Shown here in pieces: positions 1 through 64,000 of a stretch of DNA of 64,000 nucleotides. A program made the translations under genes and the position numbers. Every line of letters starts with the position of its first letter. Within the stretch, counting starts at the first letter, position 1. Source of the DNA: Christiangramia sediminis (lineage in GTDB: Bacteria > Bacteroidota > Bacteroidia > Flavobacteriales > Flavobacteriaceae); NCBI RefSeq assembly GCF_020552705.1, contig NZ_JAJBZG010000001.1:744001-808000 (forward strand), read 5' to 3'. The notes beneath the pieces are model-generated. The model was not told where the DNA came from. It worked only from the letters and a program-made list of their open reading frames with translations, and did no database searches.

Positions 1-996
1 GGTACCTTCCTTATCTTCTTCAAGCAATGCGGCTCTTGGATCACCTTCATAGGCACTTAATAATTCAATAAAAGTTTTAGTAGCGATTATATCTCCCTGA
101 CCTCCATTCTTAAAATCAAATTGGGCTCCCAGCCCGTTACTACCCAAAGAATTCTGGCTTGTAATGCTTAATTCGAAGATAGATTCAGAATTATAATCTT
201 CAAATACATACGAATTGACTCCCATAAGATTTTCGGCCCCTCTGGTAGCAATTACTTCCTTGGCATTCTTAAGAGCGTTTTCCCAATCTTGTTTATATAA
301 ATAAACCCTTGCCAATAAAGCTTTAACTCCACTTTTTGTTAAATATTGAGTACTACCTTGTGCCCAACTATTTTCTTCTAACAAGTCTAGTGAATTCTGC
401 ATGTCACTTATAATCTGCTCATAAGTTTCACCAAGACTACTTCTTTCGGTTACAATCTCATCCGAAGAAAGTTTCAAAGGTAATCCCTGGGATGCTGCAC
501 CCTCCTTTATCCATGGGTAGGAGAAGGTTCTTGCCAGATCAAAATATATCATGCCTCTTAAACCCAAAGCTTCACCTAAGATCTCTTGCTTTTGCGCTTC
601 GTTACCTTCAGCCGCCTCAATATTATTAATGATAAGGTTTAGGTTATTTATAGATTTAAAGGATTGAATCCACAAATCTTCACAGCTTCCGCTACTATTA
701 CTACTTTCTTCATATTTATAAGCAATCAGCTCATAATTTCTGGGATTAAAAGTAGTTTTCACAAATCTAAAATCTGTACCTTTTACTGCCGCTCTTTTAT
801 ATAAAACCCTTCCCAGATAGGTATTACGGGAGATCTCGTTGTAAGTTCCAGTTAATAGTTTATCAAGTTTTTCCACTGAATTCAGAACCAGGTTCTCTGA
901 GATAACATGATCTGGTCTTTGGTCCAGCTTATCTTCGCTGCAACCTTGGAGCATTACTAATCCTAAGATTAGAATACTGTTTTTAAATATTTTCAT
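1..996 (-). CDS. SusD/RagB-family outer-membrane nutrient-binding lipoprotein (partial, C-terminus beyond window)
   Basis: The frame is open for 332 codons from the ATG complement at 994-996 to the window edge, so the C-terminal part is missing. It starts MKIFKNSILILGLVMLQGC, a lipoprotein signal with lipobox LQGC (Cys19). The rest has the helical, TPR-like SusD character, including GEALGLRGMIYFDLARTF, a stretch typical of the family. SusD proteins sit on the outer surface of the outer membrane as a lid over a SusC transporter and bind its glycan or peptide substrate. It lies 18 bases downstream of susC on the same strand, as in SusC-SusD pairs generally. The substrate cannot be read from the visible part. 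Confidence 0.93.
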   Translation of the reverse strand, partial: MKIFKNSILILGLVMLQGCSEDKLDQRPDHVISENLVLNSVEKLDKLLTGTYNEISRNTYLGRVLYKRAAVKGTDFRFVKTTFNPRNYELIAYKYEESSNSSGSCEDLWIQSFKSINNLNLIINNIEAAEGNEAQKQEILGEALGLRGMIYFDLARTFSYPWIKEGAASQGLPLKLSSDEIVTERSSLGETYEQIISDMQNSLDLLEENSWAQGSTQYLTKSGVKALLARVYLYKQDWENALKNAKEVIATRGAENLMGVNSYVFEDYNSESIFELSITSQNSLGSNGLGAQFDFKNGGQGDIIATKTFIELLSAYEGDPRAALLEEDKEGT

Positions 997-1014
997 TTGA
1001 ATATGTTTTAAGTT

Positions 1015-4000
1015 CTAAAATTGTAATTGAAGTCCTAATAAAATAGTTCTTGCAGTTGGTACCTGGAAAAAGTTTACCCCATCTACAACAGCTTCCGGAT
1101 CGTAGCCATCCAATTCTGTCCATAAAAATAAATTATCCCCTTGCACATAAACTGAACCTCCTTTTAAAGAGTTACCAAGAGATGGTAGGTTATAGGTCAC
1201 TTTAAAGTTTCTGAGTTTTAGGTAATCTGAATCATACAAATGCCTGGTGGAAACATCATTCGAAAATGTTGGATTTCCGTTAATTCTAATAGGCACTGTA
1301 GCGTCCGGATTATTTGGATTCCATGGATTAAGCTGGGCAATTGTGTTAGTATACTGGGGAGCAAAACCATCGTCATCGCGCTTAAATGCGGTACGATCAT
1401 ACACTTTCCCTCCCATACCAAATGTAAATTGAAAATCTAATGTAAAATTTTTATAGTTGAACTGATTGAAAACTCCACCTTGAAAATCTTGTAAAGCGTC
1501 TCCAAAAATTCCAAATCCGGCCTCCTGAGCATTTGTAGTCAACTCTCCAGTTCTTTCACCATTTTCAAGTACATGATATTGAGCATATCCATTTGATGGA
1601 TTTACGCCTGCATAATCCCGTAAATAAAATGAATAAATACTTTCACCTTCTTTAATAATTAAGGGATCCTGACCATATCTAGAACTATATGTAGGTACTA
1701 TATCATTCTTTAATTTAGTTATTTTGTTATCAAGAAGAGTAAGGTTTGCGCTGGTACTCCACGAAAAGTCTTCTGTTGCTATAGGATTATATCCTACTTC
1801 AAACTCCCAACCTTTATTGATCATTTCTCCAAAGTTCTGTAATTGAGTCATGAAACCAGTGGTAGGTGAAACCGGAACATTCAGCAATAAATCTTCAGTT
1901 TTTTTACGGAAGTAATTTACTGTAAGATCTAATTCTCCGAATATATTGATATCCATTCCCACATTGAAATTTTTACTTAATTCCCAGGAAAGATCTGGGT
2001 TCTGTAGTTGACCATAGGACAGTCCTGAATTTCCACCATAACCTTTTCCATCAGTTTCAAAAAACGCCAGGGCTGCATAATATTGTGGAGGTAAATTTCC
2101 ATTTGTACCGTAGCTACCTCGGAATTTCAGGTAATCCAAATCACCTATATCCAGAAAATCTTCTTCGGTCGCGACCCAGGATCCCGAGACAGACCAAAAT
2201 GTCCCCCAACGTGAATCCTTCCCAAATCTTGAGGAACCATCCCTTCTGAAACTTGTAGATAAGTAATATTTCTGATCAAAATTATAAGCAACCTGAGAGA
2301 AGTAAGAGAGTAAGGCGTAATTTTCCGCATAGCCGGTATGTGACCATAAACTTCCTATACTACTGGCAGATAACAACTCACTGTCTAAGACATCATATCC
2401 ATAGACATTGATAGAATTCATGTTGGAAACCTGAGATTCTTGTCCCAATAAAACATCCAAACCATGATTTCCATAGTTTTCATTATAATTTAAAATATTG
2501 GTTACAGTATATTGAAAAACTTCACTTTTTACTCGATTAAGTACTCCATTCCATATTCCACCTCCAGCACCAAACTCTTTGTTATCATATAACGTTTCAT
2601 CTATTGCTTGTTGGTCTACCCCAAACGTGGTTTTAAAGCTGAGCGGTTCCAAAACCTGGAACTTTGCATAGGCATCTCCTCTAACACGGAATTCAGCATT
2701 CTCATATTCACCGACTTTTAATACCCCAATAGGATTGGCATTTTTCTCTATATCGTTAGGCAGGTTTGCAAAACCTCCATAACCTTCCGGATCGTAAATA
2801 GGTGCAGCCGGAGGAAGTACGCGAGCCATATATAATGGGTTTAGACCTCCTGCATAAGAACCATCAAAGTTTGCTGCATTTCTTTCAGTTTTTGCCACCG
2901 AAAGATTTACTCCAAGTGTTAACCATTCTTTTGCCTCATTCTCTAAGTTTACTCTCCCGGAATATCGTTTCAATCCCGTTTCTATAATTGTTCCTGTTTG
3001 TTCCAAATAATTTCCTGAAATGAAAAAGGTAGTTTTTTCATTTCCACCTCTAGCCGACAGATTATATTTTTGCGTTAATCCATTTTGATATAATGCATTC
3101 AGCCAATCCGCATTCGCATTAGTAGTTCCGTACACATCTTCATAATCACTGATAGCCTGATCTTCGTAGCCATTATAAAGATCATTGTTAGCATAAACTC
3201 TGGAAAATTCAGCGTTCTCATTATTTTGGATGTATTGATTTATTTGACCTTCGATCCAAAGATCTTTAAACTGTTCATTATTGATAAGATTTTCTTCAGT
3301 TAAGTTTTGACTCCATCCTGTTTCAAGACCTAAAGTAATTTCGGTTTCCCCTTTTTTACCATCTTTTGTAGTGATAATAATTACACCATTTGAAGCTCGT
3401 GAGCCGTATAAAGAAGATGCAGCTGCATCTTTTAATACAGTTATGCTTTCAATATCTTCTGAATTGATAGTAGAGAGAGGGTTATAACCGGTGGATCCTT
3501 CCATGAAATCACCTGCTCGAAGATTTGAGTTAGTATTGATCACCACTCCATCAAGAACATATAGAGGTTGAGTATTACCGCTAATAGAACTAATCCCTCT
3601 TATTTGGACATTTGATTTACCTCCAGGCTGACCTGAGGTAGAAATATTTATACCTGAAACTTTACCCTGAAGTGCAGTTTCAAAACTAGCCGTGGAACTT
3701 CGGGTTAGGGCTTCACTGTTTACGGTCTCTGCGGCACCTGTAAAACTTCGTTTATCTGAAGATCCATAAGCGACAACCATCACTTCATTCAGCGATTCTG
3801 CGCTCTTTTCCATATTAATATTGATCTCCGTTTCAGAGCCTACGGTAATATTTACAGGCTTTTTCCCAACAAATGTGAAACTTAGTACGTCACCGGAGTT
3901 AGCCTTTATAGAATATTTTCCGTTAAAATCGGTTTGTGTCCCGATTTGAGAATCTTTGATAGAAACGTTTACCCCTGGCATTGGAATTCCGTTCTCATTT

Positions 4001-4095
4001 AAAACAGTACCTGTAATGGTCTTTTCCTGTGCAGTGGTCAATTGCACTAATAACACTATTAAAAGTGTGAAAATAGTTTTTAATTTAATTTTCAT
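1015..4095 (-). CDS. SusC/RagA-family TonB-linked outer-membrane transporter
   Basis: This 1026-residue protein has a signal peptide (residues 1 to about 22), a carboxypeptidase-regulatory-like beta domain (about 26-105, GTVLNENGIPMPGVNVSIKD), a plug domain (about 115-225, with NVQIRGISSISG and YVLDGVVI) and a long beta-barrel ending in aromatic/Leu-rich LLGLQLQF. Length and order fit the SusC family, which imports oligosaccharides or peptides across the outer membrane using TonB energy. The partner SusD gene follows 18 bases downstream. No glycoside hydrolase, sulfatase or sigma/anti-sigma regulator is adjacent within the window, so the substrate is unknown. Recognition is firm at family level only. 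Confidence 0.97.
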   Translation of the reverse strand: MKIKLKTIFTLLIVLLVQLTTAQEKTITGTVLNENGIPMPGVNVSIKDSQIGTQTDFNGKYSIKANSGDVLSFTFVGKKPVNITVGSETEININMEKSAESLNEVMVVAYGSSDKRSFTGAAETVNSEALTRSSTASFETALQGKVSGINISTSGQPGGKSNVQIRGISSISGNTQPLYVLDGVVINTNSNLRAGDFMEGSTGYNPLSTINSEDIESITVLKDAAASSLYGSRASNGVIIITTKDGKKGETEITLGLETGWSQNLTEENLINNEQFKDLWIEGQINQYIQNNENAEFSRVYANNDLYNGYEDQAISDYEDVYGTTNANADWLNALYQNGLTQKYNLSARGGNEKTTFFISGNYLEQTGTIIETGLKRYSGRVNLENEAKEWLTLGVNLSVAKTERNAANFDGSYAGGLNPLYMARVLPPAAPIYDPEGYGGFANLPNDIEKNANPIGVLKVGEYENAEFRVRGDAYAKFQVLEPLSFKTTFGVDQQAIDETLYDNKEFGAGGGIWNGVLNRVKSEVFQYTVTNILNYNENYGNHGLDVLLGQESQVSNMNSINVYGYDVLDSELLSASSIGSLWSHTGYAENYALLSYFSQVAYNFDQKYYLSTSFRRDGSSRFGKDSRWGTFWSVSGSWVATEEDFLDIGDLDYLKFRGSYGTNGNLPPQYYAALAFFETDGKGYGGNSGLSYGQLQNPDLSWELSKNFNVGMDINIFGELDLTVNYFRKKTEDLLLNVPVSPTTGFMTQLQNFGEMINKGWEFEVGYNPIATEDFSWSTSANLTLLDNKITKLKNDIVPTYSSRYGQDPLIIKEGESIYSFYLRDYAGVNPSNGYAQYHVLENGERTGELTTNAQEAGFGIFGDALQDFQGGVFNQFNYKNFTLDFQFTFGMGGKVYDRTAFKRDDDGFAPQYTNTIAQLNPWNPNNPDATVPIRINGNPTFSNDVSTRHLYDSDYLKLRNFKVTYNLPSLGNSLKGGSVYVQGDNLFLWTELDGYDPEAVVDGVNFFQVPTARTILLGLQLQF

Positions 4096-4134
4096 AAATA
4101 TTTGATTTTAGATAAAAATGATTGTCCGGAAAAA

Positions 4135-4151
4135 ATTGGTGTACTACCAAT
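4135..4151. promoter_or_regulatory. Inverted repeat upstream of susC (possible operator or short hairpin)
   Basis: ATTGGT-GTACT-ACCAAT is a perfect 6-bp inverted repeat about 40 bases before the susC start. On the minus strand it is followed by a run of T, so it could be an operator or a weak attenuator hairpin. The function is inferred from position only. Confidence 0.35.
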
Positions 4152-4221
4152 ACTTCCCTATGGAAATAAAATTTATACTTCCATTAGAACGTAGCTCTAT
4201 AGCTATCTTTTTAAATAAAAA

Positions 4222-4644
4222 TCAAATAAGGAATACTTGGTAAAAAACCTGCACATCTGCGAATAGCAAAGGAGGTTTATAGTATTTATGAGGAATTTCC
4301 TGAAAAGGTAATTCATAGAGAAAATTCTCTGAAATAAATATAAGCGGAATTATATAATTGAATTGAAGAAAATCAAATGAGAATGAAGATGTTTTTAATT
4401 CATCCTGACCATCTATATTCTCTTTTTTATTTGAGCAGCAAGAATCCTTTTTGGTGTTCATATGGCCGCGATCTTCTGCAGCACAGATGTGCATTTCACT
4501 GCTACATTTTTTAGCTGAAGAAAAAACTGCTTTTCCAACCAAAGTTTTCCCACAAAAATGTTTTTCTACAGTAAAAGATAAAGTAGAAAATACCACTAAT
4601 AATGCCAGGCTAAGGGAAATAATATTTCTAAAGCTGCTCTTCAT
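4222..4644 (-). CDS. Small Cys-rich secreted or membrane protein, HYC_CC_PP-like
   Basis: This 140-residue protein has an N-terminal hydrophobic signal (about 8-25) and then HFCG (residues 29-32), further single Cys residues, a CC pair in DSCCSNKK, a second hydrophobic segment and a KPP near the C-terminus. That H-F/Y-C ... CC ... PP layout is what I know from short Bacteroidota envelope proteins often found beside TonB-dependent receptors or metal-handling genes. Their biochemical role is unknown to me; metal binding by the Cys/His residues is a guess. It lies upstream of susC on the same strand with a 126-base gap and could be co-transcribed. Confidence 0.7.
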   Translation of the reverse strand: MKSSFRNIISLSLALLVVFSTLSFTVEKHFCGKTLVGKAVFSSAKKCSSEMHICAAEDRGHMNTKKDSCCSNKKENIDGQDELKTSSFSFDFLQFNYIIPLIFISENFLYELPFQEIPHKYYKPPLLFADVQVFYQVFLI

Positions 4645-4853
4645 TCATTTCAAATATAAACATATGTTAATACAATTAACAATAATTTTACAAGTCAATT
4701 ATTAAACCACTGCTTTTCAGATACTTAATAAAAATTTTTATTAAAAAACGAAAAATCTTCTAAATTTTACATAAAAACTGAATAATATTAAATTATTTTG
4801 GGGATTGTGAAAATTATTCTTAAAACTAATCGAATTACACCTAATTTAAACTT

Positions 4854-6338
4854 ATGTCATTTCACATAGTATCATCTTCAAACCTTGAAATAGAGATAAT
4901 TGAAAAAATTATAACTGAAAAGAAAAAGTTAAAGCTAAGTGATGAAGCAAGATTAAAAATAACCAGATCGAGAGAATATCTAGATCAAAAATTGGAGAAA
5001 AGTCAAGCTCCTGTTTATGGAATAAATACTGGGTTTGGATCATTGTGCAACGTTAAAATTTCTCCTAATAAATTAATAGAATTGCAGGAGAATTTGGTGA
5101 TGTCACATGCATGTGGAACAGGCAATGTAGTTCCAAAATCTATTATCCGATTAATGCTTTTATTTAAAATACAATCTCTTAGTTATGGCCATTCCGGCGT
5201 AACAATTGAGACCGTTAGCAGGCTAATTGATTTTTATAATAATGACGTGCTTCCAGTAGTATATGAACAAGGCTCATTGGGGGCCTCTGGGGATTTGGCC
5301 CCACTTGCTCATCTGGCGCTTCCGTTACTGGGAAAAGGAGAAGTATATTTCAAGGGGGTTAAACAGGAATCGGCCGAAGTATTAAGAAAATTTGGATGGA
5401 ACCCTATAAAATTAAGATCTAAAGAGGGATTGGCTTTATTGAATGGAACTCAATTTATGAGTGCTTATGGTATTTTCAATTTAATGAAGGGCAGGAAATT
5501 ATATGATTTGTCCAATATAATTGGAGCCGTATCTATAGATGCTTTTGATTGTAATTTATCGCCGTTTGATGAGTTAGTTCATCTAGTACGACCACACAGA
5601 GGTCAGATTAAAACTGCAGAAAGAATACGAAAGATTTTAGAAGGAAGCGAAATTGGAAAAAGGGAAAAAAATAACGTTCAGGATCCATATTCTTTCAGGT
5701 GTATTCCTCAAGTACATGGTGCTACTAAAGATACCCTTTCCTTTGTTGAAAATACTTTTATAACCGAGATAAATTCGGTAACTGATAATCCTAATATTTT
5801 TGTTGAAGAAGATAAAATAATATCGGGTGGAAATTTTCATGGCCAGCCATTGGCTTTGGCCTTAGATTATCTTAGTATTTCTATAGCTGAATTAGGCAAT
5901 ATTTCAGAACGTAGGATATACCAGTTAATCTCTGGATTAAGAGATCTTCCTCCATTTTTAGTAAATAACCCAGGTTTAAATAGCGGTTTTATGATTACCC
6001 AATATACCGCTGCTAGTATTGTAAGTCAAAATAAACAATATGCTTCTCCTGCCAGTATAGATTCTATTGTTTCTTCTAACGGGCAGGAAGATCATGTGAG
6101 TATGGGAGCAAATGCAGCTACGAAAGCTCTAAAAGTGACTAATAATGTATTGACGATTCTGGCAATAGAATTATTTAATTCGTCCCAGGCACTTTATTTC
6201 AGGAAAGAAGATACCTCGCCTTTCTTAAAGGATTTTATAGAAAATTTCAGATCTAAGGTGCCAATAGTAAAAGAAGATCAAATTATGTCTTACCACATTC
6301 AAAATTCAAAGGATTTTATTTCCGCTTTTAAGGTTTAA
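4854..6338 (+). CDS. hutH: Histidine ammonia-lyase
   Basis: HutH deaminates L-histidine to urocanate in the cytoplasm, the first step of histidine degradation. The protein is 494 residues, normal for the family. The MIO cofactor triad Ala144-Ser145-Gly146 lies in GSLGASGDLAPLAH, and the catalytic loop YGINTGFGSL is near residue 58. The selectivity pair in VMSHACGTG is Ser-His, as in histidine rather than tyrosine or phenylalanine lyases. The start ATG has no competing upstream start. hutU follows after 50 bases, supporting the assignment. hutI and a formiminoglutamate hydrolase are absent from the window, so later steps must be encoded elsewhere. Confidence 0.95.
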   Translation: MSFHIVSSSNLEIEIIEKIITEKKKLKLSDEARLKITRSREYLDQKLEKSQAPVYGINTGFGSLCNVKISPNKLIELQENLVMSHACGTGNVVPKSIIRLMLLFKIQSLSYGHSGVTIETVSRLIDFYNNDVLPVVYEQGSLGASGDLAPLAHLALPLLGKGEVYFKGVKQESAEVLRKFGWNPIKLRSKEGLALLNGTQFMSAYGIFNLMKGRKLYDLSNIIGAVSIDAFDCNLSPFDELVHLVRPHRGQIKTAERIRKILEGSEIGKREKNNVQDPYSFRCIPQVHGATKDTLSFVENTFITEINSVTDNPNIFVEEDKIISGGNFHGQPLALALDYLSISIAELGNISERRIYQLISGLRDLPPFLVNNPGLNSGFMITQYTAASIVSQNKQYASPASIDSIVSSNGQEDHVSMGANAATKALKVTNNVLTILAIELFNSSQALYFRKEDTSPFLKDFIENFRSKVPIVKEDQIMSYHIQNSKDFISAFKV

Positions 6339-6388
6339 AGTACATGTTTATATAATAATCAGAATTTTATAATAAAAATTTATTTCCA

Positions 6389-8443
6389 ATGGATTTTAAA
6401 ATGCAGATTTTAGAGGGTATCCCAAATAACATACCTGCACAAAAAAAATACGCCTTAGATATTAATCATGCGCCAAAACGAAAGGAGATTTTAAACAATC
6501 AAGAAAAGAAACTCGCATTGCAAAATGCTCTAAGATATTTTGAACCTAAAGATCATGCCGCATTACTTCCAGAGTTTCTGGATGAATTGAACACCTATGG
6601 TAGAATTTACATGTATCGATATCGTCCTGATTATAAAATATACGCCAGACCTGTAGATGATTATCCGGGCAAAAGTATACAAGCCAAAGCTATTATGCAT
6701 ATGATTCATAATAATTTGGACCATAAAGTAGCCCAGCATCCACATGAATTAATAACTTACGGGGGGAATGGTGCTGTGTTTCAAAACTGGGCGCAATATA
6801 GGCTGGTAATGAAATATTTGGCTGAAATGTCTAATGAACAAACTTTAGTTATTAATTCTGGTCATCCTTTAGGGCTCTTCCCCTCCCACTCCAATGCGCC
6901 AAGAGTGGTCGTAACGAATGGTATGGTGATACCTAACTATTCCAAACCAGATGATTGGGAGAAATTTAATGCCCTGGGAGTATCACAATATGGACAAATG
7001 ACAGCAGGGAGTTATATGTATATTGGACCTCAAGGAATAGTTCACGGAACAACGATCACAGTGCTAAATGGATTACGCATGGTGGCCAAAAAATTTAACT
7101 TATCAACTGGAGCCAAACTTGGCAAGGGATCTCTATTTGTAACTTCTGGATTAGGAGGCATGAGCGGAGCTCAGCCTAAAGCTGGAAATATTGCTGGATG
7201 CATTACTGTATGTGCTGAAGTCAACCCTAAAGCGGTAGAAGTAAGACACTCTCAGGGATGGGTAGATGAAGTAGTAAAAGATATTAAAAGCTTAATTCTC
7301 AAAGTAAGAAAGGCAAAAGAAGAGAAAAAAATAATCTCCTTTGCTTATGAGGGAAATGTGGTCGAGGTATGGGAAGAATTTGATAAAGAAAATATTCATA
7401 TAGATTTGGGCAGTGATCAGACATCCCTTCATAATCCTTGGTCCGGAGGCTACTATCCAGTAGGTTTATCATTTGAAGAATCAAACCAACTTATGGCTAA
7501 AAATCCTGGTGAATTTCAAACAAAGGTGCAAGAAAGTTTGCGGAGGCATGCCGAGGCAATTAACAATCACTCAAAAAAGGGAACTTACTTTTTTGATTAC
7601 GGAAATGCCTTTTTACTGGAAGCCTCTAGAGCAGGTGCTAAGGTTCATAGAGATAAAAGTGGAAATTTAGTTGCGGCTTCTGAGGCTATAAACAAGGAAG
7701 AATTTGCCTATCCTAGTTATGTACAAGATATCATGGGACCTATGTGTTTCGATTACGGTTTTGGACCTTTTCGGTGGGTGTGTGCATCGGGTAAACCAGA
7801 GGATCTTGAAAAAACCGATTTGATTGCAACGAATGTTCTTAACAAATTAAAAGAGAGCTCCCCTGTTGAAATACAACAGCAGATGCAGGATAACATCAAA
7901 TGGATTAAAGAAGCACAACAAAATAATCTAGTGGTTGGTTCACAAGCTAGAATTTTGTACGCAGATGCTATTGGAAGAATAGAGATTGCAAAAGCTTTTA
8001 ATGATGCTATCGCTAAAGGAGAAATTGGGCCGGTTGTCCTTGGGCGTGATCATCATGATGTGTCGGGAACTGATTCGCCTTATCGCGAAACTTCGAATAT
8101 CTATGACGGTTCTAAATTTACCGCAGACATGGCTATTCAAAATGTTATAGGCGATGCTTTTAGAGGAGCTACGTGGGTAAGTATCCACAACGGTGGCGGT
8201 GTAGGTTGGGGAGAAGTAATTAATGGTGGATTCGGAATGCTTTTGGAGGGTGATGAAGCATCAGAAAAAAGACTACGCTCTATGTTGCATTGGGATGTGA
8301 ATAATGGAATCACTAGAAGATCATGGGCACGAAATAAGGGGGCTATGTTTGCGATCAAACGAGCAATGGAAATTGAACCTAAATTAAAAGTCACCATTCC
8401 AAATTTAGTTAAGGAAGAATACTTTAAAGATCTTGATATCTAA
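6389..8443 (+). CDS. hutU: Urocanate hydratase
   Basis: HutU adds water to urocanate, giving imidazolone propionate, with a tightly bound NAD+. The dinucleotide-binding stretch TSGLGGMSGAQPKAG and the catalytic cysteine motif DYGFGPFRWVCASG are both present, as is an HNGGGVGWGE stretch near the C-terminus. At 684 residues it is over 100 longer than the well-known proteobacterial enzymes (about 555). Extra sequence is visible at the N-terminus and between the NAD and Cys regions. I believe this longer form is usual in Flavobacteriia, but that should be checked. It forms a two-gene unit with hutH. Confidence 0.95.
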   Translation: MDFKMQILEGIPNNIPAQKKYALDINHAPKRKEILNNQEKKLALQNALRYFEPKDHAALLPEFLDELNTYGRIYMYRYRPDYKIYARPVDDYPGKSIQAKAIMHMIHNNLDHKVAQHPHELITYGGNGAVFQNWAQYRLVMKYLAEMSNEQTLVINSGHPLGLFPSHSNAPRVVVTNGMVIPNYSKPDDWEKFNALGVSQYGQMTAGSYMYIGPQGIVHGTTITVLNGLRMVAKKFNLSTGAKLGKGSLFVTSGLGGMSGAQPKAGNIAGCITVCAEVNPKAVEVRHSQGWVDEVVKDIKSLILKVRKAKEEKKIISFAYEGNVVEVWEEFDKENIHIDLGSDQTSLHNPWSGGYYPVGLSFEESNQLMAKNPGEFQTKVQESLRRHAEAINNHSKKGTYFFDYGNAFLLEASRAGAKVHRDKSGNLVAASEAINKEEFAYPSYVQDIMGPMCFDYGFGPFRWVCASGKPEDLEKTDLIATNVLNKLKESSPVEIQQQMQDNIKWIKEAQQNNLVVGSQARILYADAIGRIEIAKAFNDAIAKGEIGPVVLGRDHHDVSGTDSPYRETSNIYDGSKFTADMAIQNVIGDAFRGATWVSIHNGGGVGWGEVINGGFGMLLEGDEASEKRLRSMLHWDVNNGITRRSWARNKGAMFAIKRAMEIEPKLKVTIPNLVKEEYFKDLDI

Positions 8444-8482
8444 TTTTATAAAACCTATTTATCTTTTTTTATTAAAAATAAA

Positions 8483-8516
8483 AAAGGATCCTACCGGAGG
8501 GAGATTAGTATCCTTT
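8483..8516 (+). terminator. Probable terminator after hutU
   Basis: AAAGGAT (8483-8489) pairs with ATCCTTT (8510-8516) about 40 bases after the hutU stop. The loop is 20 bases and the T tail is short, so this is a weak call based on position and symmetry. Confidence 0.35.
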
Positions 8517-8570
8517 AATTTAGACATAACATAAGTGAAGCATTCACTATACTTTTATAAATTACTTATT

Positions 8571-8663
8571 TTATCCAAAATAGTGGTATACAACATACAC
8601 GGCAAGCACCACACTTAATGCTAAAATAATACCTCGATAAATATGTGAATAATCTTGTATCAA
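8571..8663 (-). CDS. Possible 30-residue single-span membrane peptide
   Basis: A short frame starts at TTG (complement of 8661-8663) immediately after an in-frame TAA and ends at TAA (8571-8573). It would encode a peptide with a hydrophilic N-terminus, a 15-18 residue hydrophobic span (GIILALSVVLAVYVV) and the tail YHYFG. That composition looks like a real single-pass micropeptide rather than random AT-rich sequence. The start is non-ATG and there is no clear ribosome-binding site or known homologue, so the call is tentative. Confidence 0.3.
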   Translation of the reverse strand: MIQDYSHIYRGIILALSVVLAVYVVYHYFG

Positions 8664-8992
8664 TTATGAAATCTTTTTCGGACTATTAAGATAAATATTC
8701 AATGAATTTGTGCAAGGTAGGGTTTTCCCTTGTTTTTCAACATTGTGTCATTTTAGTTTTTTTCTCAAAATTTCGAAATCATTTGAAGGGTACAGTGACA
8801 GCAAAAGTATGCCTGGCAGAATGAAAAGTAATGGTCTTTTTTATTTTCAATTGCACGTACTTCCTAATGCGGTAATGAATTTCTTATTTATCATTAATTT
8901 TAAGGTTATAATATAAAGAAAGAAATGAGTCAAAACCCGTACTTATAAATTGTGCTAAGATCTTTCAGTTTTAAATGAATTTGACTTGCCAT
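8664..8992. other. Intergenic stretch with no convincing gene
   Basis: The region between the possible micropeptide and the channel gene is AT-rich. A plus-strand open frame of 68 codons (8710-8916) has no family features. A short CAAGG/CCTTG hairpin with five T (8713-8737) could be a weak terminator. I see no RNA gene or repeat here. Confidence 0.4.
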
Positions 8993-10000
8993 TTAAGAAT
9001 TTCTTGTGTCTACCTTGCTCCAGGTCCATCCATCCTGCTGTACAAGGTTTAAAAAAATTTTACGATGATCTTCAGATTTAGTATCTAACAATTGACATCC
9101 CTTAGATTGGTCAATTAGACTAAGTTCCTTTAATCTTTGTAGGGTTGAATAGGCTGGAGTTTCATTACTGGTATTTCTAAGAGTAACCTCTTTTAATACT
9201 TCAAAATAATTCTCGAATGCAATTTCTAACGGACGTAAGTCTCCTAGCTTTGGTTTTACCCTATCATTTAAGTTAAATGCCAGAATAAGATAGGCTTCGT
9301 AAAGTCTAGCAAGTTGTAAAATAATGGCATTCTTCTCCTTGTGATTATGGAAATAGTGAATTACTGGATAAGCCTTATGTTGCTGGCTATATTTTATAAT
9401 TGATCCAGATAGTTCGTCAACTTTAGAAGTAAAGGATTGAAAGCTTTTGCCATCCCAGAAGTTTAGGATTATTTTTTCAGGACTGCTCCCTAATATGCTA
9501 AGTCTTATTCCCAGTCTTCGTTGCTCTATAACTGCTGATAGTACCGGGATGAAATATGTAACCGACATAGTTAATAGAATGAGGCCGGTAAAAGAATAAA
9601 AGCTGGTGAGAATCCTGCCCCCATTTCCGGCAGCTATAAAATCTCCCATGCCCAGGGTAGATAAGGTATATCCACTGTAGTAAATAATTTCCAAAAGATC
9701 TGCAGAAATTTGCGTGCTACTGTTAACAATAATTCCAGGTTGCGATATCAAAATAAGGACAAAACTAATCCACAATAAAAATACCCAGATTAAAACAATT
9801 GAAATTAACAATATATAACCTGCATGAGATAAGATTTTTGATTTACCATTACCACCGGAAACAAAAAGGAAAAATTTCCAGAAAAGATGAGAATACCTGC
9901 TTGTTAACCAACCTCCTCCTTGCATAGACAGTGTTGTTTGAAGTATATCCAGTACTGTAGCCATATAAGCGATGATCCCTAAAGCCAGAAATATTTCCAT
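8993..10000 (-). CDS. Two-pore-helix type potassium-channel-like membrane protein
   Basis: The 335-residue protein has an N-terminal hydrophobic segment (about 1-25), a membrane span near 60-85, a pore region with the filter-like TLGMGDF (a variant of T-x-G-y/f-G-D) at about residue 116, and a following span (about 135-160). A roughly 175-residue cytosolic C-terminal part has no obvious RCK/TrkA-N nucleotide motif. This matches the Ion_trans_2 style of prokaryotic K+ channels. The Met in the filter and the unassigned C-terminal domain leave ion selectivity and gating open. It lies alone between hutU and the copper operon; linkage to either is not evident. Confidence 0.75.
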   Translation of the reverse strand: MEIFLALGIIAYMATVLDILQTTLSMQGGGWLTSRYSHLFWKFFLFVSGGNGKSKILSHAGYILLISIVLIWVFLLWISFVLILISQPGIIVNSSTQISADLLEIIYYSGYTLSTLGMGDFIAAGNGGRILTSFYSFTGLILLTMSVTYFIPVLSAVIEQRRLGIRLSILGSSPEKIILNFWDGKSFQSFTSKVDELSGSIIKYSQQHKAYPVIHYFHNHKEKNAIILQLARLYEAYLILAFNLNDRVKPKLGDLRPLEIAFENYFEVLKEVTLRNTSNETPAYSTLQRLKELSLIDQSKGCQLLDTKSEDHRKIFLNLVQQDGWTWSKVDTRNS

Positions 10001-10159
10001 ATCATAAATTATTAGTCTGGTCAGCTGAAATAGAATTTAACCCTGTCATCTAAAAAAATATTCGAGTAACGGTGAACTTTTTATCTAATCCTACCTGTTT
10101 TCTACACTCATATATAGGCAGATTTAATAATCGCTATACTGAATAATATCCATAAAATT

Positions 10160-10834
10160 TTAGTGGCTATGATTTTCAGATTCCAGATATTTACCCTGTG
10201 GGCCAACTCCTTCCAGATACACCAATTGAGCTCCATAATGTCCTGCTTCAGAAACTGAATATGCTGAAAAAGCCAGCACTAAAAAAACTACAATTTCAAA
10301 GATTCTGTTCCTTTTTAATAAAAACAAACTCACCAATTTTAAGGTAGCAGCGACTGCGCTGGAATAAATGGTCCATTCGGCAAATTTATCGTGCTGTTCC
10401 AATACACTTTTAGCCATTGAGGTTAAATCATGCGCATGTGGATGGGCATACACCCCGGCGATATAGGCACCGATAAACCCTCCCCCTACGGTTAAAAGGA
10501 TCACCCAATCTAAGTTTCTTTTTAAAACAAATAATTGAATTAACTGCAATATAGCTCCCAGCAATAGCAACACTATGGGAAAATGAACCACCAAAGGATG
10601 CAGATTGGGAAAATCATCAAATTCAGCTTTTACTTCATTCGTATGATTCCCTAATTCTCCCTTTTCAGGATGGTCTGCATCCTCATTAGGGTTTAATTCA
10701 GGAGTTGAAATACTATCTGCTTCCAATTGCTGCTCCTGATTGTTCGACGAGTGATCATGGTCTTCATGAGTATCCTGCGCCTGTGTAGCAAGCGTCATAC
10801 TTATAAAAATGAATAAAAAGAGTATTTTTTTCAT
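10160..10834 (-). CDS. DUF2231-domain membrane protein with His/Asp-rich periplasmic segment
   Basis: This 224-residue protein has a signal peptide ending near residue 20, a charged His/Asp/Glu-rich stretch (THEDHDHSS and onwards, about 21-70) and four hydrophobic segments. The motif LHPLVVHFPIVLLLLGA is the hallmark of DUF2231 proteins. The family is poorly understood and often found with metal or haem-linked membrane genes. It follows the copper genes on the same strand after a hairpin at 10908-10972, so it may be transcribed separately or by read-through. The His-rich segment suggests it also sees metal, which is inference. Confidence 0.75.
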   Translation of the reverse strand: MKKILFLFIFISMTLATQAQDTHEDHDHSSNNQEQQLEADSISTPELNPNEDADHPEKGELGNHTNEVKAEFDDFPNLHPLVVHFPIVLLLLGAILQLIQLFVLKRNLDWVILLTVGGGFIGAYIAGVYAHPHAHDLTSMAKSVLEQHDKFAEWTIYSSAVAATLKLVSLFLLKRNRIFEIVVFLVLAFSAYSVSEAGHYGAQLVYLEGVGPQGKYLESENHSH

Positions 10835-10907
10835 GACATTACTTTACATTTTTTCATCCCTAAAAAGAGAGAATCCGGTTTTTAAGATGATTTAAATTTT
10901 ATAATAA

Positions 10908-10972
10908 AGGGAAATGGAGGATAATTAAGAAATTCAACTAATCACTATTAAAACAAACCCCTCCATTTCCCT
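10908..10972 (-). terminator. Long-loop inverted repeat, probable terminator of the copper operon
   Basis: AGGGAAATGGAGG (10908-10920) and CCTCCATTTCCCT (10960-10972) are perfect 13-bp complements separated by 39 bases, just after the lipoprotein stop on the minus strand. TTTATTATAAAATTT follows the distal arm. It reads as a terminator or an RNA-stabilising hairpin between the lipoprotein and the DUF2231 gene. Confidence 0.5.
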
Positions 10973-10977
10973 GGATT

Positions 10978-11172
10978 TTAATGCGAATGCTCATGTTCAT
11001 CGTCGTGGTTCATCTTCTCATCATGTTCCATTTCCATACCGTCATTTTCCATCTCCTCATGTTGCATTTCCATGTCGTCGTGATCTTCTTCTGTAGTTTC
11101 TCTACATGAGATCATCGAAAAGTTAAGCCCTGCTACTAACAAAAAGATCATTAAGGCTCTTATATTTTTCAT
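10978..11172 (-). CDS. Met/His/Asp-rich small lipoprotein, probable copper-binding
   Basis: The 64-residue product has a lipoprotein signal with MISC (Cys23) and then a mature part made almost only of Met, His, Asp and Glu (repeats such as MEMQHEEM and DGMEMEHDEKM, ending HEHSH). Met/His clusters of this kind bind Cu(I) and Cu(II) in periplasmic copper-resistance proteins. The gene lies 33 bases downstream of the multicopper oxidase. A buffering or delivery role for the oxidase is inferred from composition and position; no named family is claimed. Confidence 0.75.
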   Translation of the reverse strand: MKNIRALMIFLLVAGLNFSMISCRETTEEDHDDMEMQHEEMENDGMEMEHDEKMNHDDEHEHSH

Positions 11173-11205
11173 CTGTTTATAGTTTTAGAATTGTAACGAA
11201 ATAGT

Positions 11206-13569
11206 TTAAAACCTTAAGGATAATCCGCCACCGGCGCCAAACCTATTATCGTAACTTCCCATCAACGAAAAGTTTTTTGACAGAAAATATTCCAGACCCG
11301 CACTCCAGGTTTCTTCTTTTTTAAAATTATCGCCTTCCGGCAAATCATCTACCCATCCAAAATCTGCCTGGAATTCATACTCGCCAAACACCGCAAGTCT
11401 TGGAAAAATCATGATTTCCCTGGCCAGGCTTATTTGAGGCCTTAATTTATTATCTAATCGAACATCCAGGCTAAACATATAAGGTGTGAAATACCTAATC
11501 CCCCCAATAGCTGTGGTACTAAGTTCTTCCATACTGTTCTCCATCTCATTTTCCACATTAACACCTGCAAACAGGCGTAGCCAGTCATTTAAATAATATT
11601 CATAGGAGAGTTCTGCTTCAATATTTTCATTCCAGCCATATTCTGCCAGAGCAGTAAACTGGTTTCTAACATTGGAACTAACCACATTCAACTCTGTCAT
11701 ATGTGAAGCGGCATCTAACATCCCCCAGGTGTAAAATTTATTTGTTTCATTTATCAAATTACTTACGGGGTAAGCTTTCATACGTTCATCCCTGGGAGTA
11801 TCATAGCTAACTACACGGGCCATTCCCGCATCCATATGATATAATATATGGCAGTGCAAGAACCAGTCTCCATATTCGTTCCCATAAAACTCAATAGTAA
11901 CCTTTTGCATTGGTGGTACATTTACCGTATGCTTTAAAGGAGAATATTCCCCATTTTCATTAATCACCCTAAAGAAATGACCGTGAAGGTGCATAGGATG
12001 GTGCATCATCGTAAGGTTATTGAAGGTAATTCTTGTTACCTCGTCTCCCTTGATTGCTATCTTATCAGCTTCATCAAGTACCACCCCGTTCATACTCCAT
12101 ACGTAACGAGACATATTACCTGTAAGGTTTAAAAGGACTTCTGTAACAGGATATTCTTTATCAAAATTTGTTTTCTCTGGAGACCTGAGGTAGTCATAAT
12201 TATATTCTGAAAACATATCCATTCCATTATCTTTCATATTTTCCTTTTCATCCATTTTCATAGATCCTTCGGCCATATTCATTTTATCGTGCTTCATCTT
12301 AGAATGATCCATTTCCATTTGGGTAGTATCCTTCTTCATATTCATTTTGGAATGGTCCATGCCATCCATACCATCGTCTTTCTTCATTTCCATTTGCCCA
12401 TGGTCCATTTCATCCATCTGCATTCCCCATTCATCCATCATCTCATAAGGATCTACATTTTTAGACCTAAACTTTAAAGCCGGTGCTCCCATTTTCATAT
12501 CCATTTTTGCCATTTTCTGCATCATGCCAATCTTGTCTGGACTGGGAACATTTGGCGCGGGTAAAACATCTCCCTGACCTAAAAATGCTGAAGCAGTTCC
12601 TGAACCATCCTGAGCAGTAATCTTAAATTCAAGTTTTCTATTTTCAGGAATTTCCACAATAAAATCATAGGTTTCTGCTACGGCTATAAATGTTTTATTT
12701 CGTTTAACAGGCACCACATTTTTTCCATCGGCTGAAACTAAAGTGGGCGTCTCCCCTCCAAAAGTCATCCAGAAAGAAGTGGATGCTGAACCATCTACTA
12801 TTCGTAATCTTACCTTTTCTCCAGGTTTAAATTGAGGATATTCTATTTTCTCTTCCCCGTTAATCAAAAACGCAGGATAGTAAATATCTGCAATATCGGC
12901 TCCTTCCATTCGCTGTTTCCAGAAATTTAGCTGTGCGCCGAAGGCTCCTCTCTTAATCACCTGATTTAGGGGTGTTGCTGTTCCTTTCTTAATATTATAC
13001 CATTCAGTCCCCCTTTTTAAGAACCTTAAAACATCTTTAGGTTTTTCATTGGTCCAGTCTGAAAGCACCAAAACAAGATCCTTATCATATTCCATCTCTT
13101 TCTCCTTAGGGTGTATCAGTAAAGATCCAAACACACCACTTTGTTCCTGCAACATCGTATGCGAATGATACCAGTAAGTCCCATTTTGTTTTATTTCAAA
13201 CTCATATTTAAAGGTGGTACCAGGCTTTATTGGCGGGGTAGTTAAATAAGGCACCCCATCAAAAAAGTTTGGAAGTAACATTCCATGCCAGTGAATGGAA
13301 GTTTCCACATCCATCTTATTCTCCACATAAATCACTGCATACTCCCCTTCAGTAAATTCCAGGGTTGGGCCGGGAATACCTCCGTTCACGGTCATTCCCA
13401 TCACTTCCTTTCCGGCTTTGTTTACTTTTTCCTGATTTATGGTTAGCTTATATTCCCTTACCGGAAGATTATTGACATTCCCTTCAATCGAAGCCTCTAA
13501 TTCTTCCTGACTATAACCTGTGATGCCCAGTAAAAAGGCTAGTATTATTAAGTAATTTTTCATTTTCAT
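11206..13569 (-). CDS. Multicopper oxidase (CopA-like) fused to a C-terminal CopB-like outer-membrane domain
   Basis: The 787-residue protein has a signal peptide (1 to about 20) and three cupredoxin regions. All four copper motifs are present: HWHG (93-96), HSH (135-137), HHPMHLHGH (523-531) and HCHILYHMDAGM (starting at 572). A Met/His-rich insertion lies at about 346-455 with repeated DHSKM and MDHGQM units, as in CopA/PcoA proteins that oxidise Cu(I). After the last copper motif, residues about 625-787 are not cupredoxin but amphipathic beta-strand sequence (ELSYEYYLNDWLRLFAGV, FGEYEFQADFGWVDD) ending LSLRF. This resembles CopB/PcoB outer-membrane proteins, normally a separate gene. The fusion would tie periplasmic copper oxidation to the outer membrane. 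Confidence 0.9.
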   Translation of the reverse strand: MKMKNYLIILAFLLGITGYSQEELEASIEGNVNNLPVREYKLTINQEKVNKAGKEVMGMTVNGGIPGPTLEFTEGEYAVIYVENKMDVETSIHWHGMLLPNFFDGVPYLTTPPIKPGTTFKYEFEIKQNGTYWYHSHTMLQEQSGVFGSLLIHPKEKEMEYDKDLVLVLSDWTNEKPKDVLRFLKRGTEWYNIKKGTATPLNQVIKRGAFGAQLNFWKQRMEGADIADIYYPAFLINGEEKIEYPQFKPGEKVRLRIVDGSASTSFWMTFGGETPTLVSADGKNVVPVKRNKTFIAVAETYDFIVEIPENRKLEFKITAQDGSGTASAFLGQGDVLPAPNVPSPDKIGMMQKMAKMDMKMGAPALKFRSKNVDPYEMMDEWGMQMDEMDHGQMEMKKDDGMDGMDHSKMNMKKDTTQMEMDHSKMKHDKMNMAEGSMKMDEKENMKDNGMDMFSEYNYDYLRSPEKTNFDKEYPVTEVLLNLTGNMSRYVWSMNGVVLDEADKIAIKGDEVTRITFNNLTMMHHPMHLHGHFFRVINENGEYSPLKHTVNVPPMQKVTIEFYGNEYGDWFLHCHILYHMDAGMARVVSYDTPRDERMKAYPVSNLINETNKFYTWGMLDAASHMTELNVVSSNVRNQFTALAEYGWNENIEAELSYEYYLNDWLRLFAGVNVENEMENSMEELSTTAIGGIRYFTPYMFSLDVRLDNKLRPQISLAREIMIFPRLAVFGEYEFQADFGWVDDLPEGDNFKKEETWSAGLEYFLSKNFSLMGSYDNRFGAGGGLSLRF

Positions 13570-13614
13570 TATGGTATTATCAAAAAGAGAGGGTTTCCCC
13601 TCTCCAATCTATAA

Positions 13615-14106
13615 TCAATTTTCATTTTCCAGACGATAGATTATCTTTTTCATCTGGGCGATCTCCCTTTTCTGAGCTTCAATAATTTCTTTAGCAAGTT
13701 TTTTAGTTTCCGGATCTTTTAAATCGGCTCTTTTACTGGTTAAAACAGCAATAGAATGGTGAGGTATCATAGCCTTCATATAAAGTACATCTCCAATAAT
13801 AGGTCTCTGTGCTCTTACCAGGCCTAAAGCACTAACAAATAGCACCAGACTGCCCACATAAATAGCAATATTTTTTTTCTTATTCTTATACATATTGAGC
13901 ATGAGAGACAACATGATTACGGCCATAGCAGCAATACCCAGACAGGTCATATAAAATCTAGTTAGGCTGAAATAAACATGGTCAAATTCATACGTATTCA
14001 AGTACATGGTGATATACATGGCTACAAATGATAATCCCAGCATTGAGAAAAATCTTCCATAATTGGTACCACTCATTTTGTGCTGGTTGTTTACTTCTGA
14101 ATTCAT
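13615..14106 (-). CDS. DUF305-type membrane protein of the copper cluster
   Basis: The 163-residue protein has three hydrophobic spans (about 17-36, 50-70 and 77-97) and then the DUF305 core MIPHHSIAVLTSKRADLKD followed by an amphipathic helix (AKEIIEAQKREIAQMKKII). The MIPHH motif with nearby Met/His is typical of DUF305 proteins, which are commonly encoded with copper resistance genes and have ferritin-like helical folds. It lies between the DUF3347 lipoprotein and the oxidase gene with short gaps, consistent with one operon. A copper-binding role is family-level inference. Confidence 0.85.
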   Translation of the reverse strand: MNSEVNNQHKMSGTNYGRFFSMLGLSFVAMYITMYLNTYEFDHVYFSLTRFYMTCLGIAAMAVIMLSLMLNMYKNKKKNIAIYVGSLVLFVSALGLVRAQRPIIGDVLYMKAMIPHHSIAVLTSKRADLKDPETKKLAKEIIEAQKREIAQMKKIIYRLENEN

Positions 14107-14137
14107 ATTTTTGGTTTTAAAGTTAGTTGAGAGGTAT

Positions 14138-14683
14138 TTACTTTTTAATTGTCTTTTTTACTGAACCACAATTCAGCATCTTTTCCCCGAAATAAGGATT
14201 GTTTATTTCTTCAACATCAGCATACCAGTAAGCACCTTTATTATTAAAGGCCATTGGGCAGAATTTTTTATAAATAGTTCCGCCAGACAAAGCCTCCTCA
14301 AACATGGATCCTGCTTTTTCAGTAAATTTTGAAAATAATTCACGCTGCTTCTCAATATCATCTGTAGAGGCAATTTGCCCTGCTAAAGATTTCATCTCTG
14401 CTCTCTCTTCAGTAAAAGATTCTTCCATGCTTTTAGCTACATCTTTAACCTGACTGGCATCTTCATTGGTTAAGGCTATTTTCATTTCAAGATAGTTATG
14501 CCAAATTTTCCCAGTCATTCCATCTTTAAAATCCTGATCGGCAACATCTGGCGTTTCATTTTCAGCCTTCTTAACTTCCTCAGGGGTATTAATTTCTACC
14601 GACTGCTTGCCTTTATCATCCATACAGGAAGTTAATAGTAACATTACTATAGCGACTACACCCATTTTAATAATAAATCTCAT
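14138..14683 (-). CDS. DUF3347-type periplasmic lipoprotein
   Basis: The 181-residue product has lipobox LTSC (Cys20), a helical region (DGMTGKIWHNYLEMKIALTN, with Glu/Met/Lys-rich helices) and the C-terminal signature KKFCPMAFNNKGAYWY followed by PYFGEKMLNCG. The CPMA...MLxCG pattern is found in DUF3347 domains of Bacteroidota copper- and heavy-metal-efflux proteins, where the Cys/Met residues are candidate Cu(I) ligands. It is the first gene of the copper operon. No metal-responsive regulator is adjacent, so control is unclear. Confidence 0.8.
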   Translation of the reverse strand: MRFIIKMGVVAIVMLLLTSCMDDKGKQSVEINTPEEVKKAENETPDVADQDFKDGMTGKIWHNYLEMKIALTNEDASQVKDVAKSMEESFTEERAEMKSLAGQIASTDDIEKQRELFSKFTEKAGSMFEEALSGGTIYKKFCPMAFNNKGAYWYADVEEINNPYFGEKMLNCGSVKKTIKK

Positions 14684-15062
14684 AATATTAGTTGTTTGGT
14701 TAATTTGTTAAACTGTAATTCCCTCCACCTCTTTTTGTTTTAAACAATTAAAAAATATCCTATTCTTTATAACTCATATATTTCTATAATTTTTCAAAAT
14801 TAACTCGACCTCCAATTATTATAATCGTCTGACATCGAAATATATAAATTTTGAATAAAGTATAGAATTTTAGTGGAGTTACTATTTTTTAAATAGCAAA
14901 ATTAGAAATTGAAGAAGTCAATTCCTTTTGTTTTCATAGAGAAAACTTTCAAAATTATTTTTTTAACAAAAAAATGAATCTTCGATTTCATATAGAAAAT
15001 CAAGCAAAGATTACGTAATGAAACATCGTAATAAGATTAAATTTAAAAAAGATAATCTCAAG
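14684..15062. other. AT-rich intergenic stretch upstream of the copper operon
   Basis: These roughly 380 bases separate the first copper gene from a decayed integrase. The sequence is very AT-rich and must contain the operon promoter, but I could not find a clean TTTG-N19-TAnnTTTG match or a convincing dyad. No coding frame of note was seen. Confidence 0.4.
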
Positions 15063-15245
15063 TTAAAAGTTAATGACACTATCCAAAGCCTCATCTGCAT
15101 CCCTGCGAATAAAATTTGCCTGATAATTTATAGTGGTTTTTAAATCACTATGCCTATGTAATTTTTGCAGCATCAGAGATTGAATTCTATCACCTGCGAT
15201 ATTTCCAAAATGATGTCGAGCGATATAACTGTTTAAATTTCTTCC
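15063..15245 (-). pseudogene. Remnant of a tyrosine recombinase (C-terminal end)
   Basis: Reading the minus strand gives a 60-codon open stretch containing NSYIARHHFGNIAGDRIQ, HRHSDLKTTINYQANFI and DADEALDSVI. That is the end of a tyrosine recombinase: the R-H box, the H-x-x-x-K-T-T box and the catalytic Tyr in INYQ. Two TAA stops precede it in frame, and similar-looking upstream sequence (NNETNPVYKVLNE) lies in another frame. The gene is therefore truncated and frameshifted. It differs in sequence from the intact recombinase next to it and so represents an older, separate integration. Confidence 0.75.
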
Positions 15246-15392
15246 TTATTATTCACTATTCGTTTAGAACTTTATAAACTGGATTCGTCTCATTATTTAC
15301 TAAATGAATTCCGCATCAATACACGTAACATTATGCAATTGGGGAATACGTAATCCCATTGAAATTTTTATAGATATCTGATATGAAATTGT

Positions 15393-16649
15393 TCAAGCTA
15401 CTATTAAATCATTTGCATCATCCAAAACTGTATTATCAAAGCTTTTTAAATATATTTCAGTAGTTTTCAATGAATGGTGACCTAAACCTTCACTTATTAT
15501 TTCAGTTGAAATACCTATATTTTTAGCAATGGTTGCCCATGAGTGCCGAATATAATATGACGTAATCTTTTCATCAATCCCTGCGTCTACGGCAATCCTT
15601 TTTAGCAATTTGTTTACTAACCTCCGATCAGATCTATATTTTTTAAAAGTGGTTACAGAACCATTATAACCTATTGGGAAAATAAAATCGTCTTTATCTT
15701 TATCGTGAAGGTAAAATTCTAATATTTCGGCAAATTCTTTAGTCACCTTTACAGATAGAAGATCTCCCGTCTTACTTCTGCCATAAAATATTCTATTATT
15801 ACTAATGTCTTTAACTCTTAACTTCGCTAAATCAATAAGATTCATTCCTCTACAATTAAACATACATAAGAAGTAATTCTTTGTATGCCAGAGATTGGAA
15901 TATTTTTCATAATCCAAATTTCTAATAGCTATAATTTTTTCTTTTGAAAGAGCTTTCTTTTTTGTCCTTCCAGTTGCAGGAATCTTATAATTTAAAAAAG
16001 GATTCTTCGAATTACTATACCTATCTTCTCGTAAAGCACTATTATAAATTGCACGTATAGCTCTTATATAAGAGCTTATTCCGTTTTTTGAATTTCCTCT
16101 TGAAATATGTTCCATTTCAAAGTTTTTAAGAAAAGAAACACTTATTTGATGTAGCTTTACCTCCTTACCTTCATTGAATTTTGTAAAAGCCATGATCGAA
16201 TCTTTATACCATTTCGCCGTAGCAGGTTTGTTGGATTTTAATTTTCTATCAATTAGAATTTGAGCCCAACTATCCAATGTTATTTCATTGGATAAGTCTT
16301 TTTTAATTTTCGAATCCAGCTGTTCATCCCAACATTTTTTAATGTTTTCAACTAAGGTATCAACAGAAATGATGTTGATAGTATCTCCCAAACTGTGAAT
16401 AGTGGATTTTGCTGAATGCAGTTTGTTATAAAGTATGGTATTAATTTTATCACAATCAATCTCCTTATTCGCAACAGCTGATTTCTTCAGAATCATATTC
16501 TTATCATCCCATCCCGATTTGGAAGTACTATACGGAAGTCGGATCATTCTTGGTTTCTTATGGAAAATTCTAACAGTAATTGGAAACAAACCTTCCTTGG
16601 AGTATTTTGACTTTGTCCGTGTATCTAAAACTAATCTTGCTCTTGCCAT
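15393..16649 (-). CDS. Tyrosine recombinase / site-specific integrase
   Basis: The 418-residue protein has an N-terminal Arm-type DNA-binding part (residues 1 to about 80, RARLVLDTRTKSKYSKEG), a SAM-like core-binding domain (about 105-205) and a catalytic domain. The catalytic residues are visible: Arg in FNCRGMNLIDLAKLR, Lys in GRSKTGDLL, the Arg-His box SYYIRHSWATIA, His in GLGHHSLKTTEIY, and Tyr in the same segment. This is the Bacteroidota integrase type used by mobile islands and conjugative transposons. Its start lies about 160 bases from a tRNA-Arg 3' fragment, the usual arrangement at an island end. It looks intact. Confidence 0.93.
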   Translation of the reverse strand: MARARLVLDTRTKSKYSKEGLFPITVRIFHKKPRMIRLPYSTSKSGWDDKNMILKKSAVANKEIDCDKINTILYNKLHSAKSTIHSLGDTINIISVDTLVENIKKCWDEQLDSKIKKDLSNEITLDSWAQILIDRKLKSNKPATAKWYKDSIMAFTKFNEGKEVKLHQISVSFLKNFEMEHISRGNSKNGISSYIRAIRAIYNSALREDRYSNSKNPFLNYKIPATGRTKKKALSKEKIIAIRNLDYEKYSNLWHTKNYFLCMFNCRGMNLIDLAKLRVKDISNNRIFYGRSKTGDLLSVKVTKEFAEILEFYLHDKDKDDFIFPIGYNGSVTTFKKYRSDRRLVNKLLKRIAVDAGIDEKITSYYIRHSWATIAKNIGISTEIISEGLGHHSLKTTEIYLKSFDNTVLDDANDLIVA

Positions 16650-16806
16650 GTCCTACATAATTACAATCTAAATTTAGCTAAAATTACGCACACTTTACGC
16701 ACATATATTTTTGATATCAAACGGTATCAGATGAGCACAAATATTACTAAAATCAAGGCTTTAAAGGTCTTTATGTATTATTTTGCATTCAGAAGTATTC
16801 AAAAAA

Positions 16807-16853
16807 GCTGCCTTCTAAGCAGGCGGTCCCAGGTTCGAATCCTGGTGCCATCA
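16807..16853 (+). tRNA. 3' half of tRNA-Arg(UCU), probable attachment site remnant
   Basis: Bases 16807-16823 form an anticodon arm with loop CTTCTAA (anticodon TCT at 16814-16816). A 5-base variable loop, a perfect T arm (CCAGG/CCTGG around TTCGAAT, 16829-16845) and the 3' acceptor strand TGCCATC plus discriminator A (16846-16853) follow. The expected 5' acceptor strand GATGGCA and D arm are absent upstream. The first anticodon-stem pair is a G-G mismatch, fitting a crossover there. This is therefore not a complete tRNA but the 3' fragment left at one end of an element that integrated in the tRNA gene. Confidence 0.8.
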
Positions 16854-16855
16854 CG

Positions 16856-16883
16856 AAAAGCCTTCCATATGGAAGGCTTTTTT
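16856..16883 (+). terminator. Intrinsic terminator of the former tRNA gene
   Basis: AAAAGCCTTCCAT and ATGGAAGGCTTTT form a perfect 13-bp palindrome directly after the tRNA 3' end, followed by T residues. It is probably the native terminator of the tRNA-Arg gene. This places the chromosome proper to the right and the inserted DNA to the left. Confidence 0.85.
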
Positions 16884-17205
16884 GTTTTTAATCAATAAGT
16901 GTATTTTGAATAGAATAAAAAAGCATATTCCATGAAAACTTATTTTTCTTGTACCTTAATTAGCTTTCTTCAATCACGCTAATATTTAAGTTAAAAATAC
17001 AGTCTACAAAACTTCTAAACCAGCATACCCAACTCCTACTCTACTAAATTTAAATAAGAAAAAGGCTTAAATACTAAGAGATACTAATCAGCAATTTCTT
17101 ACCGCCAATGCGATTAAGTAAACAAGTTTAAGTGGTTAATGAATCTTAATAGTGCGAAAATGATTGATATTCCCGAACTTTGATAAAGAAATAACCCCCT
17201 TGAAT
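16884..17205. other. Intergenic region before the histidine kinase
   Basis: About 320 AT-rich bases lie between the tRNA terminator and the kinase start. It should hold the two-component operon promoter. I see only partial matches to the Bacteroidota -7 box and no gene. Confidence 0.35.
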
Positions 17206-18303
17206 ATGAGCAATGAAATTTCGCTTTCAAGAAAGTTAGAAGAACGCGTAAAAGAACTCTCTTGTTTATATGGAGTATCTTCTGCCATCCGGAAACATTC
17301 AGATTCAGTTTTAAATACACTGGAGGAAATCTGTCTCATTACCAAACAGGCCTGGTTACTTTCTGATGATGCAATTGTTCAGTTATCTATAAAAGATTAT
17401 AATATTTCTACTTCCGAAATTCCTGAAAAAAACATTTCACAACAATCTGAAATATTAGTATTTGGTGATCATCTAGGATTTATTAAAGTATATTATGATA
17501 CTCAAAATTCTCATGGAGCAAGATTTTTAAAAGAAGAACAAAAACTACTTGATAAGATCGCCATAGAAATCAGCGAATTTATTGAGCGTAAAGAAGTAGC
17601 CCAAAAAGAAGAATTATTAAGAAGAAGCGCTGAAAGAAATGATCGTCTATCTATTCTTGGAGAAATAACAGCCGGTATTGCACATGAATTAAATACACCT
17701 TTAGGTAATATTTTAGGTTTTGCCGAATTGATAAAATCTAATACACAGGATGATCAAACCGATAAAGACACCACGAAGATCATTAAAGCAGCAATTTACT
17801 CGCGAGAGATCGTAAAAAAACTCATGTTCTTTGCCTGTGAAATGCCTCAAAATAAAGAGTTTACGCAAATAAAACCAATTATAGATCAGGCACTTAAATT
17901 GTTATCTCAAAATTTCCAAAAAGCTGAAATCGGTTATAATTTCAAAATTGATAACCCCAGTCTTGAAGCACAAATAGATACGATACAGTTCACTCAGGTT
18001 CTATTTAATCTCCTTATCAATGCTATTTATATCTCCCCTAAAAAAAGTATAATTTCAGTAAAAGTTTCCAATACATCTTCCCATTTTATCATGGAAATAA
18101 TAGATGAAGGACCTGGAATTCCTGGTGATTTGAATGCAAAAATATATGAACCTTTCTTCACTACTAAGCCAGTTGGAGAAGGCTCTGGTTTAGGACTTAG
18201 TGTAGTTCATGGAATTATTAAGAGCCATCGAGGAGAAATTATTAATTTTGATAACAAACCTACAGGAACTGTTTTTCAAATTAAATTACCCTTAAAAATG
18301 TAA
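17206..18303 (+). CDS. Sensor histidine kinase, NtrB-like partner of the downstream regulator
   Basis: I prefer the ATG at 17206 (MSNEISLSRKLEERVKEL, 365 residues). An upstream ATG at 17164 adds 14 residues that do not look like the domain start. An N-terminal region (about 10-130, KELSCLYGVSSAIRKHSD) resembles the GAF-like sensor seen in Bacteroidota kinases. HisKA follows with phosphoacceptor His160 in GIAHELNTPLGNILGF, then an HATPase with NLLINAIY, DEGPGIP and GSGLGLSVVHGI. No membrane span is visible, so it is a cytosolic sensor. The response regulator begins 3 bases after its stop, indicating translational coupling and a cognate pair. The signal is unknown. Confidence 0.93.
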   Translation: MSNEISLSRKLEERVKELSCLYGVSSAIRKHSDSVLNTLEEICLITKQAWLLSDDAIVQLSIKDYNISTSEIPEKNISQQSEILVFGDHLGFIKVYYDTQNSHGARFLKEEQKLLDKIAIEISEFIERKEVAQKEELLRRSAERNDRLSILGEITAGIAHELNTPLGNILGFAELIKSNTQDDQTDKDTTKIIKAAIYSREIVKKLMFFACEMPQNKEFTQIKPIIDQALKLLSQNFQKAEIGYNFKIDNPSLEAQIDTIQFTQVLFNLLINAIYISPKKSIISVKVSNTSSHFIMEIIDEGPGIPGDLNAKIYEPFFTTKPVGEGSGLGLSVVHGIIKSHRGEIINFDNKPTGTVFQIKLPLKM

Positions 18304-18306
18304 GTT

Positions 18307-19629
18307 ATGATGCTCAAAAAGGCAAATATTTTAATAGTTGATGATGACTATGATATGCTTGAATTAATTCAACGCCAGCTTCAGGAGCAAAATTTTCATT
18401 CTTATAAGGCTGCTTCAGTTGTGGAAGCTATAGATATATTAAAATTTAATGCGATAGATTTACTTATTACCGATCTCCAGATGCCAGGAATTGGTGGTAT
18501 GGAGCTTATAAAATATGTGGAAGAACATTTTCCCAAAGTACCAAAATTGGTTATAACCGGATACCCCTCTATAGATGGTGCGCTAAAGGTCATGAAATCT
18601 GGAGCACTGGATTATATAGTTAAACCTTTCACTGTTGAAGAATTAAAACATTCTGTAGAAAAATCCCTTCCTAAAAGAACTCAGAATTCTGAAAGTAAAA
18701 CCCCTCCCACTAATAAACCAACCGTATATGCTGGAATCGTTGGAAATTCAGAAAAAATTGAGAAATTAATTGACCTCATAGAACGGGTGAAAAATAACCG
18801 AGCTACTGTTCTTATTCAGGGAGAAAGCGGTACAGGAAAAGAATTAGTGGCCCGGGCCATTCATTATAAAGGTTCGTTTGCTGCAAACCCGTTTATAGCA
18901 GTTAACTGTGGAGCAATTCCAGAAGAACTCCTGGAAGCAGAACTTTTTGGATATAAAAAAGGAGCGTTTACCGGAGCTAACGAGAATCGTGAAGGCTTTT
19001 TTCAGGCTGCCGCAGGAGGCACTATCTTTTTAGATGAGATTGGTACTGCTCCCCTAACAGTTCAAACAAGGCTATTGCGAGTTCTTCAGGAAAAAGAAGT
19101 ACGTCGTATAGGTGAGCAAAAAGCCCGTAAAATAGAAGTTCGTATTGTCGCTGCTACCAATGGTGATTTGCAGCAAATGGTTAAGAAAGGTAGTTTTAGG
19201 AAAGATCTTTATTATAGGTTAAACGTTGTAAATATTGAAACTCCGCCATTGAGAGAACATAAAAGTGATATTTCTCTTCTTGCCAAGAATTTTTTAAGAA
19301 AATATGCTGGGGAATATGCCAAACCTAAAATAGAATTTACGAATAAAGCATTGGAAATGCTGGAACGATATAACTGGCCGGGCAATGTTCGCGAATTGGA
19401 AAATGTTGTTCAACGGGCGATCATTATGAGTGAAAATAAGATAGATATTGAACAACTTCCCGATTTTCTCAAATATCCTTCCCCAAAATTAACAAGTACC
19501 TCAAAATCACTACAACAGGTCGAAAAAGAGCATATTCTAAAGATAATGGCCAGCGTGGATAATAATAAAACAAAAGCCGCTGAGATCCTTCAAATAGACC
19601 GTAAAACCCTTCGCAAAAAGCTGAAATAA
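18307..19629 (+). CDS. NtrC-family sigma-54-dependent response regulator
   Basis: The 440-residue regulator has a receiver domain (DDD at 12-14, phosphoacceptor Asp56 in LLITDLQMPG, Lys in DYIVKPF) and an AAA+ domain with Walker A GESGTGKE. It also carries the sigma-54-contacting GAFTGA loop, Walker B GGTIFLDEIG and arginine-finger region, and a Fis-type C-terminal HTH (NKTKAAEILQIDRKTLRKKL). All activator elements are intact, so it should activate sigma-54 promoters after phosphorylation by the adjacent kinase. A tandem repeat and a -24/-12-like promoter lie just downstream, before the next gene, and are likely targets. Confidence 0.95.
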   Translation: MMLKKANILIVDDDYDMLELIQRQLQEQNFHSYKAASVVEAIDILKFNAIDLLITDLQMPGIGGMELIKYVEEHFPKVPKLVITGYPSIDGALKVMKSGALDYIVKPFTVEELKHSVEKSLPKRTQNSESKTPPTNKPTVYAGIVGNSEKIEKLIDLIERVKNNRATVLIQGESGTGKELVARAIHYKGSFAANPFIAVNCGAIPEELLEAELFGYKKGAFTGANENREGFFQAAAGGTIFLDEIGTAPLTVQTRLLRVLQEKEVRRIGEQKARKIEVRIVAATNGDLQQMVKKGSFRKDLYYRLNVVNIETPPLREHKSDISLLAKNFLRKYAGEYAKPKIEFTNKALEMLERYNWPGNVRELENVVQRAIIMSENKIDIEQLPDFLKYPSPKLTSTSKSLQQVEKEHILKIMASVDNNKTKAAEILQIDRKTLRKKLK

Positions 19630-19647
19630 TAGCTATATTTTAGCGGT

Positions 19648-19681
19648 ACTTTTCTCCCCTACCGGGACTTTTCTCCCCGGT
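19648..19681 (+). promoter_or_regulatory. Tandem direct repeat with embedded inverted repeat, candidate activator binding site
   Basis: ACTTTTCTCCCC occurs twice, at 19648-19659 and 19667-19678, with a 19-base period (about two helical turns). The second copy is flanked by ACCGGG (19661-19666) and CCCGGT (19676-19681), an inverted repeat. The site lies 90-120 bases upstream of a sigma-54-like promoter, the usual distance for an NtrC-type enhancer. Binding is inferred. Confidence 0.5.
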
Positions 19682-19767
19682 TATAAATATTAATATCATT
19701 TATTTTACATTATCAATAACCTGTTTTTCAGGTGTTTATATTTTATTCGCAAATTTTTATAAATGAC

Positions 19768-19782
19768 GGGCATAAGATTTGA
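19768..19782 (+). promoter_or_regulatory. Sigma-54-like (-24/-12) promoter
   Basis: GGGCAT-N5-TTGA matches the sigma-54 consensus TGGCAC-N5-TTGC at GGCA and TTG with correct spacing; the -12 C is replaced by A. It sits 36 bases before the start of the small Cys protein and directly downstream of a gene for a sigma-54 activator. One consensus mismatch at a key position keeps the confidence moderate. Confidence 0.45.
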
Positions 19783-19817
19783 CTTTCTGTAATGAAGAAA
19801 ATTAAATCTATGATCAA

Positions 19818-19979
19818 ATGAATTTGATAAAGGAAAAAGCAAAAACCAATATTCCAAAAAGAAAGCATCTTAATGGAGTTACTCAGGAGATGCTCAAAGG
19901 GCTATGCTTTAATTGCGACCACCGCAAAACCTGTACCTGGAAAGAAAACAGAAAAATCTATTGTGAACACTTTGAATAA
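19818..19979 (+). CDS. 53-residue Cys-rich small protein, probable zinc-binding
   Basis: An ATG at 19818 opens a 53-codon frame ending at 19979, 6 bases before the glutamate dehydrogenase gene. The N-terminal half is Lys-rich (MNLIKEKAKTNIPKRK). The C-terminal half, GLCFNCDHRKTCTWKE and then YCEHFE, holds four Cys (C-x2-C, a third five residues on, and a late C-E-H) that could bind Zn or a cluster. Close packing with gdhA and the regular Cys pattern argue that it is real. I know no function. Its position at the head of the presumed sigma-54 operon suggests a regulatory or redox role. Confidence 0.7.
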   Translation: MNLIKEKAKTNIPKRKHLNGVTQEMLKGLCFNCDHRKTCTWKENRKIYCEHFE

Positions 19980-19985
19980 CATAAA

Positions 19986-21266
19986 ATGATAAACACTAAA
20001 AAAGCTATTAAACAATCTATGTACGAGACCGTTATGAATCAATTCAACAAAACGGCAGATATTATAGATTTAAATCCCAATATCAGAAAGATACTTGGTA
20101 TCACCAATAATGAAATCATTGTTCATTTTCCCGTAAAAATGGACAATGGCGAGGTAGAAGTCTTTACAGGATATCGAGTGCAACATAACAATGCGTTGGG
20201 CCCTTATAAAGGGGGGTTGCGATACCACGATACTGTAGACATTGATGCTGCAAAGGCACTGGCAATGTGGATGACCTGGAAAACCTCTCTGGCTGGATTA
20301 CCATTTGGAGGTGCAAAAGGAGGTATTAAATTAGATCCCCGAGATTATTCAGATTCTGAATTAGAACGCATTACTCGTCGTTTTACTTATGCCTTAGGCG
20401 AAAATATAGGACCGGAACATGATATTCCTGCACCCGATGTAAATACAAATCCACAAACTATGGCCTGGATTGTGGATACCTATATGTCAACCATTTCTTC
20501 ATCTGAACGTTCACATAATCAACATGTTGTTACAGGAAAACCTGTTGGCGCTGGTGGTCTGGAGGGAAGGGACCGTGCAACAGGATTTGGAGTTTATCTG
20601 AGCATCAAACTATTACTGGAAACCAAAGGAGAAGATCTAAAAAATAAAAAATTTATAGTCCAGGGCTTTGGTAATGTAGGGTATTGGGCTTCCCATTTTC
20701 TTACTAAGGATGGATCAAAATTACTAGCGGTGCAAGATGCACACGCCACCCTTTATAATGAAAACGGGATAGATACGGAAGCTCTGGCTCAACATTGCGA
20801 ACCTAGGAAAGGCTCTATAAAAGGATTTGAAGGAGCAGAAGAAATAGAAGCTGATGATTTCTTTGGCTTAGACTGTGATATAATAGTCCCTGCTGCCTTG
20901 GGAAATCAGATTACTGCGGAAAATGCTTTTAAAATAAAAGCTTCTATACTAGCTGAAGGCGCTAATGGACCTACAGATAAAGATGGTGAACAAATTCTGC
21001 TCGATAATGGTGTTACTATTATACCTGATATTTTCTGTAATTCTGGTGGTGTAATTGGAAGTTATTTTGAATGGTTACAGAATAGAAATGGAGAACTATG
21101 GCAACTAGATGAAGTAATGGCTAAAATTGAAAAAAAACTCAAAGAAAATTTCCATAAAATAAATACTGAGGTAAATAAACGTAACGTGGATTGGAGAACA
21201 GCGGCTTTTATTCTGGCTATATCTCGAGTAGAAACAGCATATATCCAAAGGGGGATTTTTCCATAG
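19986..21266 (+). CDS. gdhA: Glutamate dehydrogenase (Glu/Leu/Phe/Val family)
   Basis: The enzyme interconverts glutamate and 2-oxoglutarate plus ammonia with NAD(P). The 426-residue length fits the hexameric short GDH family. The substrate-binding stretch GPYKGGLRYHDTVD, the catalytic-Lys loop LPFGGAKGGIKLDP, PAPDVNTNPQTMAW and the Rossmann motif VQGFGNVGYWASHF are all present. It lies in a probable operon after the small Cys protein and downstream of the NtrC-type system. That fits nitrogen or energy-status control, although the effector is unknown. Cofactor specificity is not decidable by eye. Confidence 0.93.
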   Translation: MINTKKAIKQSMYETVMNQFNKTADIIDLNPNIRKILGITNNEIIVHFPVKMDNGEVEVFTGYRVQHNNALGPYKGGLRYHDTVDIDAAKALAMWMTWKTSLAGLPFGGAKGGIKLDPRDYSDSELERITRRFTYALGENIGPEHDIPAPDVNTNPQTMAWIVDTYMSTISSSERSHNQHVVTGKPVGAGGLEGRDRATGFGVYLSIKLLLETKGEDLKNKKFIVQGFGNVGYWASHFLTKDGSKLLAVQDAHATLYNENGIDTEALAQHCEPRKGSIKGFEGAEEIEADDFFGLDCDIIVPAALGNQITAENAFKIKASILAEGANGPTDKDGEQILLDNGVTIIPDIFCNSGGVIGSYFEWLQNRNGELWQLDEVMAKIEKKLKENFHKINTEVNKRNVDWRTAAFILAISRVETAYIQRGIFP

Positions 21267-21292
21267 GAATAGTTCAATTAAAAAAAATTAAA

Positions 21293-21736
21293 ATGAAATA
21301 CGGTGAATTAATCATAGAGAAAAAAGAATATGAATTTTTAAAGCAAATAATGTCTTTAGCAAGATATTACAAAGACACATCCTATAAGGCTTCAATTTAT
21401 AAATTGAATGAGGAATTAAAGGAAGCAAAAATTGTTACCAAAGTTAATATGCCTATGGATGTGATTCGCTTAAATTCATTTGTTACTATAGAAACACCTT
21501 ATGCCGTAGAAAAGACTTATCAAATTGTAACACCTGAAAAAGGTGATATAAGAAAAGACAAGGTTTCTATTTTGGCTCCCATGGGATTAGCTCTATTTGG
21601 ATACGCTGAAGGAGATCAAATTACTTGGACCTTTCCATTGGGAGAAAGTCGTATTAAGATTAAAAAAGTAAATCAAATACAAACAGGTTTAATGAACTTA
21701 AATCATGATAAACAAAATACAGGAACACCACAATGA
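21293..21736 (+). CDS. GreA/GreB-family or Rnk-like RNA-polymerase-binding factor
   Basis: I place the start at the ATG at 21293 (MKYGELIIEKKEYEFLK), giving 147 residues. Earlier in-frame codons overlap the gdhA 3' end. The N-terminal part is a short helical region. The C-terminal half has the GreA/B FKBP-like fold pattern, with VTIETPYAVEKTYQIV, KVSILAPMGLALFGYAEGD and a closing beta strand. This is the style of Bacteroidota GreA/GreB-family or Rnk proteins that bind in the RNA polymerase secondary channel. It follows gdhA by 26 bases and is probably co-transcribed. Whether it stimulates cleavage or acts as a regulator cannot be told. Confidence 0.75.
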   Translation: MKYGELIIEKKEYEFLKQIMSLARYYKDTSYKASIYKLNEELKEAKIVTKVNMPMDVIRLNSFVTIETPYAVEKTYQIVTPEKGDIRKDKVSILAPMGLALFGYAEGDQITWTFPLGESRIKIKKVNQIQTGLMNLNHDKQNTGTPQ

Positions 21737-22127
21737 TGAAGAAATAGAGATAATAAGACTTCAAAATGATATTGATCAATGGAAATCTGAATTGGGTTTT
21801 CTTATTCAGGAAATTAATTTTTATCTGGAATTGTTGAATTCAAAAATAATCAATGATATAGATGTTAATAAGAAAGAAGCCAATGATCTATTAAATCAAT
21901 TTCTAATGTTAAAGGTTACTAGTGAAAATATTGAAAATAAATGTGGACTATTTAAACCTAAACTGGAGGAAAAGAAAGAATGCGAGGATATTCAATGTGA
22001 TCATGCATACTTAAACGAACATTTAATTTTGCGTTATAAAATTGATAGACACATGAAGGATGTACGGAAGGTGAAAGGCTCAGCCTTTAAATATATACGA
22101 TGCGGAATAAAGAATTTTTTGAATTAA
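21705..22127 (+). CDS. Hypothetical coiled-coil protein with paired Cys residues
   Basis: This 140-residue frame overlaps the preceding gene by 32 bases and lies in another frame. It begins MINKIQEHHNDEEIEIIRLQ and is predicted helical with heptad-like spacing. It has Cys at a CGLF site and in KKECEDIQCDHAYL, and a basic C-terminal tail. I recognise no family. The overlap and shared strand suggest translational coupling to the Gre-like factor. A later start is possible; none is clearly better. Confidence 0.6.
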   Translation: MINKIQEHHNDEEIEIIRLQNDIDQWKSELGFLIQEINFYLELLNSKIINDIDVNKKEANDLLNQFLMLKVTSENIENKCGLFKPKLEEKKECEDIQCDHAYLNEHLILRYKIDRHMKDVRKVKGSAFKYIRCGIKNFLN

Positions 22128-22209
22128 ATAAAAATAATTTGTCTTAGTTGATCCAGATAGTTCGAAATAGATACTTCTCAATTATTTTATTAAGGGTTAA
22201 ATTTTCAAG

Positions 22210-22235
22210 CAGATTTTGAGCTATCTGGTTTTTTT
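22210..22235 (+). terminator. Probable intrinsic terminator after the gdhA-linked genes
   Basis: CAGAT (22210-22214) pairs with ATCTG (22223-22227) and is followed by seven T. A longer alternative pairs CCAGATAG (22153-22160) with CTATCTGG (22221-22228). Either would end transcription before the small membrane protein gene. Confidence 0.5.
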
Positions 22236-22248
22236 AAAAATATATATT

Positions 22249-22452
22249 ATGAAAAATAAATTTTTTAAAAGTATAGTTTTAGTCTTTTTGGTGGTATTAT
22301 TTAGATCGATCTATTTGCAACAAAATTTCTACCTTAATATCTGGGAGGAAAATAAAATTACAATTCTATTTATAGGCAGTCTTTTCGCAATAGCAATTTC
22401 TATAATCATTTTCTTTCAAAAAATAGAAACCTCCCGAAAAGATATTGATTAA
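22249..22452 (+). CDS. Small two-span membrane protein of unknown function
   Basis: Starting at the ATG at 22249 (MKNKFFKSIVLVFLVVLF) gives 67 residues with two hydrophobic spans (about 8-20 and 38-58), Lys-rich ends and a polar loop. The upstream in-frame ATG at 22216 overlaps the terminator and is unlikely. The translation looks like a genuine Flavobacteria small membrane protein. No family is recognised, and the position downstream of a terminator implies its own promoter. Confidence 0.5.
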   Translation: MKNKFFKSIVLVFLVVLFRSIYLQQNFYLNIWEENKITILFIGSLFAIAISIIIFFQKIETSRKDID

Positions 22453-22582
22453 AACTTTTTAAAGAATCCTTAGTTACCTTGTGGAATTTGAATCTTCTAA
22501 TCCTCTAATTCGAAACTCAAATTGTCTATTTCTAAACTTTGCAAATGATTTCATACTGAAGCCTTAGAATTAATTAATAAAA

Positions 22583-23044
22583 ATGAAATTTTCTTTTCTT
22601 AAAAAGTTTTACGCTCTGGTTTTAATCCAACCAGAACCCTTATCTCATAAACTTAGAAATATTTCTACTGAGTCAAAAAAAATTAAAAAAAAGAACAGAT
22701 TAAAAAATCTGGTATGGCTAGACGATACGTTAAATCCTCAGGACCCCAGAATGGACTGGTTAGCATACAGTCCTGTTGGAAGAGAGGTCAATGTGGTTTG
22801 GATTAAAAGTTATGCAGAGTTTAAACTCTGGCTTGAACTTAACGGTAAACCTGATGGAATATGTTTTGACTACAATTTAGGTATTGGTGCTCCCACTGGA
22901 TACGAATGTGCAAAATACCTAGTTGATTTTTGTAGACGCAATAAATTAAAACTTCCATCCTGGTCGTCTCAGTGCACTGATCCAGTGGAAAAAGTCAAAA
23001 TAAACAGACTTTTAAAATCTGCAGTTACTGTATATGAGTATTAA
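22583..23044 (+). CDS. Stand-alone cyclic-phosphate-processing receiver-domain protein (cREC_REC-like)
   Basis: The 153-residue protein has a basic N-terminal extension (about 1-45). A receiver-like domain follows, with LVWLDDTLNPQDPR, VVWIKSYAEFKLWLELNG, GICFDYNLGIG, GYECAKYLVDFCRRNKLKLP and a final SQCTDP segment. This pattern (WLDD-x-RxP, FDxDLG, GxxCAxxLVDxC) is what I know as the cyclic-phosphate-processing receiver domain. It is a receiver-fold enzyme predicted to act on 2',3'-cyclic phosphates in RNA repair contexts, not a phosphorelay receiver. No RtcB, RtcA or RNA ligase lies nearby, so its partner is unknown. The assignment rests on motif memory. Confidence 0.7.
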   Translation: MKFSFLKKFYALVLIQPEPLSHKLRNISTESKKIKKKNRLKNLVWLDDTLNPQDPRMDWLAYSPVGREVNVVWIKSYAEFKLWLELNGKPDGICFDYNLGIGAPTGYECAKYLVDFCRRNKLKLPSWSSQCTDPVEKVKINRLLKSAVTVYEY

Positions 23045-23217
23045 TAATTTTCTAAATCATTCTGAAAATTATCAAAGTCTCTTTTTGTTTTTATTATTCT
23101 AGTAATTCTATAAGAATTTCCAACCAACAGTTTAAGTCTCAATGCTCAAAATTATATAATGCACAGAGAACAATAAGTTTTCCAAAAATAAGGGTCGTAG
23201 TTGGAGCTATTCAAACC

Positions 23218-23931
23218 TTAAGAGGTTTTAGAGACCTTATAATTAATATAATTCTTCCTCATCCATAAATAGGCGAAGCAATCCAGGAGTGGTTTTACCA
23301 GTCTATTTCTAAGACCAAATTTAGGAGTTCCAGCTATTCTGGGAAAATGTCTAATAGGCACTTGTTTTATGCGCCCCCCCTGCAACATGATCATCGCGGG
23401 AAGAAAACGATGAAGCCCACTAAACATAGGGATTCTTTTCGCGTAATCTGTTCTTATAATTTTAAGTGGACAACCGGTATCGTACATCCCGTCATTTGTA
23501 AACCAGTTTCGGACTGTATTGGCAACCAAGGAAGAGAGATTTTTTATTCCTGAATCTTTACGTTCATGACGAAAACCATTCACAAGATCATAATGATCAA
23601 TCTCAGCTAATAAGGATTCAAAATCAAAAGGATCAGTTTGAAGATCTGAATCAATATACCCCGTTAAATTAGTGGTGGAATAATCAAATCCAGCTTTTAT
23701 TGCCGCGCTTAGACCACAGTTCTTTTCAAAACTGATATAATTAAAGTTAGGATTACGCTCACAGATAGCGATCATTAATTCTTCCGAATTATCTTTAGAA
23801 CCATCGTTCACAAAGAGTACCTGACATTTCACACTGGCCATTGAAATATACTCATTCATCTTCTCCTCTACTCTCCTAAGGTTTTCTTCTTCATTAAATA
23901 AAGGGACAATGATGGTAAGACTGTAATCCAT
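23218..23931 (-). CDS. Family 2 glycosyltransferase (dolichyl-phosphate mannosyltransferase-like)
   Basis: The 237-residue GT-A protein has the nucleotide-sugar-binding start LTIIVPLFNEEENL, VNDGSKDNSEELM and the metal-binding region YIDSDLQTDPFDF (the D-x-D equivalent). The acceptor-side segment YDTGCPLKIIRTDYAKRIP and the RIAGTPKFGLRNRL motif are typical of DPM1/ArnC-like GT2 enzymes. It lacks long C-terminal membrane spans. These proteins usually move a sugar onto a lipid phosphate carrier. No lipid A aminoarabinose or flippase genes are near. It stands alone, divergent from the DUF1704 operon. Confidence 0.88.
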   Translation of the reverse strand: MDYSLTIIVPLFNEEENLRRVEEKMNEYISMASVKCQVLFVNDGSKDNSEELMIAICERNPNFNYISFEKNCGLSAAIKAGFDYSTTNLTGYIDSDLQTDPFDFESLLAEIDHYDLVNGFRHERKDSGIKNLSSLVANTVRNWFTNDGMYDTGCPLKIIRTDYAKRIPMFSGLHRFLPAMIMLQGGRIKQVPIRHFPRIAGTPKFGLRNRLVKPLLDCFAYLWMRKNYINYKVSKTS

Positions 23932-24187
23932 ACTAAGAAATAAATTTGAGCAAAAATAGCTTTAAAAATAACAAAAGCCAATCTTGCTTTTTTCATTAAA
24001 AGCGCTTCTTAATAGAGATTTATTGATCAGCCTGAAACTGAAATCTACATGGGAGCTTCCTTTCACATTAATTTATAAGCCTTTCATAAAGTATTGTCAA
24101 AAGCTGAAAAATGGCGGTCATTGCCTATTAATCTTCATAAATTAGGTTACGAGACAAGTACAAACCAATCAATAAACCAATATTATG

Positions 24188-24205
24188 AACCCCTAAGGGG
24201 TTTTT
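24188..24205 (+). terminator. Intrinsic terminator in the leader of the DUF1704 operon
   Basis: AACCCC (24188-24193), loop TAA, GGGGTT (24197-24202) and a run of five T make a compact plus-strand terminator ending 22 bases before the DUF1704 start. The nearest upstream plus-strand gene ends over 1.1 kb earlier, at 23044. The hairpin may therefore end a small transcript or act as an attenuator for the operon. Confidence 0.6.
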
Positions 24206-24227
24206 AATAAAATAAGTTTTCAAAGTA

Positions 24228-26078
24228 ATGCAGGAAATACCTGATTTATCTGAGAAATCCATTGAGCAAATTTTAACAATTCTTGAAAAGGAAAAAGAAA
24301 TTAGTTGCCATTTACCTGGCAATGGAATTTTGCATATAGAAAAAGAACTTCCCTACTTAGTTGTTTACCGGAGAAAAGAGAAAGATAAAGGTACCAGAAG
24401 ATTCGTGATTAATGAATCTTCCTACCTTATAATTGGAACTGAAGATTTTGCCGGGTACCAGAAGTTATTATATAGAATTTCAGACCAGATTTCTGCAAAT
24501 ATGGAATCCTTTCTATTATTTGAGATCTATGCCGGGCCGGCAGGTTCTTCAAAAATAAAGATTAAGGGTCCTGCGCAGAGGTTACCAGCTACTTTAGATA
24601 CTTTAAAAGAAGAGTTTTTAAAAGTGAATTCAGAATTTACGGGTATTTATCTCGATACAGAAATTCTGGATACTCCCAATAGACAAGCCGAAGGTGAAGC
24701 CGCCTTAATGAAAGTGGAGGACGCTAAAAATTGTGGTGCTGTACTTGTTGGGCTTGAAGTACCTCCCATATACAGAACAGATAACAACCAGTTATACCCT
24801 GTTTTCTTTAGAAATTTTAAGGATTTTCTAATTAAAGCGGTACATCGTTCCTTTTTCGAATTTATCCGGGTTCAAACCTCAGGTGGAGTTACCAGCTTTA
24901 ATGCATTGGGAAGAAAATATCTAAAACAAATAGTTTTTGATATCGACAAACAACTCACAGATATTGAAAAATCCTATCAATTTCTATGGCTGGTCTCCCC
25001 TGCCAATATTCATGATATTAAAAAGCATTTTTTTGACAGCAATTATGATAAAGTTATAGACTACCACTACAGGCTATTACCGGTAGATCCAGATGTACTT
25101 AAAAGAAAACTGTACAATCTAAAGATCGAGGATATAGACGATCCTGCAATGTCTTATTTATTCCGGGAAAAGCGCGAAGAACTGGATATGCAAATCACGA
25201 TGCTCAATGAAAGAGGCACTCGTAATTTTATGTATGATAGTATTCGACTCTATAAGGGAGTAGAAAAAAATCTATGTGAGGAAGCCAGAAATATTCTTAA
25301 TACGGTAAGTGAAGAAACTTCAAAAAGTGATGAAGACCTTTTAGATTCGAAAGCCTTCAGTAGTATGGCTAGGAAAGAATTTGATTTTTATCGTGAACAG
25401 GATGAAAATTTTAAGTGTAAAGTCCATATCAGGAAAGATGTAAATGTAATGATGGTCTCGCACGGAGAATTATATATTCCTGCCGACTATAAAATGAATC
25501 GTGTTGAAGCCGAAGCTTTAATTCAACATGAAGTAGGTACACATGTACTAACTTATTATAATGGGAGTAATCAACCTTTAAATCAATTAAGCATTGGTCT
25601 TGCCGATTATGACCCACTACAGGAAGGACTTGCCGTAATGTCTGAATTTATGGTAGACGGGCTTACCGCAAACCGGCTTAGAATTCTTGCAGGCCGGGTA
25701 ATTGCCGGAGAAGCTTTAATGGAAGGCGGGAACTTTCAGGAGATCTTCAGATTATTAAAAAAAGATTTTGGATTCTCTGCAGAACGAGCTTTCAACATTA
25801 CTTCCCGGATCATGCAGGGTGGCGGATTTATGAAAGATATCATCTATTTAAAAGGTTTGGTATTATTAAAAGAATATTTAAAAAATGGAGGAGAATATGA
25901 ACCTCTTCTGGCCGGAAAATATGGAATAAAACACACCGGTATTATTAAAGAACTTACAGATAGAAAAGTTCTTAAAACCGTGCAGGTTAAACCAAGTTAT
26001 CTGCATAGTGATAAGATGTATAAAAAATTAGAATTAATCAGGCAAGGCCTTAGCCTGCCACAAATGGTATGTAAATGA
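24228..26078 (+). CDS. DUF1704 (QEGLA-motif, MATCAP-type) metallopeptidase
   Basis: The 616-residue protein carries a zinc-binding HEVGTHVLTYYNGS (an H-E-x-x-x-H form) around residue 425 and the name-giving DPLQEGLAVMSEFM. Together these define the DUF1704/TIGR02421 family, labelled flavohemoglobin-expression-modulating QEGLA-motif proteins. Eukaryotic relatives of this fold (MATCAP) are carboxypeptidases that remove the terminal Tyr from tubulin, so peptide carboxy-end trimming is a reasonable family inference. The N-terminal 200 residues are not assigned. Its stop overlaps the ATP-grasp gene start by 4 bases (ATGA), so the two are translationally coupled. Confidence 0.88.
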   Translation: MQEIPDLSEKSIEQILTILEKEKEISCHLPGNGILHIEKELPYLVVYRRKEKDKGTRRFVINESSYLIIGTEDFAGYQKLLYRISDQISANMESFLLFEIYAGPAGSSKIKIKGPAQRLPATLDTLKEEFLKVNSEFTGIYLDTEILDTPNRQAEGEAALMKVEDAKNCGAVLVGLEVPPIYRTDNNQLYPVFFRNFKDFLIKAVHRSFFEFIRVQTSGGVTSFNALGRKYLKQIVFDIDKQLTDIEKSYQFLWLVSPANIHDIKKHFFDSNYDKVIDYHYRLLPVDPDVLKRKLYNLKIEDIDDPAMSYLFREKREELDMQITMLNERGTRNFMYDSIRLYKGVEKNLCEEARNILNTVSEETSKSDEDLLDSKAFSSMARKEFDFYREQDENFKCKVHIRKDVNVMMVSHGELYIPADYKMNRVEAEALIQHEVGTHVLTYYNGSNQPLNQLSIGLADYDPLQEGLAVMSEFMVDGLTANRLRILAGRVIAGEALMEGGNFQEIFRLLKKDFGFSAERAFNITSRIMQGGGFMKDIIYLKGLVLLKEYLKNGGEYEPLLAGKYGIKHTGIIKELTDRKVLKTVQVKPSYLHSDKMYKKLELIRQGLSLPQMVCK

Positions 26079-27121
26079 AAATATGTTTTGTATTAAATGA
26101 TGTTGCTACAGAGAAAAATGGCACATCTACAGCACTAATGTCTATGGCACATCAAAGAGGTCATGAAGTTTATGCTATGGGAGTTGGGGATTTTACATTT
26201 CATCATAATGAACCAATTAGTATAAATGCGGTTTCAGTACCAAAAAGTTTTAAAAGCAAATCGCCTCAGAAATTTCTTGAAGCACTTCAGGAAAAGAAAA
26301 ATAAACCGAAAAAGATTAATTCCTCTAAACTTGATGTATTATTTATTCGAAATAATCCAACCGAGGAAGAAGGACGACAATGGGCAGAACAGGCAGGAGT
26401 TGCTTTCGGAAGAATGATTCAGCAACATGACGTTCTGGTTTTAAATGATGCCTATGCCCTTTCGCATGCATTTATAGATAAACTGTATTTTGAAGAATTA
26501 CCTCAGGAAATAAAACCAGATTCTATAATTACCCGGGATAAGGATCAGCTGCTTGATTTCTGGGAAAAACAGGATAAAAAGATGGTGTTGAAACCTCTTG
26601 AAGGTTCCGGGGGACAGGATGTGTATCTTATAGACAAACATGAGAAGAATGTTAACCAGATCATAGATCATCTAAGCTCTCAGGGTTACGTGATCGCCCA
26701 GGAATTCCTTCCAGCCGTAAAAGATGGAGACGTTCGTGTTCTTCTGTTGAACGGGAAAATTATGGAGAAAGATGATAAAAAAGCAATTATAAGAAGAGTT
26801 GCCGGAGAAGGTGAATTCAGAAGTAATTTCGCTCTTGGAGCAACTGCAGACAGTAGTGATCTTACCCCAGAAATGCAACGTATCGTAGACTTAACCGCCC
26901 CTAAACTAATACGTGACGGGTTATTTTTTGTAGGTCTGGATATCGTAAAGGATAAATTGATTGAAATCAACGTATTGAGTCCCGGCGGAATGGAACACTT
27001 TAAAGATATTGGCTTACCCCCATTTACAGATTATGTAATTGAAGCCATTGAAAGAAAAGTGGAATATAAAAATATGTATAAAGGTCAGCTAAGTAATAGA
27101 ACCTTAGCTACGATGGACTAA
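26075..27121 (+). CDS. ATP-grasp ligase, glutathione-synthetase-like
   Basis: The 348-residue protein has a GshB-like N-terminal half (MKICFVLNDVATEKNGTSTA). An ATP-grasp domain follows, with the lysine/glycine-rich loop MVLKPLEGSGGQDVYLID, YVIAQEFLPAVKDGDVRVL and the metal-binding EINVLSPGGMEHF near the end. ATP-grasp enzymes of this type join a carboxylate to an amino group. It lies between a peptidase and an AstE-like hydrolase with overlap or short gaps. Plain glutathione synthesis is unlikely: no gshA lies beside it. A peptide or amino-acid-conjugate ligase is more probable. Confidence 0.85.
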   Translation: MKICFVLNDVATEKNGTSTALMSMAHQRGHEVYAMGVGDFTFHHNEPISINAVSVPKSFKSKSPQKFLEALQEKKNKPKKINSSKLDVLFIRNNPTEEEGRQWAEQAGVAFGRMIQQHDVLVLNDAYALSHAFIDKLYFEELPQEIKPDSIITRDKDQLLDFWEKQDKKMVLKPLEGSGGQDVYLIDKHEKNVNQIIDHLSSQGYVIAQEFLPAVKDGDVRVLLLNGKIMEKDDKKAIIRRVAGEGEFRSNFALGATADSSDLTPEMQRIVDLTAPKLIRDGLFFVGLDIVKDKLIEINVLSPGGMEHFKDIGLPPFTDYVIEAIERKVEYKNMYKGQLSNRTLATMD

Positions 27122-27130
27122 AGCAATATT

Positions 27131-28042
27131 ATGAGCGAAGAGTTAAAGAAAGATATTCCAAGGATAATAGGAAAATACAGTTCTGGCAAAAAAGGACCTT
27201 TACTTTTTGTAACCGGTGGAATTCATGGAAATGAACCTAGCGGGGTAAAAGCATTGATGACGGTTTTTGAAGAACTGGATAAAACAAAGCCTGAAATTGA
27301 TGGAACTATCGTAGGTGTTTCAGGAAATAAAAAGGCTTTAAATGAGAATAAGCGATATATAGATGAAGACCTTAATAGAACCTGGACTGAGGAAAATGTA
27401 AAGAAGAATCAGCCGGATTCTCATGAGGAACGGGAAATGTTTGAGATCATTGAAGTGCTGAAAGAACAGTCTAAAGGAGATTTCACTAAAAGATATTTCC
27501 TTGACTGTCATACCACCTCCTCGGCAAGCCTGCCTTATGTTTCTGTGCAGGAAGTGAATGACAATGATCAATGGGCTCATAAGTTTCCTACTTACATTAT
27601 TCGCGGATTTAGTGATATAATTACCGGGGATATAGACCATTATCTAAGTCGAATTGGGATGACCGGTTTTGTTTTTGAAGCTGGACAACATACCGATAAA
27701 ACTTCCCAGGAAAATCATGAAGGAGTGATCTGGCTTGCTTTAAAGGAAGCCTGCAGCCTGGATCTAAGTAAAATTGTAACCTATCCGGAATGTGTGGACA
27801 GGTTCGTGAAAAAAAATGCTCCCGAGCAAAAGACTTTTGAAATTCTTTACAGACATGGTTTGGAAGATAGTGATATCTTCGAGATGGAACCGGGTTATGA
27901 AAATTTTCAGAAGATCGAAAAAGGTGAATTACTCGCTAAGCAAAATGGAAATAAAGTAAAAAGTGAATGGGACGCTTATATTTTTATGCCCCTTTACCAG
28001 GCTCAGGGAAATGATGGATTTTTCGTGGTAAAAGAAGTATAA
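27131..28042 (+). CDS. AstE/aspartoacylase-family zinc hydrolase
   Basis: The 303-residue protein belongs to the succinylglutamate desuccinylase/aspartoacylase group of M14-like carboxypeptidases. The zinc-site motif VTGGIHGNEPSG (His and Glu), the third zinc ligand in FLDCHTTSSASLP, the substrate Arg in YIDEDLNRTW and a late Glu in FVFEAGQH are visible. These enzymes cleave amide bonds of N-acyl amino acids or small peptides. It begins 9 bases after the ATP-grasp stop and ends the operon. In this setting it may process the ligase product rather than succinylglutamate; no other ast genes are present. Confidence 0.87.
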   Translation: MSEELKKDIPRIIGKYSSGKKGPLLFVTGGIHGNEPSGVKALMTVFEELDKTKPEIDGTIVGVSGNKKALNENKRYIDEDLNRTWTEENVKKNQPDSHEEREMFEIIEVLKEQSKGDFTKRYFLDCHTTSSASLPYVSVQEVNDNDQWAHKFPTYIIRGFSDIITGDIDHYLSRIGMTGFVFEAGQHTDKTSQENHEGVIWLALKEACSLDLSKIVTYPECVDRFVKKNAPEQKTFEILYRHGLEDSDIFEMEPGYENFQKIEKGELLAKQNGNKVKSEWDAYIFMPLYQAQGNDGFFVVKEV

Positions 28043-28062
28043 TTCATATATCTCTTATTTAT

Positions 28063-28090
28063 AAAAAGGTCGCTCATGAGCGGCCTTTTT
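28063..28090. terminator. Bidirectional terminator between convergent genes
   Basis: AAAAAGG-T-CGCT-CATG-AGCG-G-CCTTTTT forms a long hairpin with A and T runs on both sides, lying between the AstE-like gene and the convergent lactonase gene. It should stop transcription from both directions. Confidence 0.85.
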
Positions 28091-29240
28091 ATTTTACGAA
28101 TTCCAAGCAAACAGGAGTCTTGATTTCAAATACAGGTTCCTGAGGTTTTAATTTACCATTTTCAGAATTGATCCTGAAGGTGGTAATATTTCCCGTATCC
28201 TGACTCGCAGCGTATAAATATTTACCGTACGGTGAGATTGCAAAATTTCGGGGAGTTTTTCCTGCTACAGGAACAAAATCTACGTTTGTAAGTTTTCCAG
28301 AATCATCAATTTTAAAAATGGCAATACTATTATGGCCTCTGTTGGAAGCATAAATGAATTTTCCTGAAGGATGGATATGAATATCGGCTCCGGAATTTCC
28401 CTGTTTATAAGATGAAGGGAGAGATGATATATTTTGGATTAATTCCAGACCCCCACCTTTAAGTACTTTATAAACGCTAAGCGTACTATTCAACTCATTC
28501 ATAGAATAAGCATAGCTGCCATTTTTGGCAAAACTCATATGTCGGGGCCCTGAACCTTCTTCAAGTGCAATATACTCCTGCTCATGAGGCGTTAATTTTC
28601 CTTCATTAAAATTATATATCCAGATCTTATCATTACCCAGGTCTGCAATGTACCCATACCGGTTATCTCCACTAATTTTAACTGAATGAGCATGGGATTT
28701 TTCAGGGTTCTCTAAATTGATTTTCTGATTTTTTACCAAACTGCCATCAGCCTCTATTTTATAAGACATCACCACACCACCCATATAATTACTAACAAAC
28801 ACATATTTACCAGACCGGTCTAAAGCTATATGGCAGGGAGCAAATGCGCCGGTAGATTCTTTGCAGATCTCTTTTAGTTTTCCGTCTTCCAATATTTCAA
28901 AAGAATAGATAAAACCGCTTTCTCCTTCGTGAGGTCCTAATTCACTTACTGCAAACAGAAATTTTCCCATCTTCCCAACTTTCACAAAAGAAGGATTGAT
29001 CACTTCAGCAACACTGCCCATAAATTTTAGAGCTCCGCTATCAGAATTTTGATTCAGTAAATAAATACCCTCAGCTTTGCCATCTACATGACCTTCTTTT
29101 TTGGTGTAGGTACCAACATACATTTTATTAATTGAGTCATTTATCTTTCCGCTTTCTACCTGCGCAATTGCTGAATTACTCATAACAAAACATACTATAC
29201 CCAGTAAAACTGAAGTTCTCATTATTTTAAATTTACTCAT
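28089..29240 (-). CDS. Secreted lactonase-family beta-propeller (6-phosphogluconolactonase-like)
   Basis: The protein is 383 residues from the preferred start at 29240, whose ATG forms TAATG with the corA stop. An ATG three codons earlier is also possible. A signal peptide ends near residue 26. The rest is a seven-bladed propeller with repeated F(S/K)NxG-like turns, HIHPSGKFIYASNRGHNS and TPRNFAISPYGKYLYAASQD, typical of PF10282 lactonases (Pgl of E. coli, and fungal muconate cycloisomerases). With a signal peptide it acts outside the cytoplasm, so the physiological substrate may not be 6-phosphogluconolactone. Confidence 0.85.
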   Translation of the reverse strand: MSKFKIMRTSVLLGIVCFVMSNSAIAQVESGKINDSINKMYVGTYTKKEGHVDGKAEGIYLLNQNSDSGALKFMGSVAEVINPSFVKVGKMGKFLFAVSELGPHEGESGFIYSFEILEDGKLKEICKESTGAFAPCHIALDRSGKYVFVSNYMGGVVMSYKIEADGSLVKNQKINLENPEKSHAHSVKISGDNRYGYIADLGNDKIWIYNFNEGKLTPHEQEYIALEEGSGPRHMSFAKNGSYAYSMNELNSTLSVYKVLKGGGLELIQNISSLPSSYKQGNSGADIHIHPSGKFIYASNRGHNSIAIFKIDDSGKLTNVDFVPVAGKTPRNFAISPYGKYLYAASQDTGNITTFRINSENGKLKPQEPVFEIKTPVCLEFVK

Positions 29241-30319
29241 TATATCCATTTCTTTCTTTTAAAATAATAGATCATCAATAAGAAAATAATGATCATCACT
29301 CCCCAAAGTACGAAATAACTGTATTTCCATTGCAATTCAGGGATATATTCAAAGTTCATTCCATAGATACCGGCGATAAAAGTTAAAGGAATAAAGATAC
29401 TGGCCATAATGGTAAGTACCTTCATCACTTCATTCATTTTATTACTTATGGTGGTCATATACATATCCATAAGCCCCCAGATCATTTCGCGATAAATATC
29501 AATATTCTCTGAAATTTGAATAATATGATCGTAAAGATCCCTTATAAAGTTAGCGGTATGTGCATCTATTAGCTCACTGTCTATTTTCTCCAGACGGCTT
29601 ATCACCTCCCGAAGTGGAAAAACTGCTCGGCGTATTCTAAGAATATTTCTTTTAAGGTCCTGTATCTCGTAAGTTATATCATCGCTGGGACGGGAAGTGA
29701 AAAGACTTTCTTCAAGACTTTCAATCCTATCGCTCATATCATCGATCACCAGGAAATAGTTGTCAATAATAGAATCCAGTAAAGCAAACATTAAATAATC
29801 GGCTCCGCGGGACCTTATCCTTCCCTTGGCTGTTTCAATTCGTTCTCTTATGTGATCAAAAACATCTCCATCAGATTCCTGGAAGGTGAGCACATAATTT
29901 TTACCAACAATAATGCTAAGATGTTCATTCTCGATCTCCCCGTTCTTATAGTAAAGCATTTTGGCAACTATAAACAGATAATCGTCATATTTTTCAATTT
30001 TTGGCCGTTGTCCGGTATTCACAATATCTTCCATTACCAAGGGATGCAATTCATAGTAATCTCCAAGCTTTTCGATCTCTTCTACATTACTAAGCCCGTC
30101 TATATTGAACCAGGTAATACTATTTTCATCTACAAATTTGAATGCATCTTCAGTAGTGGTAGAACTGAACCTTTCATAATTTTCTACATTATAATCTATA
30201 ACATCGAGCTTGGTTTCAGAAGCTTCCTTGTGCCCTACGTAGGTCATGGTACCCGGCACCTGATTTACAGATTTCGTAGTTTTAGGACGCCGGAGCAGCA
30301 GCTTTCTTCTTTTCGCCAT
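29240..30319 (-). CDS. corA: CorA-family magnesium/cobalt transporter
   Basis: The 359-residue protein has the long soluble N-terminal domain with a coiled-coil stalk (DDMSDRIESLEESLF, DLKRNILRIRRAVFPLREV). Two C-terminal membrane spans flank the pore signature YGMNFEYIPE. GMN is the defining motif of CorA transporters, and the C-terminus is basic (KRKKWI). It is a pentameric inner-membrane Mg2+ channel. The lactonase start overlaps its stop by one base, suggesting coupled translation; a functional link is not obvious. Confidence 0.95.
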   Translation of the reverse strand: MAKRRKLLLRRPKTTKSVNQVPGTMTYVGHKEASETKLDVIDYNVENYERFSSTTTEDAFKFVDENSITWFNIDGLSNVEEIEKLGDYYELHPLVMEDIVNTGQRPKIEKYDDYLFIVAKMLYYKNGEIENEHLSIIVGKNYVLTFQESDGDVFDHIRERIETAKGRIRSRGADYLMFALLDSIIDNYFLVIDDMSDRIESLEESLFTSRPSDDITYEIQDLKRNILRIRRAVFPLREVISRLEKIDSELIDAHTANFIRDLYDHIIQISENIDIYREMIWGLMDMYMTTISNKMNEVMKVLTIMASIFIPLTFIAGIYGMNFEYIPELQWKYSYFVLWGVMIIIFLLMIYYFKRKKWI

Positions 30320-30449
30320 AAGTAGAATTAATTTTGAATAAAAATACTAATTATCTCCAAACAGCAATCTGAATATGTTTTAATGCTGAAAAACTCAATA
30401 TTTCTGATGAAATCGCTAATAATAGTTAGCATGAATATCTTCTTAATTT

Positions 30450-30457
30450 TACCTTTG
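30450..30457 (+). promoter_or_regulatory. Bacteroidota -7 box just ahead of recQ
   Basis: TACCTTTG fits TAnnTTTG and lies only 5 bases before the recQ ATG. A TTTG -33 box at the 19-base spacing is not clear. If used, the transcript would be nearly leaderless. Confidence 0.45.
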
Positions 30458-30462
30458 CAATT

Positions 30463-32574
30463 ATGAAAGAAGCGGTGTTGTTAGATACTTTGAAGGAGTA
30501 CTTTGGTTATGAGAAATTCAGACCTTTACAGAAGAAGATTATCAGTTCGGTATTTGAAGCCCAGGACAATCTTGTGATCATGCCAACGGGAGGTGGTAAA
30601 TCTATTTGTTATCAGCTGCCCGCAATTCTGCTTCCTGAAATTACGCTGGTTATTTCTCCACTTATCGCCTTAATGAAAGACCAGGTTGATGGTCTCAACG
30701 CTAATGGTGTGCCCGCAGCCTATCTGAATAGTAGTCAGGAAGAGGCAGATAAACAGGCTATCTTTCAGAAAATAGATAATAAAGAGCTTAAATTACTATA
30801 TGTAGCTCCGGAAAGTTTACAATTTGTAGACCGGTTTTTAAATGACGGGAAAGTAAGCCTTATAGCTATAGATGAAGCCCATTGTATCTCCAGTTGGGGA
30901 CATGATTTCCGTCCGGCATACACCCAGTTAGGATATTTAAAGAACCGCTTCCCTTCTACTCCAGTCCTGGCATTGACCGCCACCGCAGATAAAGCCACCC
31001 GAAACGATATTTGCAGGCAGCTTAATATTCCTAGCGCCAAAAAACATGTCGCATCTTTTGATCGTAAAAATCTTAGCCTGGAAGTAAAGCCCGGAATTAA
31101 AAGATTCGAACAGATCACCGAGTTTCTAAAAAACCGAAAGAATGAAAGCGGAATTATCTATTGTTTAAGCCGAAAGACTACCGAAGAGCTAGCTTCTAAA
31201 CTTAAAGTAAAGGGCTATAAGGCGGAAGCCTATCATGCGGGAATAGATCATACGAACAGATCCCAAATTCAGGATGATTTTATCAATGACGAAAAACATA
31301 TAATTTGCGCAACCATTGCTTTTGGAATGGGGATAGACAAATCGAATATCCGCTGGGTGATACACTATAATATGCCGAAAAATCTTGAAGGCTATTATCA
31401 GGAAATTGGTCGTGCAGGCCGGGATGGTCTACCTTCGGACACACTGCTATTTCATAGTTATGCTGATGTGGTTCAACTTCAGAAATTTGCCTCCAATGCA
31501 AAGAATGAAGAAGTGCAGTTAGCCAAACTGGACAGAATGAAACAATATTCAGAAGCACTAAGTTGCAGGCGTAAGATCCTGTTAAGCTATTTTGGAGAAT
31601 ATTTAGAGAAAGACTGCGGTAACTGTGATATTTGCAGGAATCCGCCTGAATTCTTTGAAGGAACGGTGATCGCTCAGAAAGCTTTATCCTGTATTTTCAG
31701 ATTAAAAGGTTCTGAACCTATTTCAGCCGTCATAGATGTGCTTCGGGGTTCTCAAAATGAAGTGATTAGAAGAAATAATTATCAGGAACTTTCAACTTAT
31801 GGGATTGGGAAAGATATTTCCTGGCAACATTGGCAGCAATATCTAATTCAGCTTATAAACCTTGGCTATATAGAGATCGCTTTTGATAAGAACAATCACT
31901 TACAGTTAACTAAACAGGCCAAAAAGGTATTGTTCGAGAATGAAAAAATTTATCTGGCCGATGTTAAAGATGAAAAGTTAAAAACACAAACCGAAAAAGC
32001 TTCCACTACAGCGGACTCATTATTTGAAAAACTAAGACAATTACGCCTGGAGATTGCAAAAGAAGAAAATATCCCGGCCTATCTCATTTTCAACGATGCC
32101 GCGCTTAAAGATATGGAGAAACAAAGACCAATGTCTGATTCTGAATTCTTACTTATTAATGGTGTGGGAAGAAAAAAGATGGAAGATTATGGATATAGAT
32201 TTATAAAAGAGATCATCGCCTTCAGCAAAGAAAAGAGGGAAAAGAAACCGAAGAAGAAAACAAAGAAGGGCAATACTTTAAAAGAAACCCTGTCTCTATA
32301 TAATGATGGATTAAGTGTGGAGGAAATTGCAAAAGAAAGAGGAGTCGCTAAAAATACTATTTTCACCCACCTTATAAAACTTTATGATGAGGGTGAAGAA
32401 GTAAACCTGCACCAGCTTATACCAATTTCAGATCTTAAATCTATTGAGAGGGCCAAAAAGGAACTGGAAAATCCGAGTGGACTAAGAACCTACTTCGAAC
32501 ATTTTGAAGAAGCAATCCCTTACGAAACCATTAAAATATCCTTGAAGATACTTGAAGATAAAGAAAGTTCTTAG
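30463..32574 (+). CDS. recQ: ATP-dependent DNA helicase RecQ
   Basis: The 703-residue 3'-5' helicase is used in recombination repair and restart. Motif 0/I region FRPLQKKIISSV and MPTGGGKSICYQLPA, DEAH box AIDEAHCISSWGHDFRPAY, motif III ALTATADKAT and motif VI YYQEIGRAGRDGLPSD are visible in order. The RQC zinc site follows (CRRKILLSYFGE and then DCGNCDIC), then an HRDC domain (about 525-605) and a C-terminal helix-turn-helix extension (about 615-700, LSVEEIAKERGVAKNTIFTH) common in Bacteroidota RecQ. Its 3' end overlaps the convergent truA-like gene by 4 bases. Confidence 0.96.
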   Translation: MKEAVLLDTLKEYFGYEKFRPLQKKIISSVFEAQDNLVIMPTGGGKSICYQLPAILLPEITLVISPLIALMKDQVDGLNANGVPAAYLNSSQEEADKQAIFQKIDNKELKLLYVAPESLQFVDRFLNDGKVSLIAIDEAHCISSWGHDFRPAYTQLGYLKNRFPSTPVLALTATADKATRNDICRQLNIPSAKKHVASFDRKNLSLEVKPGIKRFEQITEFLKNRKNESGIIYCLSRKTTEELASKLKVKGYKAEAYHAGIDHTNRSQIQDDFINDEKHIICATIAFGMGIDKSNIRWVIHYNMPKNLEGYYQEIGRAGRDGLPSDTLLFHSYADVVQLQKFASNAKNEEVQLAKLDRMKQYSEALSCRRKILLSYFGEYLEKDCGNCDICRNPPEFFEGTVIAQKALSCIFRLKGSEPISAVIDVLRGSQNEVIRRNNYQELSTYGIGKDISWQHWQQYLIQLINLGYIEIAFDKNNHLQLTKQAKKVLFENEKIYLADVKDEKLKTQTEKASTTADSLFEKLRQLRLEIAKEENIPAYLIFNDAALKDMEKQRPMSDSEFLLINGVGRKKMEDYGYRFIKEIIAFSKEKREKKPKKKTKKGNTLKETLSLYNDGLSVEEIAKERGVAKNTIFTHLIKLYDEGEEVNLHQLIPISDLKSIERAKKELENPSGLRTYFEHFEEAIPYETIKISLKILEDKESS

Positions 32575-33359
32575 TCGAACTCAATTTTTCTCAAGATCAG
32601 TCCCGATGCGGGTGCTATATAGTCCATTTGATGTTGCGGGCTATCCGGGTTTAAACTCTCTTCAATATCCTGAAGACTGAGTTCTCCGCGCCCAACCAGG
32701 ACAAGGCTGCCCATCATTAGTCTTACCTGGTGCCGTAGAAATCCGGCGGCATGAATATGGAAGATATAGGATCTTTCCGGAAAAAAATTGGCCGTATATT
32801 CTGTGTTCTCAACCAGTTCAGATTTCAGCATTTCTCTTTCAAAAGTGCTTTTTTCGGAAACCCGTACACAGTAGTTTTTAAAGTTATGGACTCCCTGGAA
32901 TAATTTTGCAGCTTCCTTCATTTTTTCGATATCCAGATCCTCCTGAAAATTCGCCATAAATGGAGCGCAGAATGGATGGAACTTATCTCCAATACTGAAC
33001 AAGTAAGCATATTCCTTAGTTTTGGAATGCTGGATAATATTAAATTTATCATCCACTTCCTCTATTGCTAAAGCTCTAATGTCCTGCGGTAAGTTCTTAT
33101 TGAATAATTTCAAAAAAACTTCAAGGTCTTCAAGCGGTTCATGATCTACAAATAATTCAAAAGCTGACTCCTCTGCTGAAACCATCGCATCGGTCCTGCT
33201 TGTTCCCAGGATCTTATATTTTACTTCGGGCATTACCCAACGTAGCGTTTTCGTAATAAGACCTTCAACCGTTTTTACATCCGGTTGTTTTTGCCAGCCG
33301 TGAAGCCTGTATCCTAAATATTGAACTTTTATGAAGTAATAGAATCTCTTTCGGAACAA
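32571..33359 (-). CDS. TruA-family pseudouridine synthase with altered catalytic motif
   Basis: The 262-residue protein has the TruA start YYFIKVQYLGYRLHGWQKQP, the catalytic-Asp region LGTSRTDAMVSAEESAF and the C-terminal HAAGFLRHQVRLMMGSLVLVG. TruA normally converts U38-40 in tRNA anticodon arms to pseudouridine. Its usual motif is RTDAGVHA; here Gly is Met and His is Ser, while Arg-Thr-Asp is kept. The enzyme is probably active but may be a diverged paralogue with other targets. It converges on recQ with a 4-base overlap. Calling it truA outright would overstate the evidence. Confidence 0.8.
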   Translation of the reverse strand: MFRKRFYYFIKVQYLGYRLHGWQKQPDVKTVEGLITKTLRWVMPEVKYKILGTSRTDAMVSAEESAFELFVDHEPLEDLEVFLKLFNKNLPQDIRALAIEEVDDKFNIIQHSKTKEYAYLFSIGDKFHPFCAPFMANFQEDLDIEKMKEAAKLFQGVHNFKNYCVRVSEKSTFEREMLKSELVENTEYTANFFPERSYIFHIHAAGFLRHQVRLMMGSLVLVGRGELSLQDIEESLNPDSPQHQMDYIAPASGLILRKIEFD

Positions 33360-33567
33360 AACTGAAATTTTTGGTAAAGGTATTTAAAATTAAGCCGGGC
33401 TTCCTTAAAGATCATTTTAGGAATTACAAAAAAATCATAAATCTGGGATTCCTGATTCCAAAATCCTTTAATTCTACCTAAATTGAAAGCATAAGCATTC
33501 GAAATAATATATATTAGTTCGTTTATTCAATAGAAAACCTAAAATTAAGTCTGCAAAATAATATTTA

Positions 33568-34059
33568 ATGATTTCAGCACCGGTAATAAAAGATATAGAA
33601 CCTAAAAAGTTAATAGGTATTCGCATCGCTACCAGCCTTGCAGATGATAAGACCAGCCTTTTATGGAACAGGTTCATGAAACTTAAAGCCTCCATTAAAA
33701 ACACTAAGGCAGAAAAGCTTTTTTCTGTTCAGGTATATGGAGAGAAGTTTATGATTGGAGAGTTTGATACCCAATCAGAGTTCAGCAAATGGGCTGCCAC
33801 CGAAGTCCTCGATTTTGATGAAATTCCGAAAGGACTGGAAAAACTTGAGATTCCGGCCGGAAAATATGCGGTTTTCACTCACGAGGGCACAGCAAAAGAA
33901 TTTGCCGAAACCTCTACTTACATTTTTAATGAGTGGTTGCCTGATTCAGATTTTAGTTTAGATAACCGACCGCACTTTGAAATTTTAGGAGAAGATTATA
34001 AAGGACCAGAAGACCCCGATTCTAAAGAAGATATCTGGATCCCCATCAAAGAAAAATAA
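33568..34059 (+). CDS. GyrI-like small-molecule-binding domain protein
   Basis: The 163-residue protein has the pattern of GyrI-like/AraC effector-binding domains: an N-terminal strand with LIGIRIATSLADD, a WNRFMKLKASI helix, the central EKLEIPAGKYAVFTHEGTAKEF segment and a C-terminal FNEWLPDSDFSLDNRPHFEIL. The IPAGxYAVFxHxG and WLPxSxxxLDxRPxFE motifs are characteristic. It has no DNA-binding domain, so it is a stand-alone binder of hydrophobic ligands or possibly a gyrase-inhibitor-like protein. It is not linked to an obvious operon partner. Confidence 0.82.
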   Translation: MISAPVIKDIEPKKLIGIRIATSLADDKTSLLWNRFMKLKASIKNTKAEKLFSVQVYGEKFMIGEFDTQSEFSKWAATEVLDFDEIPKGLEKLEIPAGKYAVFTHEGTAKEFAETSTYIFNEWLPDSDFSLDNRPHFEILGEDYKGPEDPDSKEDIWIPIKEK

Positions 34060-34122
34060 CTTAAAACACCGGGAGAAATAGATCTCTTTGATTCATTTCT
34101 TCACAACCAACCTGTATTCCTT

Positions 34123-34956
34123 TTGAAAGATAGTAGCATTCTAAATCAATTTCAGGGATTTTTGGACACGCCAGATATCTTCCCCAAAGATCATCAAGGT
34201 AATTTTAAAAGTTTCAATTTTCCAAAAATTAAAATTACAGATGACTTAATAGTAGATCTGCAAAAATTAGATCATCCCCGATATTCTATTCTGGGAAAAA
34301 GAATGGAGGGTTTCTTTGAAATTGCCATAAGGCATAGCGACAGATATGAAATTATAGATTCTAATATCCAGATAATTGAAAATAAACAAACTCTCGGGGA
34401 ACTTGATTTTATTATTTACGATAAGGAGAATTCAAAACCAATCCATGTAGAGCTTGTATATAAACTTTATATATACGATCCTGGATTTCCGCCCGGCATA
34501 AAAAGATGGATAGGCCCTAACAGGCGTGATAGTTTTTCAGCAAAACTTGAAAAACTTGAAAATAAACAATTACCATTATTATTTAGCCCGAAGACTACCA
34601 GTTATCTATCCACTTTAGAGCTTACTGCCGGAAGTATGGAACAACAATTATGTTTTAAGGCACAATTATACACCCCAATTGATGAAATTGTCGAACACAG
34701 GAGTCTTATAAATTCCGATTGTCTCATTGGAAATTGGTATAATTTCGACGAGTTTCTCCAAATGAACTGGGAGGATCATCTCTTTTATAGTCCGAAGAAA
34801 AAAGATTGGAGTTTTAATCCTGTGAACAATACAAACTGGTATTCGCGAAAAGAATTACTAAAAAATATTGAAGTTTTATTTGAAAAGAAGAAGGCTCCTT
34901 TGATTTGGATGAAAACCAAAACAGGATTTTATAGATTTTTTATAGTTTGGTGGTAA
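34123..34956 (+). CDS. DUF1853-family protein
   Basis: The 277-residue protein begins at TTG (34123), since no ATG is found in the upstream open frame. It has the family-like features LNQFQGFLDTPDIFP near the start, LGELDFIIYDKENSKPIHVELVYKLYI in the middle (a PD-(D/E)xK-nuclease-like strand pattern D...E-x-V) and GNWYNFDEFLQMNW later. DUF1853 proteins are uncharacterised. The E-L-D-F...H-V-E-L-V layout resembles a nuclease-type core, which is my inference. It lies between the GyrI-like gene and the broken permease with short gaps. Confidence 0.7.
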   Translation: MKDSSILNQFQGFLDTPDIFPKDHQGNFKSFNFPKIKITDDLIVDLQKLDHPRYSILGKRMEGFFEIAIRHSDRYEIIDSNIQIIENKQTLGELDFIIYDKENSKPIHVELVYKLYIYDPGFPPGIKRWIGPNRRDSFSAKLEKLENKQLPLLFSPKTTSYLSTLELTAGSMEQQLCFKAQLYTPIDEIVEHRSLINSDCLIGNWYNFDEFLQMNWEDHLFYSPKKKDWSFNPVNNTNWYSRKELLKNIEVLFEKKKAPLIWMKTKTGFYRFFIVWW

Positions 34957-34989
34957 TCTTCAAAATTTTTCTGAATTGAAACTATTTTA

Positions 34990-35744
34990 ATGGAATCTAT
35001 TTTTCAAGACATCAATTTTCTCTATTTAGCAATTCTATTTGTAACTGGAACTGTAGCTTTTATAATTTCAACAATCTCTGGGGGTGGCGGTGCTTTAATT
35101 CTTGTTCCGTTTCTAAATTTTCTTATCGGAACCACTAAAACTGCACCTGTAATAAACCTGGGAACTTTTATAGGAAGACCCGCCAGACTTATACTTTTCT
35201 GGAAACATATTAACTGGAGCGTATTCTGGTATTATGTTCCGGCGGCAATGCTGGCGCCTGGGTAGCTGGATGGTTCTTTACCAGAGTTGAAGCCTCCTGG
35301 TTACAAATACTTGTTGGAGTATTTCTGATAAGTACCGTATTTCAATATCGCTTTGGCAAAAAAGAAAGATCCTTTCCGGTTAAACTCTGGTATTTCATTC
35401 CTTTAGGATTTATTGTATCAGTATTGGGAACTATCATTGGAGCCCTGGGTCCAATCCTTAACCCGTTCTATCTGAATCTGGGTCTGGATAAGGAAGAATT
35501 GATCGCTACAAAAACTGTGAATTCCTTTTTTCTGGGTATCGCACAAATTGGAAGCTATACCTTTTTCGGATTGCTATATAAAGAATTATGGGTCTACGGA
35601 ATTGCTTTAGGTTTAGGAGCTGTTATAGGAAACATAATTGGTAAAAAATTCCTTTCAAGAATGAAAAGCAGTACATTCAGAAAGCTCCTCATCATTTTAA
35701 TGGTGCTCAGCGGAATTTTACTTATCTATAAACAATTCAACTAA
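34990..35744 (+). pseudogene. TauE/SafE-family permease disrupted by a one-base deletion
   Basis: An N-terminal frame (34990-35265) gives a TauE/SafE start (FIISTISGGGGALILVPFLN, TAPVINLGTFIGRP) and stops at TAG after MLAPG. From 35256 a +1-shifted frame continues without loss as GAWVAGWFFTRVEASWLQ and on to GIALGLGAVIGNIIGKK, ending at 35744. Restoring one G in CTGGCGCCTGGG (around 35253) gives ML-GAWVAGW and a normal permease of about 250 residues with eight or so membrane spans. The family exports sulfite or organosulfonates or similar anions. It is either a recent pseudogene or a sequencing error. Confidence 0.85.
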
Positions 35745-35784
35745 CTAATTCTTTTAAATTTGTAAACTCCAAAAACCAACGTTT

Positions 35785-36663
35785 ATGCAGCCGGGTTACC
35801 GGGAAGCCGTAAAGGCCTCCTATTTTAGCATCGCAGGAAATGCACTTTTAGCAGTAGCCAAGGCAGTTACCGGTATTTTTGGTAATTCGTATGCACTAAT
35901 TGCCGATGCCATAGAGTCTACCACCGATGTCTTCTCTTCTCTATTGGTGCTCCTAGGCCTTAGGTATGCAAATAAACCCGCTGATGAAAATCATCCCTAT
36001 GGACACGGAAAAGCGGAACCACTCATAACTTTTATGGTGGTTGGCTTTCTAATAGTTTCTGCGACCATAATTGCCTATGAAAGTATTGAGAACATCCAAA
36101 CCCCCCACGAAGTCCCGGAGCCTTATACTCTGATAGTTCTCTTTGTAATCATTATTATTAAAGAGGTTTCTTATCGTTTTGTATCTAAGAAAGGTACAGA
36201 AACAAATAGTTCAGCCCTGAAAGCAGATGCCTGGCATCATCGCAGCGATGCGATCACTTCCTTAATGGCCTTTATCGGGATTTCTGTCGCTCTTTTTATG
36301 GGAAAGGGTTATGAAAATGCAGATGACTGGGCCGCTTTATTTGCCTCGGGATTCATACTTTTTAATGCATATTTAATTTTACGACCTGCCCTTGGGGAAG
36401 TTATGGATGAACACCGATATGATGATATTGAATCTGAAATAAGGGACTTAGCTCATAACGATAAGGGGGTTGTTGAAACAGAAAAATGCTTTATTAGAAA
36501 GACCGGAATGACCTACCACGTAGATCTTCATATTGCCGTCGATGCGCACATTAGTGTTAAAGAAGGTCATGATATTGCGCATAGGGTTAAAGACGTGATT
36601 TTGGAAAAACTTCCCCAGGTTGCAGATGTCCTTATACATGTCGAACCAGACGACGAATTGTAA
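35785..36663 (+). CDS. Cation diffusion facilitator (CDF) metal exporter
   Basis: The 292-residue protein has the CDF start KASYFSIAGNALLAVAKAV and the first metal-site motif ALIADAIESTTDVFSSL (a D-x3-S/T-x2-D-like pattern). HPYGHGKAEPLITFMV and the second site ADAWHHRSDAITSLMAF (H-x-x-x-D) follow. Six membrane spans precede a C-terminal cytosolic ferredoxin-like domain (about 205-292, THYVDLHIAVDAHISV-like with the ending DVLIHVEPDDEL). CDF proteins exchange Zn2+, Fe2+ or Mn2+ for protons. The residues do not settle the metal. It is downstream of the broken permease with a short gap. Confidence 0.93.
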   Translation: MQPGYREAVKASYFSIAGNALLAVAKAVTGIFGNSYALIADAIESTTDVFSSLLVLLGLRYANKPADENHPYGHGKAEPLITFMVVGFLIVSATIIAYESIENIQTPHEVPEPYTLIVLFVIIIIKEVSYRFVSKKGTETNSSALKADAWHHRSDAITSLMAFIGISVALFMGKGYENADDWAALFASGFILFNAYLILRPALGEVMDEHRYDDIESEIRDLAHNDKGVVETEKCFIRKTGMTYHVDLHIAVDAHISVKEGHDIAHRVKDVILEKLPQVADVLIHVEPDDEL

Positions 36664-36793
36664 TCTCATACTTTATATTAATAATTTTTCAGAATTATTA
36701 AGAAACATTTAGCAGAAACAAGCCCCTATAGGCTTTGAAATAGCTGTGTTTAAGCGTATCTTATCATTAATAATTAACCAAAAAAATAGAGTT

Positions 36794-37948
36794 ATGTCGA
36801 TGATTAATGATCAAGATTTTAAAGAACTTTCAGACTATAATAATGAAACCTGTGTTTCAATTTTCATTCCTACTCAAAGAGGTGGGAAAGAGGTTTTAGA
36901 AGAAAAGAATAAAAAACATCTTCACTCGGAATGGACCCAGGTAAAAAAGAAATTGAAAGAAAAGAACGTTGCCGAGGGAAATATCGAAAAAATAGGAAAA
37001 CCAATCCAGGAATTGCTAGATAACCGTGATTTCTGGCGTCATCAATCTGACGGTCTGGCGATATTTTCTTCTTCAGATTTTTTCAAAAGTTTTACTATTC
37101 CAGTGAACTTTGAGGCTTACCATTATATTTCAAAAGAATTTTATGTAAAACCTCTGGTTCCAGCCATGACTGGCGACGGGAAATTCAATATCCTGGCAAT
37201 TCAGCTGGAAGATGTTAATTTTTATGAGGCTTCGAAATACAGTATCATGCCTGTAGAAATTGATGATCTTACCCCATCACGCCTGGAGGAAAGAGTGGGA
37301 TTTGATTACAAAGAAAAAGCTTTACAATTCAGAACCCAGGGAGAAGGTGGTGAGAAAACACAATTTCATGGACATGGTGGTAGTGAAAGAGATGAAAAAA
37401 CCGAGATAAAACAGTTTTTCAGAGCAGTAGATCAGGGTTTAAAAGATCATTTAACTAAAGAGAAATTACCATTGGTGGTTATATGTCAGGATTATTTATT
37501 TCCAATTTATAAAGATGCGAATACTTACAACCATCTAATTGATAAAGTAGTCCCTGGAAATCCTAATGATACAGATATGCTGGGAATTCATCAAAAAGCG
37601 CTGGAGATAGCAGAACCCTATCTAAATGAGAACCGAGATGAAAAAATCGAAAAATACAGGGAATTGAGTAAGACAGAAAATACTACTTCCGCAGTAACCG
37701 ATATTATTCCTGCAGTTTATCAGGGAAAGGTTGATACTTTATTTATTGAAAACCGGGCTGAAATCTGGGGTGAATATAATGAAGATAATATGGAAGTAAA
37801 ACTTGCTGATAACCATGAAAATGGGAACATTTCATTATTAAATCTAGCCGCTAAAAAGACGGTTGAGATGGGCGGTAAAGTATATCTAGTAGAGCACGAG
37901 TTTATGCCGCAAAAGAAATCAAAAATGAATGCCTTGCTGAGATTCTAA
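36794..37948 (+). CDS. baeRF-like (bacterial archaeo-eukaryotic release factor family) protein
   Basis: I take the start at the ATG at 36794 (MSMINDQDFKELSDYNNETC, 384 residues); an upstream ATG at 36746 adds a poorly conserved-looking leader. The body matches proteins I know as baeRF family (of the baeRF7 sort): CVSIFIPTQRGGKEVLE, FWRHQSDGLAIFSS, QFFRAVDQGLKDHL, PLVVICQDYLFPIYK, LFIENRAEIWGEY and NISLLNLAAKKTVEMGGKVY. These are related to eRF1 and are predicted to act on stalled ribosomes, often beside host-defence or stress genes. The gene stands alone with its own terminator. Function is family-level prediction. Confidence 0.7.
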   Translation: MSMINDQDFKELSDYNNETCVSIFIPTQRGGKEVLEEKNKKHLHSEWTQVKKKLKEKNVAEGNIEKIGKPIQELLDNRDFWRHQSDGLAIFSSSDFFKSFTIPVNFEAYHYISKEFYVKPLVPAMTGDGKFNILAIQLEDVNFYEASKYSIMPVEIDDLTPSRLEERVGFDYKEKALQFRTQGEGGEKTQFHGHGGSERDEKTEIKQFFRAVDQGLKDHLTKEKLPLVVICQDYLFPIYKDANTYNHLIDKVVPGNPNDTDMLGIHQKALEIAEPYLNENRDEKIEKYRELSKTENTTSAVTDIIPAVYQGKVDTLFIENRAEIWGEYNEDNMEVKLADNHENGNISLLNLAAKKTVEMGGKVYLVEHEFMPQKKSKMNALLRF

Positions 37949-37955
37949 AAAATCA

Positions 37956-37984
37956 AAAGGCCTGAAGCAATCCTTCAGGCCTTT
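37956..37984 (+). terminator. Intrinsic terminator after the baeRF-like gene
   Basis: AAAGGCCTGAAG and CTTCAGGCCTTT are perfect 12-bp complements around loop CAATC, starting 8 bases after the stop codon. The 3' side is moderately T-rich. Confidence 0.85.
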
Positions 37985-38061
37985 CTTATTACATTTTCTT
38001 CAGACTATTACCTGACTAAAATTTTTAATCTTAACTTTAGTCACCCAAAAATAAATATTTA

Positions 38062-38796
38062 ATGGAAACAAATTTGGCCGTACTTATAGACGGCGACAAC
38101 ATACCATCTGCTCATGTAAAAGAAATGATGGAAGAAATTGCCAAATATGGCAACCCAACGATTAAAAGAATTTACGGCGACTGGACCAAACCCCATTTGA
38201 ATAAATGGAAAAATGTACTTCTGGAAAACGCCATTCATCCAATTCAACAATACGGTTATACCCAGGGAAAGAACGCGACAGATTCAGCGATGATCATCGA
38301 CGCTATGGATATATTATATTCAAATAAAGTGGATGGATTCTGCCTGGTTTCTAGCGACTCAGACTTTACAAGGCTGGCTACCCGACTTAGAGAAGCAAGT
38401 ATGAAGGTGATTGGAATTGGCGAAAAGAAAACTCCAGATCCTTTTATTGTGGCCTGTGATAAATTCATTTATATCGAGATCCTTAAAAATAATACCAAAG
38501 AATCCGGTGGTGATAAGACTAAGGAGAAAGAAAGTAGAAAACAAAATGTAGATAAGATCACTCCAAAAGTGATAAGACTTATTTCGCAAACAATTTCTGA
38601 TGTCGCCGATGAAGATGGATGGGCATTTCTTGGAGATGTTGGAAGCTTACTTCAGAAAAAACAACCAAACTTCGATTCCAGGAATTACGGATTTCAAAAG
38701 TTGACGCCAATGATCAATTCTATTGACAAGTTTGAAATTGAATCCAGAGAGAATGCGAATTCTAAATTCAAACTTATTTACGTTAGAAACAAGTAA
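38062..38796 (+). CDS. NYN-domain (LabA-like) RNase-like protein with C-terminal LOTUS/OST-HTH domain
   Basis: The 244-residue protein starts with a PIN-like NYN domain: ETNLAVLIDGDNIPSA supplies the first Asp residues, GKNATDSAMIIDAMDILY the middle acidic site, and DGFCLVSSDSDFTRLATRL the SDSDF motif. A Lys/Glu linker (about 150-170) leads to a C-terminal winged-helix LOTUS/OST-HTH domain (about 172-244, WAFLGDVGSLLQKKQPNFD, YGFQKLTPMINS). This architecture is found in LabA/DUF88-type proteins and predicts metal-dependent cleavage of structured RNA. Pirin follows 8 bases downstream. Confidence 0.92.
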   Translation: METNLAVLIDGDNIPSAHVKEMMEEIAKYGNPTIKRIYGDWTKPHLNKWKNVLLENAIHPIQQYGYTQGKNATDSAMIIDAMDILYSNKVDGFCLVSSDSDFTRLATRLREASMKVIGIGEKKTPDPFIVACDKFIYIEILKNNTKESGGDKTKEKESRKQNVDKITPKVIRLISQTISDVADEDGWAFLGDVGSLLQKKQPNFDSRNYGFQKLTPMINSIDKFEIESRENANSKFKLIYVRNK

Positions 38797-38804
38797 GCTC
38801 TTAA

Positions 38805-39653
38805 ATGAGGAATATAAAAAAACTACATAAAGCTGAATATCGTCCTATCGGCGATCTAAAGACCTGGTCTCCCCTACCCACGAGAGATCTTCAAATGATA
38901 GATCCTTTTATTTTTCTAAACCATCACGGTCCCCAGGAATATCCACCAAACAATAATGGGTTGCCATTTGGCCCGCATCCACATCGTGGAATGGAAACGG
39001 TTACTTTTATTCTGGATGGCGATATTACCCATAAAGATACCGGAGGTCATAATAGTGTTATTGAAGCGGGTGGAGTGCAATGGATGACAGCAGGAAAAGG
39101 TCTCTTACATGCTGAAGTTTCTTCAGAAGAATTCAAAAAGGAAGGAGGTCCTCTTGAAATACTTCAATTATGGGTTAACCTTCCCAAAAGATTAAAAATG
39201 ACCGAGCCACATTATCGAGGACTTCAGAAAGATCAGATCTCGGTCTGGAAAAATGAAAATGGGAGCGTTAGTGCACAGGTAGTTTCCGGGAATTTTAAAG
39301 GAATTCGTGGTGCCTTCGATACACCAACATCGGTAGATCTATCCCTGGTACACTTTGATAAAGATTCTGAAATTCAACTAGAAATTCCGAAGTCTGATAA
39401 TATCTTCTTTTATGTGATCCGTGGAAAGCTAGAGGTAAACGAAATTGAAGTACCAGAACTTCATCTGGCTGAATTCTCCAGGAATAGTGAGATCCTTAAT
39501 ATTATAGCAAATGAAAATAGCATCCTGTTGTTGGGACATGCTGAACCTTTCGATGAAAAAGTAGTATTTGGAGGACCATTTGTAATGAATTCTGAAGAGG
39601 AAATTCAGCAAGCATATGAAGATTATAAAGCGGGCAAAATGGGCAGCTGGTAA
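38805..39653 (+). CDS. Pirin-family cupin protein
   Basis: The 282-residue bicupin has the pirin metal motif FGPHPHRGMETVTFIL (His-x-His), HKDTGGHNSVIEAGGVQWM, and the second-half ILQLWVNLPKRLKM. Bacterial pirins bind iron in the N-terminal cupin; some act as quercetin 2,3-dioxygenases and others modulate metabolic enzymes. Length fits. It is probably co-transcribed with the NYN gene (8-base gap) and is followed by the GlcG-like gene. Confidence 0.93.
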   Translation: MRNIKKLHKAEYRPIGDLKTWSPLPTRDLQMIDPFIFLNHHGPQEYPPNNNGLPFGPHPHRGMETVTFILDGDITHKDTGGHNSVIEAGGVQWMTAGKGLLHAEVSSEEFKKEGGPLEILQLWVNLPKRLKMTEPHYRGLQKDQISVWKNENGSVSAQVVSGNFKGIRGAFDTPTSVDLSLVHFDKDSEIQLEIPKSDNIFFYVIRGKLEVNEIEVPELHLAEFSRNSEILNIIANENSILLLGHAEPFDEKVVFGGPFVMNSEEEIQQAYEDYKAGKMGSW

Positions 39654-39722
39654 TCTTATCATAAAGGCTAAGGCCGCAACATCTGAGTTTTGTAAATTGA
39701 AATGAAAAATTAAATTGAAACT

Positions 39723-40115
39723 ATGGAATTGACTACACAAAAAGCTCAGCAAATTGTAGAAGCTGCGATCAAAAAATCAAAAGAATTAGACGTAAAGATG
39801 AACATTGCCGTTGTTGACGCTGGTGCCAATCTAAAATCCTTTGTGAGAATGGATGGTGCCTGGCTTGGTTCAGCAGATATCGCTATCAAGAAAGCTAAAA
39901 CCGCTCGTTATTTTGATATGAATACAGGAGAAATAGGAAAGCTATCACAACCTGGAGGTTCTCTTTTTAATATTGAGCATTCTAATGATGGACTCATCAC
40001 TTTTCCCGGTGGAGTATTAATTAAAGATGGGAACGAAATTATTGGCGCCATAGGTATCTCTGGTAGTTCAGTAGAAAATGACCACGAAGTTGCTACTTAC
40101 GCTTCTAATGCTTAA
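39723..40115 (+). CDS. GlcG/HbpS-family small protein
   Basis: The 130-residue protein has the family start [20 protein letters not shown], the strand [20 protein letters not shown] and the C-terminal [21 protein letters not shown]. GlcG/HbpS (PF03928) proteins form PAS-like oligomers; HbpS binds haem and GlcG is found in glycolate operons. No glycolate oxidase genes are present, so the ligand is open. It is followed by a strong terminator shared with the convergent his operon. Confidence 0.88.
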
Positions 40116-40127
40116 AAAATTAGTAAG

Positions 40128-40162
40128 AATCCGCTGAATTTTACTATTCAGCGGATTTTTTT
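40128..40162. terminator. Terminator between the GlcG-like gene and the convergent his operon
   Basis: AATCCGCTGAA (40128-40138) pairs with TTCAGCGGATT (40147-40157) and is followed by a T run on the plus strand, reaching the hisIE stop codon. It is clearly a plus-strand terminator; minus-strand use is less certain. Confidence 0.85.
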
Positions 40163-40784
40163 ATTTGTGCCTTTCTTCAAGTACTTTCACTATATCTTCC
40201 AATCCAAATCCTTTGGCCTTTAGTAATATCATGTAATGAAAAAGCAAATCTGCACTTTCATTCAGAAATAGATCATCGTTATCATCTTTAGCCTCGATCA
40301 CTACTTCTACTGCTTCTTCCCCAACTTTCTGGGCAATCTTGTTAATTCCCTTATCAAAAAGCGATACCACGTAACTATTATCGTTCTCCTTTCTTAATTC
40401 AGGTTCTGTTTCACTTAGTTTATGACGACTTTCAATAATGCCTTCCAGTTTAGATAAGAACCCGTAATCGGCAGTATTTTCTTCTGCCCAACAGGTATCA
40501 GTGCCTTTATGACAAACCGGTCCTTCGGGATTTACTTCAACCAGTAAGGTATCATTATCACAATCTAATTTGATGTTCACCAGATTTAGAAAATTTCCAC
40601 TTTCTTCGCCTTTGGTCCATAAACGTTCTTTGGTTCTGCTGAAAAAAGTAACTTTTTTAGTTTCGTTAGTTTTCAGGAAAGCTTCTTCATTCATATAACC
40701 CAGCATTAAAACCTTCCTGGTATTAGAATCCTGAATTATCGCTGGCACGAGTCCGTCGTTATTTTTATTAAAATCTATATTCAT
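40161..40784 (-). CDS. hisIE: Bifunctional phosphoribosyl-AMP cyclohydrolase / phosphoribosyl-ATP pyrophosphatase
   Basis: The 207-residue enzyme catalyses steps 2 and 3 of histidine synthesis. The HisI half (1 to about 115) has LMLGYMNEEAFLKT, VTFFSRTKERLWTKGEESGN and the zinc motif NPEGPVCHKGTDTCW. The HisE half (about 120-207) has INKIAQKVGEEAVEVVIEAK and DLLFHYMILLKAKG. The HisI-HisE fusion is common in Bacteroidota and enterobacteria. It is the last gene of the operon, 127 bases after hisF. Confidence 0.97.
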   Translation of the reverse strand: MNIDFNKNNDGLVPAIIQDSNTRKVLMLGYMNEEAFLKTNETKKVTFFSRTKERLWTKGEESGNFLNLVNIKLDCDNDTLLVEVNPEGPVCHKGTDTCWAEENTADYGFLSKLEGIIESRHKLSETEPELRKENDNSYVVSLFDKGINKIAQKVGEEAVEVVIEAKDDNDDLFLNESADLLFHYMILLKAKGFGLEDIVKVLEERHK

Positions 40785-40911
40785 GTTATTATTTTATAGG
40801 TCATCCTGAAATTTGAATTATACTGAATCTTTTTGGGTATTCATCATATTGATGAGAACAATTTCAAGCTGACGACATCAAATTTTCAAATTGACTAATT
40901 TTCAAATTATT

Positions 40912-41667
40912 TTAAATTCTCACTGGAATTCCTGCAGATTTTAATTCTTCCTTTAACTGAAAAATTTCGATCTCTTTAAAATGAAATACACTGGCGGCCA
41001 AAGCAGCATCTGCCTTTCCTTTTTGAAAAGTATCTCTAAAATGTTCGATTTTACCCGCTCCGCCCGAGGCGATGATAGGAATGTTCAGTTCTGAAGAAAG
41101 TTTTGCCAGGGCTTCGTTGGCAAAACCATTCTTAGTTCCGTCATGATCCATAGAAGTGAAAAGGATCTCTCCTGCTCCACGTTGCTCAACTTCTTTAGCC
41201 CATTCAAATAGATCCAATTCCGTAGGCACTTTTCCACCAACCAGGTGAACGGTCCATTTACCATTTATATTCTTGGCATCTATGGCCACTACGACACACT
41301 GACTCCCAAACTTTTCTGAAAGCTGGTTAATAAGATCCGGATTCTTGACCGCGGAAGAATTTATAGAAACCTTGTCGGCTCCATTCTGCAGAAGTATATC
41401 CACATCTTCTACCGAGGAAATTCCACCACCTACCGTAAAAGGAATATTAAGTTGTTCTGCAACTTTATAGCAAAGTTTTGCCAGCGTTTTCCTTTTTTCT
41501 TCTGTAGCTGAAATATCCAGAAATACTAATTCATCCGCTCCCTTTTCAGCATAAGCAGCGGCGAGTTCTACAGGATCTCCAGCGTCCCTGAGATCGACAA
41601 AATTGATCCCTTTTACAGTTCTTCCATTCTTGATATCAAGGCAGGGTATAATTCGTTTTGTTAACAT
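40912..41667 (-). CDS. hisF: Imidazole glycerol phosphate synthase, cyclase subunit
   Basis: HisF is a 251-residue TIM barrel that makes imidazole glycerol phosphate and AICAR from PRFAR, using ammonia from HisH. The catalytic Asp near the start lies in [18 protein letters not shown], and the second catalytic Asp and phosphate loops are in [11 protein letters not shown] and [14 protein letters not shown]. The length is standard. It follows hisA after a 114-base gap that contains a REP-like repeat. Confidence 0.97.
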
Positions 41668-41744
41668 TTTTCAAGTATTGAGTTTCGAACGACGAGCGAC
41701 GAAGCATGGTTTCTGTAGAGCTATCTTGTTTCAGCTTCTAAGAG

Positions 41745-41765
41745 ACCCTGAATCAAGTTCAGGGT
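41745..41765. repeat. REP-like inverted repeat in the hisF-hisA spacer
   Basis: ACCCTGAA-TCAAG-TTCAGGGT followed by GACGTC resembles the CCTGAAC...TTCAGG palindromic repeats scattered in flavobacterial genomes. Degraded similar sequence is visible in the hisIE-hisF gap (TCATCCTGAAAT at about 40802). Copy number elsewhere cannot be judged from this window. Confidence 0.5.
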
Positions 41766-41781
41766 GACGTCTTTAATTTTC

Positions 41782-42507
41782 CTATTGATTTAAAATATAA
41801 TTTTCCAGTTGTTTTAAACTGATCCTGTTTTCATAGATCGCTTTCCCTATGATCACCCCTTCACAACCAAGTTCTTCAAGTTTTGGAAGTTCATCAAATT
41901 CTGAAATTCCGCCGGAAGCGATCAGTTTAATATTTTCAGTTTCACTAAGGATCTCGTTATAAAGGTCAAATGAAGGACCTTCAAGCATACCATCTTTCGA
42001 AATATCTGTACAGATCACATAACTTACACCCGCTTTCTCAAAGTTCTGGATAAAAGGAATGATCTCTTTATCTGAATCTTCCAGCCAGCCGGAAACGGCA
42101 ATTTTTCTATCCTTAGCATCAGCACCTAAAATGATCTTTTCATTTCCATATTTCTGAAGCCAGCTTTGGAATAATTCCGGATTCTTTACAGCGATGCTTC
42201 CGCCGGTGATCTGATTTGCACCACTTTCAAAAGCAATCTGAAGATCCTTATCGGTTTTCAATCCGCCGCCAAAATCAATTTTTAAGGATGTTTTGCTAGC
42301 AATGGTTTCAAGGACCTTATGATTCACAATGTGGCTAGATTTAGCACCGTCAAGATCTACCAGGTGTAAATACTCAATTCCGTGGTCCTGAAAAGATTTT
42401 GCAACCTCCAGCGGATCCTCATTATATATTTTCTTGGTATTATAATCACCTTTGGAAAGTCTAACGCATTTACCTTCGATGATATCAATTGCAGGAATAA
42501 TTCGCAT
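41782..42507 (-). CDS. hisA: Phosphoribosylformimino-5-aminoimidazole carboxamide ribotide isomerase
   Basis: HisA is a 241-residue TIM barrel that isomerises ProFAR to PRFAR, step 4. [22 protein letters not shown] carries the catalytic Asp, and [26 protein letters not shown] (second catalytic Asp) and [14 protein letters not shown] complete the half-barrel repeats shared with HisF. Length and order in the operon are typical. Confidence 0.97.
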
Positions 42508-42561
42508 TATAGTATTTAGATTTTAGTATTGAGAATTAAGATTCTCCTATTTCAATAAAAT

Positions 42562-43161
42562 TTATAGTTCTAAATTCAGGAAGTTCTTTAAAATATGTTC
42601 TCCAGTTTTACTGCTTTTTTCCGGATGAAATTGTACTCCGTAAAAATTATTCCGATGCAAAGCTGTGGAATAATTCACGCCATATTCTGTTCTGGCAATT
42701 TCATCCTTACATTCCGGAACATAATAACTATGAACCAAATAAACATACTCGCCACTTTCAACATTATCGAAAAGGTGTGATTCGAGATTGGTGATCTGGT
42801 TCCAACCAATTTGAGGCACCTTCACGTTGTTTTCAAATCTTTTTACATCAGCATCAAAGATCCCGAGCCCTTTGGTATCAACTTCTTCAGAATGATTACA
42901 CATCAATTGCATACCCAGGCAAATCCCCAAAACCGGCTGGGTAAGGCCTGGAATGATCTTATCCAAACCAGTAGACCGAAGCATTTTCATGGCACTTCCT
43001 GCTTCACCTACCCCGGGAAAGATTACTTTATCTGCACTCCTTATTTCTTCCGCATCGCTACTAAGTCTCGCCTCTAAACCCAGCCTTTTAATGGCAAATT
43101 TGATACTCTGTATATTCCCGGCACCATAATCTATAATTACTATTTTTTGATTTTCTCTCAT
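42562..43161 (-). CDS. hisH: Imidazole glycerol phosphate synthase, glutaminase subunit
   Basis: HisH, 199 residues, is a class I glutamine amidotransferase supplying ammonia to HisF. The start KIVIIDYGAGNIQSIKFAI, the nucleophile region PVLGICLGMQLMCNHSEE (Cys) and the His-Glu pair in YGVQFHPEKSSKTGEHIL form the catalytic triad. It lies between hisB and hisA, away from its partner hisF by one gene, as in many his operons. Confidence 0.97.
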   Translation of the reverse strand: MRENQKIVIIDYGAGNIQSIKFAIKRLGLEARLSSDAEEIRSADKVIFPGVGEAGSAMKMLRSTGLDKIIPGLTQPVLGICLGMQLMCNHSEEVDTKGLGIFDADVKRFENNVKVPQIGWNQITNLESHLFDNVESGEYVYLVHSYYVPECKDEIARTEYGVNYSTALHRNNFYGVQFHPEKSSKTGEHILKNFLNLEL

Positions 43162-43227
43162 AATAAAATTTAAGGAAGTCGTTTCTTTTAAAGGAAACTA
43201 ATTTCTCACTTCTAAATTCTAACTTCT

Positions 43228-44367
43228 TTACAGCATTCCTTTTGTAGATGGTAAAATCATTTTTTCAGCATCTCTTTTTACCGCCATTTTTATAGCTTTT
43301 GCGAAGGCTTTAAAAATAGCTTCGATCTTATGATGCTCATTTTTTCCTTCAGCTTTTATATTTAAATTAGCTTTTGCTCCGTCTGTAAAGGATTTGAAAA
43401 AATGATAAAACATTTCAGTTGGCATTTTACCAATCATTTCGCGATTGAAATCTGCTTCCCAAACCAGCCAGTTCCTTCCACCAAAATCAATTGCCGACTG
43501 AGCCAGACAATCATCCATAGGTAAACAGAATCCATATCTTTCTATTCCAAGCTTATTACCTAATGCTTTACTAAATACTTCACCCAGAGCAATTGCTGTA
43601 TCTTCAATAGTATGATGCTCGTCAACCTCCAGATCTCCTTTTACAAGGATTTTAAGATCCATTTGTCCGTGACGCGCTAATTGATCTAACATATGATCAA
43701 AAAAGGCAATACCGGTGCTTATTTCGCTTTTACCGGTTCCGTCGAGATTCAAATCGATTTCAATATCGGTTTCGTTGGTTTTTCTTTTGATCGAAGCCGT
43801 TCTATCCTGAAGTTTTAGAAATTCATAGATCTCCTTCCAGGATTTGGTTTTAAGGGCGATGTGTTTTTCAACTTCAGATTTATCATTTCCAACTTCATCC
43901 TGAGCAAGATCTTCATGATTATCTATAAAAATACCTTTGCCGCCGAAGTTCAAAGCAAATTCTATATCTGTAAGCCGATCTCCCACCATAAAGGAATTTT
44001 CAAGGTCGTAATCATGATTCCCAATAAATTTCTTCTGAAGTAATCCTGTATTAGGCTTTCTAGTTGGAGCATTTTCTTTAGCAAAAGTTCTGTCTATTAA
44101 AACATCGCTAAACTCCACACCTTCATTTTCGAAAGTCTTTATTATAAAATTCTGAATAGGCCAGAAATCAGTTTCAGGAAAACTATCGGTTCCCAATCCA
44201 TCCTGATTGGTCACCATCACGATCTCGTAATCCAGTTCTTTGGCAATTTTACCCAGATAGGTAAATACCTCAGGATAAAATTCAAGTTTATCTAAACTGT
44301 CTATCTGATAGTCTTCCGGCTCATGAATCAAGGTCCCATCACGATCTACGAATAATACTTTATTCAT
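43228..44367 (-). CDS. hisB: Bifunctional histidinol-phosphatase / imidazoleglycerol-phosphate dehydratase
   Basis: The 379-residue fusion begins with an HAD phosphatase (about 1-165). The nucleophile motif is [14 protein letters not shown] (D-x-D), [14 protein letters not shown] and [14 protein letters not shown] follow, and the family's zinc-loop region lies in between. The C-terminal dehydratase (about 185-379) has [34 protein letters not shown] and [19 protein letters not shown], the His-rich manganese motifs. It performs steps 6 and 8. It overlaps hisC by 8 bases. Confidence 0.97.
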
Positions 44368-45412
44368 TATCTAATTCTTTAAATGCTTTGATTAATTGAT
44401 TATTCTCTTCTTTTGTCCCTATTGTAATTCTCAGGCAGTTTTCACATAAGGGCTGATTGCTTCTATTTCTAATTACGATCCCTTTTGCTAATAACTCATC
44501 ATATCTTTCATTCGCATCATCTACCTCCATAAGTAGAAAATTAGCATCAGATTTATAAATTTTAGCAATAAAATTAACCTCAAGTAATTCTTTAGATAAT
44601 GTAAGTCTTTCTTCCAGTAAATCAGCTATTTGAATTTTTATAATTTCTAAGTTTGAAAGACTCTTCAGCGCCTTATCCTGAGTTTGTTGATTTACATTAT
44701 AAGGAGGCTTTATTTTATTTAAAACCGAAATAATTTCTTTGGAAGCATAAAGTGCTCCAAGCCTTATTCCGGCCAAACCAAATGCTTTTGAAAAGGTTTG
44801 AGTTACGATTAGATTCGGAAAATATTCCAGCTTTTTCAACCAGCTCTCCTTTTCAGAAAAATCTATATAAGCTTCATCAATAACTACAAGCCCTTTAAAA
44901 TTATCCAGGATGCTACTCACTTTGTTTTCATCAAATGAATTCCCTGAAGGGTTATTAGGCGAACAAAGAAAGATCATTTTGGTATGAGCGTCTACCTTAT
45001 TTAAAATTGCCGTAACATCCGGCTCAAATTCGTGATCCAGGTAAACCTCTCTATTCTCGATATTATTAATATCGGCAAGCACTTTATACATACCATAAGT
45101 TGGAGGAAGCGTGATCACATTGTCTTTCCCGGGCACACAGAAAGCACGGAAAATAAGATCTAATACTTCATCACTTCCATTCCCTAACAAAATGTTCTTG
45201 GTTGCGACCTCCCGAACATCAGCAAGCTTTTCTTTGACCTTGCATTGCTGTGGATCTGGATACCGATTCAAGCCATTATTATTTGGATTCTCATTGGCAT
45301 CCAAAAAGATCATTTCCTGGCCCTGGGTTGTAAATTCATCCCGGGCTGAAGAATATGGCTTTAACGCAGCCACATTAGCGCGAACCAATTTAGTTAAATC
45401 AAAATCTTTCAT
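44360..45412 (-). CDS. hisC: Histidinol-phosphate aminotransferase
   Basis: HisC, 350 residues, is a class I/II PLP aminotransferase for step 7. The PLP-lysine lies in [19 protein letters not shown], with [31 protein letters not shown] and the substrate-binding [19 protein letters not shown] at the end. The start directly abuts the hisD stop (45413), and the 3' end overlaps hisB, indicating translational coupling across D-C-B. Confidence 0.96.
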
Positions 45413-46696
45413 TTATTTTAAATCTTTTAATCGAAGACTTACCGCATTTTTGTGAGCCTGCAATCCTTCAGCTTCCGCCATTAACTCAATTGAGGACCCA
45501 ATTTCTTTAATCCCTTCTTCTGAAATCTTTTGAAAAGTGATCGTCTTCATAAAACTATCCAGGTTCACGCCACTGTATTGCCTGGCATAGCCATTCGTTG
45601 GCAAAGTGTGGTTGGTACCTGAAGCATAATCTCCGGCACTTTCGGGAGTATAATTTCCTATAAATACCGAACCGGCATTTCTTATTCTATCTACAAAGAA
45701 ATCCTCATTTTCAGAACAGATAATAAAATGTTCCGGTGCATATTCATTGATCATTTCAAGGGCCTCATCATTAGAACTGACTAAAATAAGTCTTGAATTT
45801 TCTATAGCTTTATCGGCAATTTCCTTCCTGGGAAGCTCTTTTACCTGAGCTTCGATCTCCTCTGAAACTTTATCTATAAACTTTTCAGAAGTTGAAACCA
45901 TAATCACCTGGCTGTCCGCACCATGTTCTGCCTGACTTAAAAGGTCTGAAGCAACATAGGCTGGATTTGCTGAATCATCGGCAAAAACAAGCAATTCTGA
46001 AGGTCCTGCCGGCATATCTATCGCAACCTGGTATTTGGTAGCAAGTTGCTTGGCCACCGTAACAAATTGATTTCCGGGACCAAATATCTTATAAACCTGT
46101 GGGACATCCTCTGTGCCAAAAGTCATAGCTCCAATCGCCTGGATCCCTCCTATTTTAAAGATCTGGGTTACGCCACATAATTCAGCAGCATAGAGAATTG
46201 CCGGATTCACATTTCCTTCTTTGTCTGGAGGTGTGCATAAAACGATTTCTTCGCAACCGGCAAGGTTCGCGGGAATGGCAAGCATCAAAATTGAAGAAAA
46301 TAATGGCGCTGTTCCTCCGGGAATATAAAGCCCAACTTTCTGGATAGCTTTCTTTTCCTGCCAGCAACTAACACCATTGGTAGTTTCAACACTTACCCTC
46401 TCTGTTTTCTGCGCAGAATGAAATTTTTCAATATTAGACTTGGCAAGTTTAATCGCAGTTTTCAACTCCTCTGATATCTCTTTTTCCGCCTTCTGAACTT
46501 CAGTTGGAGAAACTCTTAGTTCGTCTAATTTAATTCCATCGAAAAGCTCTGTATATTTTGCAACTGCAGCGTTCCCCTTTGCTTTTATCTCATCGAAGAT
46601 CTGGTTCACGGTTTGCTCAATATCAGCAACAGTTTGCGTAGGTCTCTTCAGGATCTCCGGCCAGTCTGCTTTGGTTGGATTCAAAATCTTATTCAT
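45413..46696 (-). CDS. hisD: Histidinol dehydrogenase
   Basis: HisD, 427 residues, oxidises L-histidinol to L-histidine in two NAD-dependent steps, the last of the pathway. Visible features are VGLYIPGGTAPLFSSILML, the NAD/zinc region AIDMPAGPSELLVFADDSA, the zinc-ligand site LLSQAEHGADSQVIMVS, EYAPEHFIICSEN and GDYASGTNHTLPTNGYAR. The length is standard. It lies between hisG and hisC. Confidence 0.97.
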   Translation of the reverse strand: MNKILNPTKADWPEILKRPTQTVADIEQTVNQIFDEIKAKGNAAVAKYTELFDGIKLDELRVSPTEVQKAEKEISEELKTAIKLAKSNIEKFHSAQKTERVSVETTNGVSCWQEKKAIQKVGLYIPGGTAPLFSSILMLAIPANLAGCEEIVLCTPPDKEGNVNPAILYAAELCGVTQIFKIGGIQAIGAMTFGTEDVPQVYKIFGPGNQFVTVAKQLATKYQVAIDMPAGPSELLVFADDSANPAYVASDLLSQAEHGADSQVIMVSTSEKFIDKVSEEIEAQVKELPRKEIADKAIENSRLILVSSNDEALEMINEYAPEHFIICSENEDFFVDRIRNAGSVFIGNYTPESAGDYASGTNHTLPTNGYARQYSGVNLDSFMKTITFQKISEEGIKEIGSSIELMAEAEGLQAHKNAVSLRLKDLK

Positions 46697-46718
46697 AATT
46701 TAAATTTTCAGCAGTTTA

Positions 46719-47582
46719 TTAAATCACCATTTTTTCAATTGGAGCGACAAGAATCCCTTCTGCTCCAAAGTCTCTAAGTTGATCCAGAACTTCCCAGAAA
46801 CGCTCTTCATTTATGACTGTATGCACAGAACTCCAGCCTTCTTCTGCTAAAGGTAAGACCGTGGGACTTCTCATTCCCGGTAACAACTTTATCACATCTT
46901 CAAGTTTTTCGTTAGGAACATTCATTAAAATATACTTGGAAGTCCTCGCATTCAATACAGATTTCATTCTGAATTGCAGCTTCTCAAGAATTTTCTTTCT
47001 CTCTTCGGAAATTTGTGGAGAGATTGCCAGAACAGCTTCACTTTTCAGCATAACTTCCACTTCCTTTAAGCCATTTTTGAAAAGAGTGCTACCGCTGGAT
47101 ACAATATCGCAAATTGCATCTGCAAGACCAATATTTGGCGCGATCTCTACCGAACCATTAATGATATGTAGTTCTGCAGAAATACCTTTCTCCTTTAAAA
47201 AATCGTTTACCGTGTTAGGATATGAAGTGGCAATCTTTAGCCCGTCCAGGTCCTTTATTCCGGTGTAATTAAAAGATTTGGGAACTGCCAGGGAAACCCG
47301 ACATTTTGAGAATCCAAGTTTCTCGCCTCTAATTATATCCTGTCCCTTTTCAATTAATACGTTTTCTCCAATGATAGCAACATCTACCACCCCATCTCTT
47401 AGATATTGAGGAATATCCCCGTTTCGAAGATACATGACTTCCAGGGGGAAATTTCGGGAGGAAGCCTTTAACTGTTCTTTTCCATTATCTATTGATATAC
47501 CGGCATCTTTTAAAATTCCAATGGAATCCTCAAAAAGACGACCTGATTTTTGAACCGCAATTCTTAATTTTTCTTTACTCAT
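46719..47582 (-). CDS. hisG: ATP phosphoribosyltransferase (long HisG form)
   Basis: HisG catalyses the first, feedback-inhibited step from ATP and PRPP. The 287-residue length is the long form with a C-terminal ACT-like regulatory domain (about 210-287, LMNVPNEKLEDVIKLLPGMR and ILVAPIEKMVI), so allosteric inhibition by histidine is expected. The catalytic part has LRIAVQKSGRLFEDSI, DVAIIGENVLIEKG, ATSYPNTVNDFLKEKG and DAICDIVSSGSTLFKNGL (PRPP loop). It is the first structural gene and is preceded by an attenuator and a His-rich leader peptide. Confidence 0.97.
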   Translation of the reverse strand: MSKEKLRIAVQKSGRLFEDSIGILKDAGISIDNGKEQLKASSRNFPLEVMYLRNGDIPQYLRDGVVDVAIIGENVLIEKGQDIIRGEKLGFSKCRVSLAVPKSFNYTGIKDLDGLKIATSYPNTVNDFLKEKGISAELHIINGSVEIAPNIGLADAICDIVSSGSTLFKNGLKEVEVMLKSEAVLAISPQISEERKKILEKLQFRMKSVLNARTSKYILMNVPNEKLEDVIKLLPGMRSPTVLPLAEEGWSSVHTVINEERFWEVLDQLRDFGAEGILVAPIEKMVI

Positions 47583-47604
47583 AATATTTGTTGGCGATTA
47601 GAAA

Positions 47605-47634
47605 TAAAAAACCCGTTTGATTACTCAAACGGGT
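47605..47634 (-). terminator. Attenuator terminator of the his operon
   Basis: On the minus strand ACCCGTTTGA-GTAA-TCAAACGGGT forms a 10-bp GC-capped stem with a 4-base loop, followed by TTTTTTATTTC. It lies between the leader peptide and hisG, 22 bases before the hisG start. The placement is that of the terminator in amino-acid operon attenuation. Confidence 0.9.
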
Positions 47635-47662
47635 CATGATATTTAGTTATAGTTACAACATA

Positions 47663-47725
47663 TCACATACACCTCGCCTGAGCGTGGGTAGAAAAATGAT
47701 GATGATGTACTGTATATTTTTTCAT
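47663..47725 (-). CDS. hisL: his operon leader peptide (four consecutive His codons)
   Basis: The minus strand from 47725 reads MKKYTVHHHHFSTHAQARCM and stop: 20 residues with five His, four of them adjacent (CAT CAT CAT CAT). It lies upstream of the terminator hairpin and hisG. Ribosome stalling at the His codons when charged tRNA-His is scarce would favour an antiterminator. A second hairpin overlaps the end of the peptide (CACGCTCAGGCGAGGTG). The peptide is too short for homology, but the His run plus terminator is diagnostic. Confidence 0.9.
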   Translation of the reverse strand: MKKYTVHHHHFSTHAQARCM

Positions 47726-47733
47726 TGTGAGTT

Positions 47734-47741
47734 CAAATCTA
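47734..47741 (-). promoter_or_regulatory. Probable -7 box of the his operon promoter
   Basis: TAGATTTG on the minus strand fits TAnnTTTG and ends 8 bases before the leader peptide ATG. The -33 element is weak (TTTT at 18 bases). If correct, the leader transcript starts almost at the peptide start codon. Confidence 0.5.
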
Positions 47742-47792
47742 ATTAAAAATTTCAGAAATAAAACCTGAAATTTATTTTTTAAGATTTGTTTA

Positions 47793-48608
47793 TTAGTTGT
47801 TACCTAAAATAAGAGGCATGCCGTCATCACCAGAACCAATAACCACTACCTTCGCATTGGGAGATTTAGCCAGTTCCACGGTGGCCTGAATACCTTTTTC
47901 TTTTAAAACTTTATCGGTCAAAGATTCACTAAGAATACGGTTAGCCGTTGCCTTACCTTCAGCATCGATACGCTGACGTTCTGCTTCCTGCTCAGCTTTG
48001 GTCAATCTAAATTCATATTCCAGAGATTCCTGTTCCTGTCTAAGCTTTCTTTCAATCGCATCTTTAATAGTTGAAGGCAAAGAAACATCTCTAACCAAAA
48101 CTTCATTTACCTGAACGTATTGTTCCTCCAGTAAAAGATTGGTTTCATCAAAAATCTCCTTTTGAATGGCTTCTCGTTTACTTGCGTAAAGCTGTTCAGG
48201 ATTATACCTCCCTACCACTGCTCTTGTTGCTGAACGAATCGCCGGCTGTAGCAAACGCTGAATATAAGCCTCTCCTTTCTCCTGGTGAAGTTTTCCCAAA
48301 ACTTCATATTCTGGTTGAAACCAAACTGAAGCATCTAAAGATATTTCTAATCCATTTGAAGAAAGAACGGTCATTTCTTCATCCAGAGACTGTTGACGTA
48401 CTTCATAAACGAATACTTTGTTCCAGGGAGCTACAAAATGAAAACCTTCAGATAAGGGCGGTTGATCTGTCACCACACCTCCCCCAAAAGTTTTGTATAA
48501 AACTCCGGCTTCACCTGAGTCTATTGTAACAGTAGATTTAGCTATAAAAATTATTAAAACGACAATACCAATAAAAAGAGGCACTGCGATCTTGGGTAAT
48601 CTTTCCAT
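47793..48608 (-). CDS. Prohibitin-like SPFH-domain membrane protein
   Basis: The 271-residue protein has one N-terminal membrane span (about 8-26) and then an SPFH/band-7 domain: VTIDSGEAGVLYKTFGGGV, GFHFVAPWNKVFVYEVRQQ, DASVWFQPEYEVLGKLHQE and ATRAVVGRYNPEQLYASKRE. A helical coiled coil (EFRLTKAEQEAERQRIDAEG) ends the domain. Prohibitin-like proteins form rings in the membrane and often govern protease or membrane-domain functions. It sits 15 bases after the VWA-protein gene on the same strand, so the two may be co-expressed. Confidence 0.93.
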   Translation of the reverse strand: MERLPKIAVPLFIGIVVLIIFIAKSTVTIDSGEAGVLYKTFGGGVVTDQPPLSEGFHFVAPWNKVFVYEVRQQSLDEEMTVLSSNGLEISLDASVWFQPEYEVLGKLHQEKGEAYIQRLLQPAIRSATRAVVGRYNPEQLYASKREAIQKEIFDETNLLLEEQYVQVNEVLVRDVSLPSTIKDAIERKLRQEQESLEYEFRLTKAEQEAERQRIDAEGKATANRILSESLTDKVLKEKGIQATVELAKSPNAKVVVIGSGDDGMPLILGNN

Positions 48609-48623
48609 ATATAAAATTGAAAT

Positions 48624-50657
48624 TTAAATTAGTCCTAAATATTTTCGGTAAAACCATTCAGCGGCAAGTACAATTACGAGTATAAACAACAGGTAATACC
48701 AGTCTATCAAAGGTAGGCTTTTTTGACGGCTTTTTTGAACAGGTTTGAACTTATCCTTAGATAATAAGGCATTTATAACTTCCTCCAGTTGATCTGGATA
48801 GGAAACTGCTGTTTGATTATTCGCTGCAAACGACTTCATCGCGGATAAATTAGCAGAAACGAATTGCTGTTCTGAATTATAATCGATCACTTCAAAACTA
48901 CCAGATTCAGAAAGATTTTTATCAGCTACGTAAACATTAAAAAAATATTCTCCCGGTGGCAGATCCCCTGCATCTAACTCGTAAAAGTTATTTTTCAAAA
49001 TAAGATCTGAAGTAAAAGAATCTTCATTTTCTTTATTTTCTACTTTAATCTTAAGGTTTACACCAGAGTCAAACTGGTAGTTTTCATCGAAATACTGTGC
49101 AGATATCAATACATTTTGATTGGCATAATAGAAGTTTTCAACCTCTACAGTTAATCTTTGTTTTAAACTATTTTTAGCCAGATTCTGAATAAGCTTTCCG
49201 AAAAAGTCGTCAAATTCCTGAAATGAATTATTATCCAGATAGGATTTTGCCCTCCATCTCCAAATATTCTCGCCGAATAGAAATCCTGATTTTGGTGAAT
49301 TTTGACTTACAGCCATCAAAGGATCTGTCGTTTCAACCCCTTCAATTTCCTGATACAACATTATGTTGAATTTATTTTCATCATAATCTAATGTTCCAAA
49401 CTTATCCTGCAAGGGTGGAAAATCATCAAATCCAATATCCTCAAATTGAAATGCACTAAAGGTATTATTGTAAACCGGGAAAAATTCCTGGGGCTGGTTT
49501 ACGGAGCTTCTGGTATAACCTAAACCAAGATCATTCAAATAATTCCAGTCGGTTTTACTTCCTGTGATCAATAGATAGTTATGGTCATTTTCTAAAATTT
49601 CAGAAATATATTTATTAAAGCTTCTGTTTATCTGATAAATTATAATTAATTGATATTCTGATATTTGTAAATTTTTATCATTCACATATTTTATATCTAC
49701 AGTTCTTTGCTGATTACTTTCTATAGACTTCTGAAGTGCGCCCAGGTCGGGATGAGAAATATCTGATAATACCAATACTGAAGTTCTTTCGTCTATGACT
49801 TCAACCGCGAAATTTTGTTTATTATTAAGTTTATTCTTTTCATTTTCTAAAGCTTCTATTTCAAAAGTATAGGTTTTAACCCCCAGTGAATTTGCTGGAA
49901 GATCGGTTCTAACAATTTGAGATTTTACCTCCTTTGAGAATTCGATATTTTGAGTATAGAGGATAGCATCTCCCGACTTGATCTTTACAGTGGCCTGAAT
50001 ATTCTCATCTCCGCTGTAATTTAAAAAAGCTTCTACCGGAAATCGGTTGTTTAGAAAAGCATACCGGTTAGCGTTGATCCTTTCAATACTCAAATCTTTA
50101 TAAGTAGCGGTATCACCAATAATTACTGGAAAGATCGAGATATTCTGCTTATTTTTAAAATAACGGTAATCTCTTCCCAGACTCTGATTCCCATCTGTAA
50201 TAAGAACGATTGCTGATTGTCGTCCTGAATAAATATTTTCAGTTTCAGAGAGTGCAGAAAAAATATCGGTTTGGGTGGCCGAAAAATCAAGGCTATCACT
50301 GATATTCAATTTTTCACCAAAATTCAGCCTGCTAACCTGAAAATTCTCTTTGAGCTTATCATTTTCGGCTAGCCTATTGGATATACTTAAAAGATTCTCC
50401 TGTTCATCCAGATAAGAAACCGATTGTGAATTATCTGAAAGAATAACAAGTTCAGGCTTTTCAAGCTCATATGTCGTAGAAATGATCTTCGGGTTTATAA
50501 GTAAAAGTAAAACGAGAAACACGGCCAAGGTTCTCATTCCAAAGAAAATATAATCTTTCCCTGATAAATTCTTTTTTCGGAATAAATACTGAAAAAAAGC
50601 AAACCCCAGCGCTACCAAAAGTGCCAGGGTTATATATAAAATCGTGCTTAATGCCAT
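48624..50657 (-). CDS. VWA-domain membrane protein
   Basis: The 677-residue protein has two N-terminal membrane spans (about 3-26 and 38-58), a von Willebrand A-like domain and a last C-terminal span (LPLIDWYYLLFILVIVLAA). The VWA domain has metal-site LVILSDNSQSVSYL (D-x-S-x-S) and AIVLITDGNQSLGRDY. The middle (about 300-620) is an extracellular, beta-rich part. This layout is common in Bacteroidota proteins encoded near Bat (aerotolerance) or SPFH genes. No BatA/BatB neighbours are present. The role in the envelope is unknown. Confidence 0.8.
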   Translation of the reverse strand: MALSTILYITLALLVALGFAFFQYLFRKKNLSGKDYIFFGMRTLAVFLVLLLLINPKIISTTYELEKPELVILSDNSQSVSYLDEQENLLSISNRLAENDKLKENFQVSRLNFGEKLNISDSLDFSATQTDIFSALSETENIYSGRQSAIVLITDGNQSLGRDYRYFKNKQNISIFPVIIGDTATYKDLSIERINANRYAFLNNRFPVEAFLNYSGDENIQATVKIKSGDAILYTQNIEFSKEVKSQIVRTDLPANSLGVKTYTFEIEALENEKNKLNNKQNFAVEVIDERTSVLVLSDISHPDLGALQKSIESNQQRTVDIKYVNDKNLQISEYQLIIIYQINRSFNKYISEILENDHNYLLITGSKTDWNYLNDLGLGYTRSSVNQPQEFFPVYNNTFSAFQFEDIGFDDFPPLQDKFGTLDYDENKFNIMLYQEIEGVETTDPLMAVSQNSPKSGFLFGENIWRWRAKSYLDNNSFQEFDDFFGKLIQNLAKNSLKQRLTVEVENFYYANQNVLISAQYFDENYQFDSGVNLKIKVENKENEDSFTSDLILKNNFYELDAGDLPPGEYFFNVYVADKNLSESGSFEVIDYNSEQQFVSANLSAMKSFAANNQTAVSYPDQLEEVINALLSKDKFKPVQKSRQKSLPLIDWYYLLFILVIVLAAEWFYRKYLGLI

Positions 50658-50752
50658 TAAAGTTTGAAGTTATCAGCTTAAAGTTCTAAGTTAATCAAAA
50701 TCATTACGTAATGACAAATTCTTTAAAAGTAGCCTAAACACAAATCTTGATT

Positions 50753-51499
50753 CTAGGTATGCATTCCCCCATCGACATGAATCACCTGCCCGGTAACATA
50801 AGCGCTAAGATCACTACCAAGATAGACACAGGCATTGGCGATATCTTCCGGCTTCCCTCCTCTTTTCAATGGAATCGCATCTCTCCAGCCCTGCACGGTC
50901 TTCTCGTCAAGTTTCTCGGTCATTTCAGTTTCAATAAAGCCCGGAGCAATTACATTGGTCCTGATATTTCGGGAACCTAATTCCTGAGCCATAGACTTGG
51001 AAAAACCAATAATTCCGGCCTTGGAAGCAGCATAATTTGCCTGTCCCGCGTTTCCGGTAACACCTACAACAGAACTCATGTTAATAATACTTCCGCTACG
51101 CTGTTTCAACATGGTACGCTGAACGGCTTTGGTCATATTAAATATAGATTTAAGGTTTACTTCAATAACCTTGTCAAAATCTTCCTCGCTCATTCGCATT
51201 AAGAGATTATCCTTGGTGATACCTGCATTATTAACTACAATATCAATAGAACCGAAATCTTCCACTACGCTATCTATCAATTCCTGAGCTTCTTTAAAAC
51301 TCGCGGCATTAGACTGGTAAGCCTTTGCCTTAACCCCTAAAGATTCCAAATCCTTAGCAAGTTCTTCAGCAGATTGAGAAGATGAATTATACGTAAAAGC
51401 AACATTAGCTCCATGTTGAGCGAAAACCTCGGCGATACCTTTTCCAATTCCGCGGCTACCACCAGTAATTATAGCATTTTTTCCTTCTAATAATTTCAT
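50753..51499 (-). CDS. fabG: 3-oxoacyl-[acyl-carrier-protein] reductase
   Basis: FabG, 248 residues, reduces 3-ketoacyl-ACP with NADPH in fatty-acid elongation. It has the classical SDR features: TGGSRGIGKGIAEVFAQHG (TGxxxGIG), NNAGITKDNLLMRM, the catalytic Ser in INMSSVVGVTGNAGQ, YAASKAGIIGFSKSMAQE (Y-x-x-x-K) and the C-terminal YVTGQVIHVDGGMHT, which is typical of FabG. It stands apart from other fab genes here. Confidence 0.95.
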   Translation of the reverse strand: MKLLEGKNAIITGGSRGIGKGIAEVFAQHGANVAFTYNSSSQSAEELAKDLESLGVKAKAYQSNAASFKEAQELIDSVVEDFGSIDIVVNNAGITKDNLLMRMSEEDFDKVIEVNLKSIFNMTKAVQRTMLKQRSGSIINMSSVVGVTGNAGQANYAASKAGIIGFSKSMAQELGSRNIRTNVIAPGFIETEMTEKLDEKTVQGWRDAIPLKRGGKPEDIANACVYLGSDLSAYVTGQVIHVDGGMHT

Positions 51500-51763
51500 C
51501 TGTTTTTATTTATATGTTTTTGATCGGTCAGATGCAATTCGCCAAAAGTGATATCGATTTATATCGAAATTTCATTATGGCTCATTTCATATTAAATGAT
51601 CTTGGTTAATTGACTTTCCAAATATAATAAAACCTTAAGGGCATTAAATAAAAATTTCCTGATCTTATTTGATCAAATTGCGCTATATCTTAGATTCTGG
51701 TATAGTTAAAATTGTTTAACTTTAGAAAGCTTCACTTTATACTTAAGTTTTTTAAGATCAAGA

Positions 51764-52627
51764 ATGAAAAATAAGAACAACATATATTATTTTTCTAGCC
51801 TCTTACTATTCGTATTTATAATAAGTACCTGGAATCCTTTTCAGCCTGGAATAAATTCTACTGATTTATACAAAAATGAAGACACCATACTCGTCGCAGC
51901 TCACCGTGGCTCCCATTCTTCTTATCCTGAAAATTCTATTGCTGCCATACAAGAAAGTATTAGGAATGAGATCGATATTGTAGAAATAGACATTCGGCAA
52001 ACCAAAGACGGAAAATTAGTTCTCCTGCACGATCATCATTTAGATAGAACTACAAATATGAAAGGCCTGTTATCAGATCATACCCTGGCAGATATAAAAA
52101 AAGGCTATTTACTTTTTAAAGAAAAACCTACTAAAGAAAAGATCCCGGCTTTAGAAGAAGTACTAAGCCTTGCCAGAAATAAAATTATTCTTAATCTGGA
52201 TTTTAAAATTGATGAGCTGGAAACCTTGAAAATTGCAGCTGATCTTATAACTGAATTTGAAATGGAAAATTCAGTTATAATCACTATAAATGACATAAAA
52301 CTGATTGAAGCCTTATATGATTATAATCCCACGATAAGAATTATGCCAGTTGCCTACACTACAAAAAAGATTAAACAGGTATTTAAATATGATTTTATAG
52401 ATGTTGTACAGGTTTATCACAGGGCTTACCCAAAATCTATCATTAATACGTTTGAAGAAAAGAAAATTTCAATCTGGGTGAATTCAATAAAAAAGTATGA
52501 TAAAATCCAGGAAAAAGGTCAACCGGGCTTCGACCGTTTACTTCAAATAAAGAAGGTTGATATTATTCAAACAAATCATCCTGAAGACTTACTCTTATTT
52601 CTTCGGGAAAAAGGATTACATCCCTGA
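51764..52627 (+). CDS. Glycerophosphodiester phosphodiesterase family protein
   Basis: The 287-residue protein has an N-terminal hydrophobic anchor or signal (about 8-22). A GDPD TIM barrel follows: VAAHRGSHSSYPENSIAAIQ (H-R-x2-PEN), IVEIDIRQTKDGKLVLLHD with the Glu/Asp metal ligands, DRTTNMKG and the final WVNSIKKYD. These enzymes hydrolyse glycerophosphodiesters to glycerol-3-phosphate and an alcohol. The signal indicates action outside the cytoplasm or at the membrane, probably in phospholipid-headgroup salvage. Confidence 0.92.
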   Translation: MKNKNNIYYFSSLLLFVFIISTWNPFQPGINSTDLYKNEDTILVAAHRGSHSSYPENSIAAIQESIRNEIDIVEIDIRQTKDGKLVLLHDHHLDRTTNMKGLLSDHTLADIKKGYLLFKEKPTKEKIPALEEVLSLARNKIILNLDFKIDELETLKIAADLITEFEMENSVIITINDIKLIEALYDYNPTIRIMPVAYTTKKIKQVFKYDFIDVVQVYHRAYPKSIINTFEEKKISIWVNSIKKYDKIQEKGQPGFDRLLQIKKVDIIQTNHPEDLLLFLREKGLHP

Positions 52628-52642
52628 AATATTAAAAATAAA

Positions 52643-52668
52643 AATCCCTCTTTATTAAAAGAGGGATT
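52643..52668. terminator. Bidirectional terminator between the GDPD gene and sucD
   Basis: AATCCCTCTTT and AAAGAGGGATT are perfect 11-bp complements around ATTA, placed between convergent genes with A-rich and T-rich flanks. It should work in both directions. Confidence 0.85.
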
Positions 52669-52693
52669 AATAGAATATTATAGAAATGAAGTC

Positions 52694-53569
52694 TTATGAA
52701 TTTAAAACTTCAGCTACTTTTTTTCCAATCTCAGCAGGAGAGTCTACAACGTGAATTCCGTTCTCTTTAAGGATTTTCTTCTTAGCCTGAGCGGTATCTT
52801 CACTACCTCCAACAATTGCACCGGCATGACCCATGGTACGCCCTGCAGGAGCAGTTTCACCAGCGATAAAGCCTACAACCGGTTTTCTATTTCCGTTTTG
52901 TTTTACCCACTGCGCAGCATCTGCTTCCAACTGACCACCGATTTCACCGATCATTACGATACATTCGGTCTCATCATCATTCATCAATAATTCAACAGCT
53001 TCCTTCGTAGTAGTTCCAATAATTGGATCTCCACCAATACCAATGGCAGTAGTAATCCCAAGACCTTGTTTCACTACCTGATCTGCAGCTTCGTAAGTAA
53101 GTGTACCAGATTTAGAAACGATCCCTACTTTACCTTTTTTGAATACGAAACCTGGCATAATACCAACTTTCGCTTCTCCAGGAGTAATAACCCCAGGACA
53201 GTTAGGACCAATCAATCTACAATCGCGATCTTTAATATAATCTGAAGCTTTTACCATATCAGATACTGGAATACCTTCAGTAATAGTAATTATTACTTTA
53301 ATACCTGCATCGGCAGCTTCCATAATTGCATCAGCGGCAAATGCCGGCGGTACGAAAATAATTGATACATCTGCCCCTGTTTGCTCCACAGCATCAGAAA
53401 CTGTATTAAATACAGGTTTGTTCAGGTGCTTTTGCCCTCCTTTACCGGGAGTCACACCACCAACGACATTTGTACCATATTCTATCATCTGCTCAGCATG
53501 GAAAGTACCTTCACTCCCCGTAAAGCCCTGCACAATTACTTTAGAATTTTTATTGACTAAAACGCTCAT
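52694..53569 (-). CDS. sucD: Succinyl-CoA synthetase, alpha subunit
   Basis: SucD, 291 residues, binds CoA and carries the phosphohistidine of the TCA-cycle ligase. [16 protein letters not shown] (the CoA-binding start), [48 protein letters not shown] and the active-site region [17 protein letters not shown] (phospho-His) are clear. sucC is not in the window, which is usual in Bacteroidota where the subunit genes can be separate. Confidence 0.97.
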
Positions 53570-53687
53570 ATGTATCTTTAATTTTAGGTTTACAAAAGTA
53601 TGTTTTTAAATATAAACCCTAAAGTCATTTTAAGGATTATTGCATCCAAAAACCTTAAAATTCCTATAAAATTGACCTTAAATGAAA

Positions 53688-53713
53688 AATCCCAATTCAT
53701 AGGAATCGGGATT
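53688..53713 (-). terminator. Terminator after the BlaR1-like gene
   Basis: AATCCC (53688-53693) pairs with GGGATT (53708-53713), with an inner ATTC/GAAT stem. On the minus strand it is followed by TTTTTCATTT, just after the BlaR1-like stop. Confidence 0.75.
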
Positions 53714-53731
53714 TATGAAAATAAGAATTAA

Positions 53732-55495
53732 TTATTTCCCTGAAATTTCAAGTTTTCCATCAGGACCACCTGTTTGTAAAATGTCAATTTTTGAATATTC
53801 CTTCTTCTTTACAACCTCCCTGGCTTTTGCTGCAGAAATTTTCTTTCCATTAAGATAAAAACTACCGCCCTCTTGTTCTAATTCATCTATAGACTCTAGC
53901 GGATCTGGTGCTGAAGGTGGATTTGGCGGAGCGGGCATATCAAGATCCATCTTCCTATGTTCTCTTTCTATTTCGGCTTGCTCTCTCTTCACTACAACCA
54001 TTTTACGCTGTATCTTGGCTTCCTGTCTCTTTACATCCTGGAGCATTTTTCTTCGAGCGTTTTTATCCAGATTTTTATTCTCATTAAGCTCTTTTTCAAT
54101 TTCCCTAATTCTTTTTCTTTCTTCAGCAATTTTATTTCTCTCGACATCTTTCATAACTCTCCATTCCTTAGCCTTTTTCCTATGAGCATTTGCTGCTTCT
54201 TTGGACTCTGAATCTAATTGAGAAATTGGCGGTGCCGGAGGAGATGGCGGAGCCGGGACATTATCGTTTCTTTTCTGAACCGGTGGCGGTGGCGGTGGTG
54301 GCGGAGTTCCCGATGGAGCTACTGGCTTTGGGGCAATAAATTCTGTTTCTGAAATTTCAGATAAATTTGTTTTTCTATATTCCGCATTTAATCTTTCTAC
54401 GAACTGAGTATTTGCATTCTGAAAATCAATTTGAAACCAGGGCTTCTTTAGTTCTTCCGGGGACCAGTTGGAGGTGATCTTGTCTAATTCTTCTGCAAAA
54501 TTTTCTAACTGAACCTTATTGCTATTTAACCAGATATTCTCTTCTACAACTTTAATAGTTATTGTTCTTTTTTCCTGAAATTTATCAGTTAGAGAAACTG
54601 GATGGTCTGCTGTCGGTTTCATATTATTAGGCATGGCAACAATATCTTCATTGAAAAGATAAATACAGCCTGCAAAAACTGGCAGGAAAATAACTGATCT
54701 TACAAATAACCGCCTGGGCGAAAAACTTTTTGTAATCATAATAATTCGTTTTTTGATTAATGAATGACCTATAGGGCTGGCAAATGAATTTTGATGATGC
54801 CCCGAGCTATATTGAACCAGAATATTTGAATATTCCAGCGGATTGATATTTTTCTTTATTACACTATCATCGGCCAGGAATTCATGATTTAATTTAACCG
54901 CTCTTTTCAATAAAAAGAAGATGGGGTTAAACCAAAAAACTACATGCAGTAACTCCAAAAACAAAAGGTCGTAAGAGTGCTTCTGGTCTACATGTGCTTT
55001 TTCATGATCTATAACCGCAGTTGAAATTTTTTCGTTCCTGAAATCATTTTTATTTAAGAAGATATAATTAAAGAAAGAATACGGATCTATTTTTCTTCCT
55101 AACAAAACATAGATATAATTCAGCTTATCCAGCTGATCATTGGTTCTGGCGTCTTTTATTAAATCCCGAAGGTTTCTATAAAATCTGATTCCAAATATTA
55201 AAAAACCAATAATATAAATACTGAATAATATTGTTGGTAGCAGCTCTTGCCAAAGGTGTAATTCAGATACTGAATCCGAACTTACCTGATTCACTATAGC
55301 AGTCTGCCCTACTTCCCCCATGGGTACTTCAGTATAGTATGAAATAGTAATGAACGGTAGTAATATTGAAATGATCAGGGAGCCAATTAGATAAAACCGT
55401 TTTATATTATGAAAATATTCAGCTTCCATAAAAAGTTTATAGAAACTGAAAAGAACTATAAGACATAAAGCCGATTTTATTACGTATTCCAGCAT
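53732..55495 (-). CDS. BlaR1/MecR1-like M56 membrane metallopeptidase (antirepressor)
   Basis: The 587-residue protein has four membrane spans in the first 300 residues. The M56 zinc site is DHEKAHVDQKHSYD (HEKAH) plus LNHEFLADDSVI (the third ligand). The exported part after about 310 contains a Pro-rich stretch (eight Pro in a row near 400), a long charged coiled coil (KEWRVMKDVERNKIAEERKR, about 435-520) and a C-terminal segment, not a beta-lactam-binding penicillin-receptor domain. It is paired with a BlaI-type repressor 1 base upstream, so it likely senses an envelope signal and triggers cleavage of the repressor. The ligand is unknown. Confidence 0.9.
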   Translation of the reverse strand: MLEYVIKSALCLIVLFSFYKLFMEAEYFHNIKRFYLIGSLIISILLPFITISYYTEVPMGEVGQTAIVNQVSSDSVSELHLWQELLPTILFSIYIIGFLIFGIRFYRNLRDLIKDARTNDQLDKLNYIYVLLGRKIDPYSFFNYIFLNKNDFRNEKISTAVIDHEKAHVDQKHSYDLLFLELLHVVFWFNPIFFLLKRAVKLNHEFLADDSVIKKNINPLEYSNILVQYSSGHHQNSFASPIGHSLIKKRIIMITKSFSPRRLFVRSVIFLPVFAGCIYLFNEDIVAMPNNMKPTADHPVSLTDKFQEKRTITIKVVEENIWLNSNKVQLENFAEELDKITSNWSPEELKKPWFQIDFQNANTQFVERLNAEYRKTNLSEISETEFIAPKPVAPSGTPPPPPPPPVQKRNDNVPAPPSPPAPPISQLDSESKEAANAHRKKAKEWRVMKDVERNKIAEERKRIREIEKELNENKNLDKNARRKMLQDVKRQEAKIQRKMVVVKREQAEIEREHRKMDLDMPAPPNPPSAPDPLESIDELEQEGGSFYLNGKKISAAKAREVVKKKEYSKIDILQTGGPDGKLEISGK

Positions 55496-55496
55496 C

Positions 55497-55862
55497 TTAT
55501 TTGTTTTTTATCTTCTCGTCTATGAGTTCTCGCAATTCTCTAAGTTCCTTTTCAGAAAGATCTGTTTCCTGGGTAAAGAACGAAGCAAACTGAGAAGTGG
55601 AATCATTGAAAAAGTTCTTGATAAGTCCGTTCATTTGTTTAGAGAAGTAATTCTTTTTGGAAACTTTCGGAAAATATTCTCTGGATCTACCAATCTGGGT
55701 ATAGCCTACAAATTTTTTATCCTGCATTCGCTTTAGCAAAGTAGCAACAGTAGTTAAAGCTGGTTTTGGGTCGGGATACGCTTCAACCAAATCCTTCATA
55801 AAAGCTTTATCCTTTTTCCAAAGAATCTGCATTAATTGCTCTTCTGAATTTGAAAGTTCCAT
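55497..55862 (-). CDS. BlaI/MecI-family transcriptional repressor
   Basis: The 121-residue winged-helix repressor begins MELSNSEEQLMQILWKKDKA, with the recognition helix in PALTTVATLLKRMQDKKFV and GYTQIGRSREYFPKVSK. A C-terminal dimerisation region (LIKNFFNDSTSQFASFFT) follows. Length fits BlaI (about 125). It is the first gene of a two-gene unit with the membrane peptidase; its stop is 1 base from the partner start. Two operator dyads of the TACAnnTGTA type lie directly upstream, overlapping the promoter, so it represses its own operon. Confidence 0.95.
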   Translation of the reverse strand: MELSNSEEQLMQILWKKDKAFMKDLVEAYPDPKPALTTVATLLKRMQDKKFVGYTQIGRSREYFPKVSKKNYFSKQMNGLIKNFFNDSTSQFASFFTQETDLSEKELRELRELIDEKIKNK

Positions 55863-55879
55863 AGTTCTATTTTATTACT

Positions 55880-55919
55880 CTACAAATGTAGAATAATTTT
55901 TTAATTCTACAAACATAGA
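55880..55919 (-). promoter_or_regulatory. Autoregulated BlaI promoter: -33 and -7 boxes overlapped by two operator dyads
   Basis: On the minus strand TTTG (55910-55913), a 19-base spacer and TACATTTG (55883-55890) match the Bacteroidota promoter TTTG-N19-TAnnTTTG exactly. CTACAAATGTAG (55880-55891) contains a perfect TACAaaTGTA BlaI/MecI operator core. TCTACAAACATAGA (55906-55919) is a near-identical second dyad 27 bases away. The operators sit exactly over the -7 and -33 boxes, a clear repression design. Confidence 0.88.
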
Positions 55920-55934
55920 ATATAAATAAAATAA

Positions 55935-55960
55935 AAAACCCTCTGCAATTAGAGGGTTTT
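55935..55960 (-). terminator. Intrinsic terminator ending the lipid A gene cluster
   Basis: AAAACCCTCT and AGAGGGTTTT are perfect complements around GCAATT, followed on the minus strand by TTATTTTATTTA. It lies 22 bases after the NTF2-like stop and ahead of the BlaI promoter, insulating the two units. Confidence 0.88.
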
Positions 55961-55981
55961 TAAAATATACTATTTAAGTTC

Positions 55982-56377
55982 TTAATTCCAAGGGTTGTCT
56001 TCCACTTCCTCTCCTAGCTGACTAATTTGAACGCCTTTAAATAGCTTTCCATCCTTTAATTCCCACATGGCAACAAAATGCGCCAAAGGCATTTCTTCAT
56101 CAGGATTTTCGATTGTGGTGACATGATAGGTAAAATGTATCGCGGCATTTTCTTTATCTACAACGATCTTTTCTATCTCTGCTCTTAAAGATTCAAAGGA
56201 TGCTGCCAGTTGTTCACTGATCTCGGCTATTCCAGAAAGGTTTAGTTTCCTCATGCCGGTAGTACCGTACCAGGAAAGCTCAACATCAGGATGCAGATAG
56301 CTTCTCAAAACATCTTCATCTTTATAGAAATTGGATTGATAGAATTGCTCTACAACTTCTTTTGTGTTTAAACCCAT
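55982..56377 (-). CDS. NTF2/SnoaL-like fold protein
   Basis: The 131-residue protein has the cone-shaped NTF2-like pattern: an N-terminal helix pair (TKEVVEQFYQSNFYKDEDVL), a strand with HPDVELSWYGTTG, AAIHFTYHVTTIE and MWELKDGKLFKGVQISQL. Members bind small hydrophobic ligands or act as isomerases or hydratases; no catalytic residue can be chosen here. It starts 8 bases after the LpxD-like gene stop and is the last gene of the lipid A cluster. Confidence 0.85.
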   Translation of the reverse strand: MGLNTKEVVEQFYQSNFYKDEDVLRSYLHPDVELSWYGTTGMRKLNLSGIAEISEQLAASFESLRAEIEKIVVDKENAAIHFTYHVTTIENPDEEMPLAHFVAMWELKDGKLFKGVQISQLGEEVEDNPWN

Positions 56378-56384
56378 AGTAATT

Positions 56385-57314
56385 TTATTTTATATTTTTC
56401 ACAATTTCTGGTAGTCTCTTTATAGCTGCGTATTCTTTCAGTTTTGTACGTACTTCACCAAAAGGCGTGCCCCAATAGGTAGTATTAGGTTCAGTATCTT
56501 TAGAAACTCCACATTGAGCCATCAAAACAGTACCTTTGGCTATGGTTACATCACTTCTGATCCCTACCTGTCCCCAGATAGTTACATCATCTTCCACAAC
56601 CACACATCCGGCGATCCCTATTTGTGACGCAAGCAAACAATTCTTTCCAATTACGGTATCATGTCCTATTTGAATAAGGTTATCCAGTTTTGAACCTTCA
56701 CCAATAACAGTGTCTCCGGTCACTCCTCGGTCTATAGAGTTATTTGTACCTATTTCCACATTATCCTGCACCACTACTCTACCACCGGAAAGCAATTTAT
56801 CATAACCTTCAGCTCTCTTTTTATAGTAGAAAGCATCACCACCCAACACAGTTCCGCTGTGAATGATAACGTTATCTCCAATAATACAGTTATCCCCAAT
56901 ACTAACATTGGACTGAATTAAACAGTTCTTTCCAATTTTCACATGATTGCCAATGACCGCATTTGGCTGAATAATAGAACCCTCTCCAATCTCAGCTGAA
57001 TCTGAAATAAGATCATTCAATTGCTGGAAAGGTTTGAAATGTAGGGTTAATTTATTGAAATCCCTGAAGGGATCGTCTGAAATCAAAAGAGCCTTCCCTT
57101 CCGGACATTCTACTTCTTTGTTTATAAGAACAATGGTCGCAGCAGATTGCAGTGCTTTATCGTAGTATTTTGGGTGATCCACAAATACGATATCACCAGG
57201 GGTGACCACATGAATCTCATTCATTCCCTGCACTGGGAAATTATCATCACCTACGTAATCACAATTGATTATAGCAGCAATTTCTTTAAGAGAATATTCG
57301 CAAGGAAATTTCAT
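56385..57314 (-). CDS. Second LpxD-like acyltransferase
   Basis: The 309-residue protein has an LpxD-type N-terminal domain ([16 protein letters not shown]) and a left-handed beta-helix of hexapeptide repeats from about 105 onward ([37 protein letters not shown]). The region corresponding to the LpxD catalytic His is [10 protein letters not shown]. It is a paralogue of the lpxD at the head of this cluster, shorter by about 30 residues. Bacteroidota often carry this second copy; its acyl or sugar specificity is not known. It lies 8 bases after efp. Confidence 0.85.
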
Positions 57315-57322
57315 ATAAATGT

Positions 57323-57889
57323 TTACTCCTTAATTCTTTCTTTATAAGTACCCTTCTCTGTTTCGATCTTGATCTTATCCCCTTCATTAATAAACAATGG
57401 AACATTCACTTCAAAACCGGTCTCCACAGTTGCAGGTTTAGTTGCGTTGGTGGCAGTATTTCCTTTAAGCCCAGGTTCTGTATGAGTAACTTCAAGAACA
57501 ACACTTGCCGGCATATCTACTGAAAGTGGCATATTATCCTCTGTATTGATAAGGATAGTAACAACCTCTCCTTCCTTTAAAAGTTTTGGCTGATCTAAAG
57601 CATTTTCAGTAAGTCTTATCTGAGTGTAATCTTCCACATTCATGAAGTGAAAGAATTCGCCATCTTCATAAAGGAACTGAAATTTATGAGTCTCCACTCT
57701 AATATCTTCGATTTTGTGTCCTGCAGAAAACGTGTTTTCAAGAACTTTCCCGGTAGTTACACTTTTTAATTTCGTTCTAACGAAAGCCGGACCTTTTCCC
57801 GGTTTTACATGAAGAAATTCAATAATTTTATAGATATCGTGGTTATATCGAATACAAAGTCCGTTTCTAATATCACTAGTTGATGCCAT
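57323..57889 (-). CDS. efp: Elongation factor P
   Basis: EF-P, 188 residues, relieves ribosome stalling at polyproline. The three beta domains are clear: the KOW-like N-terminal [20 protein letters not shown] with the loop Lys (PGKG), the middle [14 protein letters not shown] and the C-terminal [19 protein letters not shown] and [13 protein letters not shown]. The Lys at the PGKG loop tip is the usual modification site. The adjacent BlaR1-like protein has eight consecutive prolines, the type of substrate EF-P helps translate. Confidence 0.97.
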
Positions 57890-57896
57890 TCTTTAT

Positions 57897-58682
57897 TTAG
57901 TTTGAACTGAAGTATCCTTTCATGATACCTCGTTGCGAGTTTTTAATAAATTCTAATATTTCATCTCTTTCTGCAGTAGCTTGCATTTCTGCTTCAATAA
58001 TAGCCACCGCCTGAGAATTGTTATAATTTTTCTGATATAAGATCCTGTAAATATCCTGTATTTCCCTGATCTTTTCCGTTGAAAATCCTCTTCTACGTAA
58101 ACCTATGGAATTAATCCCTACATAACTTAAAGGTTCACGTCCTGCTTTAACAAATGGCGGAACATCTTTTCTTACCAAAGATCCCCCGGTAACAAACGCA
58201 TGCTTACCAATACTACAAAACTGTTGAATGGCAGCCATTCCCGCAAGAATTACATGTTCTCCAACATTAATATGCCCTGCCAGGGTACTGTTATTTGAAA
58301 AAATACAGTTATCACCAACGATGCAATCGTGAGCAATATGGCAATAAGCCATGATCCAGCAATTATTACCGATCACAGTTTTCATTCTATCTGTAGTACC
58401 CCTGTTAATGGTGACACACTCCCTGATGGTGGTGTTATCTCCAATAACAGTTAAAGTATCTTCATCATTAAATTTTTTATCTTGTGGAACAGCTGATATC
58501 ACTGCACCTGGAAAAATACTACAATTCTTCCCGATGCGCGCACCTTCCATTATACTCACATTGGAACCAATCCAGGTACCTTCTCCAATCACTACATTAT
58601 TATGTATCGTCGCGAAAGGCTCGATCACCACATTTTTGGCGATTTTAGCTCCCGGATGCACATATGCTAAAGGTTGGTTCAT
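57897..58682 (-). CDS. lpxA: UDP-N-acetylglucosamine acyltransferase
   Basis: LpxA, 261 residues, adds the first 3-hydroxyacyl chain to UDP-GlcNAc, starting lipid A synthesis. The left-handed beta-helix repeats (VVIGEGTWIGSNVSIMEGAR) run through the first 190 residues. The catalytic-His region MAYCHIAHDCIVGDNCIFS and a helical C-terminal (GFSTEKIREIQDIYRILY) are standard. It lies 4 bases after lpxC-fabZ and 7 bases before efp. Confidence 0.97.
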   Translation of the reverse strand: MNQPLAYVHPGAKIAKNVVIEPFATIHNNVVIGEGTWIGSNVSIMEGARIGKNCSIFPGAVISAVPQDKKFNDEDTLTVIGDNTTIRECVTINRGTTDRMKTVIGNNCWIMAYCHIAHDCIVGDNCIFSNNSTLAGHINVGEHVILAGMAAIQQFCSIGKHAFVTGGSLVRKDVPPFVKAGREPLSYVGINSIGLRRRGFSTEKIREIQDIYRILYQKNYNNSQAVAIIEAEMQATAERDEILEFIKNSQRGIMKGYFSSN

Positions 58683-58686
58683 AACT

Positions 58687-60084
58687 TTATTTTGATTTTA
58701 CGATTTGCGCCATTAGAATGGCTTCTGTGGCTAACTGTCCATTTACAAAGGCATAACCCTGCATTTGGCAAATTCCACGTCTTATTGGGGCCAATAATTC
58801 CAGTTTGAAGATAAGAGTATCTCCAGGAACCACCTGCCTTTTAAACCTTACATTGTCTATTTTCATAAAGAAAGTAAGATAGTTTTCAGGATCTGGCACC
58901 GACTTTAATGCTAAAATACCTCCGGTTTGAGCCATTGCTTCTACCTGAAGTACACCCGGCATTACGGGCTTACCTGGAAAATGCCCTACAAAGAATGGTT
59001 CGTTCATAGTGACATTTTTCATCCCGATAACATGAGTATCTGTAAGTTCATAGATCTTATCTACTAATAAGAACGGTGATCTATGCGGAAGCGTATCCAT
59101 AATATCATTCACATCCATTAATGGGGGTTGCGAAAGATCTATTTTGGGAACATTATTTCTTTTTTCAGCTTTAATAACTTTTGCCAGCTTTTTTGCAAAT
59201 TCAGTATTCACATGATGACCTGGCTTGGTCGCGATGATCTTTCCTCTAATTCTGGTTCCTACCAAAGCGACATCTCCAAGTACGTCAAGTAACTTGTGTC
59301 TCGCGGCTTCGTTTGGATAATGCAGCGTAAGATTATCAAGAATTCCATTCGGTTTCACTGAGATCTCATCTCTATTAAAAGCTACTCTGAGTTTTTTCAG
59401 AGTTTCTTCACTGATCTCTTTATCTACGTAAACAATTGCATTATTTAGATCGCCACCTTTGATGAGGCCATGTTCCAATAATGTTTCAATCTCATGTAAA
59501 AAACTGAAAGTTCTGGAGTTGGCGATTTCAGTTTTAAATTCAGATAAGTGGTCTATGGAAGCATTCTGAGTTCCCAGAACTTTAGTGCCAAAATCTACCA
59601 TTGTGGTAACCTGATATTCATCAGCAGGCATAGCGATGATCTCGCTTCCGTTTTCATCACGGTAGCAAATAATTTCGGTAACTACATATTCGTCTCTATC
59701 AGCATCCTGCTCAACAGTACCAGCCTTTTCCAGGGCTTCCACAAAGTATTTCGAAGAACCATCCATAATTGGAGGTTCCGAAGAATTCAACTCAATATAA
59801 AGATTGTCTATTTCCAGACCTACACAAGCAGCCAGCACATGTTCTGAAGTTTGAATAGATACTCCATTTTTATCAAGGTTGGTTCCCCTCTTGGTATTTA
59901 CTACATAACTAACATCAGCTTCAACCTGGGGCTTTCCTTCAAGATCTGCTCTTACAAAAACATATCCTGTATTTTCGGGTGCAGGTTTAAAGGTTAGCTT
60001 AACCTCTTTTCCTGTGTGGAGGCCAACACCTTCAAGAGAAACTTCCTCCTGAATGGTTGTTTGTTTCGAAATTCTATCAGCCAT
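58687..60084 (-). CDS. lpxC/fabZ: LpxC-FabZ fusion: UDP-3-O-acyl-GlcNAc deacetylase / 3-hydroxyacyl-ACP dehydratase
   Basis: The 465-residue fusion is typical of Bacteroidota. The LpxC part (1 to about 305) has EEVSLEGVGLHTGKEVKLTF, the zinc ligand in IQTSEHVLAACVGLEID and the HKLLDVLGDVALVG zinc/catalytic region. The FabZ part (about 315-465) has LPHRSPFLLVDKIYEL and the hot-dog active site EPFFVGHFPGKPVMPGVLQV (His, then Glu). It links the committed lipid A step with fatty-acid dehydration. It overlaps lpxD by 8 bases. Confidence 0.97.
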   Translation of the reverse strand: MADRISKQTTIQEEVSLEGVGLHTGKEVKLTFKPAPENTGYVFVRADLEGKPQVEADVSYVVNTKRGTNLDKNGVSIQTSEHVLAACVGLEIDNLYIELNSSEPPIMDGSSKYFVEALEKAGTVEQDADRDEYVVTEIICYRDENGSEIIAMPADEYQVTTMVDFGTKVLGTQNASIDHLSEFKTEIANSRTFSFLHEIETLLEHGLIKGGDLNNAIVYVDKEISEETLKKLRVAFNRDEISVKPNGILDNLTLHYPNEAARHKLLDVLGDVALVGTRIRGKIIATKPGHHVNTEFAKKLAKVIKAEKRNNVPKIDLSQPPLMDVNDIMDTLPHRSPFLLVDKIYELTDTHVIGMKNVTMNEPFFVGHFPGKPVMPGVLQVEAMAQTGGILALKSVPDPENYLTFFMKIDNVRFKRQVVPGDTLIFKLELLAPIRRGICQMQGYAFVNGQLATEAILMAQIVKSK

Positions 60085-61102
60085 TATTCATCTTTTTTTC
60101 CAGTTGGTGTATAATATTCATAGTTTGAGGCAGATTCTTAAAATGTATATAAGATTTACTGTAATCACTGTATCCAAATGCTGGTGAACCCTGCAACATT
60201 TCATCATCCTTAATATCTCGTCCAATTCCAGACTGAGCCTGAATTTTCACGCGATTTCCAATCGTAAGGTGCCCGGCTATTCCAACCTGACCGCCTATTA
60301 AACAATTCTTACCAATCTTAGTAGAACCGGCAATCCCAGTTTGAGCAGCAATGGCAGTATTCTCTCCAATTTCAACATTATGGGCGATCTGGATATGATT
60401 ATCCAGTTTTACTCCTTTCCTAATTATGGTAGAACCAAGTGTAGCTCTGTCAATAGTAGTAGCAGCACCAATATCTACATAATCTTCAATGATCACATTT
60501 CCAATTTGAGGTACCTTACTATATTCACCTGTATCTCCGGGACTAAATCCAAATCCGTCAGCACCAATTACAACGCCACTATGAATTGTAACTTCATTCC
60601 CAATAAGACTTTCAGAATAAACTTTTACCCCCGGAAAAATAGTTACGTTATCCCCTATTTTTACATTGTCGCCAATATATACATTAGGATAAATCTTTAC
60701 ATTATCACCAATTTTCACATTATCTCCTATATATGCAAAAGAGCCCAGATAAAGGCCTTCCCCGTATTTAGCAGATTCTGATATATGACTTGGTTGTTCA
60801 ATTCCAGATTTATTCAGTTTGATCTGATTATAGTACTCAAGTAGTTTTGAGAAAGCCTTATAGGCGTCCTTCACTTTAATAAGAGTAGTATTTACAGGTT
60901 GTTCAACCTCAAAATCATTATTTACTATAGTGATAGAAGCATTGGTGGTATATAAGAAGGAAGTGTATTTAGGATTGCTTAAAAAAGTTAGGGAGCCTTC
61001 AGAGCCCTCTTCAATTTTGGCCAGCTCTGAAACTTCCGCTTCAGGATTGCCTTCAACTTTGCCGTCTAATATCTCGGCTATTTGCGTTGCAGTAAACTTC
61101 AT
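60077..61102 (-). CDS. lpxD: UDP-3-O-(3-hydroxyacyl)glucosamine N-acyltransferase
   Basis: LpxD, 341 residues, adds the N-linked acyl chain in lipid A synthesis. An N-terminal uridine-binding domain (EGSLTFLSNPKYTSFLYTT) precedes hexapeptide repeats (IGDNVKIGDNVTIFPGVKV, GVVIGADGFGFSP). The catalytic-His site is LDNHIQIAHNVEIGENT, with a short helical C-terminus. The full length fits canonical LpxD, so I treat this copy as the true one. It follows the HD-protein gene by 24 bases. Confidence 0.97.
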   Translation of the reverse strand: MKFTATQIAEILDGKVEGNPEAEVSELAKIEEGSEGSLTFLSNPKYTSFLYTTNASITIVNNDFEVEQPVNTTLIKVKDAYKAFSKLLEYYNQIKLNKSGIEQPSHISESAKYGEGLYLGSFAYIGDNVKIGDNVKIYPNVYIGDNVKIGDNVTIFPGVKVYSESLIGNEVTIHSGVVIGADGFGFSPGDTGEYSKVPQIGNVIIEDYVDIGAATTIDRATLGSTIIRKGVKLDNHIQIAHNVEIGENTAIAAQTGIAGSTKIGKNCLIGGQVGIAGHLTIGNRVKIQAQSGIGRDIKDDEMLQGSPAFGYSDYSKSYIHFKNLPQTMNIIHQLEKKMNNG

Positions 61103-61126
61103 TCTGGCAAAAGTAAAAAAAATGAG

Positions 61127-62356
61127 TTAATCTTTAACTTTTGGGTAACACATATAGTATTTAGTTACCGTATTTGTGAGGGCTTTTAAGTTGAATTGGT
61201 CTGAAACCTTTACTACATCGTTGATCTTCCCGTTTTTATGAAGGATATTAATATTATCTTTTTCTTTCTTATAGGCTAAATTGGCGATCTCTCCTTCAAA
61301 AACAAAATAAGAGGCTTCCTTTTCAGTAATATTATATTTCTTCTGAAGTGCTAAAGATCTCTTTTCCAATTTTTCCCTGGAAGGTCTATTCTTTTTGATC
61401 TTTACTTTCAGGAGATTTCGGTTTATGATCATTTCGCATAAATTACTCAAAACAAAATCATCTGAATACATCCAGTCTTTCATAGCTGAAATTACATCAT
61501 TATCATCAAGGCGTGAAAACATTTCCAGCGTTTTACTATCAAAATCGTCCCGGGAGATCTTATTTTCTAAAAAATACATCAAGGAACCGCTGGCATTTAA
61601 CTTCTCTCCCTTTTCTATTAATTCCTTCGCTCTTTTTAAAACTCTTATTAGAAGCTGTTCTGCCACCAGGCTGGTTTTATGCAGGTAAACCTGCCAGTAC
61701 ATTAAACGACGCCCTATGAGAAATTTCTCTACGGAATATATCCCTTTCTCTTCCACAACCAGTTCATCATTTACTACATTCAGCATAGTGATCAAGCGTT
61801 CACTATTGATATTGCCTTCTACTGCTCCGGTATAAAAACTATCTCGTTTAAGGTAATCCAGCCTATCCATATCCATCTGACTGGAGATAAGCTGATTCAT
61901 GAACTTTCGATCATAAGTGCCTTTGAAAATTTTGATGGCCAGCGTTAAACTTTGGTTAAACTTTGAATTCATTTCTTCCATAAACAGGAGTGAAATAGTC
62001 TCATGATCTACACCTTCCACCAGACTGTGCTCCATGGCATGACTAAAAGGGCCATGACCAATGTCGTGCATTAAAATAGCGATAAGAAGCGCTTCTTCTT
62101 CATTTTCGGAAATCTCAACACCTTTATATCTTAGGACTCGCATTGCTTTTTGCATAAGATGCACACAACCCAAAGCATGATGAAATCTGGTATGATGCGC
62201 ACCGGGATATACCAAATATGAAAGTCCCATTTGGGAAATTCGGCGTAATCTTTGAAAGTATGGATGTTCAATAATTCTAAAGATCCGCTCGTTCGGGATA
62301 GTAATAAAACCGTAAATTGGATCGTTTAGTATTTTAAGTTTAGTTTGCGACGCCAA
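61127..62356 (-). CDS. HD-domain phosphohydrolase
   Basis: The 409-residue protein has the dGTPase-like/YwfO-type start KILNDPIYGFITIPNE, then the HD metal motifs ARFHHALGCVHLMQKAM-like (FHHALG), ILMHDIGHGPFSHAMEHSLV (H-D, with following His) and SSQMDMDRLDYLKRDSFYTG (final Asp). These HD proteins hydrolyse nucleotides such as dGTP or (p)ppGpp-like substrates; this one is closer to the uncharacterised HD group than to Dgt. It heads the lipid A cluster, so coordination of growth with envelope synthesis is a speculation. Confidence 0.92.
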   Translation of the reverse strand: MASQTKLKILNDPIYGFITIPNERIFRIIEHPYFQRLRRISQMGLSYLVYPGAHHTRFHHALGCVHLMQKAMRVLRYKGVEISENEEEALLIAILMHDIGHGPFSHAMEHSLVEGVDHETISLLFMEEMNSKFNQSLTLAIKIFKGTYDRKFMNQLISSQMDMDRLDYLKRDSFYTGAVEGNINSERLITMLNVVNDELVVEEKGIYSVEKFLIGRRLMYWQVYLHKTSLVAEQLLIRVLKRAKELIEKGEKLNASGSLMYFLENKISRDDFDSKTLEMFSRLDDNDVISAMKDWMYSDDFVLSNLCEMIINRNLLKVKIKKNRPSREKLEKRSLALQKKYNITEKEASYFVFEGEIANLAYKKEKDNINILHKNGKINDVVKVSDQFNLKALTNTVTKYYMCYPKVKD

Positions 62357-62479
62357 GCTATATTTTTTCTAAAATTCAGAACAAAGATACATATATGAAA
62401 TGAGCCAGAGTAATAACTAAAAACAATCAGAATTATTACTAAAATCCTCATTCTAAATCAAAATAAATAGAGAAAGCAC

Positions 62480-64000
62480 ATGAGTAATATCAAAATATTA
62501 TGGGTAGATGACGAAATTGATTTATTAAAACCTCACATTATGTTTTTGGAATCACGAAATTATGAGGTGCAAACCTGCAAAAGTGGGACTGAAGCATTGG
62601 AACAGATAGAAAATGAGAATTTTGATATGATATTCTTGGATGAGAATATGCCCGGTCTAACCGGAATTGAAACTCTTACTGAAATAAAAGAGAAAAGGGA
62701 AACGGTTCCAATCGTAATGATCACCAAGAGCGAAGAGGAATATATCATGGAAGAGGCTATTGGGTCTAAGATTGCAGATTACCTCATTAAACCTGTAAAT
62801 CCCAACCAGATCCTCTTAAGTATTAAAAAGAACCTGGACCATTCAAGACTGGTTTCAGAAAAGACAACTTCAAATTACCAGCAGGAATTTAGAAAGATAG
62901 CCATGGAAATGGCTCAGGTAAATTCCTTTGAAGAATGGGCGGAGCTTTATCAAAGGTTGATTTACTGGGAAATTCAACTTGAGGAGATCGAGGATTCTGG
63001 AATGTTCGAGATCCTTGAATCTCAAAAACAGGAGGCTAACAGCCAGTTTTTTAAATTCATTTCAAAAAATTACCAAAGCTGGTTTGAGAAAAATGCTGAA
63101 CCACCGGTAATGTCTCATACCTTATTCAAGAAAAAAGTCCTGCCTGAGCTTAAGAAAGATCAACCAACTTTGATGATCGTGGTTGATAATTTAAGGTTCG
63201 ATCAGTGGAAAGCCCTGGAACCAATTATAAATCCTTATTATAAAAAGGAGAAAGAAAGCGCTTATTATAGTATTCTTCCCACAGCCACACAATATGCACG
63301 TAATGCTATATTTTCCGGACTTATGCCCAGTGAGATGGAAAAGCTTTTTCCAAATTACTGGAAAAATGACACCGAAGAGGGAGGTAAAAACCTGCATGAG
63401 GCTGATTTTCTTCACGAACAATTGAAACGTTTGGGGAGCGATTTAAAATTTGAATATCACAAAATAACCAGTTTAAAAGGAGGCAGAAAACTTGTAGATA
63501 ATTTCAAAACACAAAAATCGAACGATCTCACCGTGGTTGTTTATAATTTTGTAGATATGCTTTCCCATTCCAAAACAGAGATGGAAGTAATTAAAGAATT
63601 GGCTTCTAATGATAAATCTTATAGAAGTCTTACTCAAAGCTGGTTTAAGAATTCTCCGCTTTTAGAAATAATTCAGAAAGCTCAGCAATCAGGATTCAAA
63701 CTTATTATTACTACAGATCACGGAACTATAAATGTAAAGAATCCGTCTAAGGTGATTGGAGATAAGAACACCAGTCTTAACCTGAGATACAAAACAGGAA
63801 AGAGCTTAACTTATGAGAATAAGGAAGTATTAGCCATAGAGGATCCAAAATCAGTACACCTCCCCACTATTAATATGAGTAGCTCCTATATATTTGCGAA
63901 GGAAGACCTGTTCTTTGCTTATCCGAATAACTTTAATCATTATGTAAGTTATTACAGGAATACCTATCAACATGGAGGCATTTCGCTGGAAGAAGTTGTA
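62480..64000 (+). CDS. porX: PorX-type response regulator with alkaline-phosphatase-like domain (partial, C-terminus beyond window)
   Basis: An open frame of 507 codons runs to the window edge. The receiver domain has ILWVDDEIDLLKPH, phosphoacceptor Asp54 in FLDENMPGLTG and SKIADYLIKPVN. After a helical linker a PglZ/alkaline-phosphatase-like domain begins (LMIVVDNLRFDQWKAL, TATQYARNAIFSGLMP, FVDMLSHSKTEME, LIITTDHGTINVKNPS), with the metal-site Asp, Thr and His residues. This is the architecture of PorX, which with the PorY kinase controls the type IX secretion system; its phosphatase domain degrades cyclic and linear oligonucleotides. It is divergent from the HD gene. porY is not in the window. 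Confidence 0.93.
   Translation, partial: MSNIKILWVDDEIDLLKPHIMFLESRNYEVQTCKSGTEALEQIENENFDMIFLDENMPGLTGIETLTEIKEKRETVPIVMITKSEEEYIMEEAIGSKIADYLIKPVNPNQILLSIKKNLDHSRLVSEKTTSNYQQEFRKIAMEMAQVNSFEEWAELYQRLIYWEIQLEEIEDSGMFEILESQKQEANSQFFKFISKNYQSWFEKNAEPPVMSHTLFKKKVLPELKKDQPTLMIVVDNLRFDQWKALEPIINPYYKKEKESAYYSILPTATQYARNAIFSGLMPSEMEKLFPNYWKNDTEEGGKNLHEADFLHEQLKRLGSDLKFEYHKITSLKGGRKLVDNFKTQKSNDLTVVVYNFVDMLSHSKTEMEVIKELASNDKSYRSLTQSWFKNSPLLEIIQKAQQSGFKLIITTDHGTINVKNPSKVIGDKNTSLNLRYKTGKSLTYENKEVLAIEDPKSVHLPTINMSSSYIFAKEDLFFAYPNNFNHYVSYYRNTYQHGGISLEEVV

Follow-up and report, generated by a model that had tools for sequence, protein, structure and literature searches.

A locus that packs one ATP-dependent ligase together with two hydrolases raises the question of what is joined there and what is taken apart again. 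Within the window (the whole stretch of DNA analysed, 64,000 nucleotides), three plus-strand open reading frames (ORFs) of this marine bacterium are packed as one operon, the first two overlapping by 4 bases and the second and third separated by 9 bases, at exactly the positions given by an earlier sequence-only reading. That reading had named them as a MATCAP-type peptidase, a glutathione-synthetase-like (GshB-like) ligase and an AstE-type amidohydrolase in a single operon, which was confirmed by the ORF positions and by Pfam. The features are as follows:

24228..26078, + strand: MATCAP-family (PF08014, DUF1704, 'QEGLA') predicted zinc carboxypeptidase, long form, 616 aa
24315..24878, + strand: N-terminal domain of FGase fold in the MATCAP protein (about residues 30-217), predicted non-catalytic
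25527..25544, + strand: HEVGTH zinc-binding/catalytic motif (MATCAP residues 434-439), aligning with HEIGTH of human KIAA0895L
25620..25634, + strand: QEGLA motif (MATCAP residues 465-469), aligning with EEG of human KIAA0895L
26075..27121, + strand: GshB-like ATP-grasp carboxylate-amine ligase of the NCBIfam PRK12458 type, 348 aa
27131..28042, + strand: AstE/aspartoacylase-family predicted zinc amidohydrolase, 303 aa (PF24827, 7e-19)
27224-27235, + strand: HGNE motif of the AstE-type amidohydrolase, invariant in 14/14

Linkage and distribution of the module

Gene neighbourhoods were compared in the best 80 of 573 relatives, a set weighted towards relatives of the window. MATCAP and ligase genes lay no more than 400 bp apart in 79 of these 80 loci (the exception being at a contig edge) and on the same strand in 78, which rules out a chance arrangement. 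A third gene was present in 72 of the 80 and was of the AstE type in 35, of the FGase type in 37, both in none and neither in 8. One ligase with two hydrolases, the feature on which the sequence-only reading had built its case, is thus a recurring design, and the genes are regular neighbours in relatives rather than rare ones. The expected association of all three families held for MATCAP and ligase; AstE proved not to be the standard partner, its place being taken by FGase in many lineages.

The module was found across many bacterial phyla. Among 345 genomes of the window's phylum, a ligase match at E<=1e-30 was present in 17 of 18 genomes with MATCAP compared to 2 of 327 others (Fisher P =1.2e-25, relatedness ignored); the profile used, from alignment A4, includes rows from some of the genomes searched, and a further line at 1e-100 was set after the gap had been seen. 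One locus occurs in two of the collections, as L034 and L074. On plasmids, FGase-MATCAP-ligase operons were identified in 7 of 9 regions examined, out of 126 plasmid records matching MATCAP, in Mesorhizobium, Shinella, Pararhizobium, Roseateles, Aminobacter and two Sinorhizobium, with the genes annotated as N-formylglutamate amidohydrolase, QEGLA motif protein and glutathione synthetase or synthase. These represent the same module as the window operon, with the difference that FGase lies upstream whereas the AstE gene of the window lies downstream. The window operon is the form, from one Bacteroidota clade, of a widespread module which is real, conserved and under-studied. No description of the module was found in a literature search that did not extend to Iyer and others 2009, the likeliest place of an earlier prediction, nor did that search find an account of the role of bacterial MATCAP relatives.

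The peptidase

The window MATCAP is a member of family PF08014 (E 1.5e-78; 264.8 bits against a gathering cut-off of 27), while it scored below the cut-off of the NCBIfam hypothetical equivalog TIGR02421 (QEGLA; 299.8 vs 338.65 bits). The catalytic motifs had been read as intact, and this was borne out in relatives: H434, E435, H439 and Q465-E466-G467 were invariant in 36 of 36 sequences (alignment A2). The HExxxH signature with a downstream EG is present, HEVGTH and QEG aligning to HEIGTH and EEG of structure 7z5g, and by this alignment E466 is probably the third zinc ligand; EEG is described as the putative third-ligand motif of human MATCAP/TMCP in PMC10499314. The predicted catalytic fold is that of the human MATCAP/TMCP enzymes, although the PDB matches are re-ranked Foldseek matches and as such no proof of function. 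The first third of the long protein has the fold of a second amidohydrolase, FGase, in which a conserved histidine is lost while R48 and E99 are invariant; this domain is predicted to be inactive. It distinguishes the bacterial long form from human MATCAP/TMCP1 (KIAA0895L) and TMCP2, as does its placement in an operon with a ligase.

MATCAP genes without the ligase were identified in one genome (G186) and at a Pseudoalteromonas plasmid locus, and MATCAP can therefore work outside the module.

The ligase

The ligase matched GSH-S_ATP (PF02955, 4.1e-48) and GSH-S_N (5.2e-9) and passed the cut-off of the PRK12458 subfamily (NF009110; 448 vs 408 bits), a name that establishes no function. In fold and family it is nearest to GshB, and it is called 'glutathione synthetase' by NCBIfam, both of which favour reading it as a divergent glutathione synthase, with glutathione being degraded by the two hydrolases. 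Both glutathione synthase equivalogs, however, gave scores below cut-off (TIGR01380, 182.1 vs 299.05; PRK05246, 198 vs 272). In a tree of 28 rows, the ligases of long-MATCAP loci formed a clade of their own (GSHB1, 95/99) separate from the true GshBs (100/100), E. coli GshB included; the module ligases carry RSN and SPGG where three true GshBs carry RGN and SPT, the RSN reading being shared with RimK. The module has no linked glutamate-cysteine ligase. Among the MATCAP genomes PF04262 was found in 0 of 18, as was PF08886, for which the control likewise gave no match, and 11 of 17 module genomes had no Pfam match to GCS2. The two true GshBs of the phylum sample, by comparison, come from genomes that lack MATCAP, and each has a GCS2 protein close by.

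Six of the 17 module genomes do have a GCS2 protein, which counts in favour of the glutathione reading; the window genome is among them, but its one GCS2 protein sits in a different operon. Among the remaining 11, at least three (G134, G103 and G118) carry a GCS2-like protein of a cluster with CBS domains, and rhodanese genes lie inside two modules (L026 and L029). Because it branches apart from the true GshBs, and because Pfam recognised no glutamate-cysteine ligase in 11 of 17 module genomes, the module ligase is unlikely to be an ordinary glutathione synthase, the identity that would have undone the sequence-only reading. Glutathione synthesis was accordingly rejected as the main explanation on the cut-offs, the clade and the PF04262 and GCS2 counts, and glutathione metabolism of the divergent kind is considered very unlikely. 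The product may still be some other known metabolite. In two loci (L085 and L109) the ligase ORF is split in two.

The third gene

The AstE-type protein matched PF24827 with 68.6 bits (gathering cut-off 25). Residues H32, E35, N82-R83, H127 and E183 were invariant in 14 of 14 AstEs, and the corresponding profile (A3) matched the succinylglutamate desuccinylase 1yw6 with E 1.9e-12. As the window protein scored 48.5 against a cut-off of 305.65 for TIGR03242, it is a relative of the AstE of arginine catabolism, not that succinylglutamate desuccinylase proper.

In a quick tree without bootstrap, the AstE loci formed one MATCAP clade (1 change, SH-aLRT 87); elsewhere among the rows of this tree, the Sinorhizobium ORF L122 is too long and sits on a long branch. 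The AstE/FGase split fits an origin by a single replacement, and retention of AstE across genera is therefore no independent evidence. The two families gave an hhalign probability of 0.9% and are thus treated as unlike in sequence. The named activities of both release glutamate from N-acyl-glutamate; the step they have in common is for this reason probably the release of an acidic amino acid, and their interchange limits the third step to reactions within reach of both.

Three of the eight loci with no third gene are at a contig end (L069) or on short contigs (L086 and L111), and in four of the other five an FGase gene is present elsewhere in the genome; the L085 genome has both an FGase and a module-type AstE elsewhere, and the L088 genome neither. 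A single-frame fusion of FGase with MATCAP occurs in L025, the only fusion among the best 80 of 573 loci plus 17 phylum loci (L020-L036), and another in Photobacterium sp. GJ3 (L125). An apparent MATCAP-ligase fusion in L035 (a 914-aa ORF) was discarded, since its domain matches lie in two different frames.

The AstE family was rejected as a hallmark of the module. Relatives at E<=1e-30 occurred in 54 of the 345 genomes and only the three best (G000, G053 and G273; E<1e-130) were module genes. Of 52 non-module AstE places 17 were examined, and 14 of these adjoin one of the proteins that make up the GCS2-like CBS cluster, two of which were scanned with Pfam (CBS in both, GCS2 in one).

Genomic neighbours and response to salt

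In PMC10308900, two consecutive genes of Photobacterium damselae, identified from annotation only as 'GshB' (A0J47_RS17020) and QEGLA (RS17025), are reported as 38.42-fold and 27.51-fold up in 1% compared to 3% NaCl. Since ligase and peptidase rise alike at low salt, these values do not show which of making and breaking prevails. Genes annotated as glutathione synthetase, including the one discussed as such there, may be misnamed.

A gene for an SDF glutamate/dicarboxylate symporter adjoins the module in L023, L026 and L087 (Pfam, on ten chosen neighbour genes) and in L094 and L102 (profile). Of 86 loci, 13 had a CorA gene, in 11 cases no more than 2.5 kb away. MscS was not enriched close to the module, with 8 matches in 7 of 86 loci, 4 near and 4 far and one of them weak. 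An osmotic-stress neighbourhood is thus suggestive at best.

These data bear on a salvage and storage explanation, in which the hydrolases would mainly degrade N-acyl or glutamyl peptides, either the cell's own or imported ones, upon osmotic downshift or in starvation, while surplus glutamate would be stored or capped by the ligase. The excess of hydrolases over ligase (2:1), the symporter, the nearby CorA genes and the low-salt induction in Photobacterium (PMC10308900) are consistent with it. However, a single group of Flavobacteria accounts for 7 of the 11 close CorA genes, and MscS gives no enrichment. A purely catabolic set would also hardly be expected to keep a ligase, whereas in the best 80 of 573 loci no partner is more constant than the ligase (79/80). 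We regard this explanation as unlikely.

No acceptor or precursor gene recurred near the module across distant loci. RiPP-type peptide modification was rejected, as no small ORF (>=45 aa) up to 4 kb away recurred across distant loci among the best 22 BLAST clusters; a peptide gene may lie at a distance from the module.

Proposed cycle and related systems

We tentatively favour, as a possibility somewhat short of probable, a module in which the three enzymes would add, trim and recycle a short amino-acid tail. At the expense of ATP, the GshB-like ligase would activate a small peptide or acyl-glutamate at its C-terminal carboxylate and then couple an amino acid there. The MATCAP zinc carboxypeptidase would take the C-terminal residue off again, and AstE, or FGase in other lineages, would split the remaining N-acyl amino acid to give a free, probably acidic, amino acid. 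The substrate would most likely be a small peptide metabolite that contains glutamate and varies in level with osmotic or ionic conditions, and the cycle would operate in the manner of RimK and RimB. The linkage, catalytic residues, predicted folds, AstE/FGase exclusion and ligase clade were observed in this analysis, and the joint low-salt induction in Photobacterium comes from the literature; the order of reactions, the substrate, glutamate as the residue and the physiology are inferred. The FGase-MATCAP fusions and the SDF symporter genes also speak for this cycle. The MATCAP genes that lack the ligase, the absence of a recurrent acceptor or precursor gene near distant loci and the GCS2 protein of the window genome speak against it.

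The suggestion in the sequence-only reading that the system might tag and untag protein or peptide ends describes a possible activity. In its protein form, one protein or a small number of them would receive a C-terminal residue from the ligase and lose it again through MATCAP, with AstE or FGase clearing the pieces, much as happens to tubulin in tyrosination and detyrosination or to ribosomal protein S6 through RimK and RimB. A protein target is possible for the module MATCAP, as tubulin tails are to our knowledge the only known substrates of MATCAP enzymes. The human MATCAP/TMCP enzymes, whose predicted fold it shares, are described as carboxypeptidases acting on tubulin tails in PMC10499314. 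Likewise, PMC11957791 describes how RimB takes glutamates off the polyglutamated form of RpsF, on which RimK acts, and also the existence of RimB-RimK hybrid proteins. The window genome itself holds one triad of RimB (PF05618), RimK and AstE as a parallel operon. Nevertheless, a small glutamyl-peptide metabolite suits both amidohydrolase families at least as well as a protein end does, and we consider protein-end tagging rather unlikely. A bolder version would make the module a bacterial cousin of the tubulin-tail cycle, or even its source, with the inactive FGase-fold domain (R48 and E99) reading an acidic tail and AstE or FGase recycling the residue; this appears quite improbable.

As in RimB-RimK operons, including those with AstE, the favoured add-and-trim cycle would place an ATP-grasp ligase beside a protease trimming its product. 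RimB, however, is a retropepsin-like aspartic protease whereas the module peptidase is a gluzincin carboxypeptidase (PF08014 rather than PF05618), and the module ligase belongs to the GshB branch and carries GSH-S_N in place of the RimK N-domain PF18030. By this analogy the module may work in the RimB-RimK manner, yet it is no member of that system.

The relatives of the bacterial enzyme among human MATCAPs trim microtubule tails, and the constant ligase partner offers a handle on this family: with the ligase product in hand, the substrate of the peptidase is likely to be in hand too. Another operon of the window's own genome, encoding an RLAN/RimK-like ATP-grasp protein, GCS2 and FGase, likewise packs a ligase with FGase, but its second enzyme is the GCS2 ligase and it has no peptidase.

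The MATCAP-ligase-amidohydrolase operon

The packed three-gene operon described in the sequence-only reading is real, its open reading frames (ORFs) lying on a single strand with a 4-base overlap between MATCAP and ligase and a 9-base gap between ligase and AstE (window placed at positions 744001-808000 of contig C2 in the 3.25-Mb genome G000):

24228-26078, + strand: MATCAP peptidase (Pfam MATCAP)
26075-27121, + strand: ATP-grasp ligase (Pfam, two GshB domains)
27131-28042, + strand: amidohydrolase (Pfam AstE_AspA_cat)

On the - strand, 28089-30319 holds overlapping genes for CorA and for a lactonase-type seven-bladed propeller. This pair adjoins the module again in related Flavobacteria, and some loci of Planctomycetota, Poribacteria and Calditrichota have CorA near the module without the propeller. 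At 22583-23044 (+ strand) lies a cyclic-phosphate processing receiver domain that stands alone (cREC_REC, PF20274, 7.6e-13).

Linkage of MATCAP and ligase

PF08014 was present in 18 of 345 genomes of the phylum sample, and the surroundings of the 17 besides the window's were fetched and their ORFs mapped. A ligase profile (A4) was built from 19 module ligases, some of them from the genomes searched, and matched 17 of the 18 MATCAP genomes at E<=1e-100, a line drawn once a gap in the scores was visible; the exception, G186, has MATCAP but lacks the ligase. With E<=1e-30 as the limit, 17/18 MATCAP genomes had the ligase, versus 2/327 others (G194 at 1e-62 and G076 at 1e-55), in a test that ignores relatedness.

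A wider search was performed with a 13-row MATCAP alignment, and the best 80 of 573 relatives, among them a Gramella jeungdoensis MATCAP 85% identical to that of the window, were analysed. By database labels these 80 span eleven phyla (Bacteroidota, Planctomycetota, Gemmatimonadota, Acidobacteriota, Verrucomicrobiota, Kiritimatiellota, Calditrichota, Poribacteria, Campylobacterota, Myxococcota and Pseudomonadota). The conserved co-occurrence that the sequence-only reading had proposed examining was observed for MATCAP and ligase, which lie within 400 bp of each other in 79 of these 80 loci (same strand in 78), the remaining locus (L069) being a contig end.

MATCAP matches were also found in 126 plasmid records. 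Among nine regions fetched, seven have the order FGase, MATCAP, ligase, by annotation (Mesorhizobium, Shinella, Pararhizobium, Roseateles, Aminobacter) or by ORF and profile (two Sinorhizobium); the Photobacterium sp. GJ3 region carries the ligase plus an FGase-MATCAP fusion, and the Pseudoalteromonas region MATCAP alone. The latter (L126:6968-8248) is a short MATCAP beside a redoxin gene and close to arginine succinyltransferase genes.

Extra module gene copies were seen in loci L049, L050, L089, L093 and L114; Salinimicrobium has two ligases, and in Planctomycetota there are as many as three ligases, or two MATCAPs. A candidate MATCAP-ligase fusion (L035) was dropped as its domain matches fall in two different frames. 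A distant MATCAP match (H41; E 8e-11) occurs in a Pseudomonas phage record (Y1, OQ572403.1 63533-64432).

Alternation of the third gene

Around the 17 other MATCAPs of the phylum sample the third gene was FGase in 14, AstE in two (L034, L036) and absent in one (L020, of G186). Six-frame searches of the best 80 of 573 loci with the AstE and FGase profiles showed that 35 had AstE, 37 FGase, none both and eight neither. AstE is not the standard third partner; FGase stands in for it in many lineages. AstE lies within 500 bp of the ligase in all 35 loci (32 on the ligase strand, three convergent: L074, L078, L081), and FGase within 700 bp of MATCAP on the same strand in 36/37. These mutually exclusive partners are, as far as can be told, new, as is a predicted inactive FGase-fold domain at the N-terminus of long MATCAPs.

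On a quick MATCAP tree (89 rows, SH-aLRT support without bootstrap) the AstE loci, from Flavobacteriaceae, Cyclobacteriaceae and a single Saprospiraceae, all cluster together (one change, SH-aLRT 87), which fits a putative single replacement of FGase by AstE. FGase also stands beside the short MATCAPs of the far branch, which suggests that it is the older partner. In two short-MATCAP modules a small acidic protein of ~110 aa is encoded between rhodanese and FGase (L029:6112-6438 and L030:6131-6469), and an NCBIfam search of the L029 protein gave no match.

Sequence comparison of AstE with FGase revealed no detectable similarity. Each family includes enzymes that free glutamate from N-acyl-glutamate, and this common activity gives the best indication of what the third step is.

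Proposed function

The ligase would use ATP to form an amide bond, the MATCAP carboxypeptidase could undo it, and AstE or FGase would then cleave the N-acyl amino acid left over. Such a cycle of ligation, trimming and recycling on a short, probably glutamate-containing peptide is our best reading, held tentatively. We lean towards a small glutamyl peptide as substrate, with a protein end as the alternative, because GshB-type ligases and AstE- or FGase-type amidohydrolases work on small molecules and because a glutamate/dicarboxylate symporter gene adjoins some modules. That the ligase is instead a divergent glutathione synthase serving glutathione metabolism is very improbable. Of 17 module genomes, 11 have no Pfam-recognised glutamate-cysteine ligase, although at least three of these 11 hold a GCS2-like CBS protein, and the other six, the window's among them, have a GCS2 protein; setting the ligase apart from glutathione synthase is also new as far as can be told.

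The component families are already known, and work by Iyer and others in 2009 on amidoligases may have predicted the module. In the literature searched no account of the module was found, and among its papers QEGLA was named only in PMC10308900. In that paper, Photobacterium damselae A0J47_RS17020 (called GshB) and RS17025 (QEGLA) are 38.42-fold and 27.51-fold up, respectively, in 1% versus 3% NaCl; its table puts them in different classes and its text treats the first as glutathione synthetase (PMC10308900). We read this pair, known here by annotation, as the module, since the tags are consecutive and such a pair occurs in Photobacterium sp. GJ3. This low-salt induction, together with CorA genes in 13/86 loci, weakly suggests an osmotic or ionic role.

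Related ligase-amidohydrolase sets

In the RimB-RimK system an ATP-grasp ligase is paired with a protease that trims its product: RimB takes glutamates off polyglutamated RpsF, which is the target of RimK, and hybrid RimB-RimK proteins are known (PMC11957791). This system is also present in the window's own genome with AstE as its third gene: RimB (PF05618), RimK and AstE are packed at L137:4848-7140 (contig C1, outside the window), paralleling the module as ligase, protease and amidohydrolase. AstEs outside the module were listed at 52 places in the phylum, and of the 17 that were fetched, 14 adjoin a GCS2-like CBS protein; these partners (616-654 aa; L138, L143 and 12 more loci) form one BLAST cluster, and Pfam scans of two members gave a C-terminal CBS pair in both and GCS2 in one. 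AstE next to an amide ligase is therefore a recurrent theme. Elsewhere in G000, at L037:5842-9211 on contig C2 and beyond the window, an operon of overlapping genes encodes an RLAN/RimK-like ATP-grasp protein, GCS2 and FGase.
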